A DNA stretch of 64,000 nt from Halocalculus aciditolerans. Lineage in GTDB: Archaea > Halobacteriota > Halobacteria > Halobacteriales > Halobacteriaceae. Both the position numbers and the translations under genes were made by a program. Under the pieces are notes generated by a model. That model searched no databases. It was not told where the DNA came from and saw nothing but the letters and a program-made list of their open reading frames with translations. Positions 1 to 64,000 of the stretch are shown here, piece by piece (the first letter of the stretch is position 1; each line of letters opens with the position of its first letter). The stretch is from positions 620,001-684,000 of the forward strand of contig NZ_BMPG01000001.1 of NCBI RefSeq assembly GCF_014647475.1. The letters run 5' to 3'.

Positions 1-2
1 AG

Positions 3-818
3 GACGTGCCGGCGCTCTTCTCCGGCCAGGGGATTAACTTCCTCCTGTTCAACTCGAACGGCGGCCTGCTCGCCATCGTCACGACGGTCCTCATCTTCGC
101 GGTCGTCGTGTACGCGGAGTCCGTCCGCGTCGAGATCCCGCTCAGTCACGCTCGCGTGAAGGGCGCACGTGGTCGGTTCCCCGTGAAGCTCATCTACGCG
201 AGCGTCCTGCCGATGATCCTCGTTCGGGCGCTCCAGGCGAACATCCAGTTCCTCGGTCGCATCCTCTACAGCCAGCTCGGCGATTCGGGGATGCCGGACT
301 GGCTGGGCGTCTACACGCAGGGCTCCGGCGGGTTCTCGCCCGTCGACGGCGTGTTCTACTATCTCGCGCCGATTCACAGCCCCGGGGACTGGATGTGGTT
401 CGTGCAGGGCGTCTCCCAGGAGCCGTGGCAGATTCTGCTCCGCGTCTTCTTCGACTTGCTGTTCATGGTCGTCGGCGGCGCGATATTCGCCGTCTTCTGG
501 GTGGAGACTGCGGACATGGGTCCGGAGTCGACCGCCCAGCAGATTCAGAATTCGGGGATGCAGATTCCCGGGTTCCGGCAGAACGTCGGCGTCGTGGAGA
601 AGGTGATGGAGCGGTACATCCCGCAGGTCACCGTCATCGGTGGCGCGCTCGTCGGGCTGCTCGCCGTCGCGGCGAACATGCTCGGGACGATCGGGAACGT
701 CTCCGGGACGGGGCTCCTGCTTACCGTCTCCATCACGTACAAGCTCTACGAGGAGATCGCGGAAGAACAGCTCATGAACATGCATCCGATGATGCGCCAG
801 ATGTTCGGCAACGAGTAG
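3..818 (+). CDS. secY: Preprotein translocase subunit SecY, C-terminal part (5' end outside window)
   Basis: SecY is the pore of the Sec translocon in the cytoplasmic membrane. The reading frame is already open at the window edge, so the GTG at 6 is probably internal. About 270 residues remain, against roughly 480 in full haloarchaeal SecY. What is seen: several hydrophobic helices, the cytoplasmic loop after VYAESVRVEIPLSHARVKG (typical of the C5 ribosome-binding loop), and the ending LYEEIAEEQLMNMHPMMRQM, as in archaeal SecY C-tails. In haloarchaea secY normally closes the ribosomal-protein superoperon and lies close to adk. Here adk lies about 14 kb downstream, behind potassium-transport genes. 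Confidence 0.96.
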   Translation, partial: DVPALFSGQGINFLLFNSNGGLLAIVTTVLIFAVVVYAESVRVEIPLSHARVKGARGRFPVKLIYASVLPMILVRALQANIQFLGRILYSQLGDSGMPDWLGVYTQGSGGFSPVDGVFYYLAPIHSPGDWMWFVQGVSQEPWQILLRVFFDLLFMVVGGAIFAVFWVETADMGPESTAQQIQNSGMQIPGFRQNVGVVEKVMERYIPQVTVIGGALVGLLAVAANMLGTIGNVSGTGLLLTVSITYKLYEEIAEEQLMNMHPMMRQMFGNE

Positions 819-977
819 CCGAACGGGTCTGACGCACTCTCGGATTCTCTCCGTTCTCACGCCGCCTAGCCGTCGGCTCGCGCGTCGTGGAGCCGGCCTG
901 TGTGGTGTGGTTTCAGTGTGCCCTCGGGGTCGAAACCGACTTTTACGAGGGTCGTGTGGGAGTGGGTATGCAAGTAC

Positions 978-983
978 GGAGGG
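978..983 (+). promoter_or_regulatory. Shine-Dalgarno site fixing the start of the first trkA
   Basis: GGAGGG lies 7 nt before the ATG at 991 and supports that start over upstream in-frame possibilities. A TATA-like CTTTTACGA lies near 940-948. A short overlapping frame opens at ATG 968 and ends at 1003, close to the expected transcription start. Confidence 0.6.
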
Positions 984-990
984 ACCGTCG

Positions 991-2328
991 ATGCGTGTCG
1001 TAATCGTCGGTGCCGGCGAAGTCGGGTCGAGCATCGCGGCCGACCTGAGTGACGCGCACGACGTGGTCGTCATCGACGTCGACTCCGAGCGCGTAGAGGC
1101 GTTGACGTACAACGTCGACGTGCTGCCGGTGGAGGGCGACGGGACGGACCCGGCCGTGCTCGAGGAAGCGTCCGTGGACGCGGCAGATATGGTTATCGCG
1201 TCGACGGACGACGACGAGACGAATCTGGCGGTGTGCGGGACGGCGGCGACGCTCGGCGACCCGTTCACTATCGCGCGCGTGCAGAAGACGACGTACCTCC
1301 AGACGTGGCGGCGGGCGCAGGGCGCGTTCAGCGTGGACTTCATGGTGTGTACGGACCTGTTGACCGCGCAGTCGGTGGTGCGGGTCATCGGGTTCCCGAC
1401 GGCGACGGACGTCGACCCGTTCGCGGGCGGGCGCGTGCAGATGGCGGAGTTCGAAGTCCCCGAGGACAGTCCGATTGCGGGGCAGACGGTGCAGGAGGCA
1501 GACCGGTTCGAGTCGCTGACGTTCGCGGCGGTGATTCGGGACGGCGAGACGCACGTGCCGCGCGGGGAGACGGTGTTGACGGCGAACAGCCGCGTGCTCG
1601 TCATCGGGACGCCGCAGAGCGTGGAGGCGTTCGCGGCGGCGATTACGCCGGAGCGCGCGGTCGGGAACGCAGAGGACGTGCTCATCGTCGGCGGGAGCCA
1701 GCAGGGCTTCCTCATCGCGAAGCTCCTCGGAGAGCGCGGGTTCAGCCCGCGGCTCATCGAGCGGGACGAGGCGCGCGCTCGCGACCTCGCGGAGCGCCTA
1801 CCGGAGACGACGGTGATGGCGCACGACGCGACGGACGCAGAGTTCTTAGAGCGCGAGCACGTCGGCGAGTCGGACGTCGTCATCTCCTGTCTCGACAGCG
1901 ACGAGAAGACGCTGCTCGCGTCCCTCCTGGTGAAGCGGCTGGGGGCGGCGCGGTCGGTGGCGGTCGTGGACTCCGCGGAGTACGTCGACCTCTTCGAGAC
2001 CGTCGGCGTCGACGTCGCGGTGAACCCGCGTGAGGTGACGGCAGAAGAGATCACGCGGTTCACGCGGGAGCGCCGCGCGGAGAACGTCGCCATCATCGAG
2101 CCGGGGACGGCGGAAGTCCTCGAAATCGAGGTGGACGGAGAGAGCGTGCTCGCCGGTCGGGCGATTCAGGACGCCGTACAGGACCTCCCGGACGGCCTCG
2201 TCATCGGGGCGATTACGCGCGGTGAGGCGGTCATCACGCCGCGCGGGGACACGGTCGTCGAGGTCGGCGACCACGTCGTCGTGTTCGTGCGCGAGGACGC
2301 GCGGGACACGGTCGAAGCGAAACTATGA
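991..2328 (+). CDS. trkA: Trk potassium uptake protein TrkA, two RCK domains
   Basis: Peripheral cytosolic gating subunit of a TrkH/TrkG K+ channel-transporter; it binds NAD(H) or nucleotides and couples ligand state to the pore. The 446-residue protein has two Rossmann RCK_N folds. The first has GAGEVGSS near residue 7 followed by an acidic strand end (VVIDVD); the second starts near residue 225 (LIVGGSQQG). Each is followed by an RCK_C domain, the last one ending in an ITPRGDTVVEVGDHVVVF strand set. The start at 991 is set by a GGAGGG site. The stop overlaps the next gene as ATGA, so it is translationally coupled to the first trkH. Tandem RCK is the classical full-length TrkA form, unlike the one-RCK proteins at 5781 and 8749. 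Confidence 0.95.
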   Translation: MRVVIVGAGEVGSSIAADLSDAHDVVVIDVDSERVEALTYNVDVLPVEGDGTDPAVLEEASVDAADMVIASTDDDETNLAVCGTAATLGDPFTIARVQKTTYLQTWRRAQGAFSVDFMVCTDLLTAQSVVRVIGFPTATDVDPFAGGRVQMAEFEVPEDSPIAGQTVQEADRFESLTFAAVIRDGETHVPRGETVLTANSRVLVIGTPQSVEAFAAAITPERAVGNAEDVLIVGGSQQGFLIAKLLGERGFSPRLIERDEARARDLAERLPETTVMAHDATDAEFLEREHVGESDVVISCLDSDEKTLLASLLVKRLGAARSVAVVDSAEYVDLFETVGVDVAVNPREVTAEEITRFTRERRAENVAIIEPGTAEVLEIEVDGESVLAGRAIQDAVQDLPDGLVIGAITRGEAVITPRGDTVVEVGDHVVVFVREDARDTVEAKL

Positions 2329-3899
2329 GCGGTCAGCTATACGTCGATTGGCGGGCGAGCCTCAGCCTCGTCGGGACGGTCGTGAAGTGGCTGTCCGTCC
2401 CGATGCTCTTCCCGCTCGCGGTCGGCGTCTACTACGGCGACGGCGGGATTCCGGTGTTCCTCACGGCCATCGCGGTGACGTTCACGACGGGCTGGCTGCT
2501 GGAGCGACTCGACGCCGACCCGGACCTCGGGACGCGAGAAGGCTTCTTGATGGTGTCGTCGACGTGGCTCGCAGTGACGGTCGTCGGCGCGATTCCCTAC
2601 GTCTTAGAGGGCCACGGCGTCCCCTTCCTGTTCGCCGCGGAGAGCCCGGCGTCGACGCTCGCGGACCCGGTGAACGCGGTGTTCGAGACGATGAGCGGGT
2701 TCACGACTACCGGAGCCACGGTGATGGGGAGTATCTCGTTCGACGCGCACTCGCGAGCCGTGATGATGTGGCGTCAGCAGACCCAGTGGCTCGGCGGGAT
2801 GGGGATTGTCGTGCTCGCGGTCGCCATCCTCCCGAAACTCTCCGTGGGAGGTGCACAGCTCATGGACGCGGAAGCGCCGGGGCCAGGCCTAGAGAAACTC
2901 ACGCCGCGCATCGCGGAGACGGCGCGGGCGCTCTGGGGGATTTACATCGGGCTGACGGCGCTCGAAATCGTCCTGCTCTACGCGCTGCACGTGCTCGGGT
3001 ACGCGCCGAACATGACGTTCTACAACGCGGTGGCGCACGGGTTCACGACGATGCCGACGGGCGGGTTCAGCCCGGAAGCGCGGAGCATCGAGGCGTTCAG
3101 CGCGGTCGTCCAGTGGCTCATCGTTCCGTTCATGCTCTTCGCCGGGGTGAACTTCGCGCTGTTCTGGCACGCGATTACCGGGGATTGGCGGCACGCGCTC
3201 CGGGACGCGGAGCTCCGGTTCTTCGCGGGAGCGTTCGCCGCGGGGACCGCAGTCCTCACCGTGCTCCTGTTCACTGACTCCGGGCTGGTCAACGTGGAGA
3301 ACGTCGGTCGGATCGCGGGCGCGGTCGAGCCCTCGCTCCGCTACGCGACGTTCCAGATGGCGTCCATCGTGACGACGACCGGATACGCCAACATGGATTT
3401 CAACGCGTGGGGTGCGCCCGCGCAGTACGTCCTGCTCGCCGCGATGTTCTTCGGCGGGAGCGCGGGCAGCACGGCCGGCGCGGTCAAGGCCGTCCGCTGG
3501 CTCGTCATCCTGAAGAGCCTGCGCCGTGAGCTGTTCACGACCGTCCACCCCGAGGCGATTCGGCCGATTCGGCTCGCGGGGCGTGTCCTCGACGAGAGCA
3601 CCGTCCGCGGCATCTACGCCTTCACTCTCCTCTACTTCGTCATCTTCGCGGCGGCGACGCTCCTCGTGTTCCTGCTCGGCGCGACGACCGACGGGCCGCT
3701 CACGTTCCTGGAGGCGTCGAGCGCGGTCGCGGCCACGCTCGGGAACGTCGGGCCGGGGTTCGGCATCGTCGGGCCGATGAACAGTTACCTGCCGTTCCCC
3801 GACGCGTCCAAGCTCCTGATGGTCGCGTTGATGTGGACGGGCCGCCTCGAAATCTTCCCGCTGTTCGTCCTGCTCACGCGGAGCTACTGGACGGACTGA
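2325..3899 (+). CDS. trkH: TrkH family potassium uptake protein (copy 1)
   Basis: Integral membrane K+ pore of the Trk/Ktr superfamily, 524 residues, with the usual four M1-P-M2 repeats. The pore-loop signatures visible are GFTTTGA, TMPTGGF, TTTGYA and GNVGPG; each carries the glycine expected in the selectivity filter. The N-terminus MSGQLYVDWRASLSLVG is typical of haloarchaeal TrkH. It overlaps the preceding trkA by 4 nt and so forms a standard trkAH pair. It is clearly more distant from the two TrkH copies downstream (3948 and 6937) than these are from each other. Confidence 0.95.
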   Translation: MSGQLYVDWRASLSLVGTVVKWLSVPMLFPLAVGVYYGDGGIPVFLTAIAVTFTTGWLLERLDADPDLGTREGFLMVSSTWLAVTVVGAIPYVLEGHGVPFLFAAESPASTLADPVNAVFETMSGFTTTGATVMGSISFDAHSRAVMMWRQQTQWLGGMGIVVLAVAILPKLSVGGAQLMDAEAPGPGLEKLTPRIAETARALWGIYIGLTALEIVLLYALHVLGYAPNMTFYNAVAHGFTTMPTGGFSPEARSIEAFSAVVQWLIVPFMLFAGVNFALFWHAITGDWRHALRDAELRFFAGAFAAGTAVLTVLLFTDSGLVNVENVGRIAGAVEPSLRYATFQMASIVTTTGYANMDFNAWGAPAQYVLLAAMFFGGSAGSTAGAVKAVRWLVILKSLRRELFTTVHPEAIRPIRLAGRVLDESTVRGIYAFTLLYFVIFAAATLLVFLLGATTDGPLTFLEASSAVAATLGNVGPGFGIVGPMNSYLPFPDASKLLMVALMWTGRLEIFPLFVLLTRSYWTD

Positions 3900-3947
3900 C
3901 CGGGAAGCCGTACGACTTTTGATGCTGGTCGACGCGGTGTCGGATAG

Positions 3948-5534
3948 ATGGTCTCAGGGCTCCGTTCTGTCGGCCGCGACCTCGGGCGGATCCTCGAGGC
4001 GTTCGCGGTGATGCCGACGGCGTCGATGGTCGTCGCGGCCGCGTGGCGCGAGTGGTACGTTCTCCCGTCGCTTCTCGTCGCTGCGGTCGTGCCGTTCGCG
4101 GTTGGGTGGTGGCTCACAGAGTCGTACGCGGACGCCCGGGAGCCCGGGAAGCTCCACGGGATGGTTATCGCGGCGACCGGGTGGGCGACCGTCGGCGTGT
4201 TCGGTGCGATTCCGTTCGTAGGAATCGCGGTCTCGATGCAGCAGGGCTGGTTCGGCGCGCCGCCGCTGAACGCGACGATGGCGGCGTTCCTGAACCCCCT
4301 GAACGCGGTGTTCGAGTCGTTTAGCGGGTTCACGGGCACCGGCCTCACGATGAGCGTTCACGAGAACACGCTCCCACACACGCTCCAGTGGTGGCGGTCG
4401 TTCACGGAGTGGGTGGGCGGCGTGGGCGTCATCGTCCTGACGACGGCGATTCTCGCTCGCCCGGGAAGCGGGAGTCTCACTCTCTACGAGTCCGAGGCGC
4501 GCTCGGAGAAGATTCACCCGAGCATCGTCTCAACGGTGCGCACCATCTGGTGGATTTTCCTCCTCTTCACGTTCGTCTCCATCGTCACGCTGTGGCTCGC
4601 GGGCCTCCCGGCGTGGGACGCCATCAACCACGCGATGACCGGGCTCGCCACCGGCGGGTTCAGCATCACCGATAACTCCATCGCGACCTACGACAGCCCG
4701 CTCGTCGACTTCGTCCTCCTCCCGATCATGACGCTCGGAAGTATCGCGTTCCCCATCCACTACCTCCTCCTCCAGGGCCACTTCGAGAACGTGTACGAGG
4801 ACCTCCAGACGCGCTGGGTGTTCGGCTTCTTCGCGGTCGGCGTCGCCGCGCTCGTCTGGCTGTTGTACACCGGCCGCGTCTACCACGGCACGGAGGCGAT
4901 TACGTTCCTCGGCGTGACGTTCACCGGTCAGGCGGCCGCGATCTTCCAGTCCGTCCGGTACGGCGCGTTCCAGTTCGTGTCCGCGGCGTCTTGCACGGGC
5001 TTCCAGACGGCGTCCATCGGCGGGTCGTGGAGCGCGGCGTCCCAGCTCGTCGTCTCGTTCGCGATGGTCGTCGGGGCGGCTTCGGGGTCGACCGTCGGCG
5101 GCATCAAACTCGTCCGGCTCGCCACGCTCCTGAAGGGAGCGGCGTTCCGCGTCTCGGGCGTGTTCTACCCGCAGTCGGCGGTTCGGACGTTCCGGCTCGG
5201 CGACCGAAAGCTCTCCAGTGCCGAACTCACACAGGAGTTCGAGGAGGCTGCGATTATCTCTCTGCTCTGGGGCGTGTTCCTCGTGCTCGGCATCGCCGTC
5301 CTCCTGCTCGTCGTGCCGATGGGCCCCGACGGGTTCGCCTTGGAGAACGTCGTGTTCGAGGTCGCGTCGGCGCAGGGGAACGTCGGGCTCTCCACGGGCA
5401 TCACCGGCCCGGACATGCCGACTGCGGCGAAACTCGTCTTCCTCCTGAACATGTGGGTCGGGCGTCTCGAAATCATCCCCGTGCTCGTCACGCTCCGCGG
5501 CGTCTTCCGCGGCTTCGGGGTGTACCGCCAGTGA
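3948..5534 (+). CDS. trkH: TrkH family potassium uptake protein (copy 2, first cassette)
   Basis: K+ pore protein of 528 residues with four pore loops: GFTGTGL, GLATGGF, AASCTGF and GNVGLS. The start ATG follows a 48-nt gap after copy 1. It is the first member of a cassette with a small membrane protein (GTGA overlap at 5531) and a one-RCK TrkA at 5781. The central part, from about HTLQWWRSF to GLATGGFSIT, is almost identical to the copy at 6937, while the N-terminal 130 residues and the loop around residues 300-330 differ more. This suggests a tandem duplication with later homogenisation of the middle. The pore loops differ from copy 1, so ion affinity or gating may differ. Confidence 0.95.
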   Translation: MVSGLRSVGRDLGRILEAFAVMPTASMVVAAAWREWYVLPSLLVAAVVPFAVGWWLTESYADAREPGKLHGMVIAATGWATVGVFGAIPFVGIAVSMQQGWFGAPPLNATMAAFLNPLNAVFESFSGFTGTGLTMSVHENTLPHTLQWWRSFTEWVGGVGVIVLTTAILARPGSGSLTLYESEARSEKIHPSIVSTVRTIWWIFLLFTFVSIVTLWLAGLPAWDAINHAMTGLATGGFSITDNSIATYDSPLVDFVLLPIMTLGSIAFPIHYLLLQGHFENVYEDLQTRWVFGFFAVGVAALVWLLYTGRVYHGTEAITFLGVTFTGQAAAIFQSVRYGAFQFVSAASCTGFQTASIGGSWSAASQLVVSFAMVVGAASGSTVGGIKLVRLATLLKGAAFRVSGVFYPQSAVRTFRLGDRKLSSAELTQEFEEAAIISLLWGVFLVLGIAVLLLVVPMGPDGFALENVVFEVASAQGNVGLSTGITGPDMPTAAKLVFLLNMWVGRLEIIPVLVTLRGVFRGFGVYRQ

Positions 5535-5755
5535 AACCCGACGACATTCCCGGGTTCACCGAACTCGTCGCGGCCGGACCGGACGACCGCGTGTTCGACA
5601 CGCTCGTGCTCGTCGGCCCCATCGTCGTGCTCGCGCTCGCAGTGTTCGGGCGGGGCGTCGCGACGACCGCGCTCGCCGCGGTCTACCTCCTCGGATTCGT
5701 CGGATACGTCTGTCTCCTGGGGATTCGACGCGCCCGCGAAAGCGACAGCACTTAA
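5531..5755 (+). CDS. Small two-helix membrane protein coupled to trkH (candidate Trk accessory subunit A)
   Basis: A 74-residue protein starting at GTG, overlapping the trkH stop as GTGA; its stop lies 25 nt before the one-RCK trkA. It has a polar N-terminus with PGF and GPDDRVFD, a hydrophobic helix (about residues 24-39), GR at 40-41, a second helix (about 44-63) and a basic tail (IRRAR). It aligns without gaps to the 73-residue protein at 8511. Shared positions include P7, G16, D18, D19, V21, D23, L25, V28, G29, G40, R41, Y52, Y59, R66 and R67. I know no named family. Position and coupling suggest a structural or assembly partner of TrkH, by analogy with small subunits such as KdpF; that role is inferred. 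Confidence 0.8.
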   Translation: MKPDDIPGFTELVAAGPDDRVFDTLVLVGPIVVLALAVFGRGVATTALAAVYLLGFVGYVCLLGIRRARESDST

Positions 5756-5780
5756 CTGACTGGCCGGCGCGGCCACGTAC

Positions 5781-6458
5781 ATGTACGTCATCGTCGTCGG
5801 CGCAGGGCAGATCGGCTCGCAGGTACTCGACCTCGCGACAACCACGGAGAACGAGGTCGTCGTCGTCGAACGCGACCCGGAAGTCGCGGAGGCCGCGAGC
5901 CGCGAGTACGACTGTCTCGTTCTGAACGGCGACGCGACGAACCGGGAAATTCTGGAGGACGCAGGCGCTGACCGGGCGGACGCGATTATCTGCACGACCG
6001 ACGAGGACGCGACGAACCTCATGGTGTTGTTCCTCGCGAAGGAACTCGATATCGCCTCGCTGGTGACGGTGGTGCAAGACCCCGACCACCTAGGTATCTT
6101 CGAGCGAGTCGGCGCGACCATCCTCGAAAACCCACAGCGCCTCATCGCCCAGTATCTCTTCCGCGCGGTCCAGCGGCCCGCCGTCGAGGACTTCATGGAG
6201 CTCGGCGGGGACGCGGAAATCTTCGAGACGACCGTCGCGCCCGACGCCCCCATCGCCGGGCTATCACTCCGGGACGCCGGCGAGAGCGGGCTGCTCGGCG
6301 ACGACGTCCTCCTCGTCGCCATCGAGCGCACGACCGACGGCACGGAAGAGGTCATCACGCCGCGCGGCGGCACGACGGTCGAACCGGGTGACGTCGTCAC
6401 GGTGTTCTCCCGCGTCGGCATGACCGACGACGTCCTCGAAACCTTCGCCGGACTGTAG
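5781..6458 (+). CDS. trkA: TrkA-type potassium gating protein, single RCK (first cassette)
   Basis: A 225-residue RCK protein: RCK_N Rossmann domain with GAGQIGSQ near residue 7 and the acidic VVVERD strand end, then a linker through NPQRLIAQYLFRAVQRP, then RCK_C (ITPRGGTTVEPGDVVTVFSR). It is half the length of the TrkA at 991, so it presumably forms the gating ring as a homo-oligomer, as KtrA does. It closes the cassette TrkH, small protein, TrkA. It is closely similar to the copy at 8749, including the CTTDEDATN segment. Confidence 0.94.
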   Translation: MYVIVVGAGQIGSQVLDLATTTENEVVVVERDPEVAEAASREYDCLVLNGDATNREILEDAGADRADAIICTTDEDATNLMVLFLAKELDIASLVTVVQDPDHLGIFERVGATILENPQRLIAQYLFRAVQRPAVEDFMELGGDAEIFETTVAPDAPIAGLSLRDAGESGLLGDDVLLVAIERTTDGTEEVITPRGGTTVEPGDVVTVFSRVGMTDDVLETFAGL

Positions 6459-6523
6459 ATACGGTCCGCCTGACTCACGCGCCCCGGCGCGAAACCACTC
6501 GGCGACGAACGACCCGACGGCGC

Positions 6524-6781
6524 TCACTCGTCATTACGATAGCCGAGAAACGTCCAGTGGACGTGGTGGTCCTCATCGCCCAGCGAGCGGGTGACGTCGA
6601 TCTGGTACAGTGCCTGCTTGATCGCTCCCGTCTCGTCCTCCTCGAAGAGAATGACTTCCGCTTCGTAGCGAGTGCGTTCGACGATACGGTATCGTTCGAC
6701 ATTACCCCTTTCCGCGATTTCGACGTCGAGGATGTCCTCGATGGGGGGGACAGTGCCCTCTGGTTTGCGATCTGTTCCCAT
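6524..6781 (-). CDS. Conserved-looking small acidic protein between the two trk cassettes
   Basis: An 85-residue protein, not recognised. It is acidic and charged and would fold as beta strands (ERYRIVERTRYEAEVILFEED, QALYQIDVTRSLGDEDHHVHWTFLGYRND). There are no membrane helices or cysteines. It reads against the flanking trk genes and starts in the AT-rich region that also holds the trkH copy 3 promoter, so the two would share a divergent control region of about 155 bp. The composition of the protein is haloarchaeal. The ORF could be a real small gene or a passenger. Confidence 0.6.
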   Translation of the reverse strand: MGTDRKPEGTVPPIEDILDVEIAERGNVERYRIVERTRYEAEVILFEEDETGAIKQALYQIDVTRSLGDEDHHVHWTFLGYRNDE

Positions 6782-6862
6782 GACGTTCTATATCTCGCTC
6801 TTCCTTATTACATTTGCTGATAGCTGGGGTGTGGAGGGGGAATACTTGGCTTCTCCGAAGTT

Positions 6863-6889
6863 GGGTATATATGTGGAGTCCGTATACCC
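6863..6889 (+). promoter_or_regulatory. TATA-containing inverted repeat upstream of the third trkH
   Basis: GGGTATA (6863-6869) and TATACCC (6883-6889) form a perfect 7-bp inverted repeat with a 13-nt spacer, 48 nt before the trkH start at 6937. The repeat overlaps the only TATA-like stretch here (GGGTATATATG). A dimeric regulator bound to it would compete with TBP. The Lrp-RCK_C protein at 9698 is an obvious candidate, but nothing in the sequence proves that. Confidence 0.45.
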
Positions 6890-6936
6890 GACCACTACCG
6901 GAAGGTATTTCTTCCGTCTGTCAGTACGGACGGGGC

Positions 6937-8514
6937 ATGCAGGAGTCCTCTGCGACGATCGGCCGCGATCTCGGCCGGATCTTTCAGGCGTTCTCCGTGA
7001 TGCCGTTGCTGTCGCTCCCGGTCGCCCTCGTCTGGCACGAACTCTACGCAGTTCCTGCACTCCTCGTCTCGACGCTCCTCCCGCTCGGAATCGGCACCGC
7101 GCTCGTCCGCCGGTTCGCTGGCGCGGCCGAACCGGGGAAACTCCACGGGATGATGATCGCGGCGAGCGGCTGGTTCCTCGTCGCCGGCTTCGGCGCGCTC
7201 CCGTTCCTCCTCGTGGCGTGGACACAGCAACTCGGGCTCTTCGGCGCGCCGCTGCTCTCGGAGACGACGGCGGCACACCTCTCCGCGCTGAACGCGCTCT
7301 TCGAGAGTCTCAGCGGCTTCACCGGGACGGGACTCACGATGAGCGTGAACGAGTCCGAACTCCCACACACGCTCCAGTGGTGGCGGTCGTTCATCGAATG
7401 GATCGGCGGCGTGGGCGTCATCGTCCTGACGACGGCAATCCTCGCCCGTCCGGGAAGCGGGAGCCTGACGCTTTACGAGTCAGAGGCGCGCTCGGAGAAA
7501 ATCCACCCGAGCATCGTCTCCACCGTCCGGACGATCTGGTGGATCTTCCTCCTCTTCACCGTCTTCTCCATCCTGGTGTTGTGGCTCGCGGGAATGCCGA
7601 TGTGGGACGCCATCAACCACGCGATGACCGGGCTCGCCACCGGCGGGTTCAGCATCACGGACGGCTCCATCGCGACCTACGACAGCCCACTCATTGACTT
7701 CGCCCTCCTTCCGATTATGGTGCTCGGCAGCATCGCGTTCCCCGTCCACTACCTCGTCCTCCGCGGCGACCTCTCCCAGCTGTACGAGGACCTCCAGACG
7801 CGCTGGGTGTTCGGCTTCTTCGGACTTTTGTCGGCCTTCCTCGTCGCTATCATCTACAGCCAAGGCGTCTATCAGTCGACGGAGACGATCACCTTCCTCG
7901 GCACCACGCTCACCGGGAACGCGGCCGCGCTCTTCCAGTCCGTCCGGTACGGCGTCTTCCAGCTCGTCTCTGCGGCTTCCTGTACGGGCTTCCAGACGGC
8001 CAACTCGCTCGGAACGCAGTGGTCGATGGCCGCGCAGATGACGGTATCCATCGGGATGGTGGTCGGCGCGGCCGCCGGGTCGACCGTCGGCGGCATCAAA
8101 CTCGTCCGGCTCGCCACGCTCACGAAGGGGACCGCCTACCGCATTCGGAACGTCTTTCTCCCGGAGACCGCCGTGACACATTTCGAACTCGGGAGGCGGA
8201 AACTCGACGACCAGGAGGCCGCCCGTGAGTTCGAGGAAGCGGCGATCATCACGTTCCTCTGGTTCGTCTTCCTCGCCGTCGGCGCGTTCGTCCTCATGCT
8301 CACCGTGCAGTCGGCGTACACGCTCCCGAACGTCCTCTTCGAGGTCGCGTCGGCGCAGGGGAACGTCGGGCTCTCCGCGGGTATTACCGGCCCCGGCATG
8401 CCGACGCCCGCGAAAGTGATGTTCCTCTTCAACATGTGGATCGGCCGCCTCGAAATCATCCCCGTCCTCGTCTTACTCCGGGGCCTCCTCTACCGTGAGG
8501 GTGTCTTCCAATGA
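6937..8514 (+). CDS. trkH: TrkH family potassium uptake protein (copy 3, second cassette)
   Basis: K+ pore protein of 525 residues. I place the start at the ATG beginning MQESSATIGRDLGRIFQAFSV because it matches the N-terminus of copy 2 (RDLGRILEAFAV); the frame is open further upstream without homology. Pore loops are GFTGTGL, GLATGGF, AASCTGF and GNVGLS, the same as copy 2. Long blocks are shared nearly base for base with copy 2. Its stop overlaps the start of the small membrane protein at 8511 as ATGA. It has its own AT-rich upstream region with a TATA box inside an inverted repeat, so the second cassette is probably transcribed separately. Confidence 0.95.
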   Translation: MQESSATIGRDLGRIFQAFSVMPLLSLPVALVWHELYAVPALLVSTLLPLGIGTALVRRFAGAAEPGKLHGMMIAASGWFLVAGFGALPFLLVAWTQQLGLFGAPLLSETTAAHLSALNALFESLSGFTGTGLTMSVNESELPHTLQWWRSFIEWIGGVGVIVLTTAILARPGSGSLTLYESEARSEKIHPSIVSTVRTIWWIFLLFTVFSILVLWLAGMPMWDAINHAMTGLATGGFSITDGSIATYDSPLIDFALLPIMVLGSIAFPVHYLVLRGDLSQLYEDLQTRWVFGFFGLLSAFLVAIIYSQGVYQSTETITFLGTTLTGNAAALFQSVRYGVFQLVSAASCTGFQTANSLGTQWSMAAQMTVSIGMVVGAAAGSTVGGIKLVRLATLTKGTAYRIRNVFLPETAVTHFELGRRKLDDQEAAREFEEAAIITFLWFVFLAVGAFVLMLTVQSAYTLPNVLFEVASAQGNVGLSAGITGPGMPTPAKVMFLFNMWIGRLEIIPVLVLLRGLLYREGVFQ

Positions 8515-8732
8515 GCCTCCAGAACTGGCCCGTCATCCGGCAGTTCCGCGAGTTCGGCGGCGACGACGCCGTCGTTGACGCACTCATCGTCGTCGGTCTC
8601 GCACTCGTCGCCGCCGGCGCTATCCTCGGCCGACATCCGGCCGTCATCGGCGCTGCGACGCTCTATGTCGTCGCCGTCGCAGCCTACCCCGTCTATCGGA
8701 CGCTGCGACGACGCTCACAGAACCGTCTGTAA
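8511..8732 (+). CDS. Small two-helix membrane protein coupled to trkH (candidate Trk accessory subunit B)
   Basis: A 73-residue homologue of the protein at 5531, in the same position between trkH and the one-RCK trkA. It has FGGDDAVVD before a helix at about residues 24-39, GR at 40-41, a second helix at about 44-61, and a basic end (RTLRRRSQNR). The ungapped match over the full length, with conserved G-DD-V-D-L, VG, GR, Y and RR positions, shows that selection has kept it after duplication. It overlaps trkH by 4 nt and lies 16 nt before trkA. The function is inferred to be a TrkH partner. Confidence 0.82.
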   Translation: MSLQNWPVIRQFREFGGDDAVVDALIVVGLALVAAGAILGRHPAVIGAATLYVVAVAAYPVYRTLRRRSQNRL

Positions 8733-8748
8733 CTCACACACCACAACA

Positions 8749-9426
8749 ATGTACGTCATCATCGTCGGCGCGGGCAATATCGGCTCGCAAGTCCTCGAAC
8801 TGGCTGAACAGACACAGAACGAAGTCGTCGTCATCGAACGCGACCCGGACGTCGCCGACCGTGCCGGCCGCAGACACGACTGTCTCGTCATCAACGCGGA
8901 CGCAACCGAGAAGGAGACGCTCGAAGATGCGGGTGCCGAACAGGCCGATGCGATCATCTGCACGACGGACGAGGATGCGACCAACATCATGTGTCTCCTC
9001 CTCGCGAAGGAGTTCGAGATCCCCTCCCTCGTCACGGTCGTCCAGAACCCCGAGCACATGAACGTCTTCCGCCAGATTGGGGCGAACGTCCTCGAGAACC
9101 CTCAGCGACTCATCGCCGAATACCTCTTTCGCGCCGTCCAGCGTCCCGCGATCAAGGACTTCATGACGCTCGCCGGCGGTGCGGAAGTCTTCGAAATCAC
9201 GGTCACCGCTGAGGCACCCATTGCCGGCAAAACCCTCCACGAAGCCGACGAAGCAAACCTCATCCCGGAAGACGTCCTCGTCGTCGCCGTCGAGCGCGGT
9301 GAGAACGTCGTCACTCCCCGTGGCGGGACCGTCGTCGAGGCCGGCGACCTTCTCACGGTCTTCTCACGGAAAGGCGCGACAGACAACATCCTCCGAACGT
9401 TCACCGGGACGGACACCAAGCAGTGA
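8749..9426 (+). CDS. trkA: TrkA-type potassium gating protein, single RCK (second cassette)
   Basis: A 225-residue RCK_N plus RCK_C protein. GAGNIGSQ near residue 7 and VVVIERDPDV mark the nucleotide site; the C-terminal domain contains DFMTLAGGAEVFEITV and VVTPRGGTVVEAGD. The ATG at 8749 gives the family N-terminus MYVIIVGAG. It is the partner of the TrkH at 6937. Its RCK_C segment is strikingly like the C-terminal domain of the regulator at 9698 (DFLSLAGGAEVIELTV), so transporter and transcription factor may sense the same ligand. Confidence 0.94.
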   Translation: MYVIIVGAGNIGSQVLELAEQTQNEVVVIERDPDVADRAGRRHDCLVINADATEKETLEDAGAEQADAIICTTDEDATNIMCLLLAKEFEIPSLVTVVQNPEHMNVFRQIGANVLENPQRLIAEYLFRAVQRPAIKDFMTLAGGAEVFEITVTAEAPIAGKTLHEADEANLIPEDVLVVAVERGENVVTPRGGTVVEAGDLLTVFSRKGATDNILRTFTGTDTKQ

Positions 9427-9529
9427 GCCGACCCCCTAACGAGACGATGAGAACCGATAGACTGCACGCCGACCGAGGCCGCCGAACGGACGAGCGTACG
9501 CTCGCCGTCTTCACCGTGAGGCGTACCCC

Positions 9530-9682
9530 GTGAGGCCTCTTGCGTGGCTGTGGAAACTGGGCGTCCGACTCGACGAAGACGGGTTCTACGAGTGTCGTCA
9601 CTGTGGAACCGTCGTCGAGTCCGTGAACGAGACCTGTCCGGCCTGCTGTTCCGAGGAAATCGCGCGAATCGACCTTCGCTAG
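9530..9682 (+). CDS. Zinc-ribbon miniprotein (DUF7129/rubrerythrin-like type)
   Basis: A 50-residue ORF from GTG at 9530. After an N-terminal MRPLAWLWKLGVRLD it reads FYECRHCGTVVES, then ETCPACCSEEI: a CxxC...CxxC zinc ribbon, with one extra cysteine where a glycine usually sits. Haloarchaea carry many such free-standing zinc-ribbon proteins, most of unknown function. It lies 103 nt after the trkA stop and is convergent with the regulator at 9698, leaving only 15 nt. The start codon is uncertain. Confidence 0.6.
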   Translation: MRPLAWLWKLGVRLDEDGFYECRHCGTVVESVNETCPACCSEEIARIDLR

Positions 9683-9697
9683 TTCACTGCTGGACGC

Positions 9698-10441
9698 TCA
9701 GGCGTCGGCCTCGAACGGCTCGATGGCGGCGCTCTCCATGCTGTAGCGTGAGAAGATGGTGACGAGGTCGTCGGCTCGAATCTCGGTGAACCCGCGTGGC
9801 GTGATAATCTCGTCGTCGCGCTCGATGGCGATGACGAGCAAGTCCTCGTCGAGGAGGCCGGATTCGTTCGCCTCGGAGAGCGTGAGACCGGCTATCGGTG
9901 AGTTCTCATCGACAGTTAGCTCGATCACCTCGGCCCCTCCCGCGAGGCTGAGGAAATCCCGCATCGGTGAGTTCCGCGGCTTGTCGCCCGGCCCGAAGTG
10001 GTCGAGCGGCACCGTCTCCTCCATGTGGACGATGTGTTCGTCCTCAATGTCGAGCCCGATGTCGGCGAGCTGGCGGGAAATGACCGTCAACTCGTCGGAG
10101 TTCGCGCCGACTGCGGTGACGTGGAGGTTCCGCCGGCCGGCGAGGAGTTCGCGGACGTTGATGACGCCCGGGATGTTCGACACTTTCTTCGCCTGTTTCT
10201 CGCGGTCGGCGACGGGAGCGGTGCAGATGAAGAGGTTCTGCATCCAACTCTCGCCCCGCTCGTAGTTGATCGCTGCGTGGTAGCCAGTGATGATTCCCCG
10301 TTCCTCGAGCTGTTCGATACGATTTCGAATCGTCGCACCGGAGACGTTCACCTCGTCGGCGATCATCGGTGCCGACGTGTTCCGTGCGTCCTCGACGAGG
10401 CGATAGAGGATGCGCCGATCGACTTCGTCCAACCGCTCCAT
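9698..10441 (-). CDS. Lrp/AsnC-type transcriptional regulator fused to a TrkA_C (RCK_C) domain
   Basis: A 247-residue protein with three parts. The N-terminal winged helix (residues about 1-60: MERLDEVDRRILYRLVEDAR, then ATIRNRIEQLEERGII) is the Lrp/AsnC DNA-binding domain. A middle domain (about 65-145) ends with a conserved IVHMEETVPLDHF linker. An RCK_C domain follows at about 160-240, with SLAGGAEVIELTV, SPIAGLTLSEANESG and ITPRGFTEIRADDLVTIFSR. The last part is nearly superimposable on the C-termini of the TrkA copies at 5781 and 8749. This architecture is known in haloarchaea as Lrp/AsnC with TrkA C-terminus. Lying beside the trk cassettes, it probably regulates K+ uptake genes in response to the RCK_C ligand; that is inference. 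Confidence 0.92.
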   Translation of the reverse strand: MERLDEVDRRILYRLVEDARNTSAPMIADEVNVSGATIRNRIEQLEERGIITGYHAAINYERGESWMQNLFICTAPVADREKQAKKVSNIPGVINVRELLAGRRNLHVTAVGANSDELTVISRQLADIGLDIEDEHIVHMEETVPLDHFGPGDKPRNSPMRDFLSLAGGAEVIELTVDENSPIAGLTLSEANESGLLDEDLLVIAIERDDEIITPRGFTEIRADDLVTIFSRYSMESAAIEPFEADA

Positions 10442-10828
10442 ACTAATAGTGGGATGTCCGAAACTAACAGTCTTCGCATGCTAGTCCGGGGAGACTCGTC
10501 TGGTTCGGCCGCGTGGAGACGCGCTCGGCGTCGTATAACCCGCACCGTTCCGACCCGCCACACTTCTCTAACCGAAATTTAACCCGGTCATTTGTGTTTG
10601 ACGCGGAACTCTTGGCTATATTTATATGGCTCGGGAAAAATTCCCAGGTATGTGTCCGTCGAGGATCACCTCGTTGGTCTATCGAGCGAAACTGATCTGC
10701 GAGGCTCGTCCCGGTGGAGTCCACGAACGAACTCGTGTAGCCACGCATCGAATCGACTCCGGGTCTCGTCCGGCACTCCGGTCTCCGAGTGACCGAACCA
10801 GATGTGTTTCCGGGTCGCGGGGTCTCAC
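10442..10828. other. Divergent intergenic region between the Lrp-RCK_C regulator and the permease
   Basis: 387 bp with no gene I would support. It is AT-rich in the middle: AACCGAAATTTAACCC near 10570-10582 and GGCTATATTTATATGG near 10614-10629. The latter is followed by GGGAA-AAA-TTCCC (10633-10645), a 5-bp inverted repeat just after the TATA-like stretch. A promoter here would leave a leader of roughly 180 nt before the permease ATG at 10829, long for a haloarchaeon. Short frames in this leader show no family features. Confidence 0.5.
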
Positions 10829-13210
10829 ATGAGCGACGCGGACTCCGGAGGGGCGACGACGGAGCTCTCGCGCGACATGAGCCTCTTCGACATCACTTTT
10901 ATCGGCGTCGGCGCGATGATCGGTGCCGGCGTGTTCGCCCTCACGGGCTTCGCTGCCGGTATCGCCGGTCCCGCCCTCACCATCGCGTTCATCATCAACG
11001 GCTTCGTCGCGCTCTTCACCGCCGTGAGCTACGCCGAACTCGGCGCGGCGTTCCCCGAAGCCGGCGGCGGCTACCTCTGGGTGAAAGAGGCCCTCCGGGA
11101 CCCCAACGGCTTCTACGCGGGCTGGATGAGCTGGTTCGCTCACGCCGTCGCGTGCTCGCTCTACGCCGTCACATTCGGGACGTTCTTCACCGTCCTCGCC
11201 GTCTACGCCCTTCCGGGCCTCTCCAACCACTTCGTCCTCTTCGGCTTCCTCTCTCAACACTGGGTTGAGAAACTCGTCGCCGTCCTCGTCGTCATCGCGT
11301 TCGCCTACATCAACTACCGCGGTGCAGAAGAGACCGGGAAAGCCGGCGTCGTCGTCACGGGTCTGAAACTCCTCATCCTCGGCATTTTCATCGTCTTCGG
11401 CGTTCGCGCGACGCTCACCGCCCCGCAGTGGGCCGGCAAGTTCCTCTCCAGTCCCATGTTCGCCCCGAACGGCGTCTTCGGGATCATCGGCGCGATGGGG
11501 TTCACCTACATCGCCTTCGAGGGCTACGAGATTATTGTCCAGTCCGGCGAGGAGGTCGTCGACCCCGGGACGAACATCCCGAAAGCCGTCTTCTACTCGC
11601 TCGCCATCGTCATCCCCATCTACGTCCTCGTCGCCTTCGTCTCGATCGGCGGCATCACCGTCAACCCGCACATTCTCGACCTCGCCGGTGTCGCGGGCAC
11701 GCCCGCCGACTGGACGACGTGGCAGATTCTCGGCGAACTCGGCGAGCTCGGCATCATCCGCGCGGCCGGCCAGTTCGTCCCCTACGGCGTCCCCCTCCTC
11801 CTCTTCGCCGGGCTCGCCGCCACCGTCTCCGCGCTCAACGCGACCGTCTACTCCTCCTCGCGCGTCTCCTTCGCGATGGGCCGCGACCGCGTCCTCCCGC
11901 CCGTCTTCGACAACGTCCACCCGGAGAAACGCACGCCGCACATCGCGATCGCCATCTCCGCGGTGATCATCGTCGTCATGGCCATCGTCCTCCCGATAGA
12001 ATCTGTCGCCGCGGCGGCGGACATCATGTTCATCCTGCTGTTCGTGCAGGTGAACTGGACGCTCATCCGGATGCGCAAGACCCACCCCGACCTCCCGCGG
12101 ACCTACGAAGTTCCATACATGCCGTGGCCGCCGCTCATCGGCATCGTTCTCCAGTTCCTCCTGACGCCCTTCCTCGTCTACGAACTCGGTCTCCAAGCCA
12201 TCGGTATCGGAACGAGCAACGAGGGATTGATCGCGCTCGTCACCACCATCGTCTGGATGGGGCTCGGTCTCGTCGTCTACTACGGCTACTCGCAGGCAAA
12301 GGAAGAAGAGCAACTCGAAGAGGAAACTCCGACTGTCGTCGTCGAGCAGGAGCCCGCCAACCGAGAGTATCAGGTCGTCGTCCCGGTCGCTAATCCGGAG
12401 ACCGCAGCTCACCTCATGCGCACCGCCATCGACATGGCGCGTGAGAACGACGGGGAGATTCTCGCACTCAGCGTCGTCACCGTCCCCCAACAAACCCCGC
12501 TCAACGAGGGACGCGAGTTCGTCGACGACGAGCGCGAACTGCTGACCCAGACGATGGAGATTGCCGAGGACGAAGACGTCCCGGTCAGTGGCACGGTCAA
12601 GATCGGCCACCAGGTCTCCACGGCGATCCTGAACACCATCGAGCAACACGACAGCGACGCCGTCATTCTCGGATGGCGGGGGCGCTCCCGTCGCCGTGAC
12701 TTCGTCCTCGGGAGTAACGTCGACGACGTCGTCACGGGCGCGAAGTGCGACGTACTCGTCGAGCGCATCGACGGCGAGGTCGAAGACGTCGAGCGGATTC
12801 TCGTGCCGACCGCCGGCGGCCCGCACGCCGACCTCGCGGCCGAAGTCGCACAGGCGATTTCACGCACCACGCGCGCACGCGTCGATGTCGCTCACGTGGT
12901 CTCACCCGACGCGTCAGAGGCGGACCGCTCCGACGCCGCAGCCCTCGTCGACGCCCTCGCGTCCAGACTCTCTGACGACATCGATATCGGAACACGCGTT
13001 CTCGAGGGCGATGTCGCGGACGCGATTGTCAACGCGTCCGAGGAGTACGACCTGACAGTGATCGGTGCGTCACGGGAAGGACTCCTCCAGCAGCTCGTCT
13101 TCGGGGCAGTTCCCGAAGCCGTCGGCGAGCGAGCGAAAGGCACGGTCATCATGGTGAAACGCCATGGAACGCTACGCTCGTGGCTCTCCCGGTGGTTCTC
13201 CTGGAAGTGA
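10829..13210 (+). CDS. APC-family amino acid/cation permease fused to two UspA domains
   Basis: A 793-residue fusion. Residues about 1-480 form an APC-superfamily transporter with about 12 helices, opening with DITFIGVGAMIGAGVFALTG, the unwound-helix-1 substrate motif. After a Glu-rich linker (EEEQLEEETPTVVVEQEP) two universal stress protein domains follow: about 520-650, with GWRGRSRRRDFVLGS as the degenerate G-2x-G-9x-G(S) nucleotide motif, and about 655-780, with GASREGLLQQLVFG. The ATG at 10829 (MSDADSGG) is preferred to one 27 nt upstream. Transporter-UspA fusions are frequent in haloarchaea. UspA domains bind ATP or AMP, which suggests energy- or ligand-gated transport. The substrate is unknown; the K+ context and similarity to KUP/APC folds make a cation or amino acid plausible. 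Confidence 0.92.
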   Translation: MSDADSGGATTELSRDMSLFDITFIGVGAMIGAGVFALTGFAAGIAGPALTIAFIINGFVALFTAVSYAELGAAFPEAGGGYLWVKEALRDPNGFYAGWMSWFAHAVACSLYAVTFGTFFTVLAVYALPGLSNHFVLFGFLSQHWVEKLVAVLVVIAFAYINYRGAEETGKAGVVVTGLKLLILGIFIVFGVRATLTAPQWAGKFLSSPMFAPNGVFGIIGAMGFTYIAFEGYEIIVQSGEEVVDPGTNIPKAVFYSLAIVIPIYVLVAFVSIGGITVNPHILDLAGVAGTPADWTTWQILGELGELGIIRAAGQFVPYGVPLLLFAGLAATVSALNATVYSSSRVSFAMGRDRVLPPVFDNVHPEKRTPHIAIAISAVIIVVMAIVLPIESVAAAADIMFILLFVQVNWTLIRMRKTHPDLPRTYEVPYMPWPPLIGIVLQFLLTPFLVYELGLQAIGIGTSNEGLIALVTTIVWMGLGLVVYYGYSQAKEEEQLEEETPTVVVEQEPANREYQVVVPVANPETAAHLMRTAIDMARENDGEILALSVVTVPQQTPLNEGREFVDDERELLTQTMEIAEDEDVPVSGTVKIGHQVSTAILNTIEQHDSDAVILGWRGRSRRRDFVLGSNVDDVVTGAKCDVLVERIDGEVEDVERILVPTAGGPHADLAAEVAQAISRTTRARVDVAHVVSPDASEADRSDAAALVDALASRLSDDIDIGTRVLEGDVADAIVNASEEYDLTVIGASREGLLQQLVFGAVPEAVGERAKGTVIMVKRHGTLRSWLSRWFSWK

Positions 13211-13372
13211 CGAGACTGTCGGAGCCCACGCGCACGGTATCGACGACGGCCACCGTCGCGCACCGAGAGCGCGACCGCGTGCCGTGAAGGGAAGTCGGAG
13301 GAAGCCTTCTGTCTGTCCGGTTCACTGGCCAGTCGGTGGTCCGTATCTGGTCTGAGTGGTGGGAGGACGCGC

Positions 13373-14536
13373 TCACGCTGCCGCGCCGGCGGTCGGAGTG
13401 TCGACGAGGTAGCGGAAGGCGAGGACGCTGGCGAAGACGGAGACGACGGAGAGGAGGACGAAGGCCTGATAGAGCTGGTCGGAGATGATGCCTTGGCTGC
13501 GGCCGATTTCGGCGGCGGCGACGCTGATGGAGAGGCGGCCGGGCATAGCGGCAGCGAGGAGGAGGGTGGTTCGGTTCTCGATGCCGGCGGCGAGGCCGCC
13601 GATGAGCGCGCCGAGAGCTTTGGTGCCGAGGCCGACGACGAGGACGCCGCCGAGGAGGAGAGGGGCGGCGGCGATGGAGTCGAGGTGGATGTTCGTGCCG
13701 ACGTAGAAGAAGAAGACGGGGGCGGTGAGGTCGGTGACGGGCTGCATGCTCTCTTCGACGTCGTGGCCGTCGCGGGTGACGATGGCGACGAGGAGGCCGG
13801 CGAAGAACGCGCCGAGGATGGCGTGGATGCCGAGGTGTTCGAGGAAGAAGGCGAGGGCGACCATGAGGAAGACGCCGGCTTTGGCGGGGTTCTCGAAGAC
13901 GCCGTCGCGGAGGGTGTTGGCGATGTGGGGGGAGAGGGCGAAGGGGAGGACGAGGAAGAAGAAGGCGAGGGCGGCGGTGACGACGCCGACGCCGACGATG
14001 GGGGTGTCGCTGGTGGCGAGGGTGAGGCCGTAGGCGAGGACGGCGACGGAGAGGATGTCGTTCATGACGGCGACGGCGAGGATGACCTGGCCACGGTCGG
14101 TGTCGAGGAGGTCGAAGTCTTCGAGGAGTGGGTAGATGAGGCCGAGGCTGGTCGTCGAGACGGTGACGCCGGTGAGGAAGGAGGCGAAGAGGGAGAGGTC
14201 GAGGAACTGGCCGAGGCCGAAGCCGGCGGCGAAGGGGAGGAGGAAGGTGGAGACGGCGAGGGCGGTGACGCGGACGGGGTCGCGTCTGATGATTTCGGGG
14301 TCGAGTTCGAGGCCAGCGTCGAACATAATCATGAGGAGGCCGAAGGCGGCGAGGGAGACGAAGAAGTCGTAGCCGGCGGTGCCGTCGTTCACGAGGCCGA
14401 GGGTCGCGCCGAAGACGATGCCGGCGAGGATTTCGACGGCGAGGATGGGGATGTCGTAGCGGCGGAGCCACGCGAAGACGAAACTCGTCCCGTAGACGAG
14501 CGCGAGGGCGAGGACAAAGTGGAACTCCAACGCCAT
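13373..14536 (-). CDS. CPA2-type cation:proton antiporter (Kef/NapA family), membrane part
   Basis: A 387-residue integral membrane protein of the monovalent cation:proton antiporter-2 family, with about 12 helices. It has GLLMIMFDAGLELD, a signature region of Kef/NapA proteins, and VAVMNDILSVAVLAYG, where ND marks the ion-binding site of the crossed helices (as in electroneutral antiporters, where N replaces the first D). I chose the ATG at 14536 (MALEFHFV) over the frame opening at 14701, because the extra 55 residues are polar, low-quality and lie in the promoter region. There is no RCK domain attached; in Kef systems the regulatory domain can be separate, and TrkA-like proteins are nearby. 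The likely role is K+ or Na+ efflux against H+. Confidence 0.92.
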   Translation of the reverse strand: MALEFHFVLALALVYGTSFVFAWLRRYDIPILAVEILAGIVFGATLGLVNDGTAGYDFFVSLAAFGLLMIMFDAGLELDPEIIRRDPVRVTALAVSTFLLPFAAGFGLGQFLDLSLFASFLTGVTVSTTSLGLIYPLLEDFDLLDTDRGQVILAVAVMNDILSVAVLAYGLTLATSDTPIVGVGVVTAALAFFFLVLPFALSPHIANTLRDGVFENPAKAGVFLMVALAFFLEHLGIHAILGAFFAGLLVAIVTRDGHDVEESMQPVTDLTAPVFFFYVGTNIHLDSIAAAPLLLGGVLVVGLGTKALGALIGGLAAGIENRTTLLLAAAMPGRLSISVAAAEIGRSQGIISDQLYQAFVLLSVVSVFASVLAFRYLVDTPTAGAAA

Positions 14537-14748
14537 CGAGTTAATTGATTGTCGTTCCTCGTGGTGAAATAATATGGTGCTGGCGCGGAGCACTCGCGCG
14601 TCCGACGTGTCTCGTGGCGGGTTCGCCGGCGCTCCATAGTCCTCTATGTCGGCACCCCGTGCCCCTTTCTCGCCATCGTTAATGAGAGTCCAGTGCGACA
14701 ACTAGCCGGTTTCTTTAAACCTTTACCGGGGGAGGTCGAACGACGGGT
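14537..14748. promoter_or_regulatory. Divergent promoter region of the antiporter and adk
   Basis: 212 bp between two outward-reading genes. AGTTAATTGATTG (14542-14554) lies next to the antiporter start. TTTCTTTAAACCTTTACC near 14710-14727 is TATA-like for adk, about 22-38 nt before its ATG, consistent with a nearly leaderless adk transcript. Confidence 0.45.
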
Positions 14749-15384
14749 ATGAGCAACCCACACATCCTCATTCTCGGCGCGCCGGGCGCGGGGAAAGGGA
14801 CGCAGAGCAGCCGGCTCGCCGAGGAGTACGACATCGACCACATCACCACGGGCGACGCCCTCCGCAACAACAAGGACATGGAGACGGAGTACGGCACGCC
14901 CCGTTCGTTCATGGAGTCCGGTGAGCTCGTCCCCGACCCCGTCGTGAACGAGATCGTCGAAGCCGCCCTCGAACAGGCGGACGGCTTCGTCCTCGACGGC
15001 TATCCCCGCAACGAGAGTCAGGTGGAGTACCTCTCGGACGCGACGGACCTCGACGTCGTCCTCTACCTCGACGTGCCGGAAGAAGAACTCGTCCGTCGGC
15101 TCGCCGGCCGCCGCGTCTGCGACGACTGCGGGGCGACCTACCACGTCGAGTTCGACCAGCCGGAAGAAGAAGGCGTCTGCGACGAGTGCGGCGGCGAGCT
15201 CGTGCAGCGCGAGGACGACACGGAGGAGACCGTGCGCGAGCGCATCCGCGTCTACGAGGAGAACACCGAACCCGTCATCGAGCACTACCGCGGGACCGAC
15301 GCGTTCGAAGCCGTCGACGGCGACCAGGGCCCCGACGACGTCTGGTCGGACATCGTCGACGCCGTCGAGCGGCACGTAGAGTGA
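14749..15384 (+). CDS. adk: Adenylate kinase
   Basis: Cytosolic enzyme, ATP + AMP = 2 ADP; 211 residues, usual for long-form Adk. The Walker A motif is GAPGAGKGT at 10-18, and the NMP-binding region contains [17 protein letters not shown] is the GFPR-like AMP loop, and the LID carries two CxxC pairs ([16 protein letters not shown]) that would bind zinc. In archaeal gene order adk follows secY and precedes DUF106 and cmk; the downstream order is intact, but secY is about 14 kb away. Confidence 0.97.
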
Positions 15385-15420
15385 AAGGTTGATGGCGCGA
15401 CGGCCGATAAGGAGTAGATA

Positions 15421-16308
15421 ATGGCACGCACCGAGGCGAAGGTCCGCGAGCTCATCGAGGGCGACCCCGGGATGGAGGACGCCATCGAAGCCCTCCTCGA
15501 GCATCGCGGCGAGGACATCGAGTGGCGGGACGTCAAAGGCGACCTCACCAGCGGACAGTGGGGTCGCCTCATCGAGAAAGGCGTCCTCGAAGAGTCCGGC
15601 GACGCCTTCCGCCTCGCCGACCCCGACGACGTCGAAGCCGCCGTCGGCGAAGACATCGAATACCAGGGCGACGACGCCGACGACGACGAGGGCTCCGGGT
15701 GGACGACCTGGGACAAACTCGCCGCGCTCGTCGCGCTCGGCATGTTCGCCGGTTACTCCTACCACCCCGTCCGCGACGCCGTCGGCAGCGTCCTCAACGT
15801 CGCGCTCGGCCCCATCGCCGACGTCCTCCCCTTCTACCTCGTCATCATGTGTCTCGCCGTCTTCACGGGCTTCTACTCCACGCTCCTCCAGGCGAACCTC
15901 ATGGACATGGACAAGATGTCCGACTACCAGGAACGCATGAAGGACATCCAGGAGCGACAGAAAGCCGCGCGCGAACGCGGCGACGACGAAGCCCTCGACC
16001 AGATCCGAGACGAGCAGATGGACGCCATGGGCGACCAGATGGGCATGATGAAACAGCAGGTCCGCCCGATGGTCTGGATCATGGTCATCACCATCCCCGT
16101 CTTCCTCTGGATGTACTGGAAGCTCCTCGCCCCCGGCCACCTCGCCGACGCCCAGAAGCTCATCACGCTCCCCTTCATCGGCGAGACCAACCTCACCGCC
16201 GGCGTCCTCGGCCCCATCCAGGCGTGGATCCTCTGGTACTTCCTCTGCTCTATGGGCTTCAGCCAGGTCATCCGGAAAGCCCTCAACATCCAGACGAATC
16301 CCACGTAG
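15421..16308 (+). CDS. DUF106 membrane protein, archaeal EMC3/TMCO1/Get1 (Oxa1-superfamily) insertase-like
   Basis: 295 residues. The soluble N-terminal part (about 1-95, acidic, with EALLEHRGEDIEWRDVKG) looks like a winged helix. It precedes a membrane part with three main helices and a cytosolic charged coiled coil (about 160-210: MSDYQERMKDIQERQKAARERGD, then MGDQMGMMKQQVRPM with many methionines). Coiled coil plus a methionine-rich amphipathic groove is the hallmark of archaeal DUF106, related to eukaryotic EMC3, TMCO1 and GET1, which insert membrane proteins. Linkage to adk and cmk, and historically to secY, fits a membrane-protein biogenesis role. Confidence 0.93.
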   Translation: MARTEAKVRELIEGDPGMEDAIEALLEHRGEDIEWRDVKGDLTSGQWGRLIEKGVLEESGDAFRLADPDDVEAAVGEDIEYQGDDADDDEGSGWTTWDKLAALVALGMFAGYSYHPVRDAVGSVLNVALGPIADVLPFYLVIMCLAVFTGFYSTLLQANLMDMDKMSDYQERMKDIQERQKAARERGDDEALDQIRDEQMDAMGDQMGMMKQQVRPMVWIMVITIPVFLWMYWKLLAPGHLADAQKLITLPFIGETNLTAGVLGPIQAWILWYFLCSMGFSQVIRKALNIQTNPT

Positions 16309-16854
16309 TACCTTTCGCTCTGCGTTCAGCGCCCTTCGGGCGCGTCACTCGGCACTGCGGGAAACCCTCTATTCCCCGCCGTTCAGCCAGAAGTCTTTGA
16401 CTTCTGGCGACAAAAGCTACGCTAAAAGCGCTCCTCGCTCCTCGCAGTCGCTCGTCGGCCTCGCCTCAGTCGGAGCAAGCTCCTCCTTGCTCGCGTTCGC
16501 TGCGCTCACGCGACCTCCGGCGAGTGAATCGGCGACCTACCGGGTCCTGGCGGTCACGCGAGCTGGGCGGGACCACCGGTCCCGCTCGCCGTACGGGCGA
16601 CTCATGGGTCGCCCGTACAACGACCGTAGGGAGTGAGTGTGACTCAGCGAGAGCTTCGCTCTCGCGTTAGACCGCTCGGTCGCCGAACGCTTGACCAACG
16701 GCGTATCGACCTTCGGACGCGGCCGTAGTTCGCTTCCCCGTTTCTGCTCTCGGTGGCGACTCCGAGTCCTCGACTCGGGTTCTCAGCGGCGTGTCTCGAC
16801 GTCCGTCGCCGTGCGCTTCGTAAGGCCCTTTATTCGCGGGGGCGGAGAGAGGAT
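16309..16854. repeat. Structured dispersed repeat (copy A) in the DUF106-cmk gap
   Basis: 546 bp without a gene I would support. It contains a series of hairpins: GCGGGAA...TTCCCCGC, then GCCAGAAGTC-TTT-GACTTCTGGC (16386-16408, 10 bp, perfect). A block follows from CTAAAAGCGCTCC (16422) to CTCGGTCGCCGAACGC (16675-16690). Matching pieces occur at 35990-36120 (same strand) and 36435-36540 (opposite strand). Between copies the hairpin sequence changes while pairing and flanks are kept. A 79-codon frame in this stretch is composed of the repeat and is not credible. The short AT-rich TAAGGCCCTTTATTCGC near 16820-16836 is probably the cmk promoter. Confidence 0.75.
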
Positions 16855-17433
16855 ATGTTAGTCACGATTTCCGGGCCGCCGGGGAGCGGGAAGTCGACGG
16901 TCGCGTCGACGCTGGCGGACCACCTCGACTACGAGCACATCTCGGGTGGCGACATCTTCCGCGGGCTGGCGGACGAACGTGGCGTGACGTTGGAGGAGTT
17001 CAACGAGCTCGCCGAGGAGGACCCGCAGATCGACAAGGACCTCGACAGGCAGCTGCGGGAGACGGCGCGCGAGCAGGATAACGTCGTGCTCGAATCCCGG
17101 CTCGCCGGCTGGATGGCGGGCGAGTACGCGGACATCAAGATCTGGCTGGACGCGCCGCTAGGCACGCGGTGTCGGCGGATCGCGGAGCGCGAGGAGAAGA
17201 CGCCGGCGGCGGCGCGGAAGGAGACGGAGAAGCGGGAAGCGTCGGAGACGGCGCGCTACCGCGAGTACTACGATATCGACTTCGACGACCTCACTATCTA
17301 CGACCTCTCTATCAACACGGCGCGGTGGGGGCCGGACGAGGTGACGGACGTCGTGCTCTACGCCGTCGACGCGTACGAACCCGGGAACGACGAAGGGCCG
17401 ACGCCCATCGAGAACATCCGCTACGAGTTTTAA
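16855..17433 (+). CDS. cmk: Archaeal (d)CMP kinase
   Basis: 192 residues; phosphorylates CMP/dCMP with ATP. Walker [10 protein letters not shown] lies at 7-15, then [14 protein letters not shown] (NMP site) and [11 protein letters not shown], and a LID rich in basic residues ([22 protein letters not shown]). This is the archaeal Cmk family, shorter than bacterial Cmk. The start [10 protein letters not shown] at 16855 is the family start; the frame is open upstream but the sequence there is repeat DNA. The stop is 3 nt from cbf5, forming the conserved cmk-cbf5 pair. Confidence 0.96.
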
Positions 17434-17436
17434 CCG

Positions 17437-18309
17437 ATGAGTCTCCGTGCCCCTCCCGACGACCGCGACGTCGACGCCCTCCTCGAATTCGGCGTGGTGC
17501 GCCTCGACAAGCCGCCGGGGCCGTCAGCGCACCAGGTGTCGGCGTGGGTGCGGGACATGGTCGGCGTCGAGAAGGCGGCGCACGCGGGGACGCTCGACCC
17601 GAAAGTCACGGGCTGCCTCCCCGTCCTCACGGGCGCGGCGACGCGCCTCGCGCCCGCGCTCCTCGAAGGCCGGAAGGAGTACGTGAGCGTCCTCGAACTG
17701 CACGGCGACCCGCCGAGCGACATCGACGCCACCATCGCCGAGTTCGAGGGGAAGCTCTACCAGAAGCCGCCGCGGAAGTCCGCCGTGAGCCGCCGCCTCC
17801 GCGTCCGCGAAATCTACGCCCTCGACCTCCTCGAACTCGACGGCCGACAGGCGCTCCTCCGCATCTCCTGTGAGTCCGGGACGTACATCCGAAAACTCTG
17901 CCACGACCTCGGGCTCGCCATCGGCACGGGCGCGCACATGGGCGACCTCCGGCGGACGGCGACCGGGCCGTTCGACGACCGCGACCTCGACACCCTCCAC
18001 GACCTCTCCGACGCGCTCGCCGCCTGGCGCGAGGACGACGACGACTCGTGGATCCGCGAGGTCGTCGACCCCGGCGAACACGCCCTCGACGGCATCCCCG
18101 CGATAACTATCGCGCCGTCCGCCGCCGAACAAGTCGCCGAGGGCGCGCCCGTCTACGCGCCCGGCGTCATCGACGCCGACGACACAGACGAGAACGCGCT
18201 CGTCGCCTGCTACACGCCGAACGGTGCCGCCGTCTGCCTCGGCCGCCGCGTCGGCGACCCCGACGCCGACCACGGCACCGTCGTCGACCTCGAACGCGTC
18301 CTCGTCTGA
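17437..18309 (+). CDS. cbf5: tRNA/rRNA pseudouridine synthase Cbf5 (H/ACA RNP catalytic subunit)
   Basis: 290 residues; the catalytic subunit of archaeal H/ACA guide RNPs, which also modifies tRNA U55. The TruB-type catalytic loop is AGTLDPKVTG with Asp54. VRLDKPPGPS at 22-30 is the N-terminal signature, and CESGTYIRKLCHDLG is motif II. The C-terminal about 75 residues form a PUA domain (APGVIDADDTDENALVACY). It is shorter at the N-terminus than thermophile Cbf5, as usual in haloarchaea. A 22-bp tandem repeat covers its last codons and stop. Confidence 0.95.
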   Translation: MSLRAPPDDRDVDALLEFGVVRLDKPPGPSAHQVSAWVRDMVGVEKAAHAGTLDPKVTGCLPVLTGAATRLAPALLEGRKEYVSVLELHGDPPSDIDATIAEFEGKLYQKPPRKSAVSRRLRVREIYALDLLELDGRQALLRISCESGTYIRKLCHDLGLAIGTGAHMGDLRRTATGPFDDRDLDTLHDLSDALAAWREDDDDSWIREVVDPGEHALDGIPAITIAPSAAEQVAEGAPVYAPGVIDADDTDENALVACYTPNGAAVCLGRRVGDPDADHGTVVDLERVLV

Positions 18310-18356
18310 GAACGCGTGCGTCCTCGTCTGAGAACGCGTGCGCCCTCGTCTGAGGA
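18296..18356 (+). repeat. 22-bp tandem repeat spanning the cbf5 stop codon
   Basis: The unit GCGTCCTCGTCTGAGAACGCGTG starts at 18296 and again at 18318, with a third partial copy GCGCCCTCGTCTGAGG from 18340. The last codons and TGA of cbf5 are part of the first unit, so the gene end has been duplicated downstream. A period of 22 is not a multiple of three. Confidence 0.85.
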
Positions 18357-18415
18357 TCTGTATCCTCCCACCGGAACCGGATGGGGTCCGTCGGAGTCGC
18401 GTTCGAACCTCGACG
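18351..18415 (+). pseudogene. tRNA-Pro relic
   Basis: The stretch CGGATGGGGTCCGTCGGA (18378-18395) is identical to the anticodon arm of the intact tRNA-Pro at 19417, and it continues GTCGCGTTCGAACCTCG against CTCGAGTTCGAATCTCG in the T arm. Upstream, TGTATCCTC matches the D-arm end TGGTATCCTC, with a few inserted bases before the anticodon arm. The acceptor stem (both strands) is missing, so it cannot be a functional tRNA. It has the same orientation as the intact gene, about 1.07 kb away, with mscS between them. Confidence 0.75.
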
Positions 18416-18454
18416 ATCGCTAACTCTCGCGACGCGTGCTTCTTGCTCCCTGTC

Positions 18455-19321
18455 TCACTGTACGCCGTGGTAGCCGCCGCGGTCGCCCTCGCGGTCGAGC
18501 GCGACCGACCCGTCGATGGTTCGGATTGGCTTGGGCATCGAGACGCCCTCCGCTTGGAGGCGTTCTTTCCCGCGTTCGAGGAGCGCCGACCGGACGCGCG
18601 CCGCCTTTCCCGGTGTCGGCTGGTGCACCCACACCTTCACTTGGACGTTCACCGTCGACGGCGCGAGGTCGCTCACCGCGACCTGCGGCTCCGGCTCGCT
18701 CGCCGCGCCCGCGATACGCCCCGCCTCCTCGCGCAGACACGCCTTCGCCGCCTGTAAGTCGTCGTCGTAGCCGATGCCGAACTCGTAATCCACGCGGTAG
18801 ACGCCGTTCGCCTGCGGGCTCACCACCGCGTTGTTCGTCAGCTCCGAGTTCGGCACGAGCACGCTCTCACCGTCCCACGTCTTGATCTTCGTCTGCCGGA
18901 GCGAGATGGACTGGACCGTCCCCTCGTACTCACCCCACTCGATCCACGACCCGACGCTCACGTCGGTCGTGTTCGCGATGAGCAGTCCGCTCACCGTGTT
19001 CCGTAGGATGTCCCGCGCGCCGATGCCCGCCGAGAGCGTCGCCGCCGCCAACACCGCTCCCGTTGCCGCCGGCATCGACCCGACGTCGCTCATCGCGAAC
19101 CCTACCAACACCGACGCGATGGCCAGCAACGCCACGTACGAACTTTCCACCGCCTCCTTCACTGCGTCGGACGTCCCGCGACGCCACTGCACCGCGTCGA
19201 TGACGGGTCGCCCGACCACGGACCCAACCGCGAACACGGCGACCGCCACCAGCACTAGCTGTGCGACTCCCGGCAACGACCCGTACCACGCCACGACGCG
19301 TTCGAACCACGGCACACTCAC
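18455..19321 (-). CDS. mscS: MscS-type small mechanosensitive channel
   Basis: 288 residues. There are three hydrophobic N-terminal helices, the third containing the Gly/Ala-rich pore helix (AAATLSAGIGARDILRNTVSGLLI, equivalent to TM3 of MscS). The beta domain follows, with GSWIEWGEYEGTVQSISLRQTKIKTWDGESVLVPNSEL, the strongest family signature, and then an alpha-beta C-terminal domain. The protein opens under membrane tension to release solutes on hypo-osmotic shock. It lies between the tRNA-Pro relic and the intact tRNA-Pro, reading the opposite way. Confidence 0.95.
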   Translation of the reverse strand: MSVPWFERVVAWYGSLPGVAQLVLVAVAVFAVGSVVGRPVIDAVQWRRGTSDAVKEAVESSYVALLAIASVLVGFAMSDVGSMPAATGAVLAAATLSAGIGARDILRNTVSGLLIANTTDVSVGSWIEWGEYEGTVQSISLRQTKIKTWDGESVLVPNSELTNNAVVSPQANGVYRVDYEFGIGYDDDLQAAKACLREEAGRIAGAASEPEPQVAVSDLAPSTVNVQVKVWVHQPTPGKAARVRSALLERGKERLQAEGVSMPKPIRTIDGSVALDREGDRGGYHGVQ

Positions 19322-19416
19322 TAATTATTACTATAACCTAATCTGTGAAAAATACTCGCCTTCGACCGGCATCGAAACGAAGCCCTTAACCACACAACCC
19401 TCCTCCTCCAGAGTGT

Positions 19417-19489
19417 GGGACCGTGGGGTAGCTTGGTATCCTCGGCGGATGGGGTCCGTCGGACTCGAGTTCGAATCTCGGCGGTCCCA
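19417..19489 (+). tRNA. tRNA-Pro (anticodon GGG)
   Basis: 73 nt fold as a tRNA. The acceptor GGGACCG pairs with CGGTCCC, with discriminator A. The anticodon stem GGCGG/CCGTC closes a 7-nt loop ATGGGGT with anticodon GGG. The T stem TCGAG/CTCGG has the loop TTCGAAT. No CCA is encoded and there is no intron. A CTTAAC box-A-like element lies about 30 nt upstream. Confidence 0.95.
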
Positions 19490-20159
19490 CTTTTCACGAA
19501 CTAGTAACCGCGAGCGGCAGGTCTCGGTGCTCGATACCCTCGGCGGTTCTTCCGGTCGCTTCACGTGATCGGCTCCCGTCTCCGTACTAGACGATCGCCT
19601 GACGGGGACGGGCCGGCATACGCTCCGTGTTCATCGGCGTCGAGGTTGTCGAGACGGCGGTGTCCCTTCGAGTCGCTTCGTTTCCCGCGTCACGTCTCTC
19701 ACGCGTCTGACTCGTCGACGTCGGGGCACGCCGTTCGGGCCGAGTCGGACTGGTTTCCCGGACACCATCACTCGTTCAGATAAGTCGGGTTTACGAACAT
19801 ATTTACCGCCCTAATTCGTTATCCTGAACGAACCGGAGTGGAGTCCGGTTCACCGACGTGGCCCATTCCCCCCGAAATAGGCGGTCGGTTCCAGCCAACC
19901 TCGAATCGAGCGTTGGCGGTGGTGTCGAACGCTGGGTCGGTTCCGGGACCCGGAGACCCAGTGTTCGCTGCCTCCTTGCGGAGGCGTATGGAGTTCTTCG
20001 CGCCGATGGTATGGTGTTTTCGGCTACATACTGCCAGGTCGACCAGTCACCTGATTCCGGGCGCTGCCGCTCGCCACGCGTCCTGTAACCCGAGTATAGT
20101 TAGAAGGCTATCATCGGGTTCGGTTCGGTCGCGACCGGCGAGGCGAGGCGAGAAGGCGG
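19490..20159. other. 670-bp region without a supported gene, with an inverted repeat
   Basis: The open frames here have arginine/serine-rich, haloarchaeally atypical translations and I do not accept them. TCGTTCAGATAA (19772-19783) and TTATCCTGAACGA (19819-19831) form a 12-bp inverted repeat with one bulged C. They frame an AT-rich stretch (AACATATTTACCGCCCTAATTCG) that contains a TATA-like sequence. Immediately after, ACCGGAGTGGAGTCCGGTT can form a short hairpin. This could be a promoter with operator for a noncoding RNA of a few hundred nt, ending before the pilin-like gene that reads towards it. Confidence 0.45.
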
Positions 20160-21815
20160 TCACGGGCCGCGGAGCCCGACAGTAATCGTCGCGGTGTCGG
20201 TCGCGCCGTCGTCGTCGGAGACGACGAGGGTGATTTCGACGTCGTGGGTTGACCCGAGGAAGAGCCAGAGTATCCGACGTATACTGGAAACACTCGCCGT
20301 TGCGCCGGACTGGTCGAGCCGGAGTTGGTCGAGGTCGAAGCCGCCCGTGTTGCTGATCTTCCACTCGTAGGTAAGAGGGTCGCCGTCGGGGTCGGTGCTC
20401 TCGGATGCGTTGAGATTCGTGGTGAAGAGGCGGCTGGAGTCTCGGTCGATGACCGCGTTCGGCGGTTTGTTGGAGAGGACGGTGACGTTGACGGTGTCGG
20501 AGGCGGTCGCGCCGTCGGCGTCGGTGGCGGTGAGGCGGAGGGTGACGGTGCGGTCGCGCTGGCTGACGAGACTGGTGACGGCGAAGGTCGGGCGGAGGGT
20601 GTCGTCGTCGCGGAGGGCGATTTTGTCGGCGATACCGTCGGCGTCGACGACCGTCCAGTCGTAGGTGAGGGGGTCGCCGTCGGGGTCGCTGGCGGCGGCG
20701 TCGAGAGTGACGCTGTCGAGGAGGTCGCTCACGCCGGTCTGACCGGGGGCGAGCGCGCCGCTCGCGTCGACGGCGTAGACGCGCTGGGTCGTGTCGGCTG
20801 GGGAGACGGTCGCGTCGTCGGGCGGGCTTCCGAGGGCGGTCGCGGCGGCGGGTGTGTCGCTCCCGTCGGCCTGCGTGTCGTTGCCGGCGTCGACGGTCGG
20901 CGGCGGGTTGTGTTCGGTCACAGTGACGGTCGTCGTGTCGGAGGCGGTCGCGCCGTCGCCGTCGGCGACGGTGAGCTCGACGGTGACCGTGTGGTTTCGG
21001 TCGGTGACGTTGCCCGTCACCTCGAACGTCGGCGTGGTAGTGGCGGCGTCGCGGAGCGCGACGCTGCGCTCGATGCCGTCGGCGTCGGTGATCTCCCAGT
21101 CGTAGGTGAGGGTGTCGCCATCGGAGTCCGTCGCGCTCCCCCGGAGGTCGGTCGTGCTGCCTCGCTCGCCGTCGACTCGCGCGTCCGAACCGGCGTCGGC
21201 GTCCGGCGGCGCGTTCGCCGGCGTCGTCGTGGGAGTCGGCTCACTCGTCGTTTCGTCCGGGTCGCTGGACGTCGCAGTGGTCGTCTCCGAGCGTGGCGCG
21301 AGGACTTCTGTACAGACGATGGTGTCGCTCGTCGTGACGGTGACGGTCGTGCGCTCGCCTATTCGGCCGAACGTACCGCTCTCGCCGGGTTCGAACGTGG
21401 AGTCGGCGTCGCCGTCGGCGACCGCGAAGGCGCGTGTGCTCGTTCCGCTCGTCGCGTTCTCGAAGATGACGCGGAGCGTCGCGGTGTCGAATGCGCGCCC
21501 GCCGTCGTGCGTGATTGTGACGGGGCCGTCCTCGCCGTGATAGTCGATCTGACAGCTCGCGAGCGCTCCGCCGTCGACGTTCTGCCCGGCGAGGTGGACC
21601 GTCGCGAACATCCCGGCGACGCTGATTGTCACGACGAGAACGGTGATCGTGAGCAGGGTGCCGACGACCTCCGACTGACCGCGACGACCCGTCGACGCTT
21701 CGCCCGACGACCGCCTCGTGGGTATGGGTTTCGGGGACGCCGCGGCTACCTCACCGTGCTCCGTAGCTGGCTTTTCCCGCAGCGTCCACCACACGTCCGG
21801 GAAGACGGGGTCCAC
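20160..21815 (-). CDS. Archaeal pilin-like N-terminus with three PKD-type repeats
   Basis: 551 residues. After about 45 polar residues comes GRRGQSEVVGTLL followed by a hydrophobic helix (TITVLVVTISVAGMFATVHLAG), resembling the archaeal type IV pilin/DUF1628 signal cleaved by a prepilin peptidase. A domain of about 130 residues with cysteines (SCQIDYHGEDG, TIVCTEVLAP) is followed by a Thr/Ser/Pro/Glu linker. Three PKD-like beta domains then each carry a SDxDGDxLTYDWxIxDADGI motif, near residues 215, 355 and 470. The protein is presumably extracellular, anchored by the pilin helix, with adhesion or surface roles. The long pre-cleavage leader is unusual, but I see no better start. Confidence 0.85.
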   Translation of the reverse strand: MDPVFPDVWWTLREKPATEHGEVAAASPKPIPTRRSSGEASTGRRGQSEVVGTLLTITVLVVTISVAGMFATVHLAGQNVDGGALASCQIDYHGEDGPVTITHDGGRAFDTATLRVIFENATSGTSTRAFAVADGDADSTFEPGESGTFGRIGERTTVTVTTSDTIVCTEVLAPRSETTTATSSDPDETTSEPTPTTTPANAPPDADAGSDARVDGERGSTTDLRGSATDSDGDTLTYDWEITDADGIERSVALRDAATTTPTFEVTGNVTDRNHTVTVELTVADGDGATASDTTTVTVTEHNPPPTVDAGNDTQADGSDTPAAATALGSPPDDATVSPADTTQRVYAVDASGALAPGQTGVSDLLDSVTLDAAASDPDGDPLTYDWTVVDADGIADKIALRDDDTLRPTFAVTSLVSQRDRTVTLRLTATDADGATASDTVNVTVLSNKPPNAVIDRDSSRLFTTNLNASESTDPDGDPLTYEWKISNTGGFDLDQLRLDQSGATASVSSIRRILWLFLGSTHDVEITLVVSDDDGATDTATITVGLRGP

Positions 21816-21946
21816 TTACGTATGTGCTCCGCCTGTCGGTCGCGACGGTCCGCGTTCACGGAACGAGTAAACCCGGAACGCGTTCATTCAGGCGTGTCTC
21901 GGAGGCTTCCAGATAACTTATGTATGGGTGACTTCGAGGATTATCT

Positions 21947-22008
21947 GCGGTTTCCTCCTCCCCCTGGAAACCGCGGGCACCGGCACTCCTTCCCCCCGCG
22001 GTGTCCGC
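21947..22008 (+). promoter_or_regulatory. Leader with mutually exclusive hairpins upstream of the DUF7385 gene
   Basis: GCGGTTTCC (21947-21955) pairs perfectly with GGAAACCGC (21966-21974). ACCGCGGG (21970-21977) pairs perfectly with CCCGCGGT (21995-22002). The two stems share ACCGC at 21970-21974, so they cannot form together. GATAACTTATGTATGG at 21912-21927 could serve as the promoter of a leader of roughly 110 nt before the ATG at 22055. The form is that of an attenuator or riboswitch platform. No known riboswitch class is recognised. Confidence 0.45.
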
Positions 22009-22054
22009 TGTTTGACCCTCCAAAGTTTTCTCCGTGCAGTCCGAGGAGGCGCGT

Positions 22055-22285
22055 ATGGACGACACAGCGTACACCGAACTCATCTCGTCGCTGACGCCGT
22101 ACGAGGAGGCCGGCAGCGTGAAGACTTACACGAACACGGTCAGTCTGGCCTGCCCGGCCTGCGAATCGCCGTTCGACGACCTCGTCGTCTGCCGCGACGA
22201 GTTCAACAGCCTCGAACTCTCCAAGGTCCTCGACCTCTGCGTCACGACGCACGACGACGACGTCCTGCTCTTCACTCACCAGTAG
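22055..22285 (+). CDS. DUF7385 family ("flagella cluster"-type) zinc-finger protein
   Basis: 76 residues: MDDTAYTELISSLTPYEEAGSV..., then a CPAC motif (LACPACESPFDDLVVCRDE), another Cys, and a C-terminal DLCVTTHDDDVLLFTHQ. The ending DDDVLLFxH and the single CPxC motif match a small haloarchaeal family often found beside chemotaxis/archaellum genes. Its function is unknown. The ATG at 22055 is preferred over one 21 nt upstream. No archaellum genes are seen in this window. Confidence 0.82.
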   Translation: MDDTAYTELISSLTPYEEAGSVKTYTNTVSLACPACESPFDDLVVCRDEFNSLELSKVLDLCVTTHDDDVLLFTHQ

Positions 22286-22357
22286 GACGCCGCGCTCGCC
22301 CGGGGGTTCCTCGCCCGCGTCCAGTAGACTCATCCCGGTCCGCGCGAACTACCGGAT

Positions 22358-22543
22358 ATGGAAATCGAAGGGCGCTCGCTCCGCGAACGCGTCGTGCAGG
22401 CCGCCATCGTCTTCGCGCTTCTCCTCGGCTTCGACCTCTACCGGGGCTCCGTCGACGCCGTCGAGATCACCGCCGCGGCGGTCTCGTTCTTCGTCCTCCT
22501 CATCGCGCTGGACGGCGTCCGCATCCGACTGCTCGACCGCTGA
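22358..22543 (+). CDS. Small two-helix membrane protein
   Basis: 61 residues with a charged N-terminus (MEIEGRSLRERVVQ), a helix (AAIVFALLLGFDLYRG), a short loop, a second helix (ITAAAVSFFVLLIALDGV) and a basic end (RIRLLDR). The positive residues on both cytosolic ends make a hairpin topology likely. It is not recognised as a named family, and no neighbour gives a clear functional hint. Confidence 0.65.
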   Translation: MEIEGRSLRERVVQAAIVFALLLGFDLYRGSVDAVEITAAAVSFFVLLIALDGVRIRLLDR

Positions 22544-22570
22544 CCGGGCGTCGGGTCGGCCGTCGACGCT

Positions 22571-23122
22571 TCAGCCGTCGATGGCGTCGTCGACGGAGAC
22601 CGCGAGGTAGTGTGAGAAGAGCTCGGAGCGCGAGAGCGGGCGTTCGCCGCGCGGGTGGTTGCGCTCGAAGACCGCGTAGAGCGGGAGCGTGTAGACGCGG
22701 CGGCTCGTCCCGTCGCGTTCGAGCGCGTCGACGCGCCACGCCGTCTCCGCGAACGCGTCCGCGACGGTCTCCGCGAACGGCCCCCTCGACCACCCCTTGA
22801 TGTCGTCGCGTGGCTGCTGTTCGTCGTCGACGACGCGGTCGCAGACCTCGTCGTGCGTGACGAGCAGCCGGCCCTCCGAGCGGAGTTCGTCGACGACCCC
22901 GTGCACGCGGTCGGTGACGGCGTCCGCGGCGAAGTAGAGGTGGCGGCCGTACGTCCAGCCGGCGTCCTCGAAGCCGGCGCGCACGGCGTCGTGGTCGATT
23001 GTCGCGACGTCGAGGCGTCGCTTCAACTCCTTCACGACCGCCGAACGCTCGATGGCGACCGTCTCGCTCTGCTCGAAGTCGGCCGCGAGCTCCGCCGCCG
23101 TCTCGTGGACGTCCTGACTCAT
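22571..23122 (-). CDS. Conserved haloarchaeal protein of unknown function
   Basis: 183 residues, starting at MSQDVHETAAELAADFEQS (the frame extends upstream, but that part is Gly/Pro/Arg-rich). Helical N-terminal half; a motif VVKELKRRLDVATIDHDAVRAGFEDAGW resembles helix-turn-helix packing. The C-terminal half contains DIKGWSRGPFAETVADAFAETAWRVDALERDG, then YTLPLYAVFERNHPRGERPLSRSEL. There are no cysteines, signal or membrane helices. I cannot name the family; a nucleic-acid-associated role is possible. Confidence 0.75.
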   Translation of the reverse strand: MSQDVHETAAELAADFEQSETVAIERSAVVKELKRRLDVATIDHDAVRAGFEDAGWTYGRHLYFAADAVTDRVHGVVDELRSEGRLLVTHDEVCDRVVDDEQQPRDDIKGWSRGPFAETVADAFAETAWRVDALERDGTSRRVYTLPLYAVFERNHPRGERPLSRSELFSHYLAVSVDDAIDG

Positions 23123-23337
23123 ACACACGCCGTCGGCGCGGCGGCGTATAGGCGTACCTTCGGGACCGGAAGGTTGCCGGAACCCCGGACAGCCGGCGGA
23201 TTCCACGCCGCCTCACCGACCCGCGAATCAATCCGCGAACCGACCCGCGAGCCGACCGCCGCTCACCTGGTTCGTGACGAGAACCTGGAGTGTCGTGGAG
23301 CCGGTCGTTTTTCACCCCCCGGAGCGTACGACGCTGC

Positions 23338-23754
23338 ATGAAGCGAAGCACGCTCGCCATCGTGGGGCTGGGCGCGTTCACGACCGCGGTGCTCTCCTTC
23401 CTCCCGTTCGCCCCCATCGCGGGCGGCGCGCTCACGGGCTTCACGGCGAGCGACAGCCGATTCCGCGGCACCTACATGGGCGCGGCGTCCGGCCTCGTCG
23501 GGTTCGTCCCCGTCTTCGTCGTCGGCGTCATCGCCGGCGTCTTCGCCGGTGCCAGCTGGGGCGTCGGCGCTGTCGGCCCCGCGCAGTTCGTCGGCTACCT
23601 CGCCATCGCCGCCGTCGTCTTCGCGCTCGCCTACTACGTCGGCCTCGGCGCGCTCGGCGGCTTCCTCGGCGCTCGCTACCGCGCCCGCCTCTTCTCCGGC
23701 TCGCGCTCCACCGACGCGGACGTCGACGCGAACGCGAACTCCGACCCGGCTTAG
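23338..23754 (+). CDS. DUF5518-like haloarchaeal membrane protein
   Basis: 138 residues with four hydrophobic segments. The N-terminal hairpin FLPFAPIAGGALTGFTASDSRFRGTYMGAASGLVG has the glycine-rich pattern of DUF5518 proteins, and a polar Asp-rich tail ends the protein. The start is ATG at 23338 (MKRSTLAIVG). Its stop overlaps the convergent YchF gene's stop by 4 nt. The function is unknown. Confidence 0.8.
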   Translation: MKRSTLAIVGLGAFTTAVLSFLPFAPIAGGALTGFTASDSRFRGTYMGAASGLVGFVPVFVVGVIAGVFAGASWGVGAVGPAQFVGYLAIAAVVFALAYYVGLGALGGFLGARYRARLFSGSRSTDADVDANANSDPA

Positions 23755-24935
23755 GCCGTCGTGACGATCTCGACCACGTCGTTGTGGTCGAGGACGGTGT
23801 CCTTCCCGAGCTGGCGCTTCGACCGGCAGTCGATGCCGTGCAGGAAGCCGTCGCCGATGTCCGAGTGAATGTGGTACGCGAAGTCCTGCGCCGTCGCGTC
23901 CTCCGGGAGGAGGAAGACGTCCGGGAACGGCCCGTGCGTCCAGTTCAGGCTCGCGTCACCGGTGAAGACCGCTTTCAGGCCGAGCTCCTCGAAGAGCGCC
24001 GTCTCCAGCGCCTCCTGCACGCCCGTCCCGCCGAACTCGTTCACGTACTCCCGAATCTGCTCTAACCCCTCTCGCTGCTCGTCGCTGACGTCCGCGACGA
24101 TCTCGAAGTCCTCGTCGCCGGCCGTGTAGTCGACGACGCCCTGCTCGGCGGCGTTCTTGAGGGCTTTCTCCGCGTGCACGCTGCACGGGACGACGGTCAC
24201 GTCCTCGTACTCGGGGTCTTCGGTGATTTCCGCGTAGTTCTCCTGGCCTTCGGGCGTGTCGAGTTTGTTCGCCGCGACGACCATCGGCTTCGTCCGCTTC
24301 CGAATCTCCCGCGCGAGTTCGAGTTCGTCCTCGTCGCTCCACGTCTTGGGGTCGAGGTCGAGTCCGAGGCCGAGCATGATCTGCTTCAGCTCGTCCTTGT
24401 TCGTCCCGAACGCGCTCATCTGCTCGGCGAGCTCGACTTCGAGTTCGACTTCCTCCATGTGCTTCGACTCGAAGCGCTCGATGCCCTTCTCGAGGATGCC
24501 GAGATACCACTGGTCGAGCTCCTCCTCTAAGAAGTCGATGTCCTCGCGGGGGTCGTGGCCCTCGGTGGGTTCGCCCTCGGGGTCGGTCTTCCCGGAGAAG
24601 TCGACGATGTGGACGAGGACGTCGGCCTCGTTCAGGTCGGTGAGGAACTGGTTCCCGAGCCCTTTCCCTTCGTGTGCGCCGGGAATGAGGCCGGCGACGT
24701 CGACGAGCTGGGTGGCGACGAAGCGCTTCCCGTGCTCGCAGTAGCCGGTGTTCGGCTGGCACTCCTCGTCGAAGTCCGGCGCGGCGCAGTCCGTGCGGAC
24801 GTACGCCTCGCCGACGGCCGGGTCAATCGTCGTGAAGGGGTACGCGCCCTCCGGCACGTCGTTCATCGTCGCGGCGTTGAAGAAGGAGGATTTGCCGACT
24901 GACGGTTTCCCGACGAGACCGATTTTGTAGCTCAT
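23751..24935 (-). CDS. ychF: YchF/Ola1-family GTP/ATP-binding translation-associated protein
   Basis: 394 residues. G1 is GKPSVGKSSFFNAA near residue 8. Further on come DVAGLIPGAHEGKGLGNQFL (G3 region) and VVAANKLD (NKxD, G4). A coiled-coil insert follows (EEVELEVELAEQMSAFG). The C-terminal TGS domain is present (VFLLPEDATAQDFAYHIHSDIGDGFLHGIDCRSKRQLG). This is the archaeal YchF group, somewhat longer than bacterial YchF, and it is thought to act at the ribosome. The start MSYKIGLVG at 24935 is the conserved start; the frame begins 24 nt further upstream. Confidence 0.95.
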   Translation of the reverse strand: MSYKIGLVGKPSVGKSSFFNAATMNDVPEGAYPFTTIDPAVGEAYVRTDCAAPDFDEECQPNTGYCEHGKRFVATQLVDVAGLIPGAHEGKGLGNQFLTDLNEADVLVHIVDFSGKTDPEGEPTEGHDPREDIDFLEEELDQWYLGILEKGIERFESKHMEEVELEVELAEQMSAFGTNKDELKQIMLGLGLDLDPKTWSDEDELELAREIRKRTKPMVVAANKLDTPEGQENYAEITEDPEYEDVTVVPCSVHAEKALKNAAEQGVVDYTAGDEDFEIVADVSDEQREGLEQIREYVNEFGGTGVQEALETALFEELGLKAVFTGDASLNWTHGPFPDVFLLPEDATAQDFAYHIHSDIGDGFLHGIDCRSKRQLGKDTVLDHNDVVEIVTTA

Positions 24936-25115
24936 TACACCGGAGAAGGCTATCGACACCTAAACCGGTTACTCAACACTCGCAAGCGTGGTTCACAGTC
25001 ACACACGGCCGGTGACGCGGATGCCACCCGGTGACCCCGCGGTTGCCGAATACTGAAACCCGCGCTCGCCCTATGCACACTCGATGACCGATACACGAAG
25101 TTCGGAGGCGGTTCG

Positions 25116-25769
25116 ATGAGCGCGCACCGCGGCGACGACCCCCACGGCGACGCGCAGGTCGTGACGACGGGCGCAGCCCTCGACGACGCGAGCGCGGCGG
25201 TCGTGATGGCGCACGGCCGCGGCGCGACCCCGCGTAGCGTCCTCGGCCTCGCGTCCGAGTTCGACGTCGACGACGTCGCCTACCTCGCCCCCGCCGCCGC
25301 CGGGAACACGTGGTATCCGAACCCGTTCACCGCGCCGCGCGAGCGCAACGAACCCAGCGTCTCCTCCGCGATGAACGCCATCCGCCGCGCCGTCGACCGC
25401 GCCGCCGACGCCGTCGGCCGCGACAGCGTCGTCCTCCTCGGCTTCAGCCAGGGGGCCTGCCTCGCCAGCGATTACGTCGCCCGCAACCCCGCGCGGTACG
25501 GCGGCCTCGTCGCCTTCTCCGGCGGACTCATCGGCGACGCCATCGACGAGGAAGAGTACGAGGGGGACCTCGATAGCACGCCGGTCTTCCTCGGGTGTAG
25601 CGACCGCGACCCCCACATTCCGGAGTCCCGCGTGCACGAGACCCGCGACGTCCTCGACGCGCTCGGCGCGGACGTCACCGAACGAATCTACGAGGGGATG
25701 GGTCACACCATCGTGCAGGACGAAGTCGAGCACGCCGCAGAAATCGTCGCAGACGCGCGCGGGAACTAA
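25116..25769 (+). CDS. Alpha/beta hydrolase, phospholipase/carboxylesterase family
   Basis: 217 residues. The serine nucleophile elbow is GFSQGAC near residue 110, the acid is in FLGCSDRDPHIP, and the catalytic histidine is in GMGHTI. AHGRGATPRSVL forms the oxyanion side. It belongs to the short-chain phospholipase/carboxylesterase (YpfH-like) family, with esterase activity on unknown substrates. In other haloarchaea such genes accompany ring-cleaving VOC dioxygenases; here a cupin follows 60 nt downstream. Confidence 0.9.
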   Translation: MSAHRGDDPHGDAQVVTTGAALDDASAAVVMAHGRGATPRSVLGLASEFDVDDVAYLAPAAAGNTWYPNPFTAPRERNEPSVSSAMNAIRRAVDRAADAVGRDSVVLLGFSQGACLASDYVARNPARYGGLVAFSGGLIGDAIDEEEYEGDLDSTPVFLGCSDRDPHIPESRVHETRDVLDALGADVTERIYEGMGHTIVQDEVEHAAEIVADARGN

Positions 25770-25829
25770 CGACCTCGGCTCCGTGCCGCGACGCGAACCC
25801 CTTTCTCGCCGCCGGCCCGAGGAGGGAGT

Positions 25830-26198
25830 ATGGAGCCGACGAATCTCGAGGAGGCGTTCGGGGCGTTCGAGGAGACGTGGTCGCCGCGCGTCGTCGCCGA
25901 GTTGAACGGGCAGGAAGTGAAGGTCGCGCGCCTAGAGGGCGAGTTCGTCTGGCACAGCCACGCAGAGGCTGACGAGCTGTTCTACGTGCTCGACGGCGAC
26001 CTCACCATCGAGTTCCGCGACGAGGCGGACGCACACCTCTCGGCCGGCGACCTGCTCGTCGTACCGGCGGGCGTCGAGCACAAACCCGTGGCCGAAGAGG
26101 AAGTGAAGGCGATGTTGTTCGAGCCGGCGGAGACGCTGAATACGGGGGACGCCGACGACGCAGACCTCACCGTCGAGGAGCCGGAGCGGCTCGACTGA
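25830..26198 (+). CDS. Small cupin-domain protein
   Basis: 122 residues, a single cupin barrel. Motif 1 has HSHAEADELFYVLDGDLTIEF (two His and Glu as metal ligands); motif 2 has LSAGDLLVVPAGVEHKPVAEEE. It is a small archaeal cupin with a metal site intact. The substrate is unknown. The next gene, a fumarylacetoacetate hydrolase family member, abuts it convergently, and the pair with the esterase upstream suggests catabolic chemistry. Confidence 0.88.
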   Translation: MEPTNLEEAFGAFEETWSPRVVAELNGQEVKVARLEGEFVWHSHAEADELFYVLDGDLTIEFRDEADAHLSAGDLLVVPAGVEHKPVAEEEVKAMLFEPAETLNTGDADDADLTVEEPERLD

Positions 26199-26915
26199 CT
26201 ACTCCGCTTCGACGACGTCGTTCGTGAGGGTGCCGACGCCCTCGTAGGTGATTTCGACGGCGTCGCCGGGTTCGATGACGCCGGGGTTGGCGGGGCTGCC
26301 GAACGCGACGACGTCGCCGGGGCGGAGCGTGAAGCGCTCGCTGAGGAAGCTCACGACCTCGTAAGGGTCGAAGAGCATCTGGCCGGTGTTGGCTTCCTGG
26401 CGCGTCTCGCCGTTGATTTCGGTGCGCATGTCGACGTCAGTCGGGTCGACGTCCGTCTCCACCCACGGGCCGAGCGGGCCGGAGCCGTCGAAGGCTTTTC
26501 GCGCCGTTCTACCGGGCTGGTCGAGGGCGTCGACGTCGTTCATGATGGTGTAGCCGCGGACGACCTCCGACACCTCCTCCGGCGGGACGTGCTTGCAGGT
26601 CTTATCGATGACCGCGGCGAGTTCGCCGGCGTACGTCACCTCGTCGGAAAATGAGGGATAGGGGATGGGTTCGCCGGGGCCGACGACGGAGACGGGCGGT
26701 TTGATGAAGAAGTCGGGGTCGTCGGGGCGGTCGTAGTCCATCTGGTCGAGCGTCGCGGCGTAGTTCCGGCCGACGCAGTAGAGCGCGGACGGCCGGCAGG
26801 GCGCGAGCAGTGCTTCGTCGTCGACCTCGTAGGGGCCGTTCGGCGTGTCGACGTGGCCGTCACGGAGTTCTCCAGTGACGACGCCGTCCGGCGTCCTGAC
26901 GCGTGCGAGTCGCAT
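26199..26915 (-). CDS. Fumarylacetoacetate hydrolase (FAH) family protein
   Basis: 238 residues. Motifs visible: YCVGRNYAATLDQM near residue 47, then IPYPSFSDEVTYAGELAAVIDKTCKHV, with the Glu of YxGELA a metal ligand, and YTIMNDVDALD, where DVDA stands in for the usual DVTARD. The C-terminus has LRPGDVVAFGSPANPGVIEPGD, matching GTPxGVG. Members hydrolyse or tautomerise 2-oxo dicarboxylates; the exact substrate is unknown. Confidence 0.9.
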   Translation of the reverse strand: MRLARVRTPDGVVTGELRDGHVDTPNGPYEVDDEALLAPCRPSALYCVGRNYAATLDQMDYDRPDDPDFFIKPPVSVVGPGEPIPYPSFSDEVTYAGELAAVIDKTCKHVPPEEVSEVVRGYTIMNDVDALDQPGRTARKAFDGSGPLGPWVETDVDPTDVDMRTEINGETRQEANTGQMLFDPYEVVSFLSERFTLRPGDVVAFGSPANPGVIEPGDAVEITYEGVGTLTNDVVEAE

Positions 26916-27005
26916 ACCGGGGTGTCGGCGGGGACGCGGTCAAACCTTGCGGGTCCGGCAAGACGGGCGACCGCGTTTAAGGACGCGGCGGGCGGAGGGA
27001 GCGAC

Positions 27006-27917
27006 GTGTCCGCCGTCGTCCACCTCGCGTTCGTGCTCGCCGGCCTCGCGTGCCTCGTCGCGGGCGGCGAGGCGGTCGTCCGCGGCGCGAGCGCGCTCGC
27101 CGACTACTTCGGCGTGTCCACGTTCTTCGTCGGCGTCACCGTCGTCGCGGTCGGGTCGAGCGTCCCCGAAATCGTGACGAGCGCGTCCGCCGCGGCGTAC
27201 GGCGCGGGCGACCTCCTCGTCGGCCACATCGTCGGGAGCGTCACGAGCCAGATTACGCTCGGCCTCGGCCTCGTCGGCGTCGTCTCCCCGCTCGCCGTCC
27301 GGCGGTCGAAGGCGCTCACCTACGGCGGCGGGATGCTCCTCGCGATGCTCGTCATGACCGCCGCAGTTCTCACGAACGGCGTCGCGCGCGTCGAGGGGCT
27401 CGGGATGATCGCGCTCTACCTCGTCGTGCTCGCGCTCGTCGCGCGCCGCGAAGACGACGCGGCCACGGCGAGCGGGGCGACACTCGGCCCGCGGCGCGCC
27501 GTCCCCGCCGTCCTCCTCGGCCTCGCCGTCGTGCTCGTCGGCGCGAACCTCGTCGTCACGCACGGCGTCCCGCTCGCCCGCGCCCTCGGCGTCCCCCGCT
27601 ACCTCGTCGGCGTCGTCACCGGCCTCGGCACCACCCTCCCCGAAGTCGTCGTCTCCATCGTCGCGGTCTCCCGCGGCCGCGACGGTATCGCCGTCGGCAC
27701 GCTCCTCGGGAGCAACATCACCGACCCGCTCTTCTCGCTCGGCGTCGGCGCGGTCGTCGCCGGCGTCCACCCGACCGCGCCCGTCGCGTCCTCCCTCGCC
27801 TACATGCTCGTCGCCTCCCTCGGCGTCGTCGCCGCGCTCGCGTGGCGCGAACGCGTCGGCCGCGCGCTCGGCGTCGCCTGCCTCCTCGCCTTCCTCCCCA
27901 CCTTCCTCCTGCTCTAG
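27006..27917 (+). CDS. Ca2+/Na+ antiporter (CaCA family, YrbG-like)
   Basis: 303 residues, GTG start at 27006. Two inverted halves of five helices carry the alpha repeats. Alpha-1 is VTVVAVGSSVPEIVTSASAAAYG; alpha-2 is VVTGLGTTLPEVVVSIVAVSRGRDGIAVGTLLGSNITDPLF. The Pro-Glu in each repeat is the ion-binding centre. The upstream frame is rich in Arg and overlaps the FAH promoter, so the GTG is preferred. It probably exports Ca2+ in exchange for Na+ or K+. Confidence 0.93.
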   Translation: MSAVVHLAFVLAGLACLVAGGEAVVRGASALADYFGVSTFFVGVTVVAVGSSVPEIVTSASAAAYGAGDLLVGHIVGSVTSQITLGLGLVGVVSPLAVRRSKALTYGGGMLLAMLVMTAAVLTNGVARVEGLGMIALYLVVLALVARREDDAATASGATLGPRRAVPAVLLGLAVVLVGANLVVTHGVPLARALGVPRYLVGVVTGLGTTLPEVVVSIVAVSRGRDGIAVGTLLGSNITDPLFSLGVGAVVAGVHPTAPVASSLAYMLVASLGVVAALAWRERVGRALGVACLLAFLPTFLLL

Positions 27918-27956
27918 GCCGTCGGAGTTAGGGCGGTCGCGTTCGAGGTATCGGGT

Positions 27957-29306
27957 ATGAGACGTGTCGTCATCGCGGGCGCGGCCGGCCGCGACTTCCA
28001 CGACTACCACCAGCACTACCGCGACGACCCGGACGCCCGCGTCGTCGCGTTCACGCGGGCCGCCGGACAGAACCTCGGCGAAGCCGACGCCGACCTCGAC
28101 GCCTTCCCCGGTGAGCTCACTGCGACCGGCGACCCGATTCCCATCGTCCCGGAAGCCGACTTGGAACGCGTCGTCGGCGAGGCGAACGTCGACGAGGTCG
28201 CGTTCGCCTACTCGGACGTCAGCCACGAGCACGTGATGCACGTCGCGTCGCGCGCGCTCGCCGCCGGCGCGGACTTCCACGTCGTCGGCCCCGACGACGT
28301 CTCCCTCCCGTGTGAGATCCCCGTGTTCGCCGCGGACGCCGTCCGCACCGGCTGCGGGAAATCCGCGCTCGCGAAGGCCGCCGCCGACCACCTCCAAGAG
28401 GAGGGATTCGACGTCGCGGTCGTCCGCGAACCAATGCCGTACGGCGACCTCGCCGAGCGCCGCGTCGACCGCTACGACTCCCGCGCAGACTTGGAGGGAC
28501 TCACGCTCGAAGAGCGCGAGGAGTACCGCCCGCACGTCGACGCCGGCCACACGGTCTTCGCCGGCGTCGACTACGCCGCCGTCCGCGACGCGGTCGAAGC
28601 CGAGTTCGACGTCGCCGTCTGGGACGGCGGGAACAACGAACTCCCCTTCCTCGACCCCGACGCGCACGTCGTCCTCGCGGACGCCCTCCGCCCGACGGCT
28701 ACTGATACGTTCCACCCCGGCGAGACGAACCTCCGCCTCGCCGACGCCGTCCTCGTGACGAAGGAGAACTCGGCGAGCGACGACGCCGTCGCCGACGTCG
28801 TCGACCGCGTCCGCGGCGTGAACTCTGCGGTTCCGATCTACCACGCGGACAGCGTCGTCACCGTCGGGGACACCGTCGACGGCGAACCCGCGGCGGACGC
28901 GCTCGAAAACGCTCGCGTCCTCGCCGTCGAGGACGGGCCGACGCTCACGCACGGCGACGCCGACTACGGCGCGGCGACCGTCGCCGCCGACCGCTACGAC
29001 GCCGACCGAATCGACCCGCGCCCGCACGCCGTCGGCTCCCTCGCGGACGTCCTCGACGAGTACCCGCGCCTCGACTGCGTCCTCCCCGCGATGGGGTACA
29101 GCGAGCGGCAGCGAGCCGACCTCGCCGACACCATCGAGCACGCCGACCCCGACGTCGTCCTCGCCGGCACGCCCGTCGCCCTCGACGAGGTCCTCGACGT
29201 CGACGTCCCCGTGGTCGACGTCGACACCGAACTCGACATCCATGACACCGCCGTCGAGACCCTCGTTGAGCGCTATCTCGGGCCATCCCTCAGCAAGCAG
29301 GCTTAA
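27957..29306 (+). CDS. Cyclic 2,3-diphosphoglycerate synthase-like GTPase
   Basis: 449 residues. MRRVVIAGAAGRDFHDYHQHYRDD at the start and TGCGKSALAKAAADHL (P-loop, about residues 125-140) match the archaeal cDPGS family. YDSRADLEGLTLEEREEYRPH and the ADALRP segment are also typical. In methanogens the enzyme closes 2,3-diphosphoglycerate into a cyclic compatible solute; haloarchaeal members are widespread and their product is not certain, so osmolyte synthesis is possible but unproved. Confidence 0.9.
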   Translation: MRRVVIAGAAGRDFHDYHQHYRDDPDARVVAFTRAAGQNLGEADADLDAFPGELTATGDPIPIVPEADLERVVGEANVDEVAFAYSDVSHEHVMHVASRALAAGADFHVVGPDDVSLPCEIPVFAADAVRTGCGKSALAKAAADHLQEEGFDVAVVREPMPYGDLAERRVDRYDSRADLEGLTLEEREEYRPHVDAGHTVFAGVDYAAVRDAVEAEFDVAVWDGGNNELPFLDPDAHVVLADALRPTATDTFHPGETNLRLADAVLVTKENSASDDAVADVVDRVRGVNSAVPIYHADSVVTVGDTVDGEPAADALENARVLAVEDGPTLTHGDADYGAATVAADRYDADRIDPRPHAVGSLADVLDEYPRLDCVLPAMGYSERQRADLADTIEHADPDVVLAGTPVALDEVLDVDVPVVDVDTELDIHDTAVETLVERYLGPSLSKQA

Positions 29307-29331
29307 GCTATCCCGGCCGTAACCACCGGGC

Positions 29332-29967
29332 ATGACCGTCATCCTGGCGTTCACGATCTCTGGGGACTCCTCCGCCCTCGGACGCGTCCTCCCCCGCGAC
29401 GTCAGGGCCGAACTCGACCGTGTCGTCCCCCTCTCCGACACGTGGCTCCCCTACCTCTGGGTGCACGGCGACGGAGACGCCTACGACGCGCTCGAAACCG
29501 CCCTCGACGCCGACGACGCCGTCGACGACGTGACGTGCGTCGACGCGTTCGACGACCGCCGGCTCTACCGCATCGACTGGGCGACCGTCCCCGACGGCGT
29601 GCTCGCCGACCTCGACGCCGCCGGCGGCGCGCTCCTCGGCGCGGTCGGTACGGCGGACGCCTGGGAGTTCGAAGCGCGCTTCCCCGACCAGGACGGGCTC
29701 TCCGCGTTCAACGACGACTGCGTCGCCACGAACGACGACGTCGAAGTCACCGGCGTCTACCGCCCGGACCCCACGAGCCCCGACCGCTTCGGCCTGACCG
29801 ACGGCCAGCGCGACGCGCTCGTCGCCGCGCTCGACGCAGGCTTCTACAACATTCCCCGCGACACGACGACCGTCGAACTCGCCGGGGAGCTCGGCGTCAG
29901 CGACCAGTCGCTCTCCGAGCGCCTCCGCCGCGCTCACTCCGCCCTCGTCGAGAGCACGCTCCGGTAG
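29332..29967 (+). CDS. Bat-like (HTH_10) transcriptional regulator
   Basis: 211 residues with a C-terminal bacterio-opsin-activator HTH (about 155-205: FGLTDGQRDALVAALDAGFYNIPRDTTTVELAGELGVSDQSLSERLRRAH), the DNA-binding domain of haloarchaeal Bat proteins. The N-terminal about 150 residues form the common Bat-associated sensory region without PAS or GAF. It precedes crtB by 87 nt, in the same direction, and Bat is the established activator of phytoene synthase and bop in Halobacterium. A local role in carotenoid control is therefore plausible. Confidence 0.9.
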   Translation: MTVILAFTISGDSSALGRVLPRDVRAELDRVVPLSDTWLPYLWVHGDGDAYDALETALDADDAVDDVTCVDAFDDRRLYRIDWATVPDGVLADLDAAGGALLGAVGTADAWEFEARFPDQDGLSAFNDDCVATNDDVEVTGVYRPDPTSPDRFGLTDGQRDALVAALDAGFYNIPRDTTTVELAGELGVSDQSLSERLRRAHSALVESTLR

Positions 29968-29980
29968 TCGGTCGCAGGCG

Positions 29981-30058
29981 AATATTTACTAGTCCGGGGC
30001 GTACCTTTCCTGTATGATGCCACGGTTATCCCTCTCTCCGGCGAGGCTAGACGCGTGA
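29981..30058 (+). promoter_or_regulatory. crtB promoter and 14-codon upstream reading frame
   Basis: AATATTTACTA (29982-29992) is a good TATA box. About 25 nt downstream, ATGATG at 30014 opens a frame for MMPRLSLSPARLDA that ends in TGA at 30056-30058. That stop overlaps the crtB start codon GTG (30055-30057). If transcription begins at 30012-30014, ribosomes would start leaderless on the small frame and reinitiate at crtB. Confidence 0.45.
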
Positions 30059-30957
30059 GTTCCGACTACGCGGCCGGGAAGGCCATCCAGCGGCGCACGG
30101 GGCGAACGTTCCACCTCGCCACGCGCTTTCTCCCGGAGCGCGTGCGCCACTCGACGTACGTCTTCTACGGCTTCGTTCGCGTCGTCGACGAGGTCGTGGA
30201 TGCGCCCGACCGGGCATCGCCGGCGGAGCAGCGCGAGCGCCTCGACGACATCCGCGCGGTCGTCCTCGGCGACGCCGACCCCGACGACGAGGTCGTCGCC
30301 GCCTTCGTCCGCCTGATGGAGGAGGAGGGCATTCCGGACGCCGAGGTCGAGTACTTCATGGACGCGATGGCGCGCGACATCGACACCGACGTCTACCCGG
30401 ATTTCTCGTCGCTGAACGCCTACATGCGGGGGTCGGCGGTCGCCGTCGGCAACATCATGCTCTCCATCATGGACCCGGCGGACCACGCGGCCGCCGCACC
30501 CCACGCCGGCGCGCTCGCGCGCGCCTTCCAGCTGACGAACTTCGTCCGGGACGTCCGCGAGGACGTCGACGACCGCGAGCGCGTCTACCTCCCCGAGGAG
30601 ACGCTCGAACGCCACGGCTCCGGCGTCGAGGAAGTCCGGTCGCGCCGCGTGACGCCCGAGTTCCGCGCGGCCGTCCGCGAGGAACTCGAGCGCGCCGAGG
30701 AGTTCTACCGCGAGGGCGTCCGCGGCATCCCGCACCTCCCCGCGGACTGCCAGTTCGCCGTGCTCGTCTCCGCGGTCCTCTACGCGGAAGTCCACCGCGA
30801 CATCCGCGCGCGCGACTACGACACGCTCTCCGCGCGCCCCGACCTCAGCACCCTCCGGAAGCTCGGCGTCGTCGCGAAGACGTGGGTGGCGTGGCGGCGC
30901 ACGGGGCAGGACCCGGTCGCGACGTTCGAACGCGTCAGCGCCGTCCCGTCCACGTAG
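30055..30957 (+). CDS. crtB: Phytoene synthase
   Basis: 300 residues. It condenses two geranylgeranyl-PP to phytoene at the membrane. Motifs: IQRRTGRTFHLATRFLPERVR near the N-terminus; FVRVVDEVVDAPD, the first Asp-rich site; and QLTNFVRDVREDVDDRERVYLP, the second Asp-rich site, a squalene/phytoene synthase signature. The GTG start makes the N-terminus a few residues shorter than in relatives. It is convergent with cruF (12 nt gap), closing the carotenoid locus. Confidence 0.94.
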   Translation: MSSDYAAGKAIQRRTGRTFHLATRFLPERVRHSTYVFYGFVRVVDEVVDAPDRASPAEQRERLDDIRAVVLGDADPDDEVVAAFVRLMEEEGIPDAEVEYFMDAMARDIDTDVYPDFSSLNAYMRGSAVAVGNIMLSIMDPADHAAAAPHAGALARAFQLTNFVRDVREDVDDRERVYLPEETLERHGSGVEEVRSRRVTPEFRAAVREELERAEEFYREGVRGIPHLPADCQFAVLVSAVLYAEVHRDIRARDYDTLSARPDLSTLRKLGVVAKTWVAWRRTGQDPVATFERVSAVPST

Positions 30958-30969
30958 ACCGCCGGCGGC

Positions 30970-31806
30970 CTACCGCCATCGGGGCCGCGGGATGTCGAAG
31001 CGCCCGGCGGCGTAGAGGGCGACGCCGAGGAGGCCGGCGAGGAGGGCGGGGAGCCAGTTCTCGAAGGCGGCGTTCAGGCCGCCCCAGAGGAGGACGAAGC
31101 TCACCATGTCGTCGAGGCAGTAGGGGCAGGCGGCGAGACGCGCGGTCAGTTCTTCGGCGTCGAACGCGTACTCGATGCAGAGCACCGCGACCGTGCCGGA
31201 GAACACCCAGCCGAGGTAGTTCGAGAGCGGGACGCCGTAGAAGACCCCACCAGAGTCGTACGCCCAGAAGCCGAGGGCGACAGCGCCGGGGTCGAGGACG
31301 AGGTCGAGGGAGACGACGGTGAGTGTGCTGAGTGCGACGCGGAGGAAGCGCCGGTCGACGTCGAGGAAGAGGCAGACGAGGAGGTAGCTGTTCAGGACGA
31401 GCGGGAGGAAGAAGACCGGGAGGCCGAGGGGAACGAGGCCGAAGAGCATCGGGCCGAGATGGACGAGATAGGTGAAATTTCCGTAGGGGAGGCCGGTGGC
31501 GACGCCGACGAGTTCGACGAGGTAGGTGAAGGCGGTAAGGAGGGCGAGGCCGGTGAGCTCGCGGCGGCCGATGAGGGGGAGGAGGCCGCCGACGAGCGGG
31601 AGGCGCATGACGAACGTGCCGAAGAGGACGAGGAGGGGGTTGAAGGCGAGGGCGGGCGGGAGCCAGCCGCGGGCGCTGGCGTAGAGGGTTATGCCGCCGA
31701 CGAGCGGGAAGACGACGGCGATGGTGAAGCGGTTCGCGTCGACGAGCGCGTCAAGGCGGCGTTCGAGCGCGGGGCGGGTGAGTATGGGGGAGTCGAGAGC
31801 GGACAT
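30970..31806 (-). CDS. cruF: Bisanhydrobacterioruberin hydratase CruF
   Basis: 278 residues, about eight hydrophobic helices. It adds water at the C2'' ends of bisanhydrobacterioruberin to give bacterioruberin, the red C50 carotenoid. Seen: SYLLVCLFLDVDRRFLR, SLDLVLDPGAVALGFWAYDSGGVFYGVPLSNYLGW, with D and W residues conserved in the CruF/DUF422 family. It directly follows lyeJ (TGA-ATG adjacency) as the third gene of crtD-lyeJ-cruF. Confidence 0.93.
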   Translation of the reverse strand: MSALDSPILTRPALERRLDALVDANRFTIAVVFPLVGGITLYASARGWLPPALAFNPLLVLFGTFVMRLPLVGGLLPLIGRRELTGLALLTAFTYLVELVGVATGLPYGNFTYLVHLGPMLFGLVPLGLPVFFLPLVLNSYLLVCLFLDVDRRFLRVALSTLTVVSLDLVLDPGAVALGFWAYDSGGVFYGVPLSNYLGWVFSGTVAVLCIEYAFDAEELTARLAACPYCLDDMVSFVLLWGGLNAAFENWLPALLAGLLGVALYAAGRFDIPRPRWR

Positions 31807-32631
31807 TCAGTAGAGCCTCCAGAGGCCGGGGAGGGTGAGCGTCATCCCGCAGAGCGTGTTCAGGACGGGGAACCACCAGTACGCGCGCGCCACGTCGACG
31901 TCGCCGAGGCGGATGGCGAGGAGGAAGACGGGATAGGTGAGGAAGAGGACGCCGGCGAGCGGGGCGAGCAGTCCCCACGCGAGCGCGGCGGCGAGCCAGC
32001 AGACGGCGCAGTACCAGTAGGTTCGCGTGTTCCCGAGCCGGGTGGCGGTGGTGGTGATGCCGGCCGCGCGGTCGCTCTCGATGTCGGGGACGGCGGAGAA
32101 GGTGTGCATGCCCATCGTCCAGAGCCAGCCGCCGAGGAGCGCGAGCGCCGGGGGGTGGTGGCCGGCGACGGCGACGTAGGCGGCCGCGCCGGGGAGCGCG
32201 TAGAGGCCGTTGGAGGCGGAGTCGAGGAGCGGCGTGGTCTTGAAGCGCAGCGGCGGCGCGCTGTACGCCGCGCCGAGCAGGAGGAATCCCACCAGATAGG
32301 GCCACGCCGCCTGCGGGAGGAGCGCGAGGAGCGCGAGGCCGAGCGCGGCGCAGGCGGCGACGACCCAGGGGACCCACGACGCGCCCGTATACCGCGCTTC
32401 TCGTCCCTCCTTCTTCGGGTTCTCGGCGTCGACGTCGCGGTCGAAGACGTCGTTCACGCCGTAGAGGAAGACGTTCGCGGGGAGGAGGAAGAACGCGACG
32501 AGCGCGAGCGGGACGGGCACGAGGAGCGCCGTGAGGGAGTCGGCTCCCCACGCGAGGCCGACGAGGACGGGGCCGGCGAGGTAGAGCCAGAACCGCGGGC
32601 GGGAGAGCGTGAGGAGGTAGCGCCAGTCCAT
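31807..32631 (-). CDS. lyeJ: Lycopene elongase/hydratase LyeJ, UbiA-family prenyltransferase
   Basis: 274 residues, nine-helix UbiA fold. The first Asp-rich motif is NVFLYGVNDVFDRDVDAENPKK (NDxxDxxxD) and the second is SAVPDIESDRAAGITTTATRLG (DxxxDxxxG). LyeJ adds C5 isoprenyl units and water to lycopene in bacterioruberin synthesis. The start MDWRYLLTLSRPRFWLYL at 32631 is the family start; the frame is open to 32682. Its ATG overlaps the crtD stop by one base. Confidence 0.94.
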   Translation of the reverse strand: MDWRYLLTLSRPRFWLYLAGPVLVGLAWGADSLTALLVPVPLALVAFFLLPANVFLYGVNDVFDRDVDAENPKKEGREARYTGASWVPWVVAACAALGLALLALLPQAAWPYLVGFLLLGAAYSAPPLRFKTTPLLDSASNGLYALPGAAAYVAVAGHHPPALALLGGWLWTMGMHTFSAVPDIESDRAAGITTTATRLGNTRTYWYCAVCWLAAALAWGLLAPLAGVLFLTYPVFLLAIRLGDVDVARAYWWFPVLNTLCGMTLTLPGLWRLY

Positions 32632-34109
32632 CAGCGGTCCGCGGCGACCTTCGCCGCGACGTGCTCGCCGCTGATGAGGCACATCGGTACGCCGATGCCC
32701 GGCGTCGTGTTCCCGCCCGTGAAGTAGAGGTCCTCTACGTTCTTCGAGCGGTGCGGCGGCCGGAAGAGCGCGGTCTGCCGGAGCGTGTGCGCGAGCCCGA
32801 GCGCCGTTCCTTCATACGCGTTGTAGCGCTCCGCGAAGTCGGAGACGGCGAAGGTTCTTTCGACTCTGATGCGGTCGCGGACGTCGACGCCCGTGTGCTC
32901 GGCGAGGTCCGCGAGCACCGCGTCCCGGTAGGCCTCGCGGGTCTCCTCGGCGTCGTCGAGGCCGGGCGCGACGGGGACGAGCACGAAGAGGTTCGAGCAG
33001 CCCTCGGGAGCGACCGAGTCGTCCGTCACGGAGGGCGCGCAGACGTAGTAGGCGGGGTCGTCCGGCCACGCCGGCTCGTCGAAGATCTGCGCGAAGTGGC
33101 CGTCCCACTCCTCGGGGAGGACGAGCGTGTGGTGTTCGAGCGGGTCGATGTCGCCGTCGACGCCGAGGTAGAGCAGGAAGGCCGAGGGAGCCCACGTCCG
33201 CGACGCCCAGTAGGACTCGTCGAACCCTCTATCCTGCTCGGGGAGGAGCGCCTGCTCGGTGTGCGCGTAGTCCGCGTCGCTCACTACGACGTCGGCGGCA
33301 ACCGTTTCGCCGCCCGCGCCGAGCGTGAAGCGGTCGTAGCCGGGGTGAATCTCCTCGACTGGGCAGTCGACGCGCGTCTCGACGCCGAGCTCGCGCGCGA
33401 GCTCCGCGATGCCGCGCGCGACGCCGTTCATCCCGCCCTCGGGGTAGTAGACGCCGAGGTTCACGTCCACGTGCGTCATGAGGTTGTAGAGCGCGGGCGT
33501 GTTCTCCGGGCTCCCGCCGAGGAAGACGAGGGAGTACTGGACGAGCTGGCGGAGCTTCGGGTGGTCGAAGTACTCCCCGACGTGGTCGCGCATCGACCCG
33601 AGGAGCGTCAGCCCGCGCGCGTTCCGCGCGACGTCGAGGTCGAGGAAATCCCGGACGCTGGAGCGGTCGGTGTAGACGAACTCCTCCATCCCGACCTCGT
33701 AGTTCTCCTCCGACTTCGCCAAGTAGTCCTCGAACGCGTCGCCCGCGCCCGCCTCGTAGGACTCGAACGCCTCTTTCACTTCTTCGACGTCGCCGGTCAT
33801 GTCGACGCGGTCGCCGTCCTTCCAGAACACGCGGTAGTGCGGGTCGAGGGGTTCGAGCGCGAAGTAGTCCTCCGGCACTCGGTCGAAGGCGTCGAAGAAG
33901 CGCTCGAAGACGTCGGGCATCAGATACCACGACGGCCCCATGTCGAACCGGAAGCCGTCTTCCTCGTAGAGGCTCGCCCGCCCGCCGAGCTGCTCGTTCT
34001 TCTCCAAGAGCGTGACGTCCGCGCCGGCGTCGGCGAGGTAGCAGGCCGCCGAGAGCCCGCCGAACCCGCCGCCGACGACCGCGACGTCCGTCCCCGCGAG
34101 CGATTGCAT
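32631..34109 (-). CDS. crtD: Carotenoid 3,4-desaturase CrtD (CrtI-type)
   Basis: 492 residues, FAD-dependent amine-oxidase fold. The dinucleotide motif is VAVVGGGFGGLSAACYLADAG near residue 8, followed by TLLEKNEQLGGRAS. The C-terminal FAD motif is LYFTGGNTTPGIGVPMCLISG. It introduces the 3,4 double bonds in bacterioruberin intermediates. The first gene of the crtD-lyeJ-cruF operon; the ATG at 34109 gives the family N-terminus. An alternative identity is the phytoene desaturase CrtI, but linkage to lyeJ and cruF favours CrtD. Confidence 0.92.
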   Translation of the reverse strand: MQSLAGTDVAVVGGGFGGLSAACYLADAGADVTLLEKNEQLGGRASLYEEDGFRFDMGPSWYLMPDVFERFFDAFDRVPEDYFALEPLDPHYRVFWKDGDRVDMTGDVEEVKEAFESYEAGAGDAFEDYLAKSEENYEVGMEEFVYTDRSSVRDFLDLDVARNARGLTLLGSMRDHVGEYFDHPKLRQLVQYSLVFLGGSPENTPALYNLMTHVDVNLGVYYPEGGMNGVARGIAELARELGVETRVDCPVEEIHPGYDRFTLGAGGETVAADVVVSDADYAHTEQALLPEQDRGFDESYWASRTWAPSAFLLYLGVDGDIDPLEHHTLVLPEEWDGHFAQIFDEPAWPDDPAYYVCAPSVTDDSVAPEGCSNLFVLVPVAPGLDDAEETREAYRDAVLADLAEHTGVDVRDRIRVERTFAVSDFAERYNAYEGTALGLAHTLRQTALFRPPHRSKNVEDLYFTGGNTTPGIGVPMCLISGEHVAAKVAADR

Positions 34110-34196
34110 GCTCGGTACTCCGCCGGCTCGCCGCATAAAACGCGGGGCTGCGTAATCAGGTACGCCGCCCGCTCTCCTCGCTCCGCCGTCGGGCGG

Positions 34197-34880
34197 TTAG
34201 ACGCGCGTCGGCGCGTGCGCTGCGACCTCGACGCCCGAACTGTAGACGACGTGTGGTTCGCCCGCGGGGTCCTCGAAGCCGTTCACGTCGAAGAGGTCGT
34301 TCTCCCGCACGTCGTAGTCGGCCTCGCGGAGCGGCCAGGGGTTGTGGTCGACTTCGCCGCAGAGGAGCGTCCCGTCGCCCTCGACGTAGAACCGGTAGCG
34401 CTCCAGCAGGAACTCGCTCAGACTCCCGGACTCCGCGGGCGCGGGGTCGCCGCGGGGCGTGTAGTCGGCGTTGAACGTACAGGACGGAACGCCGCGGTGG
34501 GTGCGCTCGCTCTCGAACTCGAGGGTGTCGCCGCGCCGGAGGACGCGCTGGTCGGCGTTGTAGTAGGGGAGGTGGTAGGTGGCGCGGGCGAGGGCGACGC
34601 CGAGGCGGTCGGTGGCGTCGAGGTTGTAGAAGTAGATCCCCGGGCCGTTCGCGCCCGTGACGTACGTCCGGAGGTTGAGTTCGCCGAACGTCGGGCCGAC
34701 GGCGCGCGGGAACTTGTAGGGGCGGACGTCCGCCATCACGAAGGGGACGACGGAGAGGTAGGCGTCCCCGCCGAAGGTATCGACGTCGACGCCGTCGGGC
34801 AGTGTCGGCGCGACGCTGTTGGGGTCGACGGGGTAGGAGGCGACGCAGACGTCCCGCCAGTCCATGGAGATGACGCGCAT
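34197..34880 (-). CDS. DUF2071 (YqjF-like) protein
   Basis: 227 residues. MRVISMDWRDVCVASYPVDP, then LPDGVDVDTFGGDAYLSVVPFVMADVR, FGELNLRTYV, GIYFYNLDA and EVDHNPWPLREAD match the YqjF/DUF2071 family related to acetoacetate decarboxylase-like folds. Function unknown. It is transcribed away from the ZIP gene, sharing a 121-bp control region that holds four GTTAATAAC-type repeats. Confidence 0.9.
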   Translation of the reverse strand: MRVISMDWRDVCVASYPVDPNSVAPTLPDGVDVDTFGGDAYLSVVPFVMADVRPYKFPRAVGPTFGELNLRTYVTGANGPGIYFYNLDATDRLGVALARATYHLPYYNADQRVLRRGDTLEFESERTHRGVPSCTFNADYTPRGDPAPAESGSLSEFLLERYRFYVEGDGTLLCGEVDHNPWPLREADYDVRENDLFDVNGFEDPAGEPHVVYSSGVEVAAHAPTRV

Positions 34881-34928
34881 ACCCGGGATTCGTCGGGGTC
34901 GTCCTTCGACCTACCGGCTAACGACACC

Positions 34929-34996
34929 GTTATTAACCGACGAGTGCATGTTAATACTCAATGTGCGTTAATAACTCCAAAGGCGGTGTTAATAAC
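34929..34996. promoter_or_regulatory. Four-copy GTTAATAAC operator-like array before the ZIP transporter
   Basis: GTTATTAAC (34929-34937, inverted), GTTAATAC (34950-34957), GTTAATAAC (34967-34975) and GTTAATAAC (34988-34996) are spaced 21, 17 and 21 nt apart, about two helical turns. The third copy lies 27-35 nt before the ATG at 35002, where the TATA box of a leaderless transcript would be; the fourth ends 5 nt before the start codon. Binding would block the promoter. A metal-responsive repressor is a natural guess. Confidence 0.6.
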
Positions 34997-35001
34997 CGGT
35001 G

Positions 35002-35871
35002 ATGTCTGAGCACGACCACACCCACGCGGACACCGACGACGGCGGCCGCCCCGCCGTCGCCCTCGGCGTCCTCAGCGTCCTCGCGCTCCTCGCGCTCTCC
35101 GTCTACGGCGCGCAGGCCGGCGCGTGGAAACTCCTCGGCATCTCCTGGGTCGCCTTCCTCGGCATGACCGGCGCGGCCCTCCTCGCCCGCCGCACCGACG
35201 CCGAACACCCCCTCGGCCTCGTCTGGGGCTCCGGCCTCTCCAGCGGCGCGATGATCGCCAGCGCCGCCGCCTTCGTCGTCCCCCAGGCCATCGCCCAACA
35301 CCCCAAATTCGGCGGGTTCGGCATCGCCGCCGGCGTCCTCCTCGGCTTCGCCTCCCACACCGTCGGCCACCGCCTCTCCCACTACGACCTCCCCCTCGAC
35401 CGCACCACCCTCCAGATCGCCGCACACGCCCTCTCAGCCGGCGCAATCATCGGCCTCGTCTACGGCAGCATGCCCGAACTCGGCCCCCTCCTCGGCCTCG
35501 CCATCGTCTCCCACAAAGGCCCCGCCGGCTACGCCGCCGCCCGCCGCCTCGTCCGCAACAACCGCCCTATCAGCATGCTCCTCCTCCCCGCCGCCGGCGT
35601 CGGCATCGCCGCCCTCGCCGCGAGCGCCATCGGCGTCCCCGCACACGCCGCCACCCGCGGCGTCGTCTTCGGATTCGCCGCCGGCATCTTCCTCCACGTC
35701 GCCATGGACTTCCTCCCGCGCTGCGAGGTCGGCAGCGAAATCCACGAAGTCGTCGAACTCACCGACCACGCCCACCACGCCCTCGACCGACTCCGCTACC
35801 ACGCCGTCGCCTCCACCCTCGTCGGCGGCGTCGTCGTCTTCGCCGCCTGGCTCTTCGTCGCCGGCGTCTAG
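35002..35871 (+). CDS. ZIP-family metal transporter
   Basis: 289 residues from the ATG at 35002 (a GTG lies directly before). N-terminal HDHTHADTDD is a potential metal-binding tail. About eight helices; helix IV reads GVLLGFASHTVGHRLSHYD with His residues, and LSAGAIIGLVYGSMPELGPLLGLAIVSHKGPAG forms helix V, where ZIP proteins normally show HxxPEG. A His-rich cytosolic or loop segment (ELTDHAHHALDRLRYH) follows. It probably imports Zn2+ or Fe2+. The repeat array upstream implies tight control. Confidence 0.88.
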   Translation: MSEHDHTHADTDDGGRPAVALGVLSVLALLALSVYGAQAGAWKLLGISWVAFLGMTGAALLARRTDAEHPLGLVWGSGLSSGAMIASAAAFVVPQAIAQHPKFGGFGIAAGVLLGFASHTVGHRLSHYDLPLDRTTLQIAAHALSAGAIIGLVYGSMPELGPLLGLAIVSHKGPAGYAAARRLVRNNRPISMLLLPAAGVGIAALAASAIGVPAHAATRGVVFGFAAGIFLHVAMDFLPRCEVGSEIHEVVELTDHAHHALDRLRYHAVASTLVGGVVVFAAWLFVAGV

Positions 35872-36138
35872 AACCCACCTTTTCCCGCTCGGGTCGGCAG
35901 AGCCGACCCCTCACGGCAAAAATCTCGACCGTCACCGGAACGCTTCGCGTTCCGGTTAGTAGTCGGATCCCGTCGGAATCCGACGACACCGCGGGAAGCG
36001 AAGCTTCCCGCCGTTCAGCCGGAAACCACAGGTTTCTGGCGACGAAAACGGACCGACGACTCGACCTCCGGCCTCGCCGTCGGCGAATCGCGCTCACTTC
36101 GTTCGCGCGAATGCTCTCGTTCAGCCCAGAGAGTGCAC
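35872..36138 (+). repeat. Structured dispersed repeat (copy B)
   Basis: Strings of hairpins: CCGGAACG-CTT-CGCGTTCCGG, GTCGGAT...AATCCGAC, GGGAAGCGAAGCTTCCC, then GCCGGAAACC-ACA-GGTTTCTGGC (36018-36040). The last has the same stem length, loop length and flanks (CCGCCGTTCA before, GAC(A/G)AAA after) as the hairpin at 16386, with different stem bases. GGCCTCGCCG...GAATCGCGCTCA follows and resembles the second half of copy A. No gene is seen. Confidence 0.75.
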
Positions 36139-36366
36139 CTATAATAGAGAGCCACTCGTCAATCTACGATACCACACAATAAGGGTGATCAAACCGCTGA
36201 TAGCGGCGATTGCAACCACCTGTGTGAATGTAGATAACGAGGGGAGCCCCTTCAGTAATCCGAGTCTGATATTCACGCTACTAATGACTATCGCGCCGAA
36301 AACTATCGCCCCCCGCTTCAGCGCATGTATCGCTTTGTCTCGATTTGAATGAGCACTCCCACCCAT
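36139..36366 (-). CDS. Small AT-rich two-helix membrane protein
   Basis: 75 residues. A polar N-terminus (MGGSAHSNRDKAIHALKR) precedes a helix GAIVFGAIVISSVNI, a loop (RLGLLKGLPSLSTFT) and a second helix (QVVAIAAISGLITLIVWY), ending RRLTSGSLL. The codon use is much richer in A/T than in its neighbours. It lies between repeat copies B (+) and C (-). The upstream region has AACCTGATATAAGTATTAACG, a plausible promoter on the minus strand side. Not recognised; composition suggests recent acquisition. Confidence 0.55.
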   Translation of the reverse strand: MGGSAHSNRDKAIHALKRGAIVFGAIVISSVNIRLGLLKGLPSLSTFTQVVAIAAISGLITLIVWYRRLTSGSLL

Positions 36367-36434
36367 ATCGGATGGTTAACCTGATATAAGTATTAACGTT
36401 GCGTACGCAGACGTACTGAACGGCTACTTATCCC

Positions 36435-36540
36435 GCGTTCGGCGACCGAGTGGTCCGAAGGACCCGGTCGGTCGCCGATTCACTCGCGCGAAGCGCGAGG
36501 CCGACGAGCGACCAACGGGAGCGAGGAGTGCTTTTAGTGC
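36435..36540 (-). repeat. Structured dispersed repeat (copy C, inverted)
   Basis: On the minus strand it reads CTAAAAGCACTCCTCGCTCC, then TCGCTCGTCGGCCTCGCGCTT, then GCGAGTGAATCGGCGACC, CCGGGTCC and CTCGGTCGCCGAACGC, in the same order as 16422-16690. It is shorter than copy A, lacking about 150 bp of its middle. It faces copy B across the AT-rich ORF. Confidence 0.75.
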
Positions 36541-36638
36541 AGGTTTTGCCAGCGAGGCGCGCCGTCGGCGCGCCGAGCGCAGGAAAAGGTACAGGTACAG
36601 TCGACAGAGGTAAACCGCCGGGTTGAGACGCATCCTGC

Positions 36639-37472
36639 ATGACGCGGATGCCCTTCGGCGTGTCGCGGTTGGACTCACTCATCGGCGGTGGCGCACCCGA
36701 GGGCAGCGTCGTTCTCCTCGTGGGCGAGGCCGGCGCTGGCGCGCGGGAGTTCCTCTACACCACCGCCGTGATGAACGCGCTCGGCCGCGGCGACCCCGAC
36801 CTCTTCGACCTCCACTACGGCGATCTCCACGGCGACGCCGCGCTCCCGGACGGCGTGCACTACATCTCGTTCACGATGAGCCCCGGCGACATCGAGCGCG
36901 AGATCGGCTTCACCATCGACGAGGAAGTCCTCGACGGCGCGCGCTCCGAACTCTCCGTCGCGGACCTCTCGACGGAGTACTTCCAGTTGAGCCCCGTCCC
37001 GCGGGAGTGGTACGCGGAAGACCCGCGCGGGCTCTCCGACCTCGGTGAGGCGACGGAGCGCCGCGACGTCATCGAGGCGTTCGCCGACTACCTCGACCGG
37101 CACGCCGACGACAGCCTCGTGCTCGTCGACAGCCTCGGCGACCTCGCGGCGAACAGGGCCGAACTTCCCTGGGAGGACGTCGTCACCGTCGTGAAGGGCC
37201 TGCGGCGCGCCGTCCGCCAGTGGGGCGGCGTCGTCCTCCTCCACGTCGGTCGCGACGTCATCGAGCGCACGAGCCTCGGCGACCTCGTCGCGTCCGTCGA
37301 CGGCACCATCCAGTTCGAGTGGGAGACGGGCGGGAACGAGCGCGTCCGCACGATGTACGTCCGCGAGTTCCGCGGCGTCCTCAGCCAGCTCGAAGACGAG
37401 GACATCATCCGCTTCGAGACGGAGCTCCACGAAGCCGGCTTCGACGTCTCCAACGTCCGAAAAATCCGGTGA
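36639..37472 (+). CDS. RecA/KaiC-superfamily protein with degenerate Walker A ("HTR-like")
   Basis: 277 residues. FGVSRLDSLIGGGAPEGSVVLLVGEAGAGAREFLYTTA aligns with the KaiC/RadA/FlaH core, but the P-loop GxxxxGK(S/T) reads G29-E-A-G-A-G34-A35-R36, so the catalytic Lys and Ser/Thr are missing. The Walker B-like strand is DDSLVLVDSLGDLAAN. It probably does not hydrolyse ATP, but may bind nucleotide or partners. Haloarchaeal relatives are annotated as HTR-like proteins. It stands alone, next to repeat copy C. Confidence 0.85.
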   Translation: MTRMPFGVSRLDSLIGGGAPEGSVVLLVGEAGAGAREFLYTTAVMNALGRGDPDLFDLHYGDLHGDAALPDGVHYISFTMSPGDIEREIGFTIDEEVLDGARSELSVADLSTEYFQLSPVPREWYAEDPRGLSDLGEATERRDVIEAFADYLDRHADDSLVLVDSLGDLAANRAELPWEDVVTVVKGLRRAVRQWGGVVLLHVGRDVIERTSLGDLVASVDGTIQFEWETGGNERVRTMYVREFRGVLSQLEDEDIIRFETELHEAGFDVSNVRKIR

Positions 37473-37559
37473 ACGGCTGATTCACGCGGTCTCTGGGGCG
37501 TTATCGGACGGCCTGTTAGCCGGATACGTTAAGTCGCTTCGGGCACACCTCGTGGGTAG

Positions 37560-38372
37560 ATGGGAGACGGGGATGCCGACTCAGTGACACTCTCGGGGGA
37601 CGCGGCGGGCTGGGTGCGCAGTCGCGCCCGCGAGCGCGGCGTGCCGCCCGACGAGTACGCACAGCGACTCGTCGCCGCGTTCCGCACCGTCGAAACCGCA
37701 GAGCGCGTCGACCTCGCGACCACCGAGGACGTCGCCGACGTCGAGCGCCGCCTGGAGGCCCTCGACCGCGACCTCGACGAGAAGATCGACGACGTCCGCA
37801 GTCGCGTCGTCCAGGTGAAACGCGAGGCGGACGGGAAAGCCGACGCCGACCACGACCACCCGGAACTCGCCGACGACGTCGAGGACGCCCTCGACGCGGC
37901 ACGCGAGGCAGAGCGGATGGCCGAGGACGCCGCGGCGACCGCTGTCGACGTCGAGGACCGTCTCGACGCCGGGTTCGAGAACTACGAGGACATCCTCGAG
38001 ACCCTCCGCGACCGCACGAACGGCCTCTCGCGGAAGGTCGGGACGCTCGCGCGCGTCCTCGTCGACGTTCGCGACTCCCTCAAACCGCTCGTCGAAGCCG
38101 CGAACCGCCGGAACGCCGTCGAGAAACTGAAGCGCAGCGCGAACCGGGAGGGCATCCGGTCCGCGCGCTGCGAGGAGTGCGACGCCACCGTCGACGTCGC
38201 CCTCCTCACCCGGCCGGCGTGCCCGTTCTGCGAGGCGACGGTCACCGACGTCGAACCGAAATCCGGGTTCTTCGGCTCCCCGACCCTCGCCACCGGCACG
38301 CGGCCCGCGCTCGAAGCCCCGCAGGTCATCGACGACCCCGCCGGCGAACTGGAGGACATCGCCGATGAGTGA
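37560..38372 (+). CDS. Coiled-coil protein with C-terminal zinc ribbon
   Basis: 270 residues. The N-terminal about 45 residues (SGDAAGWVRSRARERGVPPDEYAQRLVAAFRT) look like a small DNA- or RNA-binding helical unit. A long charged coiled coil spans about 50-190 (DVERRLEALDRDLDEKIDDVRSRV and on). A ribbon RCEECDATVDV...RPACPFCEATVTDV (two CxxC) follows at about 200-230, then a low-complexity tail. It overlaps the next gene by 8 nt. The operon with transcription factor S hints at a transcription or RNA role; no named family. Confidence 0.8.
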   Translation: MGDGDADSVTLSGDAAGWVRSRARERGVPPDEYAQRLVAAFRTVETAERVDLATTEDVADVERRLEALDRDLDEKIDDVRSRVVQVKREADGKADADHDHPELADDVEDALDAAREAERMAEDAAATAVDVEDRLDAGFENYEDILETLRDRTNGLSRKVGTLARVLVDVRDSLKPLVEAANRRNAVEKLKRSANREGIRSARCEECDATVDVALLTRPACPFCEATVTDVEPKSGFFGSPTLATGTRPALEAPQVIDDPAGELEDIADE

Positions 38373-38904
38373 CCGTCCCGACGACGCGAACGACGCCGAC
38401 GAACCGCCGGAAAAACCCCCGAGCGAAGCCAGCGACACCCGCGATGCCGACGAATTAACCGAGGACACGGAGTCCTCCGAGACGGCTGAAGCCGGCGAGG
38501 TCGCTGACCCCGTCGAGCCCGCTGCACTTGGTGAGAACGAGGGGCCTCGGCGGCGCGACGCGCCGCTCGCCGACCTCGCCGCGTCCGTCAGCGAGGACGC
38601 CGCCAGCGACGACGATTTCGACGAGCTCTTCGAGGAGGCCGGCGAATCCGTCATCGACGGCGAGGACGTCTGGGAGGAGCTCCTCGACGAGAACGGCGAC
38701 GCCGGCCTCGTCGCCGAAGTCGTCGACACCGACCTCGACCGCGACGTCCGCGTCATCGAGAGCCGACTCTGCCACGGCTGCCCGCACTTCGCCACCCCGC
38801 CCGACGTCCACTGCAACCACGACGGAACCGAAATCCGCGAAGTCGTCGACACCGACCACTTCGAAGTCGTCGACTGCCCGATGGTCACCGACGACGTCGA
38901 GTGA
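38365..38904 (+). CDS. Acidic protein with Cys/His C-terminal domain
   Basis: 179 residues. The first about 90 are highly acidic and low complexity (DDANDADEPPEKPPSEASD...). The folded end carries VRVIESRLCHGCPHFATPPDVHCNHDGTEIREVVDTDHFEVVDCPM, with four Cys (C-x2-C, C, C) and His residues that could hold zinc or a cluster. Coupled by an 8-nt overlap to the coiled-coil gene and 39 nt from tfs. Unknown function; probably acts with its neighbours. Confidence 0.78.
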   Translation: MSDRPDDANDADEPPEKPPSEASDTRDADELTEDTESSETAEAGEVADPVEPAALGENEGPRRRDAPLADLAASVSEDAASDDDFDELFEEAGESVIDGEDVWEELLDENGDAGLVAEVVDTDLDRDVRVIESRLCHGCPHFATPPDVHCNHDGTEIREVVDTDHFEVVDCPMVTDDVE

Positions 38905-38943
38905 AGTGACGCCAGTTTAGTGGCCGCGTCCCCTTCTCTCCCT

Positions 38944-39258
38944 ATGGACTTCTGCGACGAGTGCGGGTCGATGATGCACGCCGACGACGGCGAGCTGGTC
39001 TGCAGTAGCTGCGGCCACCGCGAACCCCGCGAGAGCGACGGCGAGTTCGTCACCACCAGCGAACAGGACACCTCCGACGTCATCGAAACGGAAGAAGGCG
39101 CGAGCTTCGAAGGGAAACCCACCACGGAGACCGAATGCGAACGCTGCGGCCACGACACCGCCTACTACACCATCAAACAGACCGGAGCCGCCGACGAACC
39201 CCCCGCCCGCTTCTTCAAATGCGAGGAGTGCGGGTATCGGTGGAGAGAGTACAGCTAA
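38944..39258 (+). CDS. tfs: Transcription factor S (TFIIS/Rpb9-like cleavage factor)
   Basis: 104 residues with two zinc ribbons. The N-terminal one has FCDECGSMM...LVCSSCGHRE; the C-terminal TFIIS ribbon has CERCGHDTAYYTIKQTGAADEPPARFFKCEECGYRWREY. The tip sequence QTGAADEPP shows D-E, the catalytic acidic pair, shifted slightly from the canonical RSADE; it stimulates RNA cleavage by backtracked RNA polymerase. The start MDFCDECG at 38944 is the family start. Convergent and abutting with the next gene. Confidence 0.95.
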   Translation: MDFCDECGSMMHADDGELVCSSCGHREPRESDGEFVTTSEQDTSDVIETEEGASFEGKPTTETECERCGHDTAYYTIKQTGAADEPPARFFKCEECGYRWREYS

Positions 39259-40242
39259 CTACGCTCTTTCTCCACAGCCGTCGACGCGCCCCCCCTCGTT
39301 TCGCCCCTCCACGACGAACACGTCGCCGTCGAGTCCGATTTCGTCGAGAGCGCGTTCGCCGGCGTCTCTCGCCGCGTCGGCGTGCTTCTCGCTCGTGATT
39401 CCGTAGACGGCGGGCCCCCAGGAGGTCTGTCCCGCGCCGGCGATAGCGGGCGACGTCCGGAGGTGCTCGACGAGGTCGCCGGCGGGCGGGCAGTACGTAC
39501 CGCCCTGGACGTCGGCGTACCACTCGCCGTTGCGCCGGCCGATGTCGTCGACGGCCGCGCCGAAGGCGTCGTGGTCGGCGGTGGCGAGCGCGGGGAGGAC
39601 GCGGCGGGTGATAGCGCCCGCGATTTCGTCGGCGAGACCCGGGTCGGCGGCGTCGATGGTGTCGCGCATACAGGTGTCTTCGTCGTCGCCGTGGCGGCCG
39701 GGCGGAGCGTCCGGGACGACGAGGAGGAACCGCCAGCTATCGCGGATGTCGCGGCGGACGGAGACGGGTGGAACGGTCCACTCGCCGTCCGCGGGGCGGT
39801 CGGGCGTGAACTCCGCTGCGGGGTGGCCGGCGTCGAGGACGAACCCGCCGTCCTCGAAGGCGGCGACGCCGACGCCGCTCCGGCCGCCGCGGCCGAACGC
39901 GGGAGCGCGCTCGCGGACGCGCGGGTCGCGGTCGTAGGCTTCGGCGACGGCCGCGAGCACGGCGAGCGCGAGCTGCGTGCCCGACCCGAGGCCGACGTGC
40001 CGCGGGAGCGACTCCTCGACGCGAACGCGCGCCCCGGGGAGGCCGAGAATATCGAGCGTGCGACGGGCGTGCGCGCGGGCCGTCGCGTTCGGACAGTCGA
40101 GGTCGCCAGCCTGCTCGGCCGTCACGACCGTCCGCGGGCCGTCGACCGCGACGCCCAGACTCCCGTAGAGGCGCTCGTGGGCGAGCGAGAGGTTCACGAA
40201 CCCGAAGTGGAGGCGGCCGTGCGCGACGACCCGGACGGACAT
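39259..40242 (-). CDS. GHMP-family beta-ribofuranosylaminobenzene 5'-phosphate synthase-like protein
   Basis: 327 residues. MSVRVVAHGRLHFGFVNLSLA at the start, ESLPRHVGLGSGTQLALAVLAA (the GHMP glycine-rich loop) and AFGRGGRSGVGVAAFEDGGFVLDAGH match beta-RFAP synthases of methanopterin synthesis. GQTSWGPAVYGI near the C-terminus is another signature. Haloarchaea use folates and do not make methanopterin in full, so the substrate here is uncertain. The ATG at 40242 is preferred over the longer frame. Confidence 0.9.
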   Translation of the reverse strand: MSVRVVAHGRLHFGFVNLSLAHERLYGSLGVAVDGPRTVVTAEQAGDLDCPNATARAHARRTLDILGLPGARVRVEESLPRHVGLGSGTQLALAVLAAVAEAYDRDPRVRERAPAFGRGGRSGVGVAAFEDGGFVLDAGHPAAEFTPDRPADGEWTVPPVSVRRDIRDSWRFLLVVPDAPPGRHGDDEDTCMRDTIDAADPGLADEIAGAITRRVLPALATADHDAFGAAVDDIGRRNGEWYADVQGGTYCPPAGDLVEHLRTSPAIAGAGQTSWGPAVYGITSEKHADAARDAGERALDEIGLDGDVFVVEGRNEGGRVDGCGERA

Positions 40243-40438
40243 ACCTCGACTCTCGCGCTCCTCGTCCCTCGCCGTGTCGACAGTGGCAACGCCTGACAGC
40301 ACCGCAATCCGCGCCGACCCACCGCCGCCGCACCGTCCCGTCCCATTGTCGCCTCGCCGTCGCGCAACCTCACCCCGTCATCGCGCTGTCGGCCGCTCGC
40401 CGGGTTTCGATGTTTCTAAACGACCCGCCGCGCGTAGT

Positions 40439-41677
40439 ATGGCTATGACCCTCCGCCGGTGGACCGCTCGCGTGGCCTTCGCCGTCGCCGTCGTCGCCCT
40501 CCTCGCCGTCGGCTACCTCCCCGGCAGCAACCCGCTCCCGGTCGTCGGCGTCCCCGAAGCCGCGTTCAGCTTCGCGTCCTTCGCCGCGTTCATCCTCGTC
40601 TCGGGCGTCGTCTTCGCCTACAAGTTCCGCACCGAACCCCGCGCCGACCCCGCGGACGACCCCGTCACCGCCGTCGTCCCCACGTACCGCGACGCCCAGG
40701 TCCTCCACCGCAGCGTCGAATCGCTCGCCGCCGTCGACCACCCCGTCGACATCACCGTCGTCGTCGAACCCGACGACGCCGCCGGCCGCGAACGCGCCCG
40801 CGAACTCGCCGCCGACCACGACGCGGTCTCCGTCCTCGTCAACCCCGACCCCGGCACGAAAGCCGCCGGCGTCAACGCCGCCATCGACGCCGCCGACACC
40901 GACCTGTACGGTGTGTTCGACGCCGATCAGGAGGTCGACGCGGACTTCTTCCGGCGCGTCACCGGCTTCCTCGACCGCTACGACGTCGTGCAGACGCGCT
41001 TCGTCCCCCGGCCCAGCGGCGTCGTCGAATCCCTCGCCTACTACGAGTTCATGCTCTTCGGCCACTGCTTCCGCCAGCTCCTCTACGCCTTCACCGGCTT
41101 CCGCATGGCGACCAGCAAGGCCCTCGTCTTCTCCGACGCCGCCGTCGCGAACACCGGCGGCTACGACCCCGACATGATCAGCGAGGACTACGACTTCGCC
41201 CACCGCTGCTACCTCGCCGGCGTCGACGTCAAGATGCTCTACACCACCACCGTCCGCGAGGAATCCGCACACACCCTCGCCGACTGGTGGGGGCAGCGCA
41301 AACGCTGGATGACCGGGAACGTCCAAGTCCTCCACCGCCTCCTCTCGACCGCCGCGCGCCGCCCCGACCACCCGCGGAGCTACGTCTCCCTCGGCGTCGG
41401 CGTCGCCTCCATCGGCGGCAGCGCCTTCCTCCTCACCATCGTCGGGAAACTCCCCGTCCTCGCCGACCTCGACCTCCTCTGGGTCGCCGCCCTCCCCGTC
41501 CTCGCCATCTACGCCGTCGCCATCGGCATCCGCCGCGTCGACGACTACCCCCTCGGCTGGGACTGGCTCCTCACCCCCCTCGTCCTCCCCTTCTTCAGCC
41601 TCATCGCCGTCATGGCCTTCGCCGACTACCTCCTCGACTTCTCCGGCGAATGGTTCGCCGTCGAAAAAGGCGAGTGA
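40439..41677 (+). CDS. Membrane glycosyltransferase, GT2 family
   Basis: 412 residues. An N-terminal helix pair is followed by a GT-A domain. Motifs are VTAVVPTYRDAQVLHRSVESL, DADQEVDADFFRR (DxD), SEDYDFAHRCYLAG (acceptor Asp) and WWGQRKRWMTGN (QxxRW), the full set of a processive-type GT2. Several C-terminal helices follow. Likely acts on membrane-linked glycans or surface polysaccharide; the donor is unknown. It starts ATG-GCT-ATG, so the true start is 40439 or 40445. Confidence 0.92.
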   Translation: MAMTLRRWTARVAFAVAVVALLAVGYLPGSNPLPVVGVPEAAFSFASFAAFILVSGVVFAYKFRTEPRADPADDPVTAVVPTYRDAQVLHRSVESLAAVDHPVDITVVVEPDDAAGRERARELAADHDAVSVLVNPDPGTKAAGVNAAIDAADTDLYGVFDADQEVDADFFRRVTGFLDRYDVVQTRFVPRPSGVVESLAYYEFMLFGHCFRQLLYAFTGFRMATSKALVFSDAAVANTGGYDPDMISEDYDFAHRCYLAGVDVKMLYTTTVREESAHTLADWWGQRKRWMTGNVQVLHRLLSTAARRPDHPRSYVSLGVGVASIGGSAFLLTIVGKLPVLADLDLLWVAALPVLAIYAVAIGIRRVDDYPLGWDWLLTPLVLPFFSLIAVMAFADYLLDFSGEWFAVEKGE

Positions 41678-41978
41678 GTGTCTGCGGACTCGACTAACCA
41701 CGTCGGGTGGGGTATCGAAAGGGGCCGAGTCCTCGTGTGCCTCTCGCGACGTAAGCACGCCGAGGGCGCGCGCAGCGAGCGAGAGCGCACGAGAACGAGG
41801 GGGCTTTCGGGGAAGACGAAACCGGGACCTGTCGTCGACGTTTTCGAAAGCCCCCTCCCGGTCGGCCCCTTTCGATTTCCCACCCAACCGCAGTGGTCGT
41901 TCCAACGTTCGATACGCTTCGTTGGCAATCACTGTCAGAGGGCGACCTTTTTACCCGCTGCCCGCCCGAGACAGTGTC
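41678..41978. other. Glycosyltransferase-ilvD gap with a long palindrome
   Basis: 301 bp. It is mostly occupied by the 181-bp inverted-repeat element listed separately. The ORFs read here in both directions are mirror images of that palindrome and are not accepted. The remaining 90 bp before ilvD contains GACCTTTTTACCCGC near 41943-41957, a probable TATA region, 22-36 nt before the ilvD start. Confidence 0.6.
41705..41885. repeat. 181-bp palindromic element with nested inverted repeats (MITE-like)
   Basis: Outer arms: 41705-41728 and 41862-41885 are inverted copies of 24 bp with two mismatches (GGGTGGG-ATCGAAAGGGGCCGA). Inner arms: GAGGGGGCTTTCG (41797-41809) and CGAAAGCCCCCTC (41845-41857), 13 bp, perfect. 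The middle is GC-rich with repeats of CGAGCGAGAGCGCACGAG. No clear target-site duplication is seen, so mobility is unproved. Confidence 0.7.
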
Positions 41979-43697
41979 ATGGAAGAGAACGGGGAGAAGG
42001 ACCCGAGTCTGCGGTCGAGTGAGGTGACGAGCGGGCCGGAGCGCGCGCCGCACCGGTCGATGTTCCGAGCGATGGGATACGACGACGAGGACTTGTCGTC
42101 GCCGATGATCGGGGTGGCGAATCCGGCGGCGGACATCACGCCGTGTAACGTGCATCTCGACGACGTCGCGGACGCGGCCGTCGAGGGCGTGGACCGCGGC
42201 GGCGGGATGCCCATCGAGTTCGGGACGATCACGATTTCGGACGCGATTTCGATGGGGCACGAGGGGATGCGGGCGAGCCTCATCAGTCGCGAGGTCATCG
42301 CGGACTCCGTCGAGCTGGTGGCGTTCGGTGAGCGCCTCGACGGCCTCGTGACGGTGGCGGGCTGCGATAAGAACCTCCCGGGGATGATGATGGCCGCGAT
42401 TCGGACGGACCTCCCGTCCGTCTTCCTCTACGGCGGCTCCATCATGCCGGGCGAGCACGGGGGCCGCGAGGTCACAGTGCAGAACGTCTTCGAGGCGGTG
42501 GGGACGCACGCGGCGGGCGACATGACCGACGAGGAGCTCGAGGACTTAGAGCGGAACGCGTGTCCGGGCGCTGGCTCCTGCGGCGGGATGTTCACGGCGA
42601 ACACGATGGCGTCGCTGGCGGAGACGCTGGGGCTCGCGCCGCTCGGGAGCGCGAGCCCGCCGGCGGAGTCGGGGGCGCGCATCCGTACGGGGAAGACCGC
42701 GGGCGAGCTCGCCGTCGAAGCCGTCGAAGCGGGCAGAAAACCGAGCGACATCCTCTCGCGGGAGTCGTTCGAGAACGCCATCGCGGTGCAGGTGGCGCTC
42801 GGCGGGTCGACGAACGGCGTCCTCCATCTGCTCGCGCTCGCCGCGGAGGCGGGCATCGACCTCGACATTCAGGACTTCAACGAGATAAGCGGCCGGACGC
42901 CGAAAATCGCGAACCTCCAGCCGGGCGGGGAGCGCGTGATGAAGGACCTCGACAGCTACGGCGGCGTCCCCGTGATTATCCGCCGACTCCTCGACGGCGG
43001 CTACCTCCACGGCGACGCGATGACGGTCACGGGCCGCACCATCGCGGAGGAGTTGGAGACGCTCGACCTCCCGCCGGACGACCAGATCGACGCGACCTTC
43101 CTCCGGTCCGTCGACGACCCCTTCCACGAGGAGGGGGCCATCAAGGTGCTCTCCGGGAATCTCGCGCCGGACGGCGCGGTGCTCAAGGTCACGGGCGAGG
43201 ACGACTTCCGGCACGTCGGCCCCGCGAGGGTCTTCGAATCCGAGGAGGACGCGATGGAGACGGTGCAGAACGGCGGTATCGCGTCCGGCGACGTCATCGT
43301 CATCCGGAACGAGGGGCCGCAGGGCGGCCCCGGGATGCGGGAGATGCTCGGCGTCACCGCCGCCGTCGTCGGCCAGGGCCACGAGGACGACGTCGCGATG
43401 GTCACTGACGGCCGGTTCAGCGGGGCGACCCGCGGGCCGATGCTCGGCCACGCCGCCCCCGAAGCCGCCGCCGGCGGCCCCATCGCCGCCATCGAGGACG
43501 GCGACGTCGTCACCGTCGACGTCCCGAACCGCGAACTCTCCGTCGACCTGAGTGAGGAAGAACTCGACGAACGCATGGAGGACTGGGAGCCCGCCGACCA
43601 CGGCTACGACGGCGGCGTCCTCCGCAAATACGGCGACCTCTTCGGCTCCGCCGCAAACGGCGCAGTGACGAACCCCGCGGTGAAGCGGGACGACTAA
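41979..43697 (+). CDS. ilvD: Dihydroxy-acid dehydratase
   Basis: 572 residues. Fe-S enzyme of valine, leucine and isoleucine synthesis; dehydrates 2,3-dihydroxy acids to 2-oxo acids. Cluster cysteines are in TPCNVHLD, VAGCDKNLPG and NACPGAGSCGGMFTANTM. The C-terminus includes VTDGRFSGATRGPMLGHAAPEA. The start MEENGEKDPSLRSSEV at 41979 is supported by the adjoining AT-rich promoter. The last 12 codons and stop belong to a 114-bp tandem repeat. No other branched-chain genes are nearby. Confidence 0.96.
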   Translation: MEENGEKDPSLRSSEVTSGPERAPHRSMFRAMGYDDEDLSSPMIGVANPAADITPCNVHLDDVADAAVEGVDRGGGMPIEFGTITISDAISMGHEGMRASLISREVIADSVELVAFGERLDGLVTVAGCDKNLPGMMMAAIRTDLPSVFLYGGSIMPGEHGGREVTVQNVFEAVGTHAAGDMTDEELEDLERNACPGAGSCGGMFTANTMASLAETLGLAPLGSASPPAESGARIRTGKTAGELAVEAVEAGRKPSDILSRESFENAIAVQVALGGSTNGVLHLLALAAEAGIDLDIQDFNEISGRTPKIANLQPGGERVMKDLDSYGGVPVIIRRLLDGGYLHGDAMTVTGRTIAEELETLDLPPDDQIDATFLRSVDDPFHEEGAIKVLSGNLAPDGAVLKVTGEDDFRHVGPARVFESEEDAMETVQNGGIASGDVIVIRNEGPQGGPGMREMLGVTAAVVGQGHEDDVAMVTDGRFSGATRGPMLGHAAPEAAAGGPIAAIEDGDVVTVDVPNRELSVDLSEEELDERMEDWEPADHGYDGGVLRKYGDLFGSAANGAVTNPAVKRDD

Positions 43698-43923
43698 CAG
43701 GGGTTCGACGTCTTTTTGGTCCAGATTTTTGCGCGAGTGAGCGCCAGCGAGCGAGGGGAAAAAGGTGGAACGCGCGCAGTGACGAACCCCGCAGTGAAGC
43801 GGGACGACTAACAGGGGTTCGACGTCTTTTTGGTCCAGATTTTTGCGCGAGTGAGCGCCAGCGAGCGAGGGGAAAAAGGTGGAACGCGCGCAGTGACGAA
43901 CCCCGCGGTGAAGCGGGACGACT
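43661..43923 (+). repeat. 114-bp tandem repeat including the ilvD 3' end
   Basis: Copies begin with CGCAGTGACGAACCCCGC at 43661, 43775 and 43889 (the third is partial). Each copy holds the last 12 ilvD codons through the stop, GTCTTTTTGGTCC and GATTTTTGCGCGAG (two T5 tracts, terminator-like), and the common haloarchaeal GAGTGAGCGCCAGCGAGCGAGG. The copies differ at one or two bases, so the duplication is recent. The period is 38 codons, but each copy keeps its own stop. Confidence 0.9.
43713..43733 (+). terminator. ilvD terminator-like T tracts (repeated at 43827)
   Basis: CTTTTTGG and ATTTTTG, 13 nt apart, lie about 15-35 nt after the ilvD stop, as in haloarchaeal T-rich terminators. The tandem repeat gives a second identical set 114 nt downstream. 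Confidence 0.5.
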
Positions 43924-44041
43924 GACTGGGTTCTTCGCCTCGTTCCGCTCTTCTCTCCGTTCCCCGAATCCTCCCCCCGGTCCGTGCCTTCGCTGAGCGC
44001 GAGTACCCGCGCGATGCGAGGCGTCGCACGCCGGTACGCGC

Positions 44042-44407
44042 TCACACGCGTTCGCGTCGGAAGTCGGGGAGCGGGCGGATGACGCCGAAGGCGAGGCGGT
44101 TGGCGAGCGCGCCGACGCCGATGCCGAGGAGGAGCCACGGGACGGAGCGGAAGACGTCGTCGGCGGCGGCGACCGCCCAGACGATGCCGAGGATGGCGGC
44201 GACGCCGACGGCCACGAGGGCGTAGACGCCGGCGCGGCTCCGGTCGGCAGCGGCGAGGAGGCCGGCGGTGGCGACGGCTGCGACGCCCGCGACCCACGGG
44301 GCGAACGGCGGGTGGAACGAGCGGAGCTGGAGGGCGGCGACGACGACGGCGGATCCGGCCGTGATGAAGTCCACCGCGACCGCGCGCCGCTCGGAATCGT
44401 CGAGCAC
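44042..44407 (-). CDS. Four-helix membrane protein of unknown function
   Basis: 121 residues with four hydrophobic helices (about 12-27, 33-54, 58-82 and 88-105) and a basic tail (RPLPDFRRERV). It starts MLDDSERRAVAVDF. The haloarchaeal composition and the positive-inside pattern support a real protein; no family is recognised. It follows the CoA-transferase on the same strand reading away from ilvD. Confidence 0.65.
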   Translation of the reverse strand: MLDDSERRAVAVDFITAGSAVVVAALQLRSFHPPFAPWVAGVAAVATAGLLAAADRSRAGVYALVAVGVAAILGIVWAVAAADDVFRSVPWLLLGIGVGALANRLAFGVIRPLPDFRRERV

Positions 44408-44465
44408 GCGTCCGACTACGGGGACGGGCGGGAAAAACGTGTGCGCGTGGGTTCGCGTCGCGGGC

Positions 44466-45683
44466 TCAGATGACGTCGTCGTCGCGGAGGGCGGCGTACG
44501 CGTCCGCGTCGAGGCCGAGTTCGTCGCGGTAGACGGCGTCGTTGTGTTCGCCGTGGCGGGGGCCGAGGTGGTCGACGCCGCCGGGAGTGCGAGAGAACTT
44601 CGGGACCGCGGCGGCGGTCTTCGTCGGGCCGACGTCGGCGTCGTCGACTTCGACGATGTCGTCGCGCGCGTCGTACTGGTCGTCCTCGTGGATGTCGGCG
44701 ATGTCGTAGACCGGGCCGACGATGGCGTCGTTCGCCTCCATCGTCTCGATGACCTCGCTGGTCGGGCGCTGGCTGGTCCACGCTTCGATTTCGGCGTCGA
44801 GCGCGTCGACGTGCTCGATGCGGGCGTCGTTGTCGGCGAAGCGCGGGTCGTCGACGAGCCCCGGTTTCCCGATGGCGTCGGCGACGTTCTCGAAGATGCG
44901 CTGGCTGGACGCAGAGAGCGTGACGTAGCCGTCCGCGGTCTCGTAGACGTTCCGCGGGGCGGCGCTCGGATGGCGGTTCCCGGTTCTCTCGGGGACGCGG
45001 TCGAGTTTGTCGTAGGCTTCGACGTCCCCGAGGAAGAGCCGGAAGAGCGGTTCGTAGAGGCTGACGTCGATGACTTGGCCTTCGCCGCTGCCGCCGCGGC
45101 CGACGTCGCGTTCGAAGATGGCGAACATCGACGCCTGCACGGCGAACTGCGCGGCGGTGAGGTCGGCGAGGCTGATGGGCGGGAGGAGCGGCTCGGAGTC
45201 GGGGAAGCCGTTGACGTGCGCCCACCCCGAGAGGCCTTCGGCGACCGTGCCGAACCCGGGTTTCTCGCGGCGCGGCCCCGTCTGTCCGTACCCGGAGAGG
45301 CGGACGACGACGAGTTCCTCGTTCACGCCGCGGAGGACGTCGGGGTCGAGGTTCCAGCGTTCGAGCGTGCCCGGCCGGAAGTTCTCGAAGAAGAGGTCGG
45401 CGTCCGCGACGAGGTCGAGGAGGAGGTTCCGGCCGCGTTCGTCCGAGAGGTCGAGCGTGATACAGCGTTTGTTCCGGCCGACGGACTTCCACCAGAGGGA
45501 GGTGTCGCCGTCGAACGGCGGCCACTCGCGAATGGGGTCTTCGTGTTCGGGGTGTTCGACCATCACGACGTCCGCGCCGAAGTCCGCGAGCTGTGCGGTG
45601 GCGAACCCGCCGCTGATCATCCCGGAGCAGTCGATGACGCGCAGGCCGTCGAGCGGGCCGTCGCGCCGTCGGGCAGGAGGCAT
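44466..45683 (-). CDS. CaiB/BaiF-family (family III) CoA-transferase
   Basis: 405 residues. GLRVIDCSGMISGGFATAQLADFGADVVMVEHPE at the N-terminus and NKRCITLDLSDERGRNLLLDLVADADLFFENFRPGTLERW are family signatures. The catalytic aspartate is in ISLADLTAAQFAVQASMFAIFE. These enzymes move CoA between carboxylic acids; the substrate pair is unknown. Immediately downstream of thiB on the same strand (39 nt), though the chemistry seems unrelated. Confidence 0.93.
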   Translation of the reverse strand: MPPARRRDGPLDGLRVIDCSGMISGGFATAQLADFGADVVMVEHPEHEDPIREWPPFDGDTSLWWKSVGRNKRCITLDLSDERGRNLLLDLVADADLFFENFRPGTLERWNLDPDVLRGVNEELVVVRLSGYGQTGPRREKPGFGTVAEGLSGWAHVNGFPDSEPLLPPISLADLTAAQFAVQASMFAIFERDVGRGGSGEGQVIDVSLYEPLFRLFLGDVEAYDKLDRVPERTGNRHPSAAPRNVYETADGYVTLSASSQRIFENVADAIGKPGLVDDPRFADNDARIEHVDALDAEIEAWTSQRPTSEVIETMEANDAIVGPVYDIADIHEDDQYDARDDIVEVDDADVGPTKTAAAVPKFSRTPGGVDHLGPRHGEHNDAVYRDELGLDADAYAALRDDDVI

Positions 45684-45722
45684 TATTACGGCGTGGACGC
45701 GCCGGCGTGAAGCGTCTTTTCC

Positions 45723-46871
45723 TCAGTTCGACGCGACCTGGCGCGCCCACGCGGACCGCCAGTCGTCGGCGTGCTCGCGGAGCGTCGCGACGTCGTACTG
45801 TACGGTCTCCGCGGGGCGTTTCGCGTACTGCTGGTACTCCTCGGGGAGGCTCGCGTTCTCGACGGAGGGAACGCCGACGTTCAGGACGGCGGTCCGCTGC
45901 TGGACGTCGGGCTGGAGGAGGAAGGACGCGAACTCGTCGACGAGGCCGCCCTGCTCGGTCGTCGCGAACTTCCCGACGCCACCGATGTACGCGTACCCCT
46001 GGTCGTTCGGGAACGCGATCCGGTGTTTATCGAGGTCGGAGTCGCTGTTCGCGGCGTATATCTGGTCGGTGGAGTAGGAGACGACCATCGGGGCTTCGCC
46101 GCTGCCGTACGCGCTGTAGGAGGCGTTCCACGACTTCAGGACGTGCGCGCCGTTGTCCATCAGCTGCTTCCAGTAGTCGAGGTAGTGGTCTTCGCCCTTC
46201 GTGTGGACGGTCCAGAGGAGGAAGTCGAGGCCCGTCACGGTGGTCTGCGGGTTCGCGAGGAGGAGGCCGCCCTCGTACTGGTCGGCGAGGAGGTCGTCGA
46301 AGGTTTTCGGCTCCTCGATCTGGGTGGCGTCGTAGACGATGCAGACGTGTGACGCGCCGGTGGGGACGACGCGTTTCTGCGCGTCGAACCAGTAGTCGTC
46401 GACGACGGTCGACGTGTCGATGCTGTCGAGCGGCGTGAAGAGCGCGGTGTCGTCTCCGAGGACGCGTTCGGCGCGCACGAGGTCGGTCGGGGTGACGCCG
46501 ACGTAGGCGTCCGCGCCGAGCGGCGCGCCCTGGTCGCGGCGCTGGATGAAGTCGTTTATCTCCCCGTCGCGCACCACCCACTCCAGCGTCACGTCGTCGT
46601 GGCGCTTCTCGAACTCCTGTTTGACCCAGTCGCCCGCGCTCGTGCTCACCGCGTTGACGTAGGATTCGCCCGCGCCGACGCGGAGCGTCCGCGACCCCTG
46701 CGCGGTCGACGTCGTACCGCCCGTCGTCGTGCCGGTCGTGTCGGTCGCGGTCGTGGTGTCGCCCCCGCCGCCGGAACAGCCGGCGAGCGCGGCGACGGCG
46801 GCCGCCCCCGTCCCGGCGAGGTACGCGCGGCGCGTCCGGGAGGGCGAGCGACGCGGAGCGTCGTCGCTCAT
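45723..46871 (-). CDS. thiB: Thiamine ABC transporter substrate-binding lipoprotein
   Basis: 382 residues. The N-terminus has SRTRRAYLAGTG (twin arginine, Tat-like) and ALAGCSGGGG (lipobox, Cys near residue 31), then a Thr-rich linker. The type II periplasmic-binding fold includes LRVGAGESYVNAVSTSAGDWVKQEFEKRH, VPTGASHVCIVYD and YSTDQIYAANSD, similar to ThiB/TbpA. The start is the ATG at 46871, coupled by ATGA to the thiamine-binding protein upstream. The permease and ATPase genes that usually follow are not in this window. Confidence 0.9.
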   Translation of the reverse strand: MSDDAPRRSPSRTRRAYLAGTGAAAVAALAGCSGGGGDTTTATDTTGTTTGGTTSTAQGSRTLRVGAGESYVNAVSTSAGDWVKQEFEKRHDDVTLEWVVRDGEINDFIQRRDQGAPLGADAYVGVTPTDLVRAERVLGDDTALFTPLDSIDTSTVVDDYWFDAQKRVVPTGASHVCIVYDATQIEEPKTFDDLLADQYEGGLLLANPQTTVTGLDFLLWTVHTKGEDHYLDYWKQLMDNGAHVLKSWNASYSAYGSGEAPMVVSYSTDQIYAANSDSDLDKHRIAFPNDQGYAYIGGVGKFATTEQGGLVDEFASFLLQPDVQQRTAVLNVGVPSVENASLPEEYQQYAKRPAETVQYDVATLREHADDWRSAWARQVASN

Positions 46872-47182
46872 CGGCTCCGCGCCTCCCGACCGAGGTGGGC
46901 TTCCACGCGGTCGACCTTCTCGTCGACCGCGAGCGTCTCCTCGCGGAAGTGGTCGACTTTGAGGTTCAGGCTGACGCGCGGCGCGTCGACGGCCTCCGCC
47001 GCGGCCTTCGCGGCGTCGAGCACGGCGTCGAGCGTCTCGGCTTCCAGCGTCGTCTCCATCGGGTGCGTCTCGTAGCGGACGTCGCAGTCGTCGAGCGCGT
47101 CGACGGCGCTCGCGATTTCGGCGTCGAAGTCGACGCCCGGCGAGTCCAGGGGTGCGACTGACAGGCTCGCTGTCACGGTCAT
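46868..47182 (-). CDS. MTH1187/YkoF-family thiamine-binding protein
   Basis: 104 residues. MTVTASLSVAPLDSPGVDFDAEIASAVDALDDCDVRYETHPMETTLEAETLDAVLDAAKAA fits the MTH1187 family: ferredoxin-like fold, TxxxV/LxxxP start and the ThPMgT-like YETHPMETT motif that binds thiamine. Its stop overlaps thiB's ATG, supporting the thiamine assignment of both. Its promoter has an inverted repeat around the TATA box. Confidence 0.9.
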   Translation of the reverse strand: MTVTASLSVAPLDSPGVDFDAEIASAVDALDDCDVRYETHPMETTLEAETLDAVLDAAKAAAEAVDAPRVSLNLKVDHFREETLAVDEKVDRVEAHLGREARSR

Positions 47183-47194
47183 AGCTCACCGTTT

Positions 47195-47224
47195 GAACCA
47201 CCCGATATTATAACTTAGTGGTTC
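47195..47224 (-). promoter_or_regulatory. Inverted repeat around the TATA box of the thiamine-binding operon
   Basis: GAACCAC (47195-47201) and GTGGTTC (47218-47224) are perfect 7-bp inverted copies around ATATTATAACTTA. The element is 13-42 nt upstream of the MTH1187-family start at 47182, where a haloarchaeal core promoter would be. A thiamine- or TPP-sensing repressor site is likely. No TPP riboswitch is recognisable. Confidence 0.55.
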
Positions 47225-47321
47225 GAGTGGTCGATGCGTTCGCACTGACCGCTGCCCACGCGGTGCGGTGTGGTATCACGCGTTCCCGCGGGTTTTTCCG
47301 TGCCGACAACCTAGCACGAGT

Positions 47322-47606
47322 ATGAGTGAAGAACAAGGGCGACGGAACCTCCGGATGCCCGACGACGACGAGCTGTTCGCGGTCGTCACCCAGCACAACG
47401 GTGGCAACCACGTCCAGCTCCGCTGTGAAGACGGCAAAGAGCGCATGGGCCGCATCCCCGGCCGCATGAAGTACCGAACCTGGATCAGCGAGGGCGACGT
47501 CGTCCTCTGTGAACCCTGGGACTGGCAGGACGAGAAAGCCAACGTCGAGTGGCGCTACTCCGAGCAGGACGCAGAGCAGCTCCGCCGCGAAGGCCACATC
47601 GACTAA
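47322..47606 (+). CDS. eif1a: Translation initiation factor eIF1A
   Basis: 94 residues, a full-length archaeal aIF1A: basic N-tail ([22 protein letters not shown]), OB fold with [52 protein letters not shown] and a short helix. It stimulates initiator tRNA and mRNA recruitment on the small subunit. The start MSEEQGRR is preferred over the longer frame. Confidence 0.97.
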
Positions 47607-47702
47607 CCCCGCCGTCGCCGACGGCGCGCCCGCGCGGTCGCCACCGCGACCGCTTCGGGTGGCCCGAACCGATTTCTTCTCCTCTCCCCTCTCCGCCGAG
47701 TG

Positions 47703-48389
47703 ATGACGCTCCGCACCGTCACGGTCTTCGCCGTCGCCGCTGTCCTCCCGCTCGTAATCGGCGCGGCGCTCGCGCTCCGCTGGCGGCCGCCGCTCCGCGT
47801 CCGCGCCGAACTCCTCGCGTTCGCGAGCGGTGCCCTCCTCGTCGGTCTCGCCTTCGAGCTCTTCGAGCCCGCCGTCGCCGTCCTCGGTCCGCTCCCGGTC
47901 TTCGTCGCCCTCCTCGCCGGCACCGCCCTCCTCGTCGCCGTCAAATCCGCGCTCGGCCGCGAGGACCACACCGGGCTCGCGCTCCTCGCCGGCGTGCTCG
48001 CCGATGGCGTCGCGGAGAACCTCGCGCTCGGCGTCGCACTCATCGGCCCCGCCGCCGGCGCGACTCCCCTTCTCGCCGGCATCGCCGCGAACAACCTCCC
48101 CGAGGCCCTCGGCGGCGCGAGCGCCATGCACGACGCCGGCTGGCCCGCCCGCCGCGTCCTCCTCGTCTGGACCGCGACCGCGACCGCTCTCGCCGCCGCC
48201 ACCGTCGCCGGCTACGCGGCCCTCGCCGACCTCGGCCCCCTCCCGCTCGCCGTCGTCCGCGCGTTCGGCGCGGGCGCGGTCCTCGCCACTCTCGCCGTCG
48301 AAATCATGCCTGACGCCTACGAGACCGGCGGCCCGACCGTCGCCTTCGCCACCGCTCTCGGTTTCTTCCTCGCCTTCGCCCTCACCTGA
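47703..48389 (+). CDS. ZIP-family metal transporter (second)
   Basis: 228 residues from the ATG at 47703 (a GTG lies before it). Eight helices. Helix IV reads VLADGVAENLALGVAL and helix V reads GIAANNLPEALGGASAMHDAG, the N-x-x-P-E-x-x-G motif of ZIP proteins of this subgroup. It is shorter than the ZIP at 35002 and has no His tail. The substrate is unknown. After its TGA the same frame stays open for 44 more codons. Confidence 0.88.
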   Translation: MTLRTVTVFAVAAVLPLVIGAALALRWRPPLRVRAELLAFASGALLVGLAFELFEPAVAVLGPLPVFVALLAGTALLVAVKSALGREDHTGLALLAGVLADGVAENLALGVALIGPAAGATPLLAGIAANNLPEALGGASAMHDAGWPARRVLLVWTATATALAAATVAGYAALADLGPLPLAVVRAFGAGAVLATLAVEIMPDAYETGGPTVAFATALGFFLAFALT

Positions 48390-48590
48390 ACCCCACAGCG
48401 ACCACAGCCACCGCACACGTCCGTTCACACCGCCCCGCGCCCCCACCACATCGGTACCCCTCTCGGCCTCGCCGTCACGGGCGTCCACGTCGCCTGGAAC
48501 GCCCTCGTCGTCCTCTTCTGACGCTCCCACTCTGCCCGGTTCGCTGCCCCGCCGGTACGTCTTTAGGCGTCCCGGGAGTCACGCCCGCCC

Positions 48591-50081
48591 ATGCAGTCCT
48601 GGGGCGCGAACGACTGGCTCGTCCGCTTCCTCCTCCAGCGCGGCCTCGCCGTCGTCTACCTCCTCGCCTTCCTCGTCGCCGCCCGCCAGTTCCGCCCGCT
48701 CGCCGGCGAAGACGGCCTCCTCCCCCTCGGCGACTACGCCGACCGCGCGAGCGTCACGGAGTCCCCCAGCCTCTTCGTCCTCGTCCCCGACGACCGCCTC
48801 GTCGGTCTCGCCGCCTGGACCGGCGTCGCCCTCTCCGTCGTCGCCCTCCTCGCCGGCCCCTACTGGCTCCCCGCGCCCTACGCCGTCCCCGCCGCCATGG
48901 CGCTCTGGGCGGCCCTCTGGCTCCTCTACCTCTCCTTCGTCAACGCCGGCCGGGTCTTCTACGGCTACGGCTGGGAGTCCATGCTCTTAGAGACCGGCTT
49001 TTTGGCGGTCTTCCTCGGTGCCGGTCCGACCGCGCCCCCGGAGTTCGTGCTCTGGCTCGTCCGCTGGCTGCTGTTCAGAAACATGTTCGGCGCGGGCCTC
49101 ATCAAACTCCGCGGCGACGACGCCTGGCGCGACCTCACCGCGATGGACTTCCACTACGAGACCCAGCCGATGCCGAACGCCGGGAGCTGGTTCGCCCACC
49201 ACCTCCCCGACCGCTTCCACAGAGCTGAGGTCCTCGGAAACCACGTCGTCGAGCTCGCGATTCCCTTCCTCTACTTCGCCCCGCAGCCCTACGCCAGCCT
49301 CGCCGCTCTCGCCACCATCGGCTTCCAGGCGTGGCTGATGGGCACGGGCAACTTCGCGTGGCTCAACTTCCTCACGATGATTCAATCTATCGCGCTGTTC
49401 AGCGACGACACGCTCGCCGTCGCCCTCCCCGTCGACGCCATCCGCGCGGCGCTCGGCGTCCCCACCGGCACGCCCGCCCCGACACCCACGTTCCTCCTCG
49501 TGCTCGCCGTCGCCCTCGTCGTACTCGTCCTCGCGCTCTCCGTCCGCCCCGCCCTGAACCTCCTCTCCCGCGACCAGTACATGAACACCTCGTTCGACCC
49601 GCTCAGACTCGTCAACACCTACGGCGCGTTCGGCTCTATCACGCGCGCCCGCTACGGCCTCGTCGTCGAAGGCACGAACGCCGAGAACCCCGGAGAGGGT
49701 GACTGGCGCGAGTACGAGTTCCGCGGCCAGCCCGTGAAAACCGACGAGCGCCCCCGCCAGTGGGCCCCCTTCCACCTCCGCCTCGACTGGCAGCTCTGGT
49801 TCGCCGCGATGCGCTCGCGGCCCGGCCCCCGCGAACGCTGGCTCACCCCCTTCCTCGACCGCCTGCTCGACGGCGACGAGCGGGTGCACCGCCTCCTCCG
49901 CGACACGCCCTTCCCCGCCGACGACCCGCCCGAGCAGATACGAATCATCCGCTATCGCTACCGGTTCACTACCCCTGAGGAGCGTGCCGAGACGGGTGAC
50001 TGGTGGCGGCGCGAACGCCTCGACACCTACGTCCCCGCGACCAGCGACCCAGGCCGCCGCACTCGGAGGCGGTTCCGATGA
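48591..50081 (+). CDS. Lipase maturation factor family membrane protein
   Basis: 496 residues, several helices. The family signature is visible: RVFYGYGWESMLLETGFLAVFLG, then RNMFGAGLIKLRGDDAWRDLTAMDFHYETQPMPNAGSWFAHHLP. The polar C-terminal domain has WREYEFRGQPVKTDERPRQWAPFHLRLDWQLWFAAM, as in LMF1. Eukaryotic LMF1 matures lipases in the ER. Prokaryotic relatives are common in haloarchaea and of unknown function. It is coupled by ATGA to the small membrane protein downstream. Confidence 0.92.
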   Translation: MQSWGANDWLVRFLLQRGLAVVYLLAFLVAARQFRPLAGEDGLLPLGDYADRASVTESPSLFVLVPDDRLVGLAAWTGVALSVVALLAGPYWLPAPYAVPAAMALWAALWLLYLSFVNAGRVFYGYGWESMLLETGFLAVFLGAGPTAPPEFVLWLVRWLLFRNMFGAGLIKLRGDDAWRDLTAMDFHYETQPMPNAGSWFAHHLPDRFHRAEVLGNHVVELAIPFLYFAPQPYASLAALATIGFQAWLMGTGNFAWLNFLTMIQSIALFSDDTLAVALPVDAIRAALGVPTGTPAPTPTFLLVLAVALVVLVLALSVRPALNLLSRDQYMNTSFDPLRLVNTYGAFGSITRARYGLVVEGTNAENPGEGDWREYEFRGQPVKTDERPRQWAPFHLRLDWQLWFAAMRSRPGPRERWLTPFLDRLLDGDERVHRLLRDTPFPADDPPEQIRIIRYRYRFTTPEERAETGDWWRRERLDTYVPATSDPGRRTRRRFR

Positions 50082-50284
50082 CCGACGCCACGTGGCCGCC
50101 CCGCCTCCCGGCGATAGAGCGCTTCGCCCGCCTCGTCGTCGCCGGCGGTCTCCTCCTCCTCGTCGGCCTCTGGACCACCGAACTCACCGCCTCCCTGCGT
50201 CCGCTCTGGCTCGTCGGCGTCGCTCTCAGCCTGCTCGGCGTCGCCGCGCTCGCCGCCGGCATCTACGAGGAACTCGATACCTGA
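50078..50284 (+). CDS. Small two-helix membrane protein coupled to the LMF gene
   Basis: 68 residues. The N-terminus is MTDATWPPRLPAIERFAR; then come helix VVAGGLLLLVGLWTTEL and a second helix WLVGVALSLLGVAALAAG, ending in an acidic tail. It overlaps the LMF stop by 4 nt, so the two are probably made together. It is not homologous by eye to the trk small proteins. Confidence 0.75.
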   Translation: MTDATWPPRLPAIERFARLVVAGGLLLLVGLWTTELTASLRPLWLVGVALSLLGVAALAAGIYEELDT

Positions 50285-50363
50285 AACAGCCGTCGCTCGT
50301 CGGGTAGCGTCCGAAAGAAACAGCGTGTGTCACGTCGCCGAACGGCGACGAATAATGCGAGGC

Positions 50364-50558
50364 TTACGCGCGAACGACGTTCGTCGCGCGCGGGCCCTTC
50401 GGTGCGTCTTCGATTTCGAACTCGATGTTCTCGCCCTCCTCGAGGTCGGGACCGCCAACGTCCTCCATGTGGAAGAAAACGTCCTCGTCCGCATCGTCAG
50501 TCGAAATGAAACCGTAGCCGCCAGTGTCGTTGAAGAAGTCAACCTTACCGTTTGCCAT
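50364..50558 (-). CDS. cspA: Cold shock protein (CspA family)
   Basis: 64 residues, a single cold-shock OB domain. MANGKVDFFNDTGGYGFISTDDADEDVFFHMEDVGG carries RNP1 (GYGFIS) and RNP2 (VFFHM), followed by LEEGENIEFEIEDAPKGPRATNVV. Binds single-stranded RNA or DNA. The start at MANGKVDFF is conserved. Confidence 0.96.
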   Translation of the reverse strand: MANGKVDFFNDTGGYGFISTDDADEDVFFHMEDVGGPDLEEGENIEFEIEDAPKGPRATNVVRA

Positions 50559-50903
50559 TGCGACTAAACACAATCCCCTCGGACGGATAAGGGTTCCCAT
50601 CCGTCCGCAAAGAGCTGTATGTAGAAGACGAACGTCCGCCGAAACGCCGAAACGGTTGAATAATTCTCGTTCTAGACGGGTTTCGCTAGCTGTGTGTTCG
50701 TATCAGGCGAATCGACGACCGATTCCGGTGGTATCGGAAATTCCCGCCCGCTCGACGTCGCCGCCGCATCCCCCGAGAGAGCATGTGAATCGCTAGCGAG
50801 AGGTGGCCTCGGCACTCATAGGGTTCGTCATCCTTCGGGTGCCAGCCCGGAGTCGGTCGGGTGGAGTCGTCATCGGCCGGTTTCGAGTAGTCCGTGTAGC
50901 GGA
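50559..50903. other. Intergenic region upstream of cspA
   Basis: 345 bp between cspA and the sensor kinase stop. Moderately AT-rich near 50600-50720. There are no convincing genes on either strand: the short frames read Arg/Ser/Pro-rich sequence. A cspA promoter should lie within the first 60 bp, but I see no clear TATA box. Confidence 0.4.
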
Positions 50904-52610
50904 TTAGGCGTTGGGTTCCGCGGTGCGTTGGTCGTCGAAGGCGAATTCGAAGCGCGCGCCGCCGGCGTCGCTCTCGGTGAGGGAGACGGTCCAGCCGTGG
51001 GCGGCCGCGATTTCTTTCACGATGTTGAGGCCGAATCCGGTGCCGTCCTCGCCGGTGGTGTAGCCGGTCTCGAAGACGCGGTCTCGCTCGGGCTCGGGGA
51101 CGCCGGGGCCGTCGTCCGCGACGAAGAACCCGGTACGAGCCGGTTCGCCAGACGGGGAGGGACCGGCACGAGCCGGTTCGCCAGACGGCGAGGTATCGGG
51201 ACTAGACGATGCGTCAGTCGATGTGTTGTCGGGCTGGGGGGGTTCGGGTCGGAGGCGGCCGACGGTGAGGGTGACGTCGTCGCCGGCGTGTTCGAGGGCG
51301 TTCCGGAAGAGGTTCTCGAAGAGCTGTTGGAGGCGGCCGGGGTCGCAGGGGATGCGGCCGAGGTCGGAGTCGTGGTTGAGGGTGGCGTCGGGCGAGCCGG
51401 CGGACTGCCAGGCGTCGTCGACGACGTCGGCGAGGTCGACGTGCTCGAAGTCGCTGACGGCTTCGCCCTGTCGGGCGAGGGTGAGGAGGTCTTCGATGAG
51501 GGTGGTCATGCGGTCGAGGGCGTCGGCGACGCGGTCGAAGTATTCGTCGTCGCCGGTTTCGCGGGCGAGCGGGAGGTAGCCGTCGGCGACTTGGAGGGGG
51601 TTTCTGAGGTCGTGGGAGACGACGGCGGCGAATTTGGCGAGGCGGTCGTTCTGGCGTTCGAGTTCGCGCTCGCGGTGCGCGAGGCGGTTTTTCGCTTCGA
51701 TGGAGGCGATGGCGTGTCCGAGGGACTCGCCGAGTTCGGCGAGGATGTCGCGTTCGCGTTCGTCGAAGACGCTCTGTCGGTCGGCGTAGACGCTGTAGAA
51801 CCCGTAGGTGGTGTCTTCGTGGGTGATGGGGACGACGGCGAGGGATTCGATGCCGTGCCGTTCGAAGTGCGGCCACCACGGCTTCATCGTCGGGTCGTCG
51901 AAGACGTCGTGGACGCACTGGAGTTCGCGCGTCTTGATGGCGCGGCCGCCCGCTCCTCGCCCGGTCGGGGTGTCGTCGACGGTGACGGTGATGGACCGGA
52001 AGTAGTCGTCGTCGAAGCCCGCCCACGCGGTGGGGCGGACGCGTTCTGCGTCGGCGTCGTAGCGGCCGACCCAGACGGCGTCGTAGGGTTCGGAGTCGGT
52101 GAGGCGGTCGCAGACGGCCTGTTCGAGTTCGTCGCGGTCGGACGCCTGCACCATCTCACGGGTGGCGACGCGCAGCGTTTCGTTGATGCGGTTGAGCTGT
52201 GCGACCGAGCGCTGCTGGTCGAGGCGGTGTGCGTCGTAGACGCCGACGAGGAGGCCGGCGAGCACGCCGAACGGGACGACGTTGAGGAAGACGATGAGCG
52301 GGCGCTGGATGGTGTAGCCGCGGACGACGGTGCCGGCGAGCATCCATCCGCTCAGTGCGAGGATGACGACGGTGCCGGCGGCCATCCAGGCGAGCGCCCG
52401 CGCGACGAACCCCCGAGGGACGACGCGCCCGAGGGCGATGGCGACGCCGGCGGCGGCGACACCGGCGGAGGAGACGATGGGGACGAGTTCGAGCGCGAAG
52501 GGAATCGGGTCGTTTCGGAGGCCGTACGCGCCGTAGACGTGGACGGCGGCGAGGGCGAGGCCGACGCCGGTCGTGGCCGCACCGCCGAGCCGCGCCGAGA
52601 ACCAGCGCAT
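50904..52610 (-). CDS. Membrane sensor histidine kinase with GAF domain
   Basis: 568 residues. The N-terminal part has four to five helices (about 1-135). A GAF domain follows at about 150-310. The DHp has AAVVSHDLRNPLQVADGYLPLA, with the phosphoacceptor His. The N box is LFENLFRNALEHAGDD; G1 is FFVADDGPGVPEPERDRVFETGYTT and G2 is GTGFGLNIVKEIAAAHG. A Ser/Pro/Glu-rich insert of about 45 residues separates the N box from the G1 box, and it contains SPSGEPARAGP in two copies. No response regulator is adjacent. Confidence 0.94.
   Translation of the reverse strand: MRWFSARLGGAATTGVGLALAAVHVYGAYGLRNDPIPFALELVPIVSSAGVAAAGVAIALGRVVPRGFVARALAWMAAGTVVILALSGWMLAGTVVRGYTIQRPLIVFLNVVPFGVLAGLLVGVYDAHRLDQQRSVAQLNRINETLRVATREMVQASDRDELEQAVCDRLTDSEPYDAVWVGRYDADAERVRPTAWAGFDDDYFRSITVTVDDTPTGRGAGGRAIKTRELQCVHDVFDDPTMKPWWPHFERHGIESLAVVPITHEDTTYGFYSVYADRQSVFDERERDILAELGESLGHAIASIEAKNRLAHRERELERQNDRLAKFAAVVSHDLRNPLQVADGYLPLARETGDDEYFDRVADALDRMTTLIEDLLTLARQGEAVSDFEHVDLADVVDDAWQSAGSPDATLNHDSDLGRIPCDPGRLQQLFENLFRNALEHAGDDVTLTVGRLRPEPPQPDNTSTDASSSPDTSPSGEPARAGPSPSGEPARTGFFVADDGPGVPEPERDRVFETGYTTGEDGTGFGLNIVKEIAAAHGWTVSLTESDAGGARFEFAFDDQRTAEPNA
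51128..51193 (-). repeat. 33-bp in-frame tandem repeat in the kinase ATPase domain
   Basis: Two near-identical 33-bp units around CGAGCCGGTTCGCCAGACGG encode SPSGEPARAGP then SPSGEPARTG, in the linker between the N and G1 boxes. Likely slippage expansion of a flexible loop. Confidence 0.85.
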
Positions 52611-52748
52611 CTCCTGGGACTACGGCGTCCGGAGTTATCATACCTTGCACCGTGACCGTCGTCGAGGGCTCGGGCCGGCCGCGCCGTCGGTAAATCCCGC
52701 GGTGGCGCGGTCGGTGTACACCGCAGTGGCGGGGTCGGTGGCTGTCGG

Positions 52749-54125
52749 TTAGTCGTCGGTGGGTGCGGCGGCCGTCGAGGCGGTGTCGTCGTCGTCGGCG
52801 TCGAAGAGCGGGCTCTGGTCGCCGGGCGTGAGCGTGTTGAGGAGGAGGGCGGTGAGGGCGGTGACGACGACGGGCTGCCCGAAGAAGGTCTGGGCGGCCT
52901 GCGGGAGCCCGGAGAGGGCTTCGGGCGTGGTGGCGACGCCGAGGCCGAGGCCGAGGGAGACGCCGAGGATGACCATGTTTCTCCGGTTCAGGTCGGCGTT
53001 GAGGGTGATGAGGCGCGCGCCGGAGGCGGCGACCATGCCGGCCATGAGGAGGACAGCGCCGCCGAAGACGGCGTCGGGGATGGTGGCGACGGCCGCGCCG
53101 ACTTTCGGGCTGAGGCCGAGGACGGCGAGGAAGCCGCCGGCGATGGCGACGACGTGCCGGCTCATCACTCCAGTGAAGTTGATGACGCCGGCGTTCTGGG
53201 AGAAGGAGGTGACGGGGAACGCGCCGAAGATGCTGCCGAGGCTGGAGAGGCCGCCGTCGGTGAAGAGGCCGCCGCGGAACTCCTCGTGGGTGGGAGTGCG
53301 GCCTTCGGCGCTGGTGACGCTCGACATGTCTCCGACGGTTTCCATGGCGGAGACGAGGAAGAGGAAGGCGAAGGTAACGATGGGGACTGGGTGGAACTCG
53401 AAGCCGAAGCGGCCGGGGACGGGCACGGCGAACCACGCGGCGTTGGCGACGGGCGCGAAGTTCACGATGCCGATGGCGACGGCGGCGACGTAGCCGACGG
53501 CGATGCCGGCGAGGGTCGCGAGCAGTCGGGTGACGCCGGACGTGAACATGTTGAGGCCGACGGAGACGGCGAGGACGAGCGTCGCGAGGAGGATGTTGTG
53601 GAGCGCGCCGTAGTCCTCTGCGCCGACGCCGCCGGCGACGTTGTTCATCGCGGACGGGATGAGGTAGAGGCCGATGATGACGACGACGAGGCCGGTGACG
53701 AGCGGCGGGAAGTAGGGTTGGATGCGTTCGAACTGCCAGCCGATGAGGCCTTCGACGAGGAGGCCGGTGACGAGAATCGCGCCGAAGACGGCGGCGAGCC
53801 CGTAGTTCACGCCGATGGTCGACGCGGCCCCGACGAAGGTGAAACTCGTCCCCATGACGACGGGGAGTTTCGCGCCGACCGGACCGACCGTGTAGGCCTG
53901 CACGACCGTGGCGAGCCCCGAGAAGAGCAGGACCATCTGGACGATGTAGGCGGTGTTCGCGGCGCTGAGACCGACCGCGCCCGCGACGATGTAGGCGACG
54001 GCGGTCGCCGGAACGATCATCACGGCGACGTGCTGGAGGCCGAGCAGGATGGACTTTACCAGCGGTGGTTTCTCGTCGAGGCCGTACGCGACGTGAATCT
54101 CCCCGTCGGACATCTTGCTCGGCAC
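52749..54125 (-). CDS. Nucleobase:cation symporter (NCS2/xanthine-uracil permease family)
   Basis: 458 residues, 14-helix UraA fold. YGLDEKPPLVKSILLGLQHVAVM is the N-terminal signature. AMETVGDMSSVTSAEGRTP carries the substrate-site Glu, and SFSQNAGVINFTGVMSRHV matches the xanthine/urate (NAT) signature QNxGxxxxT. The start may be the ATG at 54125 or 54113. It lies 79 nt downstream of hpt on the same strand, which favours hypoxanthine, xanthine or guanine as substrate over uracil. Confidence 0.93.
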   Translation of the reverse strand: MPSKMSDGEIHVAYGLDEKPPLVKSILLGLQHVAVMIVPATAVAYIVAGAVGLSAANTAYIVQMVLLFSGLATVVQAYTVGPVGAKLPVVMGTSFTFVGAASTIGVNYGLAAVFGAILVTGLLVEGLIGWQFERIQPYFPPLVTGLVVVIIGLYLIPSAMNNVAGGVGAEDYGALHNILLATLVLAVSVGLNMFTSGVTRLLATLAGIAVGYVAAVAIGIVNFAPVANAAWFAVPVPGRFGFEFHPVPIVTFAFLFLVSAMETVGDMSSVTSAEGRTPTHEEFRGGLFTDGGLSSLGSIFGAFPVTSFSQNAGVINFTGVMSRHVVAIAGGFLAVLGLSPKVGAAVATIPDAVFGGAVLLMAGMVAASGARLITLNADLNRRNMVILGVSLGLGLGVATTPEALSGLPQAAQTFFGQPVVVTALTALLLNTLTPGDQSPLFDADDDDTASTAAAPTDD

Positions 54126-54204
54126 GAGCAGAGCCGGCCCAATAAGCGTTCCGCGTTCACGCTCAAAACGACACTCGAAAAACCGAATCTATGCAGGTTC
54201 GTGG

Positions 54205-54753
54205 TTAGTCGTGGATGGTGACGCCGGACTCGTCCACGGTGATGTCGAGGAGGCTCGTCACCTCGTGGTCGGTGTCGTCGAGCGCGGACGGCCCGACTTT
54301 CCGGAGGACGACGACGATGTCCGCGATGTCCGCGCCGATGCCGTCGAGCGCGTCCGTGATGGCGGCGAGCGTCCCGCCCGTCGAGAGGAGGTCGTCGAGG
54401 ATGAGGACGCGGTCGCCCGCCTCGACGTCGTTGATGTACATCTCGCTCTCCGAGTAGCCGGTCGTCTGGTGGAGCGCGACCTCACCGTCGAGGCCGTACT
54501 CGCGCTTCCGGATGACGACGAGCGGGATGTCCGTCTGCAGCGAGAGGGCGGTGGCGATGTGGATGCCCATCGCTTCCGGTGCGACGATCTTGTCGACGTC
54601 GAGATCCGCGGCGCGCGTGACGCCGACGACGACTTCGCGCAATAGTTCGGGCTTCAGCATCGGCACGCCGTTGCTGATGGGGTGGACGAGGTAGTGGTAG
54701 CCGTCCTTGTCGACGATCGGGGCGTCGTGGAGCGAGTCGCGGAGTCGGTCCAT
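54205..54753 (-). CDS. hpt: Hypoxanthine/guanine phosphoribosyltransferase
   Basis: 182 residues of the archaeal HGPRTase/APRT-like family. The PRPP loop is [13 protein letters not shown], and [31 protein letters not shown] is typical of archaeal Hpt. It salvages purine bases with PRPP, and its pairing with the permease at 52749 makes an uptake-and-capture unit. Confidence 0.95.
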
Positions 54754-54797
54754 ACCTACTCTTTCCGCAAACCCCGGAAAAACGGTTCGCTCTCGAC

Positions 54798-55565
54798 TCA
54801 GAGCCCGGTCGGGTGGTCGACGAACGTCGTCTCGACGCCCCAGTCGCCCGCGAGCGCCTGGAGCGACTCGACGCCGAACGTCTCCGTCGCGTAGTGCCCC
54901 GCGAGGAACACCGTGATTCCGGCCTCCCGCGCCTCGTGGTAGACCTTCCCCTTCCCCTCGCCCGTCACGAGGGCGTCAGCGCCGGCGTCGACGGCTTCGT
55001 CCAGCCAGTCCGTCCCGCTCCCCGTCAACACCGCGAGCTGTTCGAGCTCGTCCGGGCCGAAATCCAGTACTCGCACCGACCCCGGGCCCGTGTCGAGTGC
55101 GTCCTCGAGGACGTTCTTGACCTCGTCAGCCGCGAGCGCCTCCGGGAGGAGGCCCTGCGTCCCGACGTACTCCGGGCCGAGACTCCCGAACGGCGCGCGG
55201 TTCCCGAGGTCGAAGAGGTCCGCGATTCCCGCCGCGTTCCCCAGCTCCTGGTGGCCGTCGAGCGGGAGGTGGGAGACGTAGAGCGCGATATCGTTCTCCA
55301 CGAGCGGCGCGATGCGCTCGTACGACCGCCCCGTCACTCGGTCCAGCCCGCCCCAGACCACTCCGTGGTGCGTCACGAGCACGTCCGCGTCCCGCTCGAC
55401 CGCTTCTTCCACGGTCGCCTCGACGGCGTCCACCGCGAACGCCGCGGACTCCACCTCGCCCTCCAGCGACCCCACTTGCAGGCCGTTCGCCGACGCGTCC
55501 ACGTCCGCGTACGCCGCAGTCTCCAGTTCCTCGTCCAGCCGCGCGACGAACTCCGAGCGTTCCAT
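54798..55565 (-). CDS. Nif3-like dinuclear metal centre protein
   Basis: 255 residues. The metal-site motifs are [24 protein letters not shown] and [10 protein letters not shown] (His and Asp ligands), with [16 protein letters not shown] near the C-terminus. It belongs to the Nif3/GTP-cyclohydrolase I type 2 homologue family; its biochemical role is unknown. The start [15 protein letters not shown] at 55565 fits the family. A 42-bp element shared with the HAD gene promoter lies 43 nt upstream. Confidence 0.93.
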
Positions 55566-55878
55566 ACTCGCTCTTCGACGCGCCCGCGCCAAGAAATCAC
55601 TGACACGCGTTCAAATACGAAGACGCGGTCAATCTGTCTCGTGACCTGACGACGACCCGCCGGGACCCAGCGGTTGTGCGACTCCGCCCCGGCGGACGCG
55701 CTCGGCGAGCGAGGACGTCGAGCGCGAAACGTAGAAGTCGCCCGTTCGCCACAATCAGCGACGCCACCGTCCACGCGCTACGATTGCCGGTCAGCCGCCC
55801 CGGGCGGGGAAACCGAGAGGCCGGGGGCTTTCGGCGGTGTCGCCGACGGGGTGTCCACACCGGCCCGAGAAAAACCCC
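55566..55878. other. Intergenic region holding a shared 42-bp element and the agmatinase terminator
   Basis: 313 bp. The element at 55608-55649 is listed separately. After it come GCCGCCCCGGGCGGGG, a hairpin, and on the minus strand the T5 tract GAGGGGTTTTTCTC at 55867-55880, just after the agmatinase stop. No protein gene is supported. Confidence 0.55.
55608..55649. promoter_or_regulatory. 42-bp shared element, copy 1
   Basis: CGTTCAAATACGA...CTGTCTCGTGACCTGA. It aligns without gaps to 63267-63308, with about 33 of 42 positions the same by hand. TTCAAATACGA on the plus strand, or CGTATTTGAA on the minus strand, could be a TATA box. It lies upstream of the minus-strand Nif3 gene. Both strands could be transcribed: the plus-strand product would be noncoding. 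Confidence 0.6.
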
Positions 55879-55880
55879 TC
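55867..55880 (-). terminator. T-tract after the agmatinase gene
   Basis: On the minus strand GGTGAGGGGTTTTTCTCGG overlaps or directly follows the agmatinase stop. A five-T run after GC-rich sequence is a normal haloarchaeal termination signal. Confidence 0.45.
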
Positions 55881-56679
55881 ACCGACTGCTAGCGTGTGCG
55901 AAGACGAACGCGCGGAGGAGTTTCGCGGCGAGGACGGGCGCTTGCCCGTCGTCGCCGTCGTTGACTTCGACGACATCGAACCCCGCTGCGCGAGGAGCGA
56001 CGTCGCGGACGACGCGGCGCATCTCTCGCGGGGTGAGTCCGAAGGGTTCGGGGGTTCCCGTGCCGGGTGCGAATCCGGGGTCGGCGGCGTCGATGTCCAC
56101 GGAGAGATAGGCGTCCCCGTCGAAGTCCGGCGTCCACTCGCTCACGTCCTCGGGCGGCACAACCGTAACGTCCGCCTCATTGGCGCGCTCCCACTCGGCG
56201 TCGCTGCCGGCGCGCGCGCCGAGCACGACCGCTTCGTCCACGGTTTCGAGGGCGTGACGAGTGACGGTCGCGTGACTCCACGGGTTCCCGTCGAGTTCCT
56301 CGCGGAGGTCGAGGTGCGCGTCGAGCACGACGAGGACGTCGGGGTCGACGGCCGCCACGCCAGCCGCCGTGACGGTGTGTTCGCCGCCGACGAGGAGAGG
56401 GACGGCGTCGTCGCGGACGACGTCGCGGAGTTCGGCTTCGAGGAAGTCGAGGTACTCCTCGGCCGCGTCCCACGCGTGCACGTCGCCGGCGTCGGCGACG
56501 TCGAGCGAGACGAAGGACTGGTCGGTGTGGTGGTCGTAATCTTCGAACCCGCGCGCGAACCGGCGCACGCGGTCCGGGCCGAAACGCGCGCCCGGCTGGA
56601 AAGAGGTAGAGACGTCCAGGGGCGCGCCGACGACCACGTAGGCCGCGTCGTCGACGTCGGCGTTCGCCCCGGGGAACAC
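55879..56679 (-). CDS. speB: Agmatinase/ureohydrolase
   Basis: 266 residues of the arginase/agmatinase family. Metal ligands lie in LLVGGEHT, VVLDAHLDLREEL and LSVDIDAADPGFAPGTGTPEP, with SHATVTR. It lies 2 nt from eIF5A. Agmatinase makes putrescine from agmatine; in haloarchaea this supports deoxyhypusine or agmatine-derived modification of eIF5A, so the gene pairing is functionally meaningful. Confidence 0.94.
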   Translation of the reverse strand: MFPGANADVDDAAYVVVGAPLDVSTSFQPGARFGPDRVRRFARGFEDYDHHTDQSFVSLDVADAGDVHAWDAAEEYLDFLEAELRDVVRDDAVPLLVGGEHTVTAAGVAAVDPDVLVVLDAHLDLREELDGNPWSHATVTRHALETVDEAVVLGARAGSDAEWERANEADVTVVPPEDVSEWTPDFDGDAYLSVDIDAADPGFAPGTGTPEPFGLTPREMRRVVRDVAPRAAGFDVVEVNDGDDGQAPVLAAKLLRAFVFAHASSR

Positions 56680-56681
56680 GG

Positions 56682-57062
56682 TTATTCGAGGACTTTCCGC
56701 TGGCCTTCGAACTCGAGGAACTCGATCTCGTCGTCGGGCTCGACCTCGACGTCCTCGGGAATCTCCATCGTGATGGTCTCGAAGGTCTCGAGGTCCATGA
56801 CCTGCACGACCGTCTCGGACTCCTTGGAGACAATCTGGCCCTGCTTCCGGTTGATGAGGGGGACGCGGATCTTCGCGTCGACCGGCTGGCTGAGGCTCCG
56901 CTTCTTCCCGTCGAAGACCCCGCGCGCTTCGATGCGGGCTTTCGCGCTCCCGTGCTTCCCGGGTTTCGCGGTGGAGTACGCGTCGATCTTACACGCCGCG
57001 TCGTCGATCATGACGTAGTTGCCTTCCTGAAGGTCGCGAACTTCCTTCTGCTCCTGAGCCAT
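56682..57062 (-). CDS. eif5a: Translation factor eIF5A (hypusine-containing)
   Basis: 126 residues. The modification loop is [19 protein letters not shown], where the central Lys of PGKHG becomes (deoxy)hypusine. The C-terminal OB fold starts at [16 protein letters not shown]. It promotes translation of difficult peptide bonds. Operon with agmatinase, which supplies the polyamine side. Confidence 0.97.
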
Positions 57063-57141
57063 ACCGCGCTTTCACGCCTGCCGGGTATAAACCGTTTGGA
57101 AGCCCGTCAGCGGCGCGCCCGCTCCGGTCGCGCGGTTCGGG

Positions 57142-58818
57142 TCAACGGCCGCCGCGGCGATTCTGCAGTGACTGCTGTGCCATCTCGCCGGCGGCGCGGA
57201 TGCTCGAACTCCCGCGCTTCGGCGTGCGGAGCGAGCGGAAGAGCCCGGCGAGCACGACCAGCGTCAGTCCGCCGGCGACCGCGGTCGCTTCGAGGTCGGC
57301 GAACGCGTAGAGGAAGGCCGTGGAGAACACGCCGCTCGCCGCGAGCACGGCGTAGGAGAGCCGGCGTGCGAGCCGGTCGAAGACGCCGTTCCCGTCCTCG
57401 ACGTCGGCGCGGACGTAGAGGTCGTCGCGGTCCACGCGGTCGAGCGTCCGCTCCAGCTTCCGCGGGACGCGGAGCATCGACTGGGCGGCGCGCGCCGTCT
57501 CCGTCCCGTACTCTTCGAGGAGCTGTTTCGCGGACTCCTCGTGGTAACCCTGTTCGAGGAGGTAGTCCGTCGCGGTGTCGATGAAGTCGAAGTCGGGGTC
57601 GAGCGTCAGGCAGACGCCTTCCACCACCGTGGCGACGCGGAGGACGAGCGCGAGCTCCGAGGGGAGTCGGAGCGGGAACTCGTAGATCGTGTCTTCGACC
57701 TTCCCGACGATCTGCTGGACGCGGTGTTCCTCGATGGCTTCTCCCCGGGCGTCCTGGATCGCGAGCTCCATCACTTCGGTCATGACGGCGCGGTCGGCCT
57801 CCGGGCTGAGCGCGCCGAGCTCGACGAGCACGTCGAGAATCGCGTCCGTGTCCTGGTCGGCGGCGGCGACGTAGAACTCCACGAGCTTCCCCTGGACGAA
57901 GTCGTCGACCCGCCCGCTCATCCCGAAGTCGTAGAAGACGACGGTGCCGTCGTCCTGCACGGCGAGGTTCCCCGGGTGGGGGTCGGCGTGGAAGACGCCG
58001 TCGGCGACGAGCATCTGCATGTACGCGCGCTGGAGGCGCACGGCGACCGCGTGCCGGTCGACGCCCCGCCGGTCGAGCGTTTCCACGTCGCTGATCTTCG
58101 TCCCGTCGAGGAACTGCATCGTGAGCACGCGCTCTCCGGAGCGCTCGTCGTAGACCGCGGGGATGGCGATGCCGTCGTCGTCCGCGAAGTTCCCGCGGAT
58201 CTCTTCGAGCATCGCGGCCTCCCGCTCGTAATCCATCTCCTCGCGAATCGTCTTCGAGAACTCGTCCGCGAGCGTCTCCAGGCTGAACGCCCGCGCGTCG
58301 TCGGCGACGAAGAGGATGACGGGGAGCATCCAGCGGACGACGCGCAGGTCGGCTTCGACGAGCGGCTCGATACCGGGCCGCCGGACCTTCACGGCGACCG
58401 TCTCACCGTCTATTTCGGCCTTGTACACCTGCCCGAGGCTCGCGCCGCTGATACTGTCCGTGTCGAAGTCGTCGAACGCGTCATCGACGGGTCCGACTTC
58501 GGCTTCGAGGACCTCGCGCGCTTCCGCCCACTCCGCGGGCGGCACGCGGTCCTGGAGCTGCGTGAGCACGTCGACGTAGGTCGGCGGGAGGACGTCCGGG
58601 CGCGTGGAGAGCAGCTGGCCGAGCTTGATGAAGGTCGGGCCGAGCGTGAGCAGGCTCTCCACGAGGTGTTCGGCGCGCGCCGTCTGCATCCGCGTCGTCA
58701 CGCGCCGCCGCCCGCCGAAGAGGAGGAACCGCCGGCGGTCGCGGAGGTAGCTGACGACGAGCGGAAGGAACTGCCACGCGACGACGACGAACCGCCAGTA
58801 GGCGCGCAGCGACGCCAC
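57142..58818 (-). CDS. UbiB/ABC1 (AarF) atypical kinase
   Basis: 558 residues, GTG start at 58818. KxGQ motif: LGPTFIKLGQLLSTRPDVLPPTYVDVL. ADCK nucleotide loop: SISGASLGQVYKAEIDGETVAVKVRRPGI (A-rich in place of G-rich). Catalytic: FHADPHPGNLAVQDDGTVVFYDFGMSG. Two C-terminal helices anchor it in the membrane. In other organisms it supports isoprenoid quinone synthesis. Hsp20 lies 3 nt upstream, so they form an operon. Confidence 0.95.
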   Translation of the reverse strand: MASLRAYWRFVVVAWQFLPLVVSYLRDRRRFLLFGGRRRVTTRMQTARAEHLVESLLTLGPTFIKLGQLLSTRPDVLPPTYVDVLTQLQDRVPPAEWAEAREVLEAEVGPVDDAFDDFDTDSISGASLGQVYKAEIDGETVAVKVRRPGIEPLVEADLRVVRWMLPVILFVADDARAFSLETLADEFSKTIREEMDYEREAAMLEEIRGNFADDDGIAIPAVYDERSGERVLTMQFLDGTKISDVETLDRRGVDRHAVAVRLQRAYMQMLVADGVFHADPHPGNLAVQDDGTVVFYDFGMSGRVDDFVQGKLVEFYVAAADQDTDAILDVLVELGALSPEADRAVMTEVMELAIQDARGEAIEEHRVQQIVGKVEDTIYEFPLRLPSELALVLRVATVVEGVCLTLDPDFDFIDTATDYLLEQGYHEESAKQLLEEYGTETARAAQSMLRVPRKLERTLDRVDRDDLYVRADVEDGNGVFDRLARRLSYAVLAASGVFSTAFLYAFADLEATAVAGGLTLVVLAGLFRSLRTPKRGSSSIRAAGEMAQQSLQNRRGGR

Positions 58819-58821
58819 GAA

Positions 58822-59172
58822 CTAGTCCTCGACCGGAATCGTGCGCCCGCTGCTCGCGCGCTTCGGGATGGTGACTTCGAGCACGCCGTCGTCGAGGGAC
58901 GCCGACGCCTCCGTCTCCGTCGCGTCCGGCGGGAGCGGGACGTCGGCGTCGAGGAAGAGCGCGCGGTCCTCGCGGTGGTAGCTGAAGCCCTCCGGTACCG
59001 CCTTATCGCGGCGGGCGGACACGTGGAGCGTCAACCCCTCGACGCTGAGGTCGACGCCGTCGGGCGTGACGCCGGGGAGGTCGAGGACGAGCAGGTAGGC
59101 GTCGTCGGACTCGAGGAGGTCCGCGAACACGCCGTCGGGGAGGTTCTGGAGCGCCTCGCGCAGACTCGACAT
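58822..59172 (-). CDS. Hsp20/alpha-crystallin small heat shock protein
   Basis: 116 residues. The alpha-crystallin domain has DDAYLLVLDLPGVTPDGVDLSVEGLTLHVSARRD, and the classical ASLDDGVLEVTIPKR motif (A-x-x-x-x-G-V-L-x-x-x-x-P-K). The C-terminal tail RTIPVED contains an I-P-V in place of the IxI motif. The N-terminal arm is very short (about 20 residues), so oligomers may be small. Co-transcribed with the UbiB kinase. Confidence 0.92.
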   Translation of the reverse strand: MSSLREALQNLPDGVFADLLESDDAYLLVLDLPGVTPDGVDLSVEGLTLHVSARRDKAVPEGFSYHREDRALFLDADVPLPPDATETEASASLDDGVLEVTIPKRASSGRTIPVED

Positions 59173-59237
59173 ACGACTCGCTTGGAGGGCGAGAGCGAAA
59201 AAACCGGTGGTCGGAACCACACCCCCGGCTCCGCCCC

Positions 59238-59282
59238 GACGCCGCCGACCGTGACGCCGCCGACCGTGACGCCGCCGACTTC
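59238..59282 (+). repeat. 15-bp tandem repeat in the hsp20-moeA gap
   Basis: GACGCCGCCGACCGT starts at 59238 and 59253 and, with changed end, at 59268. It lies between the divergent Hsp20 and moeA genes, 66 nt and more upstream of Hsp20 and 134 nt and more upstream of moeA. Probably a slippage product. Confidence 0.8.
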
Positions 59283-59415
59283 GCCGCGACGTCGCCGACC
59301 ATGGCTTGGCGCGTTCGGGCGACATCCGATAGTGCTCCGCGCTCAGCGCGCCGGGCGATGTCGCGGGTGTGGCCGTCTCCGCACGGCTTTTCCACGCGCC
59401 GACCGAACCAGGCGT

Positions 59416-60645
59416 ATGACGAATCACGCCGACCGCCGCGAATCCGGGTTCAAGGCACACACCCGGGTCGCGGCCGCCCGAGACGCCCTCCTCGACGCCG
59501 CCCCGCCGCACGGCCGCGTGGAGCGCGTCCCGGTCGCCGACGCGGACGGCCGTGCGCTCGCGGACGCCGCCGCCGCGCGCCGCGACGTCCCCCACTACGA
59601 CCGTGCGGCGATGGACGGCTACGCCGTTCGCGCCGCCGACACTCTCGACGCGCGCGGCCACTCCCCCGCCGTCCTCGACGTCGTCGACGGCGACGTCGGT
59701 CCGAGAGAGGCCGCGTCCGTGCACACCGGGAGCGCTGTGCCGGCGGGCGCGGACGCCGTCGTGATGGTCGAAGACACCACGCGACGCGACGGCCGCGTCG
59801 AGGTCGCCGGGCCGGTCGCGGAAGGCGGGAACATCGACCCCGCCGGCTCGGACGTCGACGCCGGTGGGACGGTGCTCGACGCCGGCCACCGCCTCCGCGC
59901 CACCGACCTCGGCCTCCTCCGCGCCGTCGGCGTTCGCGAGGTCTCGGTCGTCGAGAAACCCACGGTCGCCGTCGTCCCGACCGGTGACGAGGTCGTCGCG
60001 CCCGACGCGGACCCCGCTCCCGGCGAAGTCGTGGAGACGAACGCGCTCACGCTCACGCGCCTCGTCGACCGCTGGGGCGGGACGGCGAGATACCGCGACG
60101 TCGTCCCGGACGACGCCGACGCGCTCGCCGACGCCCTCGACCGCGACGCCGACGCCGACCTCATCGTCACCACCGGTGGCTCTTCCGTCGGCGAACGCGA
60201 CCTCATCCCCGACGTGGTCGCCGAACGCGGCGACGTCCTCGTCCACGGCGTCGCCCTCAAACCCGGCCACCCCGCCGGATTCGGCGTCGTCGACGACACG
60301 CCCGTCCTCTTCCTCCCCGGATCGCCCGTCGCCGCGGTCGTGAACGCCCAGACCTTCCTCCGGCCCGCACTCAAGCGCCGGGGCGGCCTCCCGCTCACGG
60401 ACCCCCCTGCTGTCGACGCGCGACTCGCCGGGAAGCTCCGCAGCGAACCCGGCGTCCGCACGTTCGCCCGCGTCGCCCTCGACGACGCCGGAAGCGAGCG
60501 CGTCGCGACGCCCGTGAGCACGAGCGGCGCGAGCAAACTCTCCACCATCGCCCGCGCGGACGGCTGGGTGCAGATTCCCGAATCCGTCGAAGGCGTCGCC
60601 GCCGGCGACACCGTTACGGTCGAGGACTGGGAGGCGTCCCTATGA
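59416..60645 (+). CDS. moeA: Molybdopterin molybdenumtransferase MoeA (first)
   Basis: 409 residues. PHYDRAAMDGYAVRAADT (substrate-loop), HTGSAVPAGADAVVMVEDT and IVTTGGSSVGERDLIPDVVAERGDVLVHGVALKPGHPAGFGVVDDTPVLFLPGSP carry the MoeA signatures, with a C-terminal domain IV. It inserts molybdenum into molybdopterin-AMP. The ATG at 59416 gives a normal length. Its stop overlaps the second moeA as ATGA. Confidence 0.95.
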   Translation: MTNHADRRESGFKAHTRVAAARDALLDAAPPHGRVERVPVADADGRALADAAAARRDVPHYDRAAMDGYAVRAADTLDARGHSPAVLDVVDGDVGPREAASVHTGSAVPAGADAVVMVEDTTRRDGRVEVAGPVAEGGNIDPAGSDVDAGGTVLDAGHRLRATDLGLLRAVGVREVSVVEKPTVAVVPTGDEVVAPDADPAPGEVVETNALTLTRLVDRWGGTARYRDVVPDDADALADALDRDADADLIVTTGGSSVGERDLIPDVVAERGDVLVHGVALKPGHPAGFGVVDDTPVLFLPGSPVAAVVNAQTFLRPALKRRGGLPLTDPPAVDARLAGKLRSEPGVRTFARVALDDAGSERVATPVSTSGASKLSTIARADGWVQIPESVEGVAAGDTVTVEDWEASL

Positions 60646-62558
60646 GCGACCGCCGCGAGTTCCGCGACCTCGCCGCCATCGACGACGCCCGAGCGACCGT
60701 CGCCGACCTCGACCTCGACCCCGGAACCGAACGCGTGCCGCTCGCCGACGCCCGCGGACGCGTCCTCGCGGAGCGCGTCGACGCCGGCCTCGATGTCCCC
60801 GGCTTCGACCGCGCGTCCATGGACGGCTACGCCGTCCGCGCCCGCGACACCGTCGGCGCGACCCAGAGCGACCCCGTCACCCTCGACTACGCCGGCGCGG
60901 TCCACGCCGGCGACGAACCAACCGTCGCCGTCGACCCCGGGACCTGCGTCGAAATCTCGACCGGGGCGGTCCTCCCCGACGGCGCGGACGCCGTCGTCAT
61001 GGTCGAACGCACCAGCGAACGCGACCAAGCGGTCGAGGTTCGGTCGGCCGTCGCGCCCGGCCAGCACGTGATGGTCGCCGGCGCGGACATCGCCGCCGGC
61101 GAACGCGCCCTCGGCCCCGGAACCCGACTCACCCCCCGCGAAATCGGCCTGCTCGCCGCGCTCGGCGTCGACGCCGTCCCGGTGCGGAAACAGCCAGCCG
61201 TCGGTATCGTCTCCACCGGCGACGAACTCGTCCCGCCCGGCGACCCCCTCGACAGCGCGCGCGGCGAAATCTACGACGTCAACTCCGCCACCATCGCCGC
61301 CGGCGTCGCCGAAGCCGGCGGCCGCCCGAAACGCTACCCGCACGCCGGAGACGACTACGACGAACTCGAAACGCAACTCCGCCGCGCCGCCGAGGAGTGC
61401 GACCTCGTCCTCTCCTCCGGCTCGACGTCGGCGTCCGCCGTCGACGTCGTCTACCGCGTCATCGAGGATTTAGGAGACCTTCGGCTCCACGGCGTCGCCG
61501 TCAAACCCGGGAAACCAATGCTCGTCGGCACACTTGGTGACGCCGCCTACGTCGGCCTCCCGGGGTATCCCGTGTCCGCGCTCACCATCTTCCGCACCTT
61601 CGTCGCTCCCCTGATCCGGGACGCCGCCGGCCTCCCCGAACCCCGCACTGCCGCCGTCGACGCGACGCTCCACGGCGAGGAGCGCTCCGAGGAGGGCCGC
61701 ACGCGCTTCCTCCCCGTCGGCCTCGTCGAAACGGGCGAGCAGACGCTCGCCTACGGCGTCGACAAGGGGAGCGGCGCGACCACCTCGCTCGTCGACGCGG
61801 ACGGCGTCGTCGAAATCGACGCCGACACAGCCTACCTCGCCGCCGGCGAACCAGTCTCCGTCCAGCTGTTCTCCCCCGACGTCCGGACCCCCGGCCTCCT
61901 CGCCGTCGGCGAAGACGACCCCGCGTTCGCCCGCGCCCTCGACAGCGTCTCGAACCCCCGCTATCTCTCCCGCGGCTCCCGGCCGGGGGTGCGGAAACTC
62001 CGCGACGGACTCCCCGACGTCGCCGTCGCCGCGGGACCAACTGTAGTCGACGGTTCGATAGACGTCGACGTCACCGACAACGCCGTCGGCGGTTCGACAG
62101 ACGCCCTCGAACTCGCCTCGTGGACGCGGGAGTGGGGGCTCCTCGTCCCCGCCGGGAATCCCGACGGGATTCACGACCTCGGCGACCTCACCGGCGACGT
62201 TCGCTTCGTCAACCGCGGTACCGACGCCGGGCTCAGGGCGTCCTTCGACGCCGCGCTCGACGACTTCGCCGCCGACCGCGGAACGACCCGCGGCGACCTC
62301 ACCGACGCCATCGACGGCTACGCGTTCACCGTCAACGCCTACGAATCGCCCGCGCGGGCGGTCAACGACGGGAAACGCGACGTCGGACTCGGCCTCCGAG
62401 CTTCCGCCGACGCCCTCGGCCTCGACTTCCTCCCGCTCGGCGACGAAGCCGTCCGCGTCCTCGCCAACCCCGAGAGAACCGACAAACCCGGCGTGAACGC
62501 GCTCGGCGACGCCCTCGACGCCTTCGACTTCGACACGCTCCCCGGCTACGACCGCTGA
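60642..62558 (+). CDS. moeA: MoeA fused to a periplasmic-binding-like (PBP) domain
   Basis: 638 residues. Residues about 1-400 are a second MoeA (FDRASMDGYAVRARDT, STGAVLPDGADAVVMVERT, SSGSTSASAVDVVYRV, LPGYPVSALTIFRTFV). The C-terminal about 230 residues form a type II PBP domain (FARALDSVSNPRYLSRGSRPG, WGLLVPAGNPDGIHDLGDL, RFVNRGTDAGLRASFDAAL), as in archaeal MoeA-PBP (MoeY/LysR-substrate-like) proteins. It may sense or deliver molybdate, tungstate or the pterin. Archaea commonly keep two MoeA, one possibly for tungsten. Confidence 0.94.
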   Translation: MSDRREFRDLAAIDDARATVADLDLDPGTERVPLADARGRVLAERVDAGLDVPGFDRASMDGYAVRARDTVGATQSDPVTLDYAGAVHAGDEPTVAVDPGTCVEISTGAVLPDGADAVVMVERTSERDQAVEVRSAVAPGQHVMVAGADIAAGERALGPGTRLTPREIGLLAALGVDAVPVRKQPAVGIVSTGDELVPPGDPLDSARGEIYDVNSATIAAGVAEAGGRPKRYPHAGDDYDELETQLRRAAEECDLVLSSGSTSASAVDVVYRVIEDLGDLRLHGVAVKPGKPMLVGTLGDAAYVGLPGYPVSALTIFRTFVAPLIRDAAGLPEPRTAAVDATLHGEERSEEGRTRFLPVGLVETGEQTLAYGVDKGSGATTSLVDADGVVEIDADTAYLAAGEPVSVQLFSPDVRTPGLLAVGEDDPAFARALDSVSNPRYLSRGSRPGVRKLRDGLPDVAVAAGPTVVDGSIDVDVTDNAVGGSTDALELASWTREWGLLVPAGNPDGIHDLGDLTGDVRFVNRGTDAGLRASFDAALDDFAADRGTTRGDLTDAIDGYAFTVNAYESPARAVNDGKRDVGLGLRASADALGLDFLPLGDEAVRVLANPERTDKPGVNALGDALDAFDFDTLPGYDR

Positions 62559-62565
62559 GAGCGCG

Positions 62566-63213
62566 TCAGTCCCCGCCGGCGGGAGCGCGGAGGTCGTCGA
62601 AGGAGGTGATGCGGTAGTCGCCGAGGACGCACTGCCCGCGTTTCCCGGGGTCGTGGCGTTCGACGTGGACGGAGTCGAGACCGGCGTTCGCAGCGGCGTC
62701 GATATCGCTCGCGCCGTCGCCGACGTAGACGCCGGCGTGGTCGCGCGCGTCGAGGTCGTCGAGCGCGAGGTGGAGCGGCCGCGGGTCGGGCTTGTAGCCC
62801 GTATTTTCGTCGCAGCAGACGACGACGTCGAACCAATCCCGGATGTCGAGGTGGTCGAGGACGGGTCCAGCGAGGAACTCCGCGCAGTGCGTGACGAGGC
62901 CGACGGGCCGGTCGAGGTCGGCGACGAACGCCGCGTCCTCGTGGAGGTAGGTCGCCTCCGCGCGCACGACGGGGTCTTCGACCGCGTGGAAGGCGTCCCA
63001 GAACGCACCGGGGTCGAGCCCCCACGCGCGGAGCTGGGCGTCCCGACTCCCGCCGAGGCCGTGCCAGAGCACCTCCCGTTCGTACGTGGAGAACTCCCGG
63101 CCGAGTCGGTCGCCGACGCGGTCGAACACCTCGCGGCGGTACGCCGGCTCCGCGTCGACGAGCGTCCCGTCGAGGTCGAGGAGCCAGACGTCGTAGGCGT
63201 CGGACGGAATCAT
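62566..63213 (-). CDS. HAD-superfamily phosphatase (phosphoglycolate phosphatase-like)
   Basis: 215 residues. Motif I WLLDLDGTLVDAEPAYR (D-x-D-G-T), motif II LVTHCAEFLAGPVLD, where T replaces the usual S/T-N pattern, and motifs III and IV GYKPDPRPLHLALDDL, VYVGDGASDIDAAANAGL. Cap of type C1. Substrate unknown; the 42-bp element shared with the Nif3 gene lies 54 nt upstream. Confidence 0.92.
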   Translation of the reverse strand: MIPSDAYDVWLLDLDGTLVDAEPAYRREVFDRVGDRLGREFSTYEREVLWHGLGGSRDAQLRAWGLDPGAFWDAFHAVEDPVVRAEATYLHEDAAFVADLDRPVGLVTHCAEFLAGPVLDHLDIRDWFDVVVCCDENTGYKPDPRPLHLALDDLDARDHAGVYVGDGASDIDAAANAGLDSVHVERHDPGKRGQCVLGDYRITSFDDLRAPAGGD

Positions 63214-63266
63214 GCGAGAGAGTTAGGCCGGCATCCGCTATGAGTCTTCGGCCGCCGCCGGGTGAA

Positions 63267-63308
63267 CGTTCAAGTACGAGCGGGCGGCCAGCCTGTCGCG
63301 TGACCTGA
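63267..63308. promoter_or_regulatory. 42-bp shared element, copy 2
   Basis: CGTTCAAGTACGA...CTGTCGCGTGACCTGA; identical in length to copy 1 at 55608 and likewise upstream of a minus-strand gene start. After it, ACGTCGAGCGCG (63349-63360) also recurs in copy 1 context at 55707-55718. Confidence 0.6.
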
Positions 63309-63409
63309 ACCCGGTCGCTCGACGCCGGAGTCGGAACGCGGCGGCGCAACGTCGAGCGCGCGAGTCGAGCCGCCCGAACGCCCCCTGCGTCCGGCCAGCC
63401 ACGCCCCCG

Positions 63410-63793
63410 CTATCGTTCGGGTCCGCCGAGGCCGACTTCCAGCCGGCTCCCGAGGTACTTGTTCACGACCTCGTCTACGCTGTCGGCCTTGAACTCGTCC
63501 AAGTCGTTCGCAATCTCCTCGCGGAACGCCGCCAAGTACTCCTCGTCGACCTCGAAGGCTCTGAACTCGACGTTCTCGACGGGTACGTCGAGGACCTCCT
63601 CGCAGCGGTCGCGGAAATCCTCCGGATCGTTCACCTCGCCGCGCCAGAACGTGTCCCGGAAGAAGAGCCAGCCGTCGCTCCCCGGCCGGTCCGCGTCCTT
63701 CACGAACGACGTCTCGAAGCGCTCCGGGTCCACGTGCAGGCCCATCGGCGTGTCCACGCGGAACGTGAGCGCGAACCGATACCGGCCGTTCAT
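63410..63793 (-). CDS. LWR-salt family protein
   Basis: 127 residues. MNGRYRFALTFRVDTPMGLHVDPERFETS, then SDGWLFFRDTFWRGEVNDPEDF (the L-W-R-type signature, F-W-R here) and DEVVNKYLGSRLEV at the end match the haloarchaeal LWR-salt family. The function is unknown. It directly abuts the pterin dehydratase gene (no gap), so it is the downstream member of that operon. Confidence 0.9.
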   Translation of the reverse strand: MNGRYRFALTFRVDTPMGLHVDPERFETSFVKDADRPGSDGWLFFRDTFWRGEVNDPEDFRDRCEEVLDVPVENVEFRAFEVDEEYLAAFREEIANDLDEFKADSVDEVVNKYLGSRLEVGLGGPER

Positions 63794-64000
63794 CTATCGG
63801 ATGGCGTCCACTTCGGCGGCCAGGTCGAGGTCTTGCTCCGTCACGCCGCCCGCGTCGTGCGTCGTGAACGCCACCTCCACCTCCTTGTAGCGAATCGTGA
63901 TCGTCGGGTGGTGGAACTCCTCTTCCGCGATTTCGCCGACTTCGCTCGCGAACGCCACGCCCGCGAGGTAGTCGTCGAACTCGTACTGGCGGGTGATTTC
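63794..64000 (-). CDS. Pterin-4a-carbinolamine dehydratase, C-terminal part (5' end outside window)
   Basis: The frame reads in from the window edge and ends at TAG 63794-63796, giving 68 residues. EFDDYLAGVAFASEVGEIAEEEFHHPTITIRYKEVEVAFTTHDAGGVTEQDLDLAAEVD contains E-x-x-x-H-H-P and the T-H-D-x-x-G-V-T-x-x-D-L-x-L-A motif of PCD/DCoH enzymes. It recycles 4a-hydroxytetrahydropterin. About 20-25 N-terminal residues are missing. Confidence 0.92.
   Translation of the reverse strand, partial: EITRQYEFDDYLAGVAFASEVGEIAEEEFHHPTITIRYKEVEVAFTTHDAGGVTEQDLDLAAEVDAIR

Follow-up and report, generated by a model that had tools for sequence, protein, structure and literature searches.

The Trk and Ktr channels are among the best-studied K+ uptake systems of prokaryotes and are taken to consist of a pore and a ring of RCK domains, and K+ uptake is something on which the salt-in haloarchaea rely. 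KdpF, the tiny membrane protein of KdpFABC, consists of one helix of 29 residues. Broadly, the standard TrkH-TrkA and KtrB-KtrA systems are homodimeric pores gated by a ring of eight RCK domains, as set out in PMC6987127. In the classical Trk of Vibrio parahaemolyticus and E. coli, the TrkA protein has two RCK domains, with no small subunit described (PMC6987127). The KtrB-KtrA systems and the two-subunit TrkA of Thermotoga maritima (TM1088) have one-RCK regulators that likewise build an eight-RCK ring, and no membrane accessory protein is found for them in the available parts of the two papers (PMC6987127, PMC4380455). KdpF and KdpC have been suggested to be structural chaperones (PMC12629597). 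A further point of comparison comes from the CbrXA system of Pseudomonas, in which cryo-EM shows CbrX, a hairpin of ~58 residues encoded by an overlapping and translationally coupled gene, attached to the CbrA SLC5 domain, and two CbrX peptides are predicted to bridge a CbrA dimer (PMC13022988, a preprint).

The DNA analysed here (the window) is a stretch of 64,000 nucleotides from the archaeon Halocalculus aciditolerans, and all genes of its K+ transport cluster lie on the forward strand. The cluster begins with a classical pair, included for comparison only, that consists of a two-RCK TrkA (907-2328, a frame of 473 aa with two TrkA_N stretches) and a TrkH (2325-3899, PF02386), behind which a small ORF was looked for and none was found. 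Two cassettes follow (3948-6458 and 6937-9426), each with the order trkH, small gene, one-RCK trkA. The first encodes a TrkH paralogue of 528 aa, a K+ channel/transporter pore (3948-5534), a small two-helix membrane protein of 74 aa with a GTG start, assigned by its match to the family profile and its AlphaFold2 model (5531-5755), and a TrkA of 225 aa (5781-6458). The second encodes another TrkH paralogue, with its start inferred to be the ATG at 6937 (6937-8514), a small two-helix protein of 73 aa with an ATG start, assigned by reading of the sequence and its AlphaFold2 model (8511-8732), and a TrkA of 225 aa (8749-9426). A preliminary description of this locus had claimed that both small genes overlap the stops of their trkH genes, that a one-RCK TrkA follows each of them, and that the two small proteins are homologous from end to end without a gap, and all three claims are borne out. 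Read directly from the sequence, the GTG at 5531 overlaps the TGA of the first trkH (5532-5534) by four nucleotides (GTGA), and the ATG at 8511 overlaps that of the second (8512-8514) in the same way (ATGA). The small proteins share 20 identical residues with no internal gap (BLASTP E 3e-8, a single comparison), and this likeness is far beyond chance because homologues occur at dozens of other places, all of them directly behind trkH.

Several other features were noted in or beside the cluster. An ORF of 85 aa between the cassettes (6524-6781, reverse strand) looks soluble and has no Pfam match, and beside the Trk genes lies a gene (9698-10441, reverse strand) for an HTH protein of the Lrp/AsnC type that carries a TrkA_C (RCK_C) domain at its C-terminus; this protein may sense a ligand and regulate K+ transport genes. 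At 10838-13210 (forward strand), an amino acid permease is encoded in fusion with two universal stress protein domains. Elsewhere in the same genome there is a further TrkH (L141, contig C3:8320-9641) that is split across two frames and apparently frameshifted.

Each cassette TrkH scores 274 bits against PF02386, where the cut-off is 27, which places both in the TrkH family. Residues 5-520 of the first align to V. parahaemolyticus TrkH (4j9u, E 1e-38), and this alignment covers all four repeats and keeps the filter-loop glycines. The cassette TrkAs have one TrkA_N (PF02254) and one TrkA_C (PF02080) domain each, the domain content of one-RCK TrkA/KtrA regulators, and that of the first cassette also matches TrkA/KtrA chains of solved structure. 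Thus the cassettes resemble classical Trk in a pore that is homologous over nearly its full length and in having an RCK-domain regulator, and they differ from it in the one-RCK form of that regulator and in the small membrane gene. They share one-RCK regulators with KtrB-KtrA and TM1088, whereas their pore aligns to TrkH from its N-terminus. The earlier view that the third gene stands outside the standard TrkH-TrkA and KtrB-KtrA picture agrees with PMC6987127.

A profile of the small protein, built from ten relatives and used at a threshold of E 0.001 on 391 Halobacteria genomes (86 genera), with up to 15 candidates scored in each, detected members in at least 83 of these genomes and at least 38 of the genera, including Halobacterium salinarum. 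The small family is real, and it extends well beyond the window. The gene copies collected together with a TrkH partner number 92, in a set for which some places were fetched twice, and represent 85 distinct proteins. Every one of them lies immediately 3' of a trkH, and 90 overlap or abut its stop, with the small gene starting, relative to the stop's end, at -4 nt in 76, at -1 in 10, at 0 in 4 and at +46 in 2. Copies scattered away from trkH were looked for among the profile matches and fetched loci, with no credible orphan emerging, and no TrkH-small fusion is present among the fetched loci listed. The two weakest matches (L131 and L132) lack a TrkH and look like chance, and were discarded, as were two chance matches in the window's own genome, one inside a ribonucleotide reductase-like frame (L008) and one weak (L009), and a distant match inside a large membrane protein (L217). 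Plasmid records held no match to copy 2. A similar locus, with the order trkA-trkH-small, was found in a genome outside Halobacteria that belongs to the same phylum (G420, locus L216). At loci L124-L129, where the TrkHs have no adjacent trkA, the small protein takes a divergent form that in most cases ends in an acidic tail.

The position of the one-RCK trkA was scored at 79 places. It precedes trkH in 57 of these and follows the small gene in nine, which include the two window cassettes; one further place has a trkA on either side, and 12 have none adjacent. The window order is therefore a minority form of a locus that usually reads trkA-trkH-small, and the earlier proposal that the locus is defined by a small gene lying between trkH and trkA is not supported. 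Because the position of trkA varies while the link to trkH is constant, it appears that the partner of the small protein is TrkH rather than TrkA.

In a survey of 44 genomes, every TrkH was scored for a small gene on its 3' side and for the type of its adjacent TrkA. The small gene was found behind 15 of 30 one-RCK-linked TrkHs and behind none of 31 two-RCK-linked ones (Fisher's test, 2e-6, for cases that are not independent, since the 15 form a single TrkH clade). All 15 small-linked TrkHs thus adjoin a one-RCK TrkA, in keeping with the tie to one-RCK Trk loci that had been suspected, and none belongs to a classical two-RCK system. Their clade has an SH-aLRT support of 98 in a tree of 104 TrkHs and is marked by TrkH residues of its own, of which 19 positions are listed. 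In a wider tree, the small gene has been retained by 82 of the 84 TrkHs of this clade. The two TrkHs without it, in or beside the clade (L155 and L157), count against the reading of the small protein as a subunit; they are candidates for loss and could serve as natural controls. This pattern would fit a single gain followed by near-universal retention, with L155 and L157 representing either losses or a sister branch. Behind the remaining surveyed TrkHs, no other similarly placed short membrane ORF stood out. The closest TrkH clade with a one-RCK TrkA works without the small gene, which shows that Trk systems in general can do without the small protein. Within the small-linked clade, the TrkH encoded at 6937 has orthologues in two other genomes, G004 and G005 (support 100/100), and the one encoded at 3948 clusters with different loci of the same two genomes and with Halospeciosus flavus (support 99/97). 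Since the two copies fall into separate orthologue groups, and since the two trkH-type loci of G004 and G005 sit on different contigs, the window copies are old paralogues and not products of a recent tandem duplication.

Neighbours in an operon are not obliged to bind one another, and the small gene could encode an independent membrane protein, e.g., a sensor or another ion-handling protein, that shares just an operon with trkH. The distribution makes this improbable: no credible copy was found off trkH, the link to trkH is kept while trkA switches sides or is absent, and the gene is restricted to one TrkH clade.

A short ORF that starts inside trkH, in a GC-rich genome rich in long shadow ORFs, might also be thought a spurious frame, or one that serves translational coupling and whose product is irrelevant. 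However, the profile spans 38 genera, and nine positions (G16, D19, L25, G29, P30, G40, R41, Y52 and F56) are near-invariant across 70 members. Pairs of close relatives give dN/dS values for the small gene that are mostly 0.06-0.4, with a few pairs higher, and the outlier pair (L109/L105) coincides with an indel. Such codon-level selection already contradicts the notion of an irrelevant product, which we regard as very improbable indeed. The constraint is weaker than that on the adjacent trkH, and this lower conservation counts against a subunit, yet the selection is clearly purifying. Purifying selection had been claimed from the two window copies, which by themselves could not prove it; it is the pairs of close relatives that bear the claim out. 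Among the conserved residues named from the same pair, G16, D19, G29, G40, R41 and Y52 are indeed near-invariant, whereas R66-R67 is not family-wide, and P30 and F56 are among the most conserved positions of the family although the window pair differs there.

Typical members of the family have 64-81 aa. AlphaFold2 models of small proteins 1 and 2 (mean pLDDT 79.9 and 80.0, respectively) both show a low-confidence N-terminal helix followed by helices at 20-39 and 43-72 that form a hairpin turning at the conserved G40-R41, and the protein is predicted to insert in the membrane as a tight helical hairpin. Neither window protein matches Pfam, nor NCBIfam at a meaningful score. Searches of Pfam (with 70 members), NCBIfam, PDB profiles and Foldseek gave no convincing family match, and the latter two no solved structure with a meaningful likeness; the only Pfam match below 0.001 was to DUF2177 (best E 8.7e-6, in four of the 70 members). 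Derivation from a duplicated repeat or detached segment of TrkH was rejected on an hhalign probability of 0.2% against the window TrkH alignment. Literature searches, which largely missed subscription journals, turned up no published description of the protein, and the earlier impression of a conserved, uncharacterised third gene is upheld.

The small protein had also been called KdpF-like, and there is some reason for the comparison: KdpA and TrkH are members of the same superfamily of K+ transporters, and both tiny proteins are encoded beside such a pore (PMC6987127). By eye, there is in addition a loose YxxY likeness. Against recruitment of a KdpF homologue to TrkH stand an hhalign probability of 1.3% (obtained with an E. 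coli KdpF sequence) and the absence of any KdpF family when 70 members were compared with Pfam at E 0.1. The small protein, moreover, has two helices and 64-81 aa, compared with the single helix and 29 aa of KdpF, and all of its copies lie beside trkH, while KdpF belongs beside kdpA in a kdpFABC operon. We consider such homology extremely unlikely and retain KdpF as an analogy only.

By analogy, the best precedent and closest working parallel is CbrX. Both proteins are encoded by a gene that overlaps the gene of one dedicated transporter partner, and both are two-helix hairpins, by prediction in the case of the small protein. The differences are that the partners belong to different transporter superfamilies and that the CbrX gene lies upstream of that of its partner. 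On the strength of this parallel, we suggest that TrkH is bound in the membrane by the small protein, which would help its assembly, stability or gating. It is rather probable that the family provides one haloarchaeal TrkH clade with an accessory membrane subunit of its own, a component of the TrkH channel that has probably been overlooked. Counted in favour of a subunit are the homology, the universal trkH linkage, the clustering in one clade, the one-RCK association, the purifying selection, the AlphaFold2 hairpins and the G420 locus; the fact that growth does not require CbrX (PMC13022988, preprint) counts against it. In the mechanism that we envisage, the four-nucleotide overlap of stop and start probably couples translation of the small gene to that of trkH, and the most likely site for the hairpin is the surface of TrkH that faces the lipid, or else the interface of the TrkH dimer. 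Packed in this way, it would aid the assembly, stability or gating of a TrkH pore on which one-RCK TrkA would act as an octameric ring that drives it, a role as a TrkH-bound accessory subunit being the most likely function. More tentatively, haloarchaea may have a distinct Trk subfamily in which the hairpin is a permanent third subunit that tunes the gating or oligomeric state of TrkH, e.g., by bridging the dimer in the way predicted for CbrX and CbrA.

The same overlap would have the small protein made beside nascent TrkH at a near-equal dose. Together with the small predicted hairpin fold, and with the suggestion that KdpF and KdpC are themselves structural chaperones (PMC12629597), it could point to an assembly or insertion factor, or to a quality-control modulator (of stability, degradation or transient inhibition), that acts on nascent TrkH and stays outside the mature channel. 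We hold this to be rather unlikely: a chaperone that acts in turnover would not require a separate gene for every trkH paralogue, whereas in this clade every paralogue has kept one.

That a conserved extra membrane protein is limited to one TrkH clade suggests that the design of these channels includes a part so far unrecognised. A permanent third subunit of the kind tentatively proposed above would be the first non-pore membrane subunit described for a Trk/Ktr channel, as far as our searches show. Hairpin proteins that are encoded by overlapping genes and go with large transporters are a small class, which the family enlarges, and its homologue in Halobacterium salinarum, a cultivated organism with genetic tools, makes the proposal directly testable.
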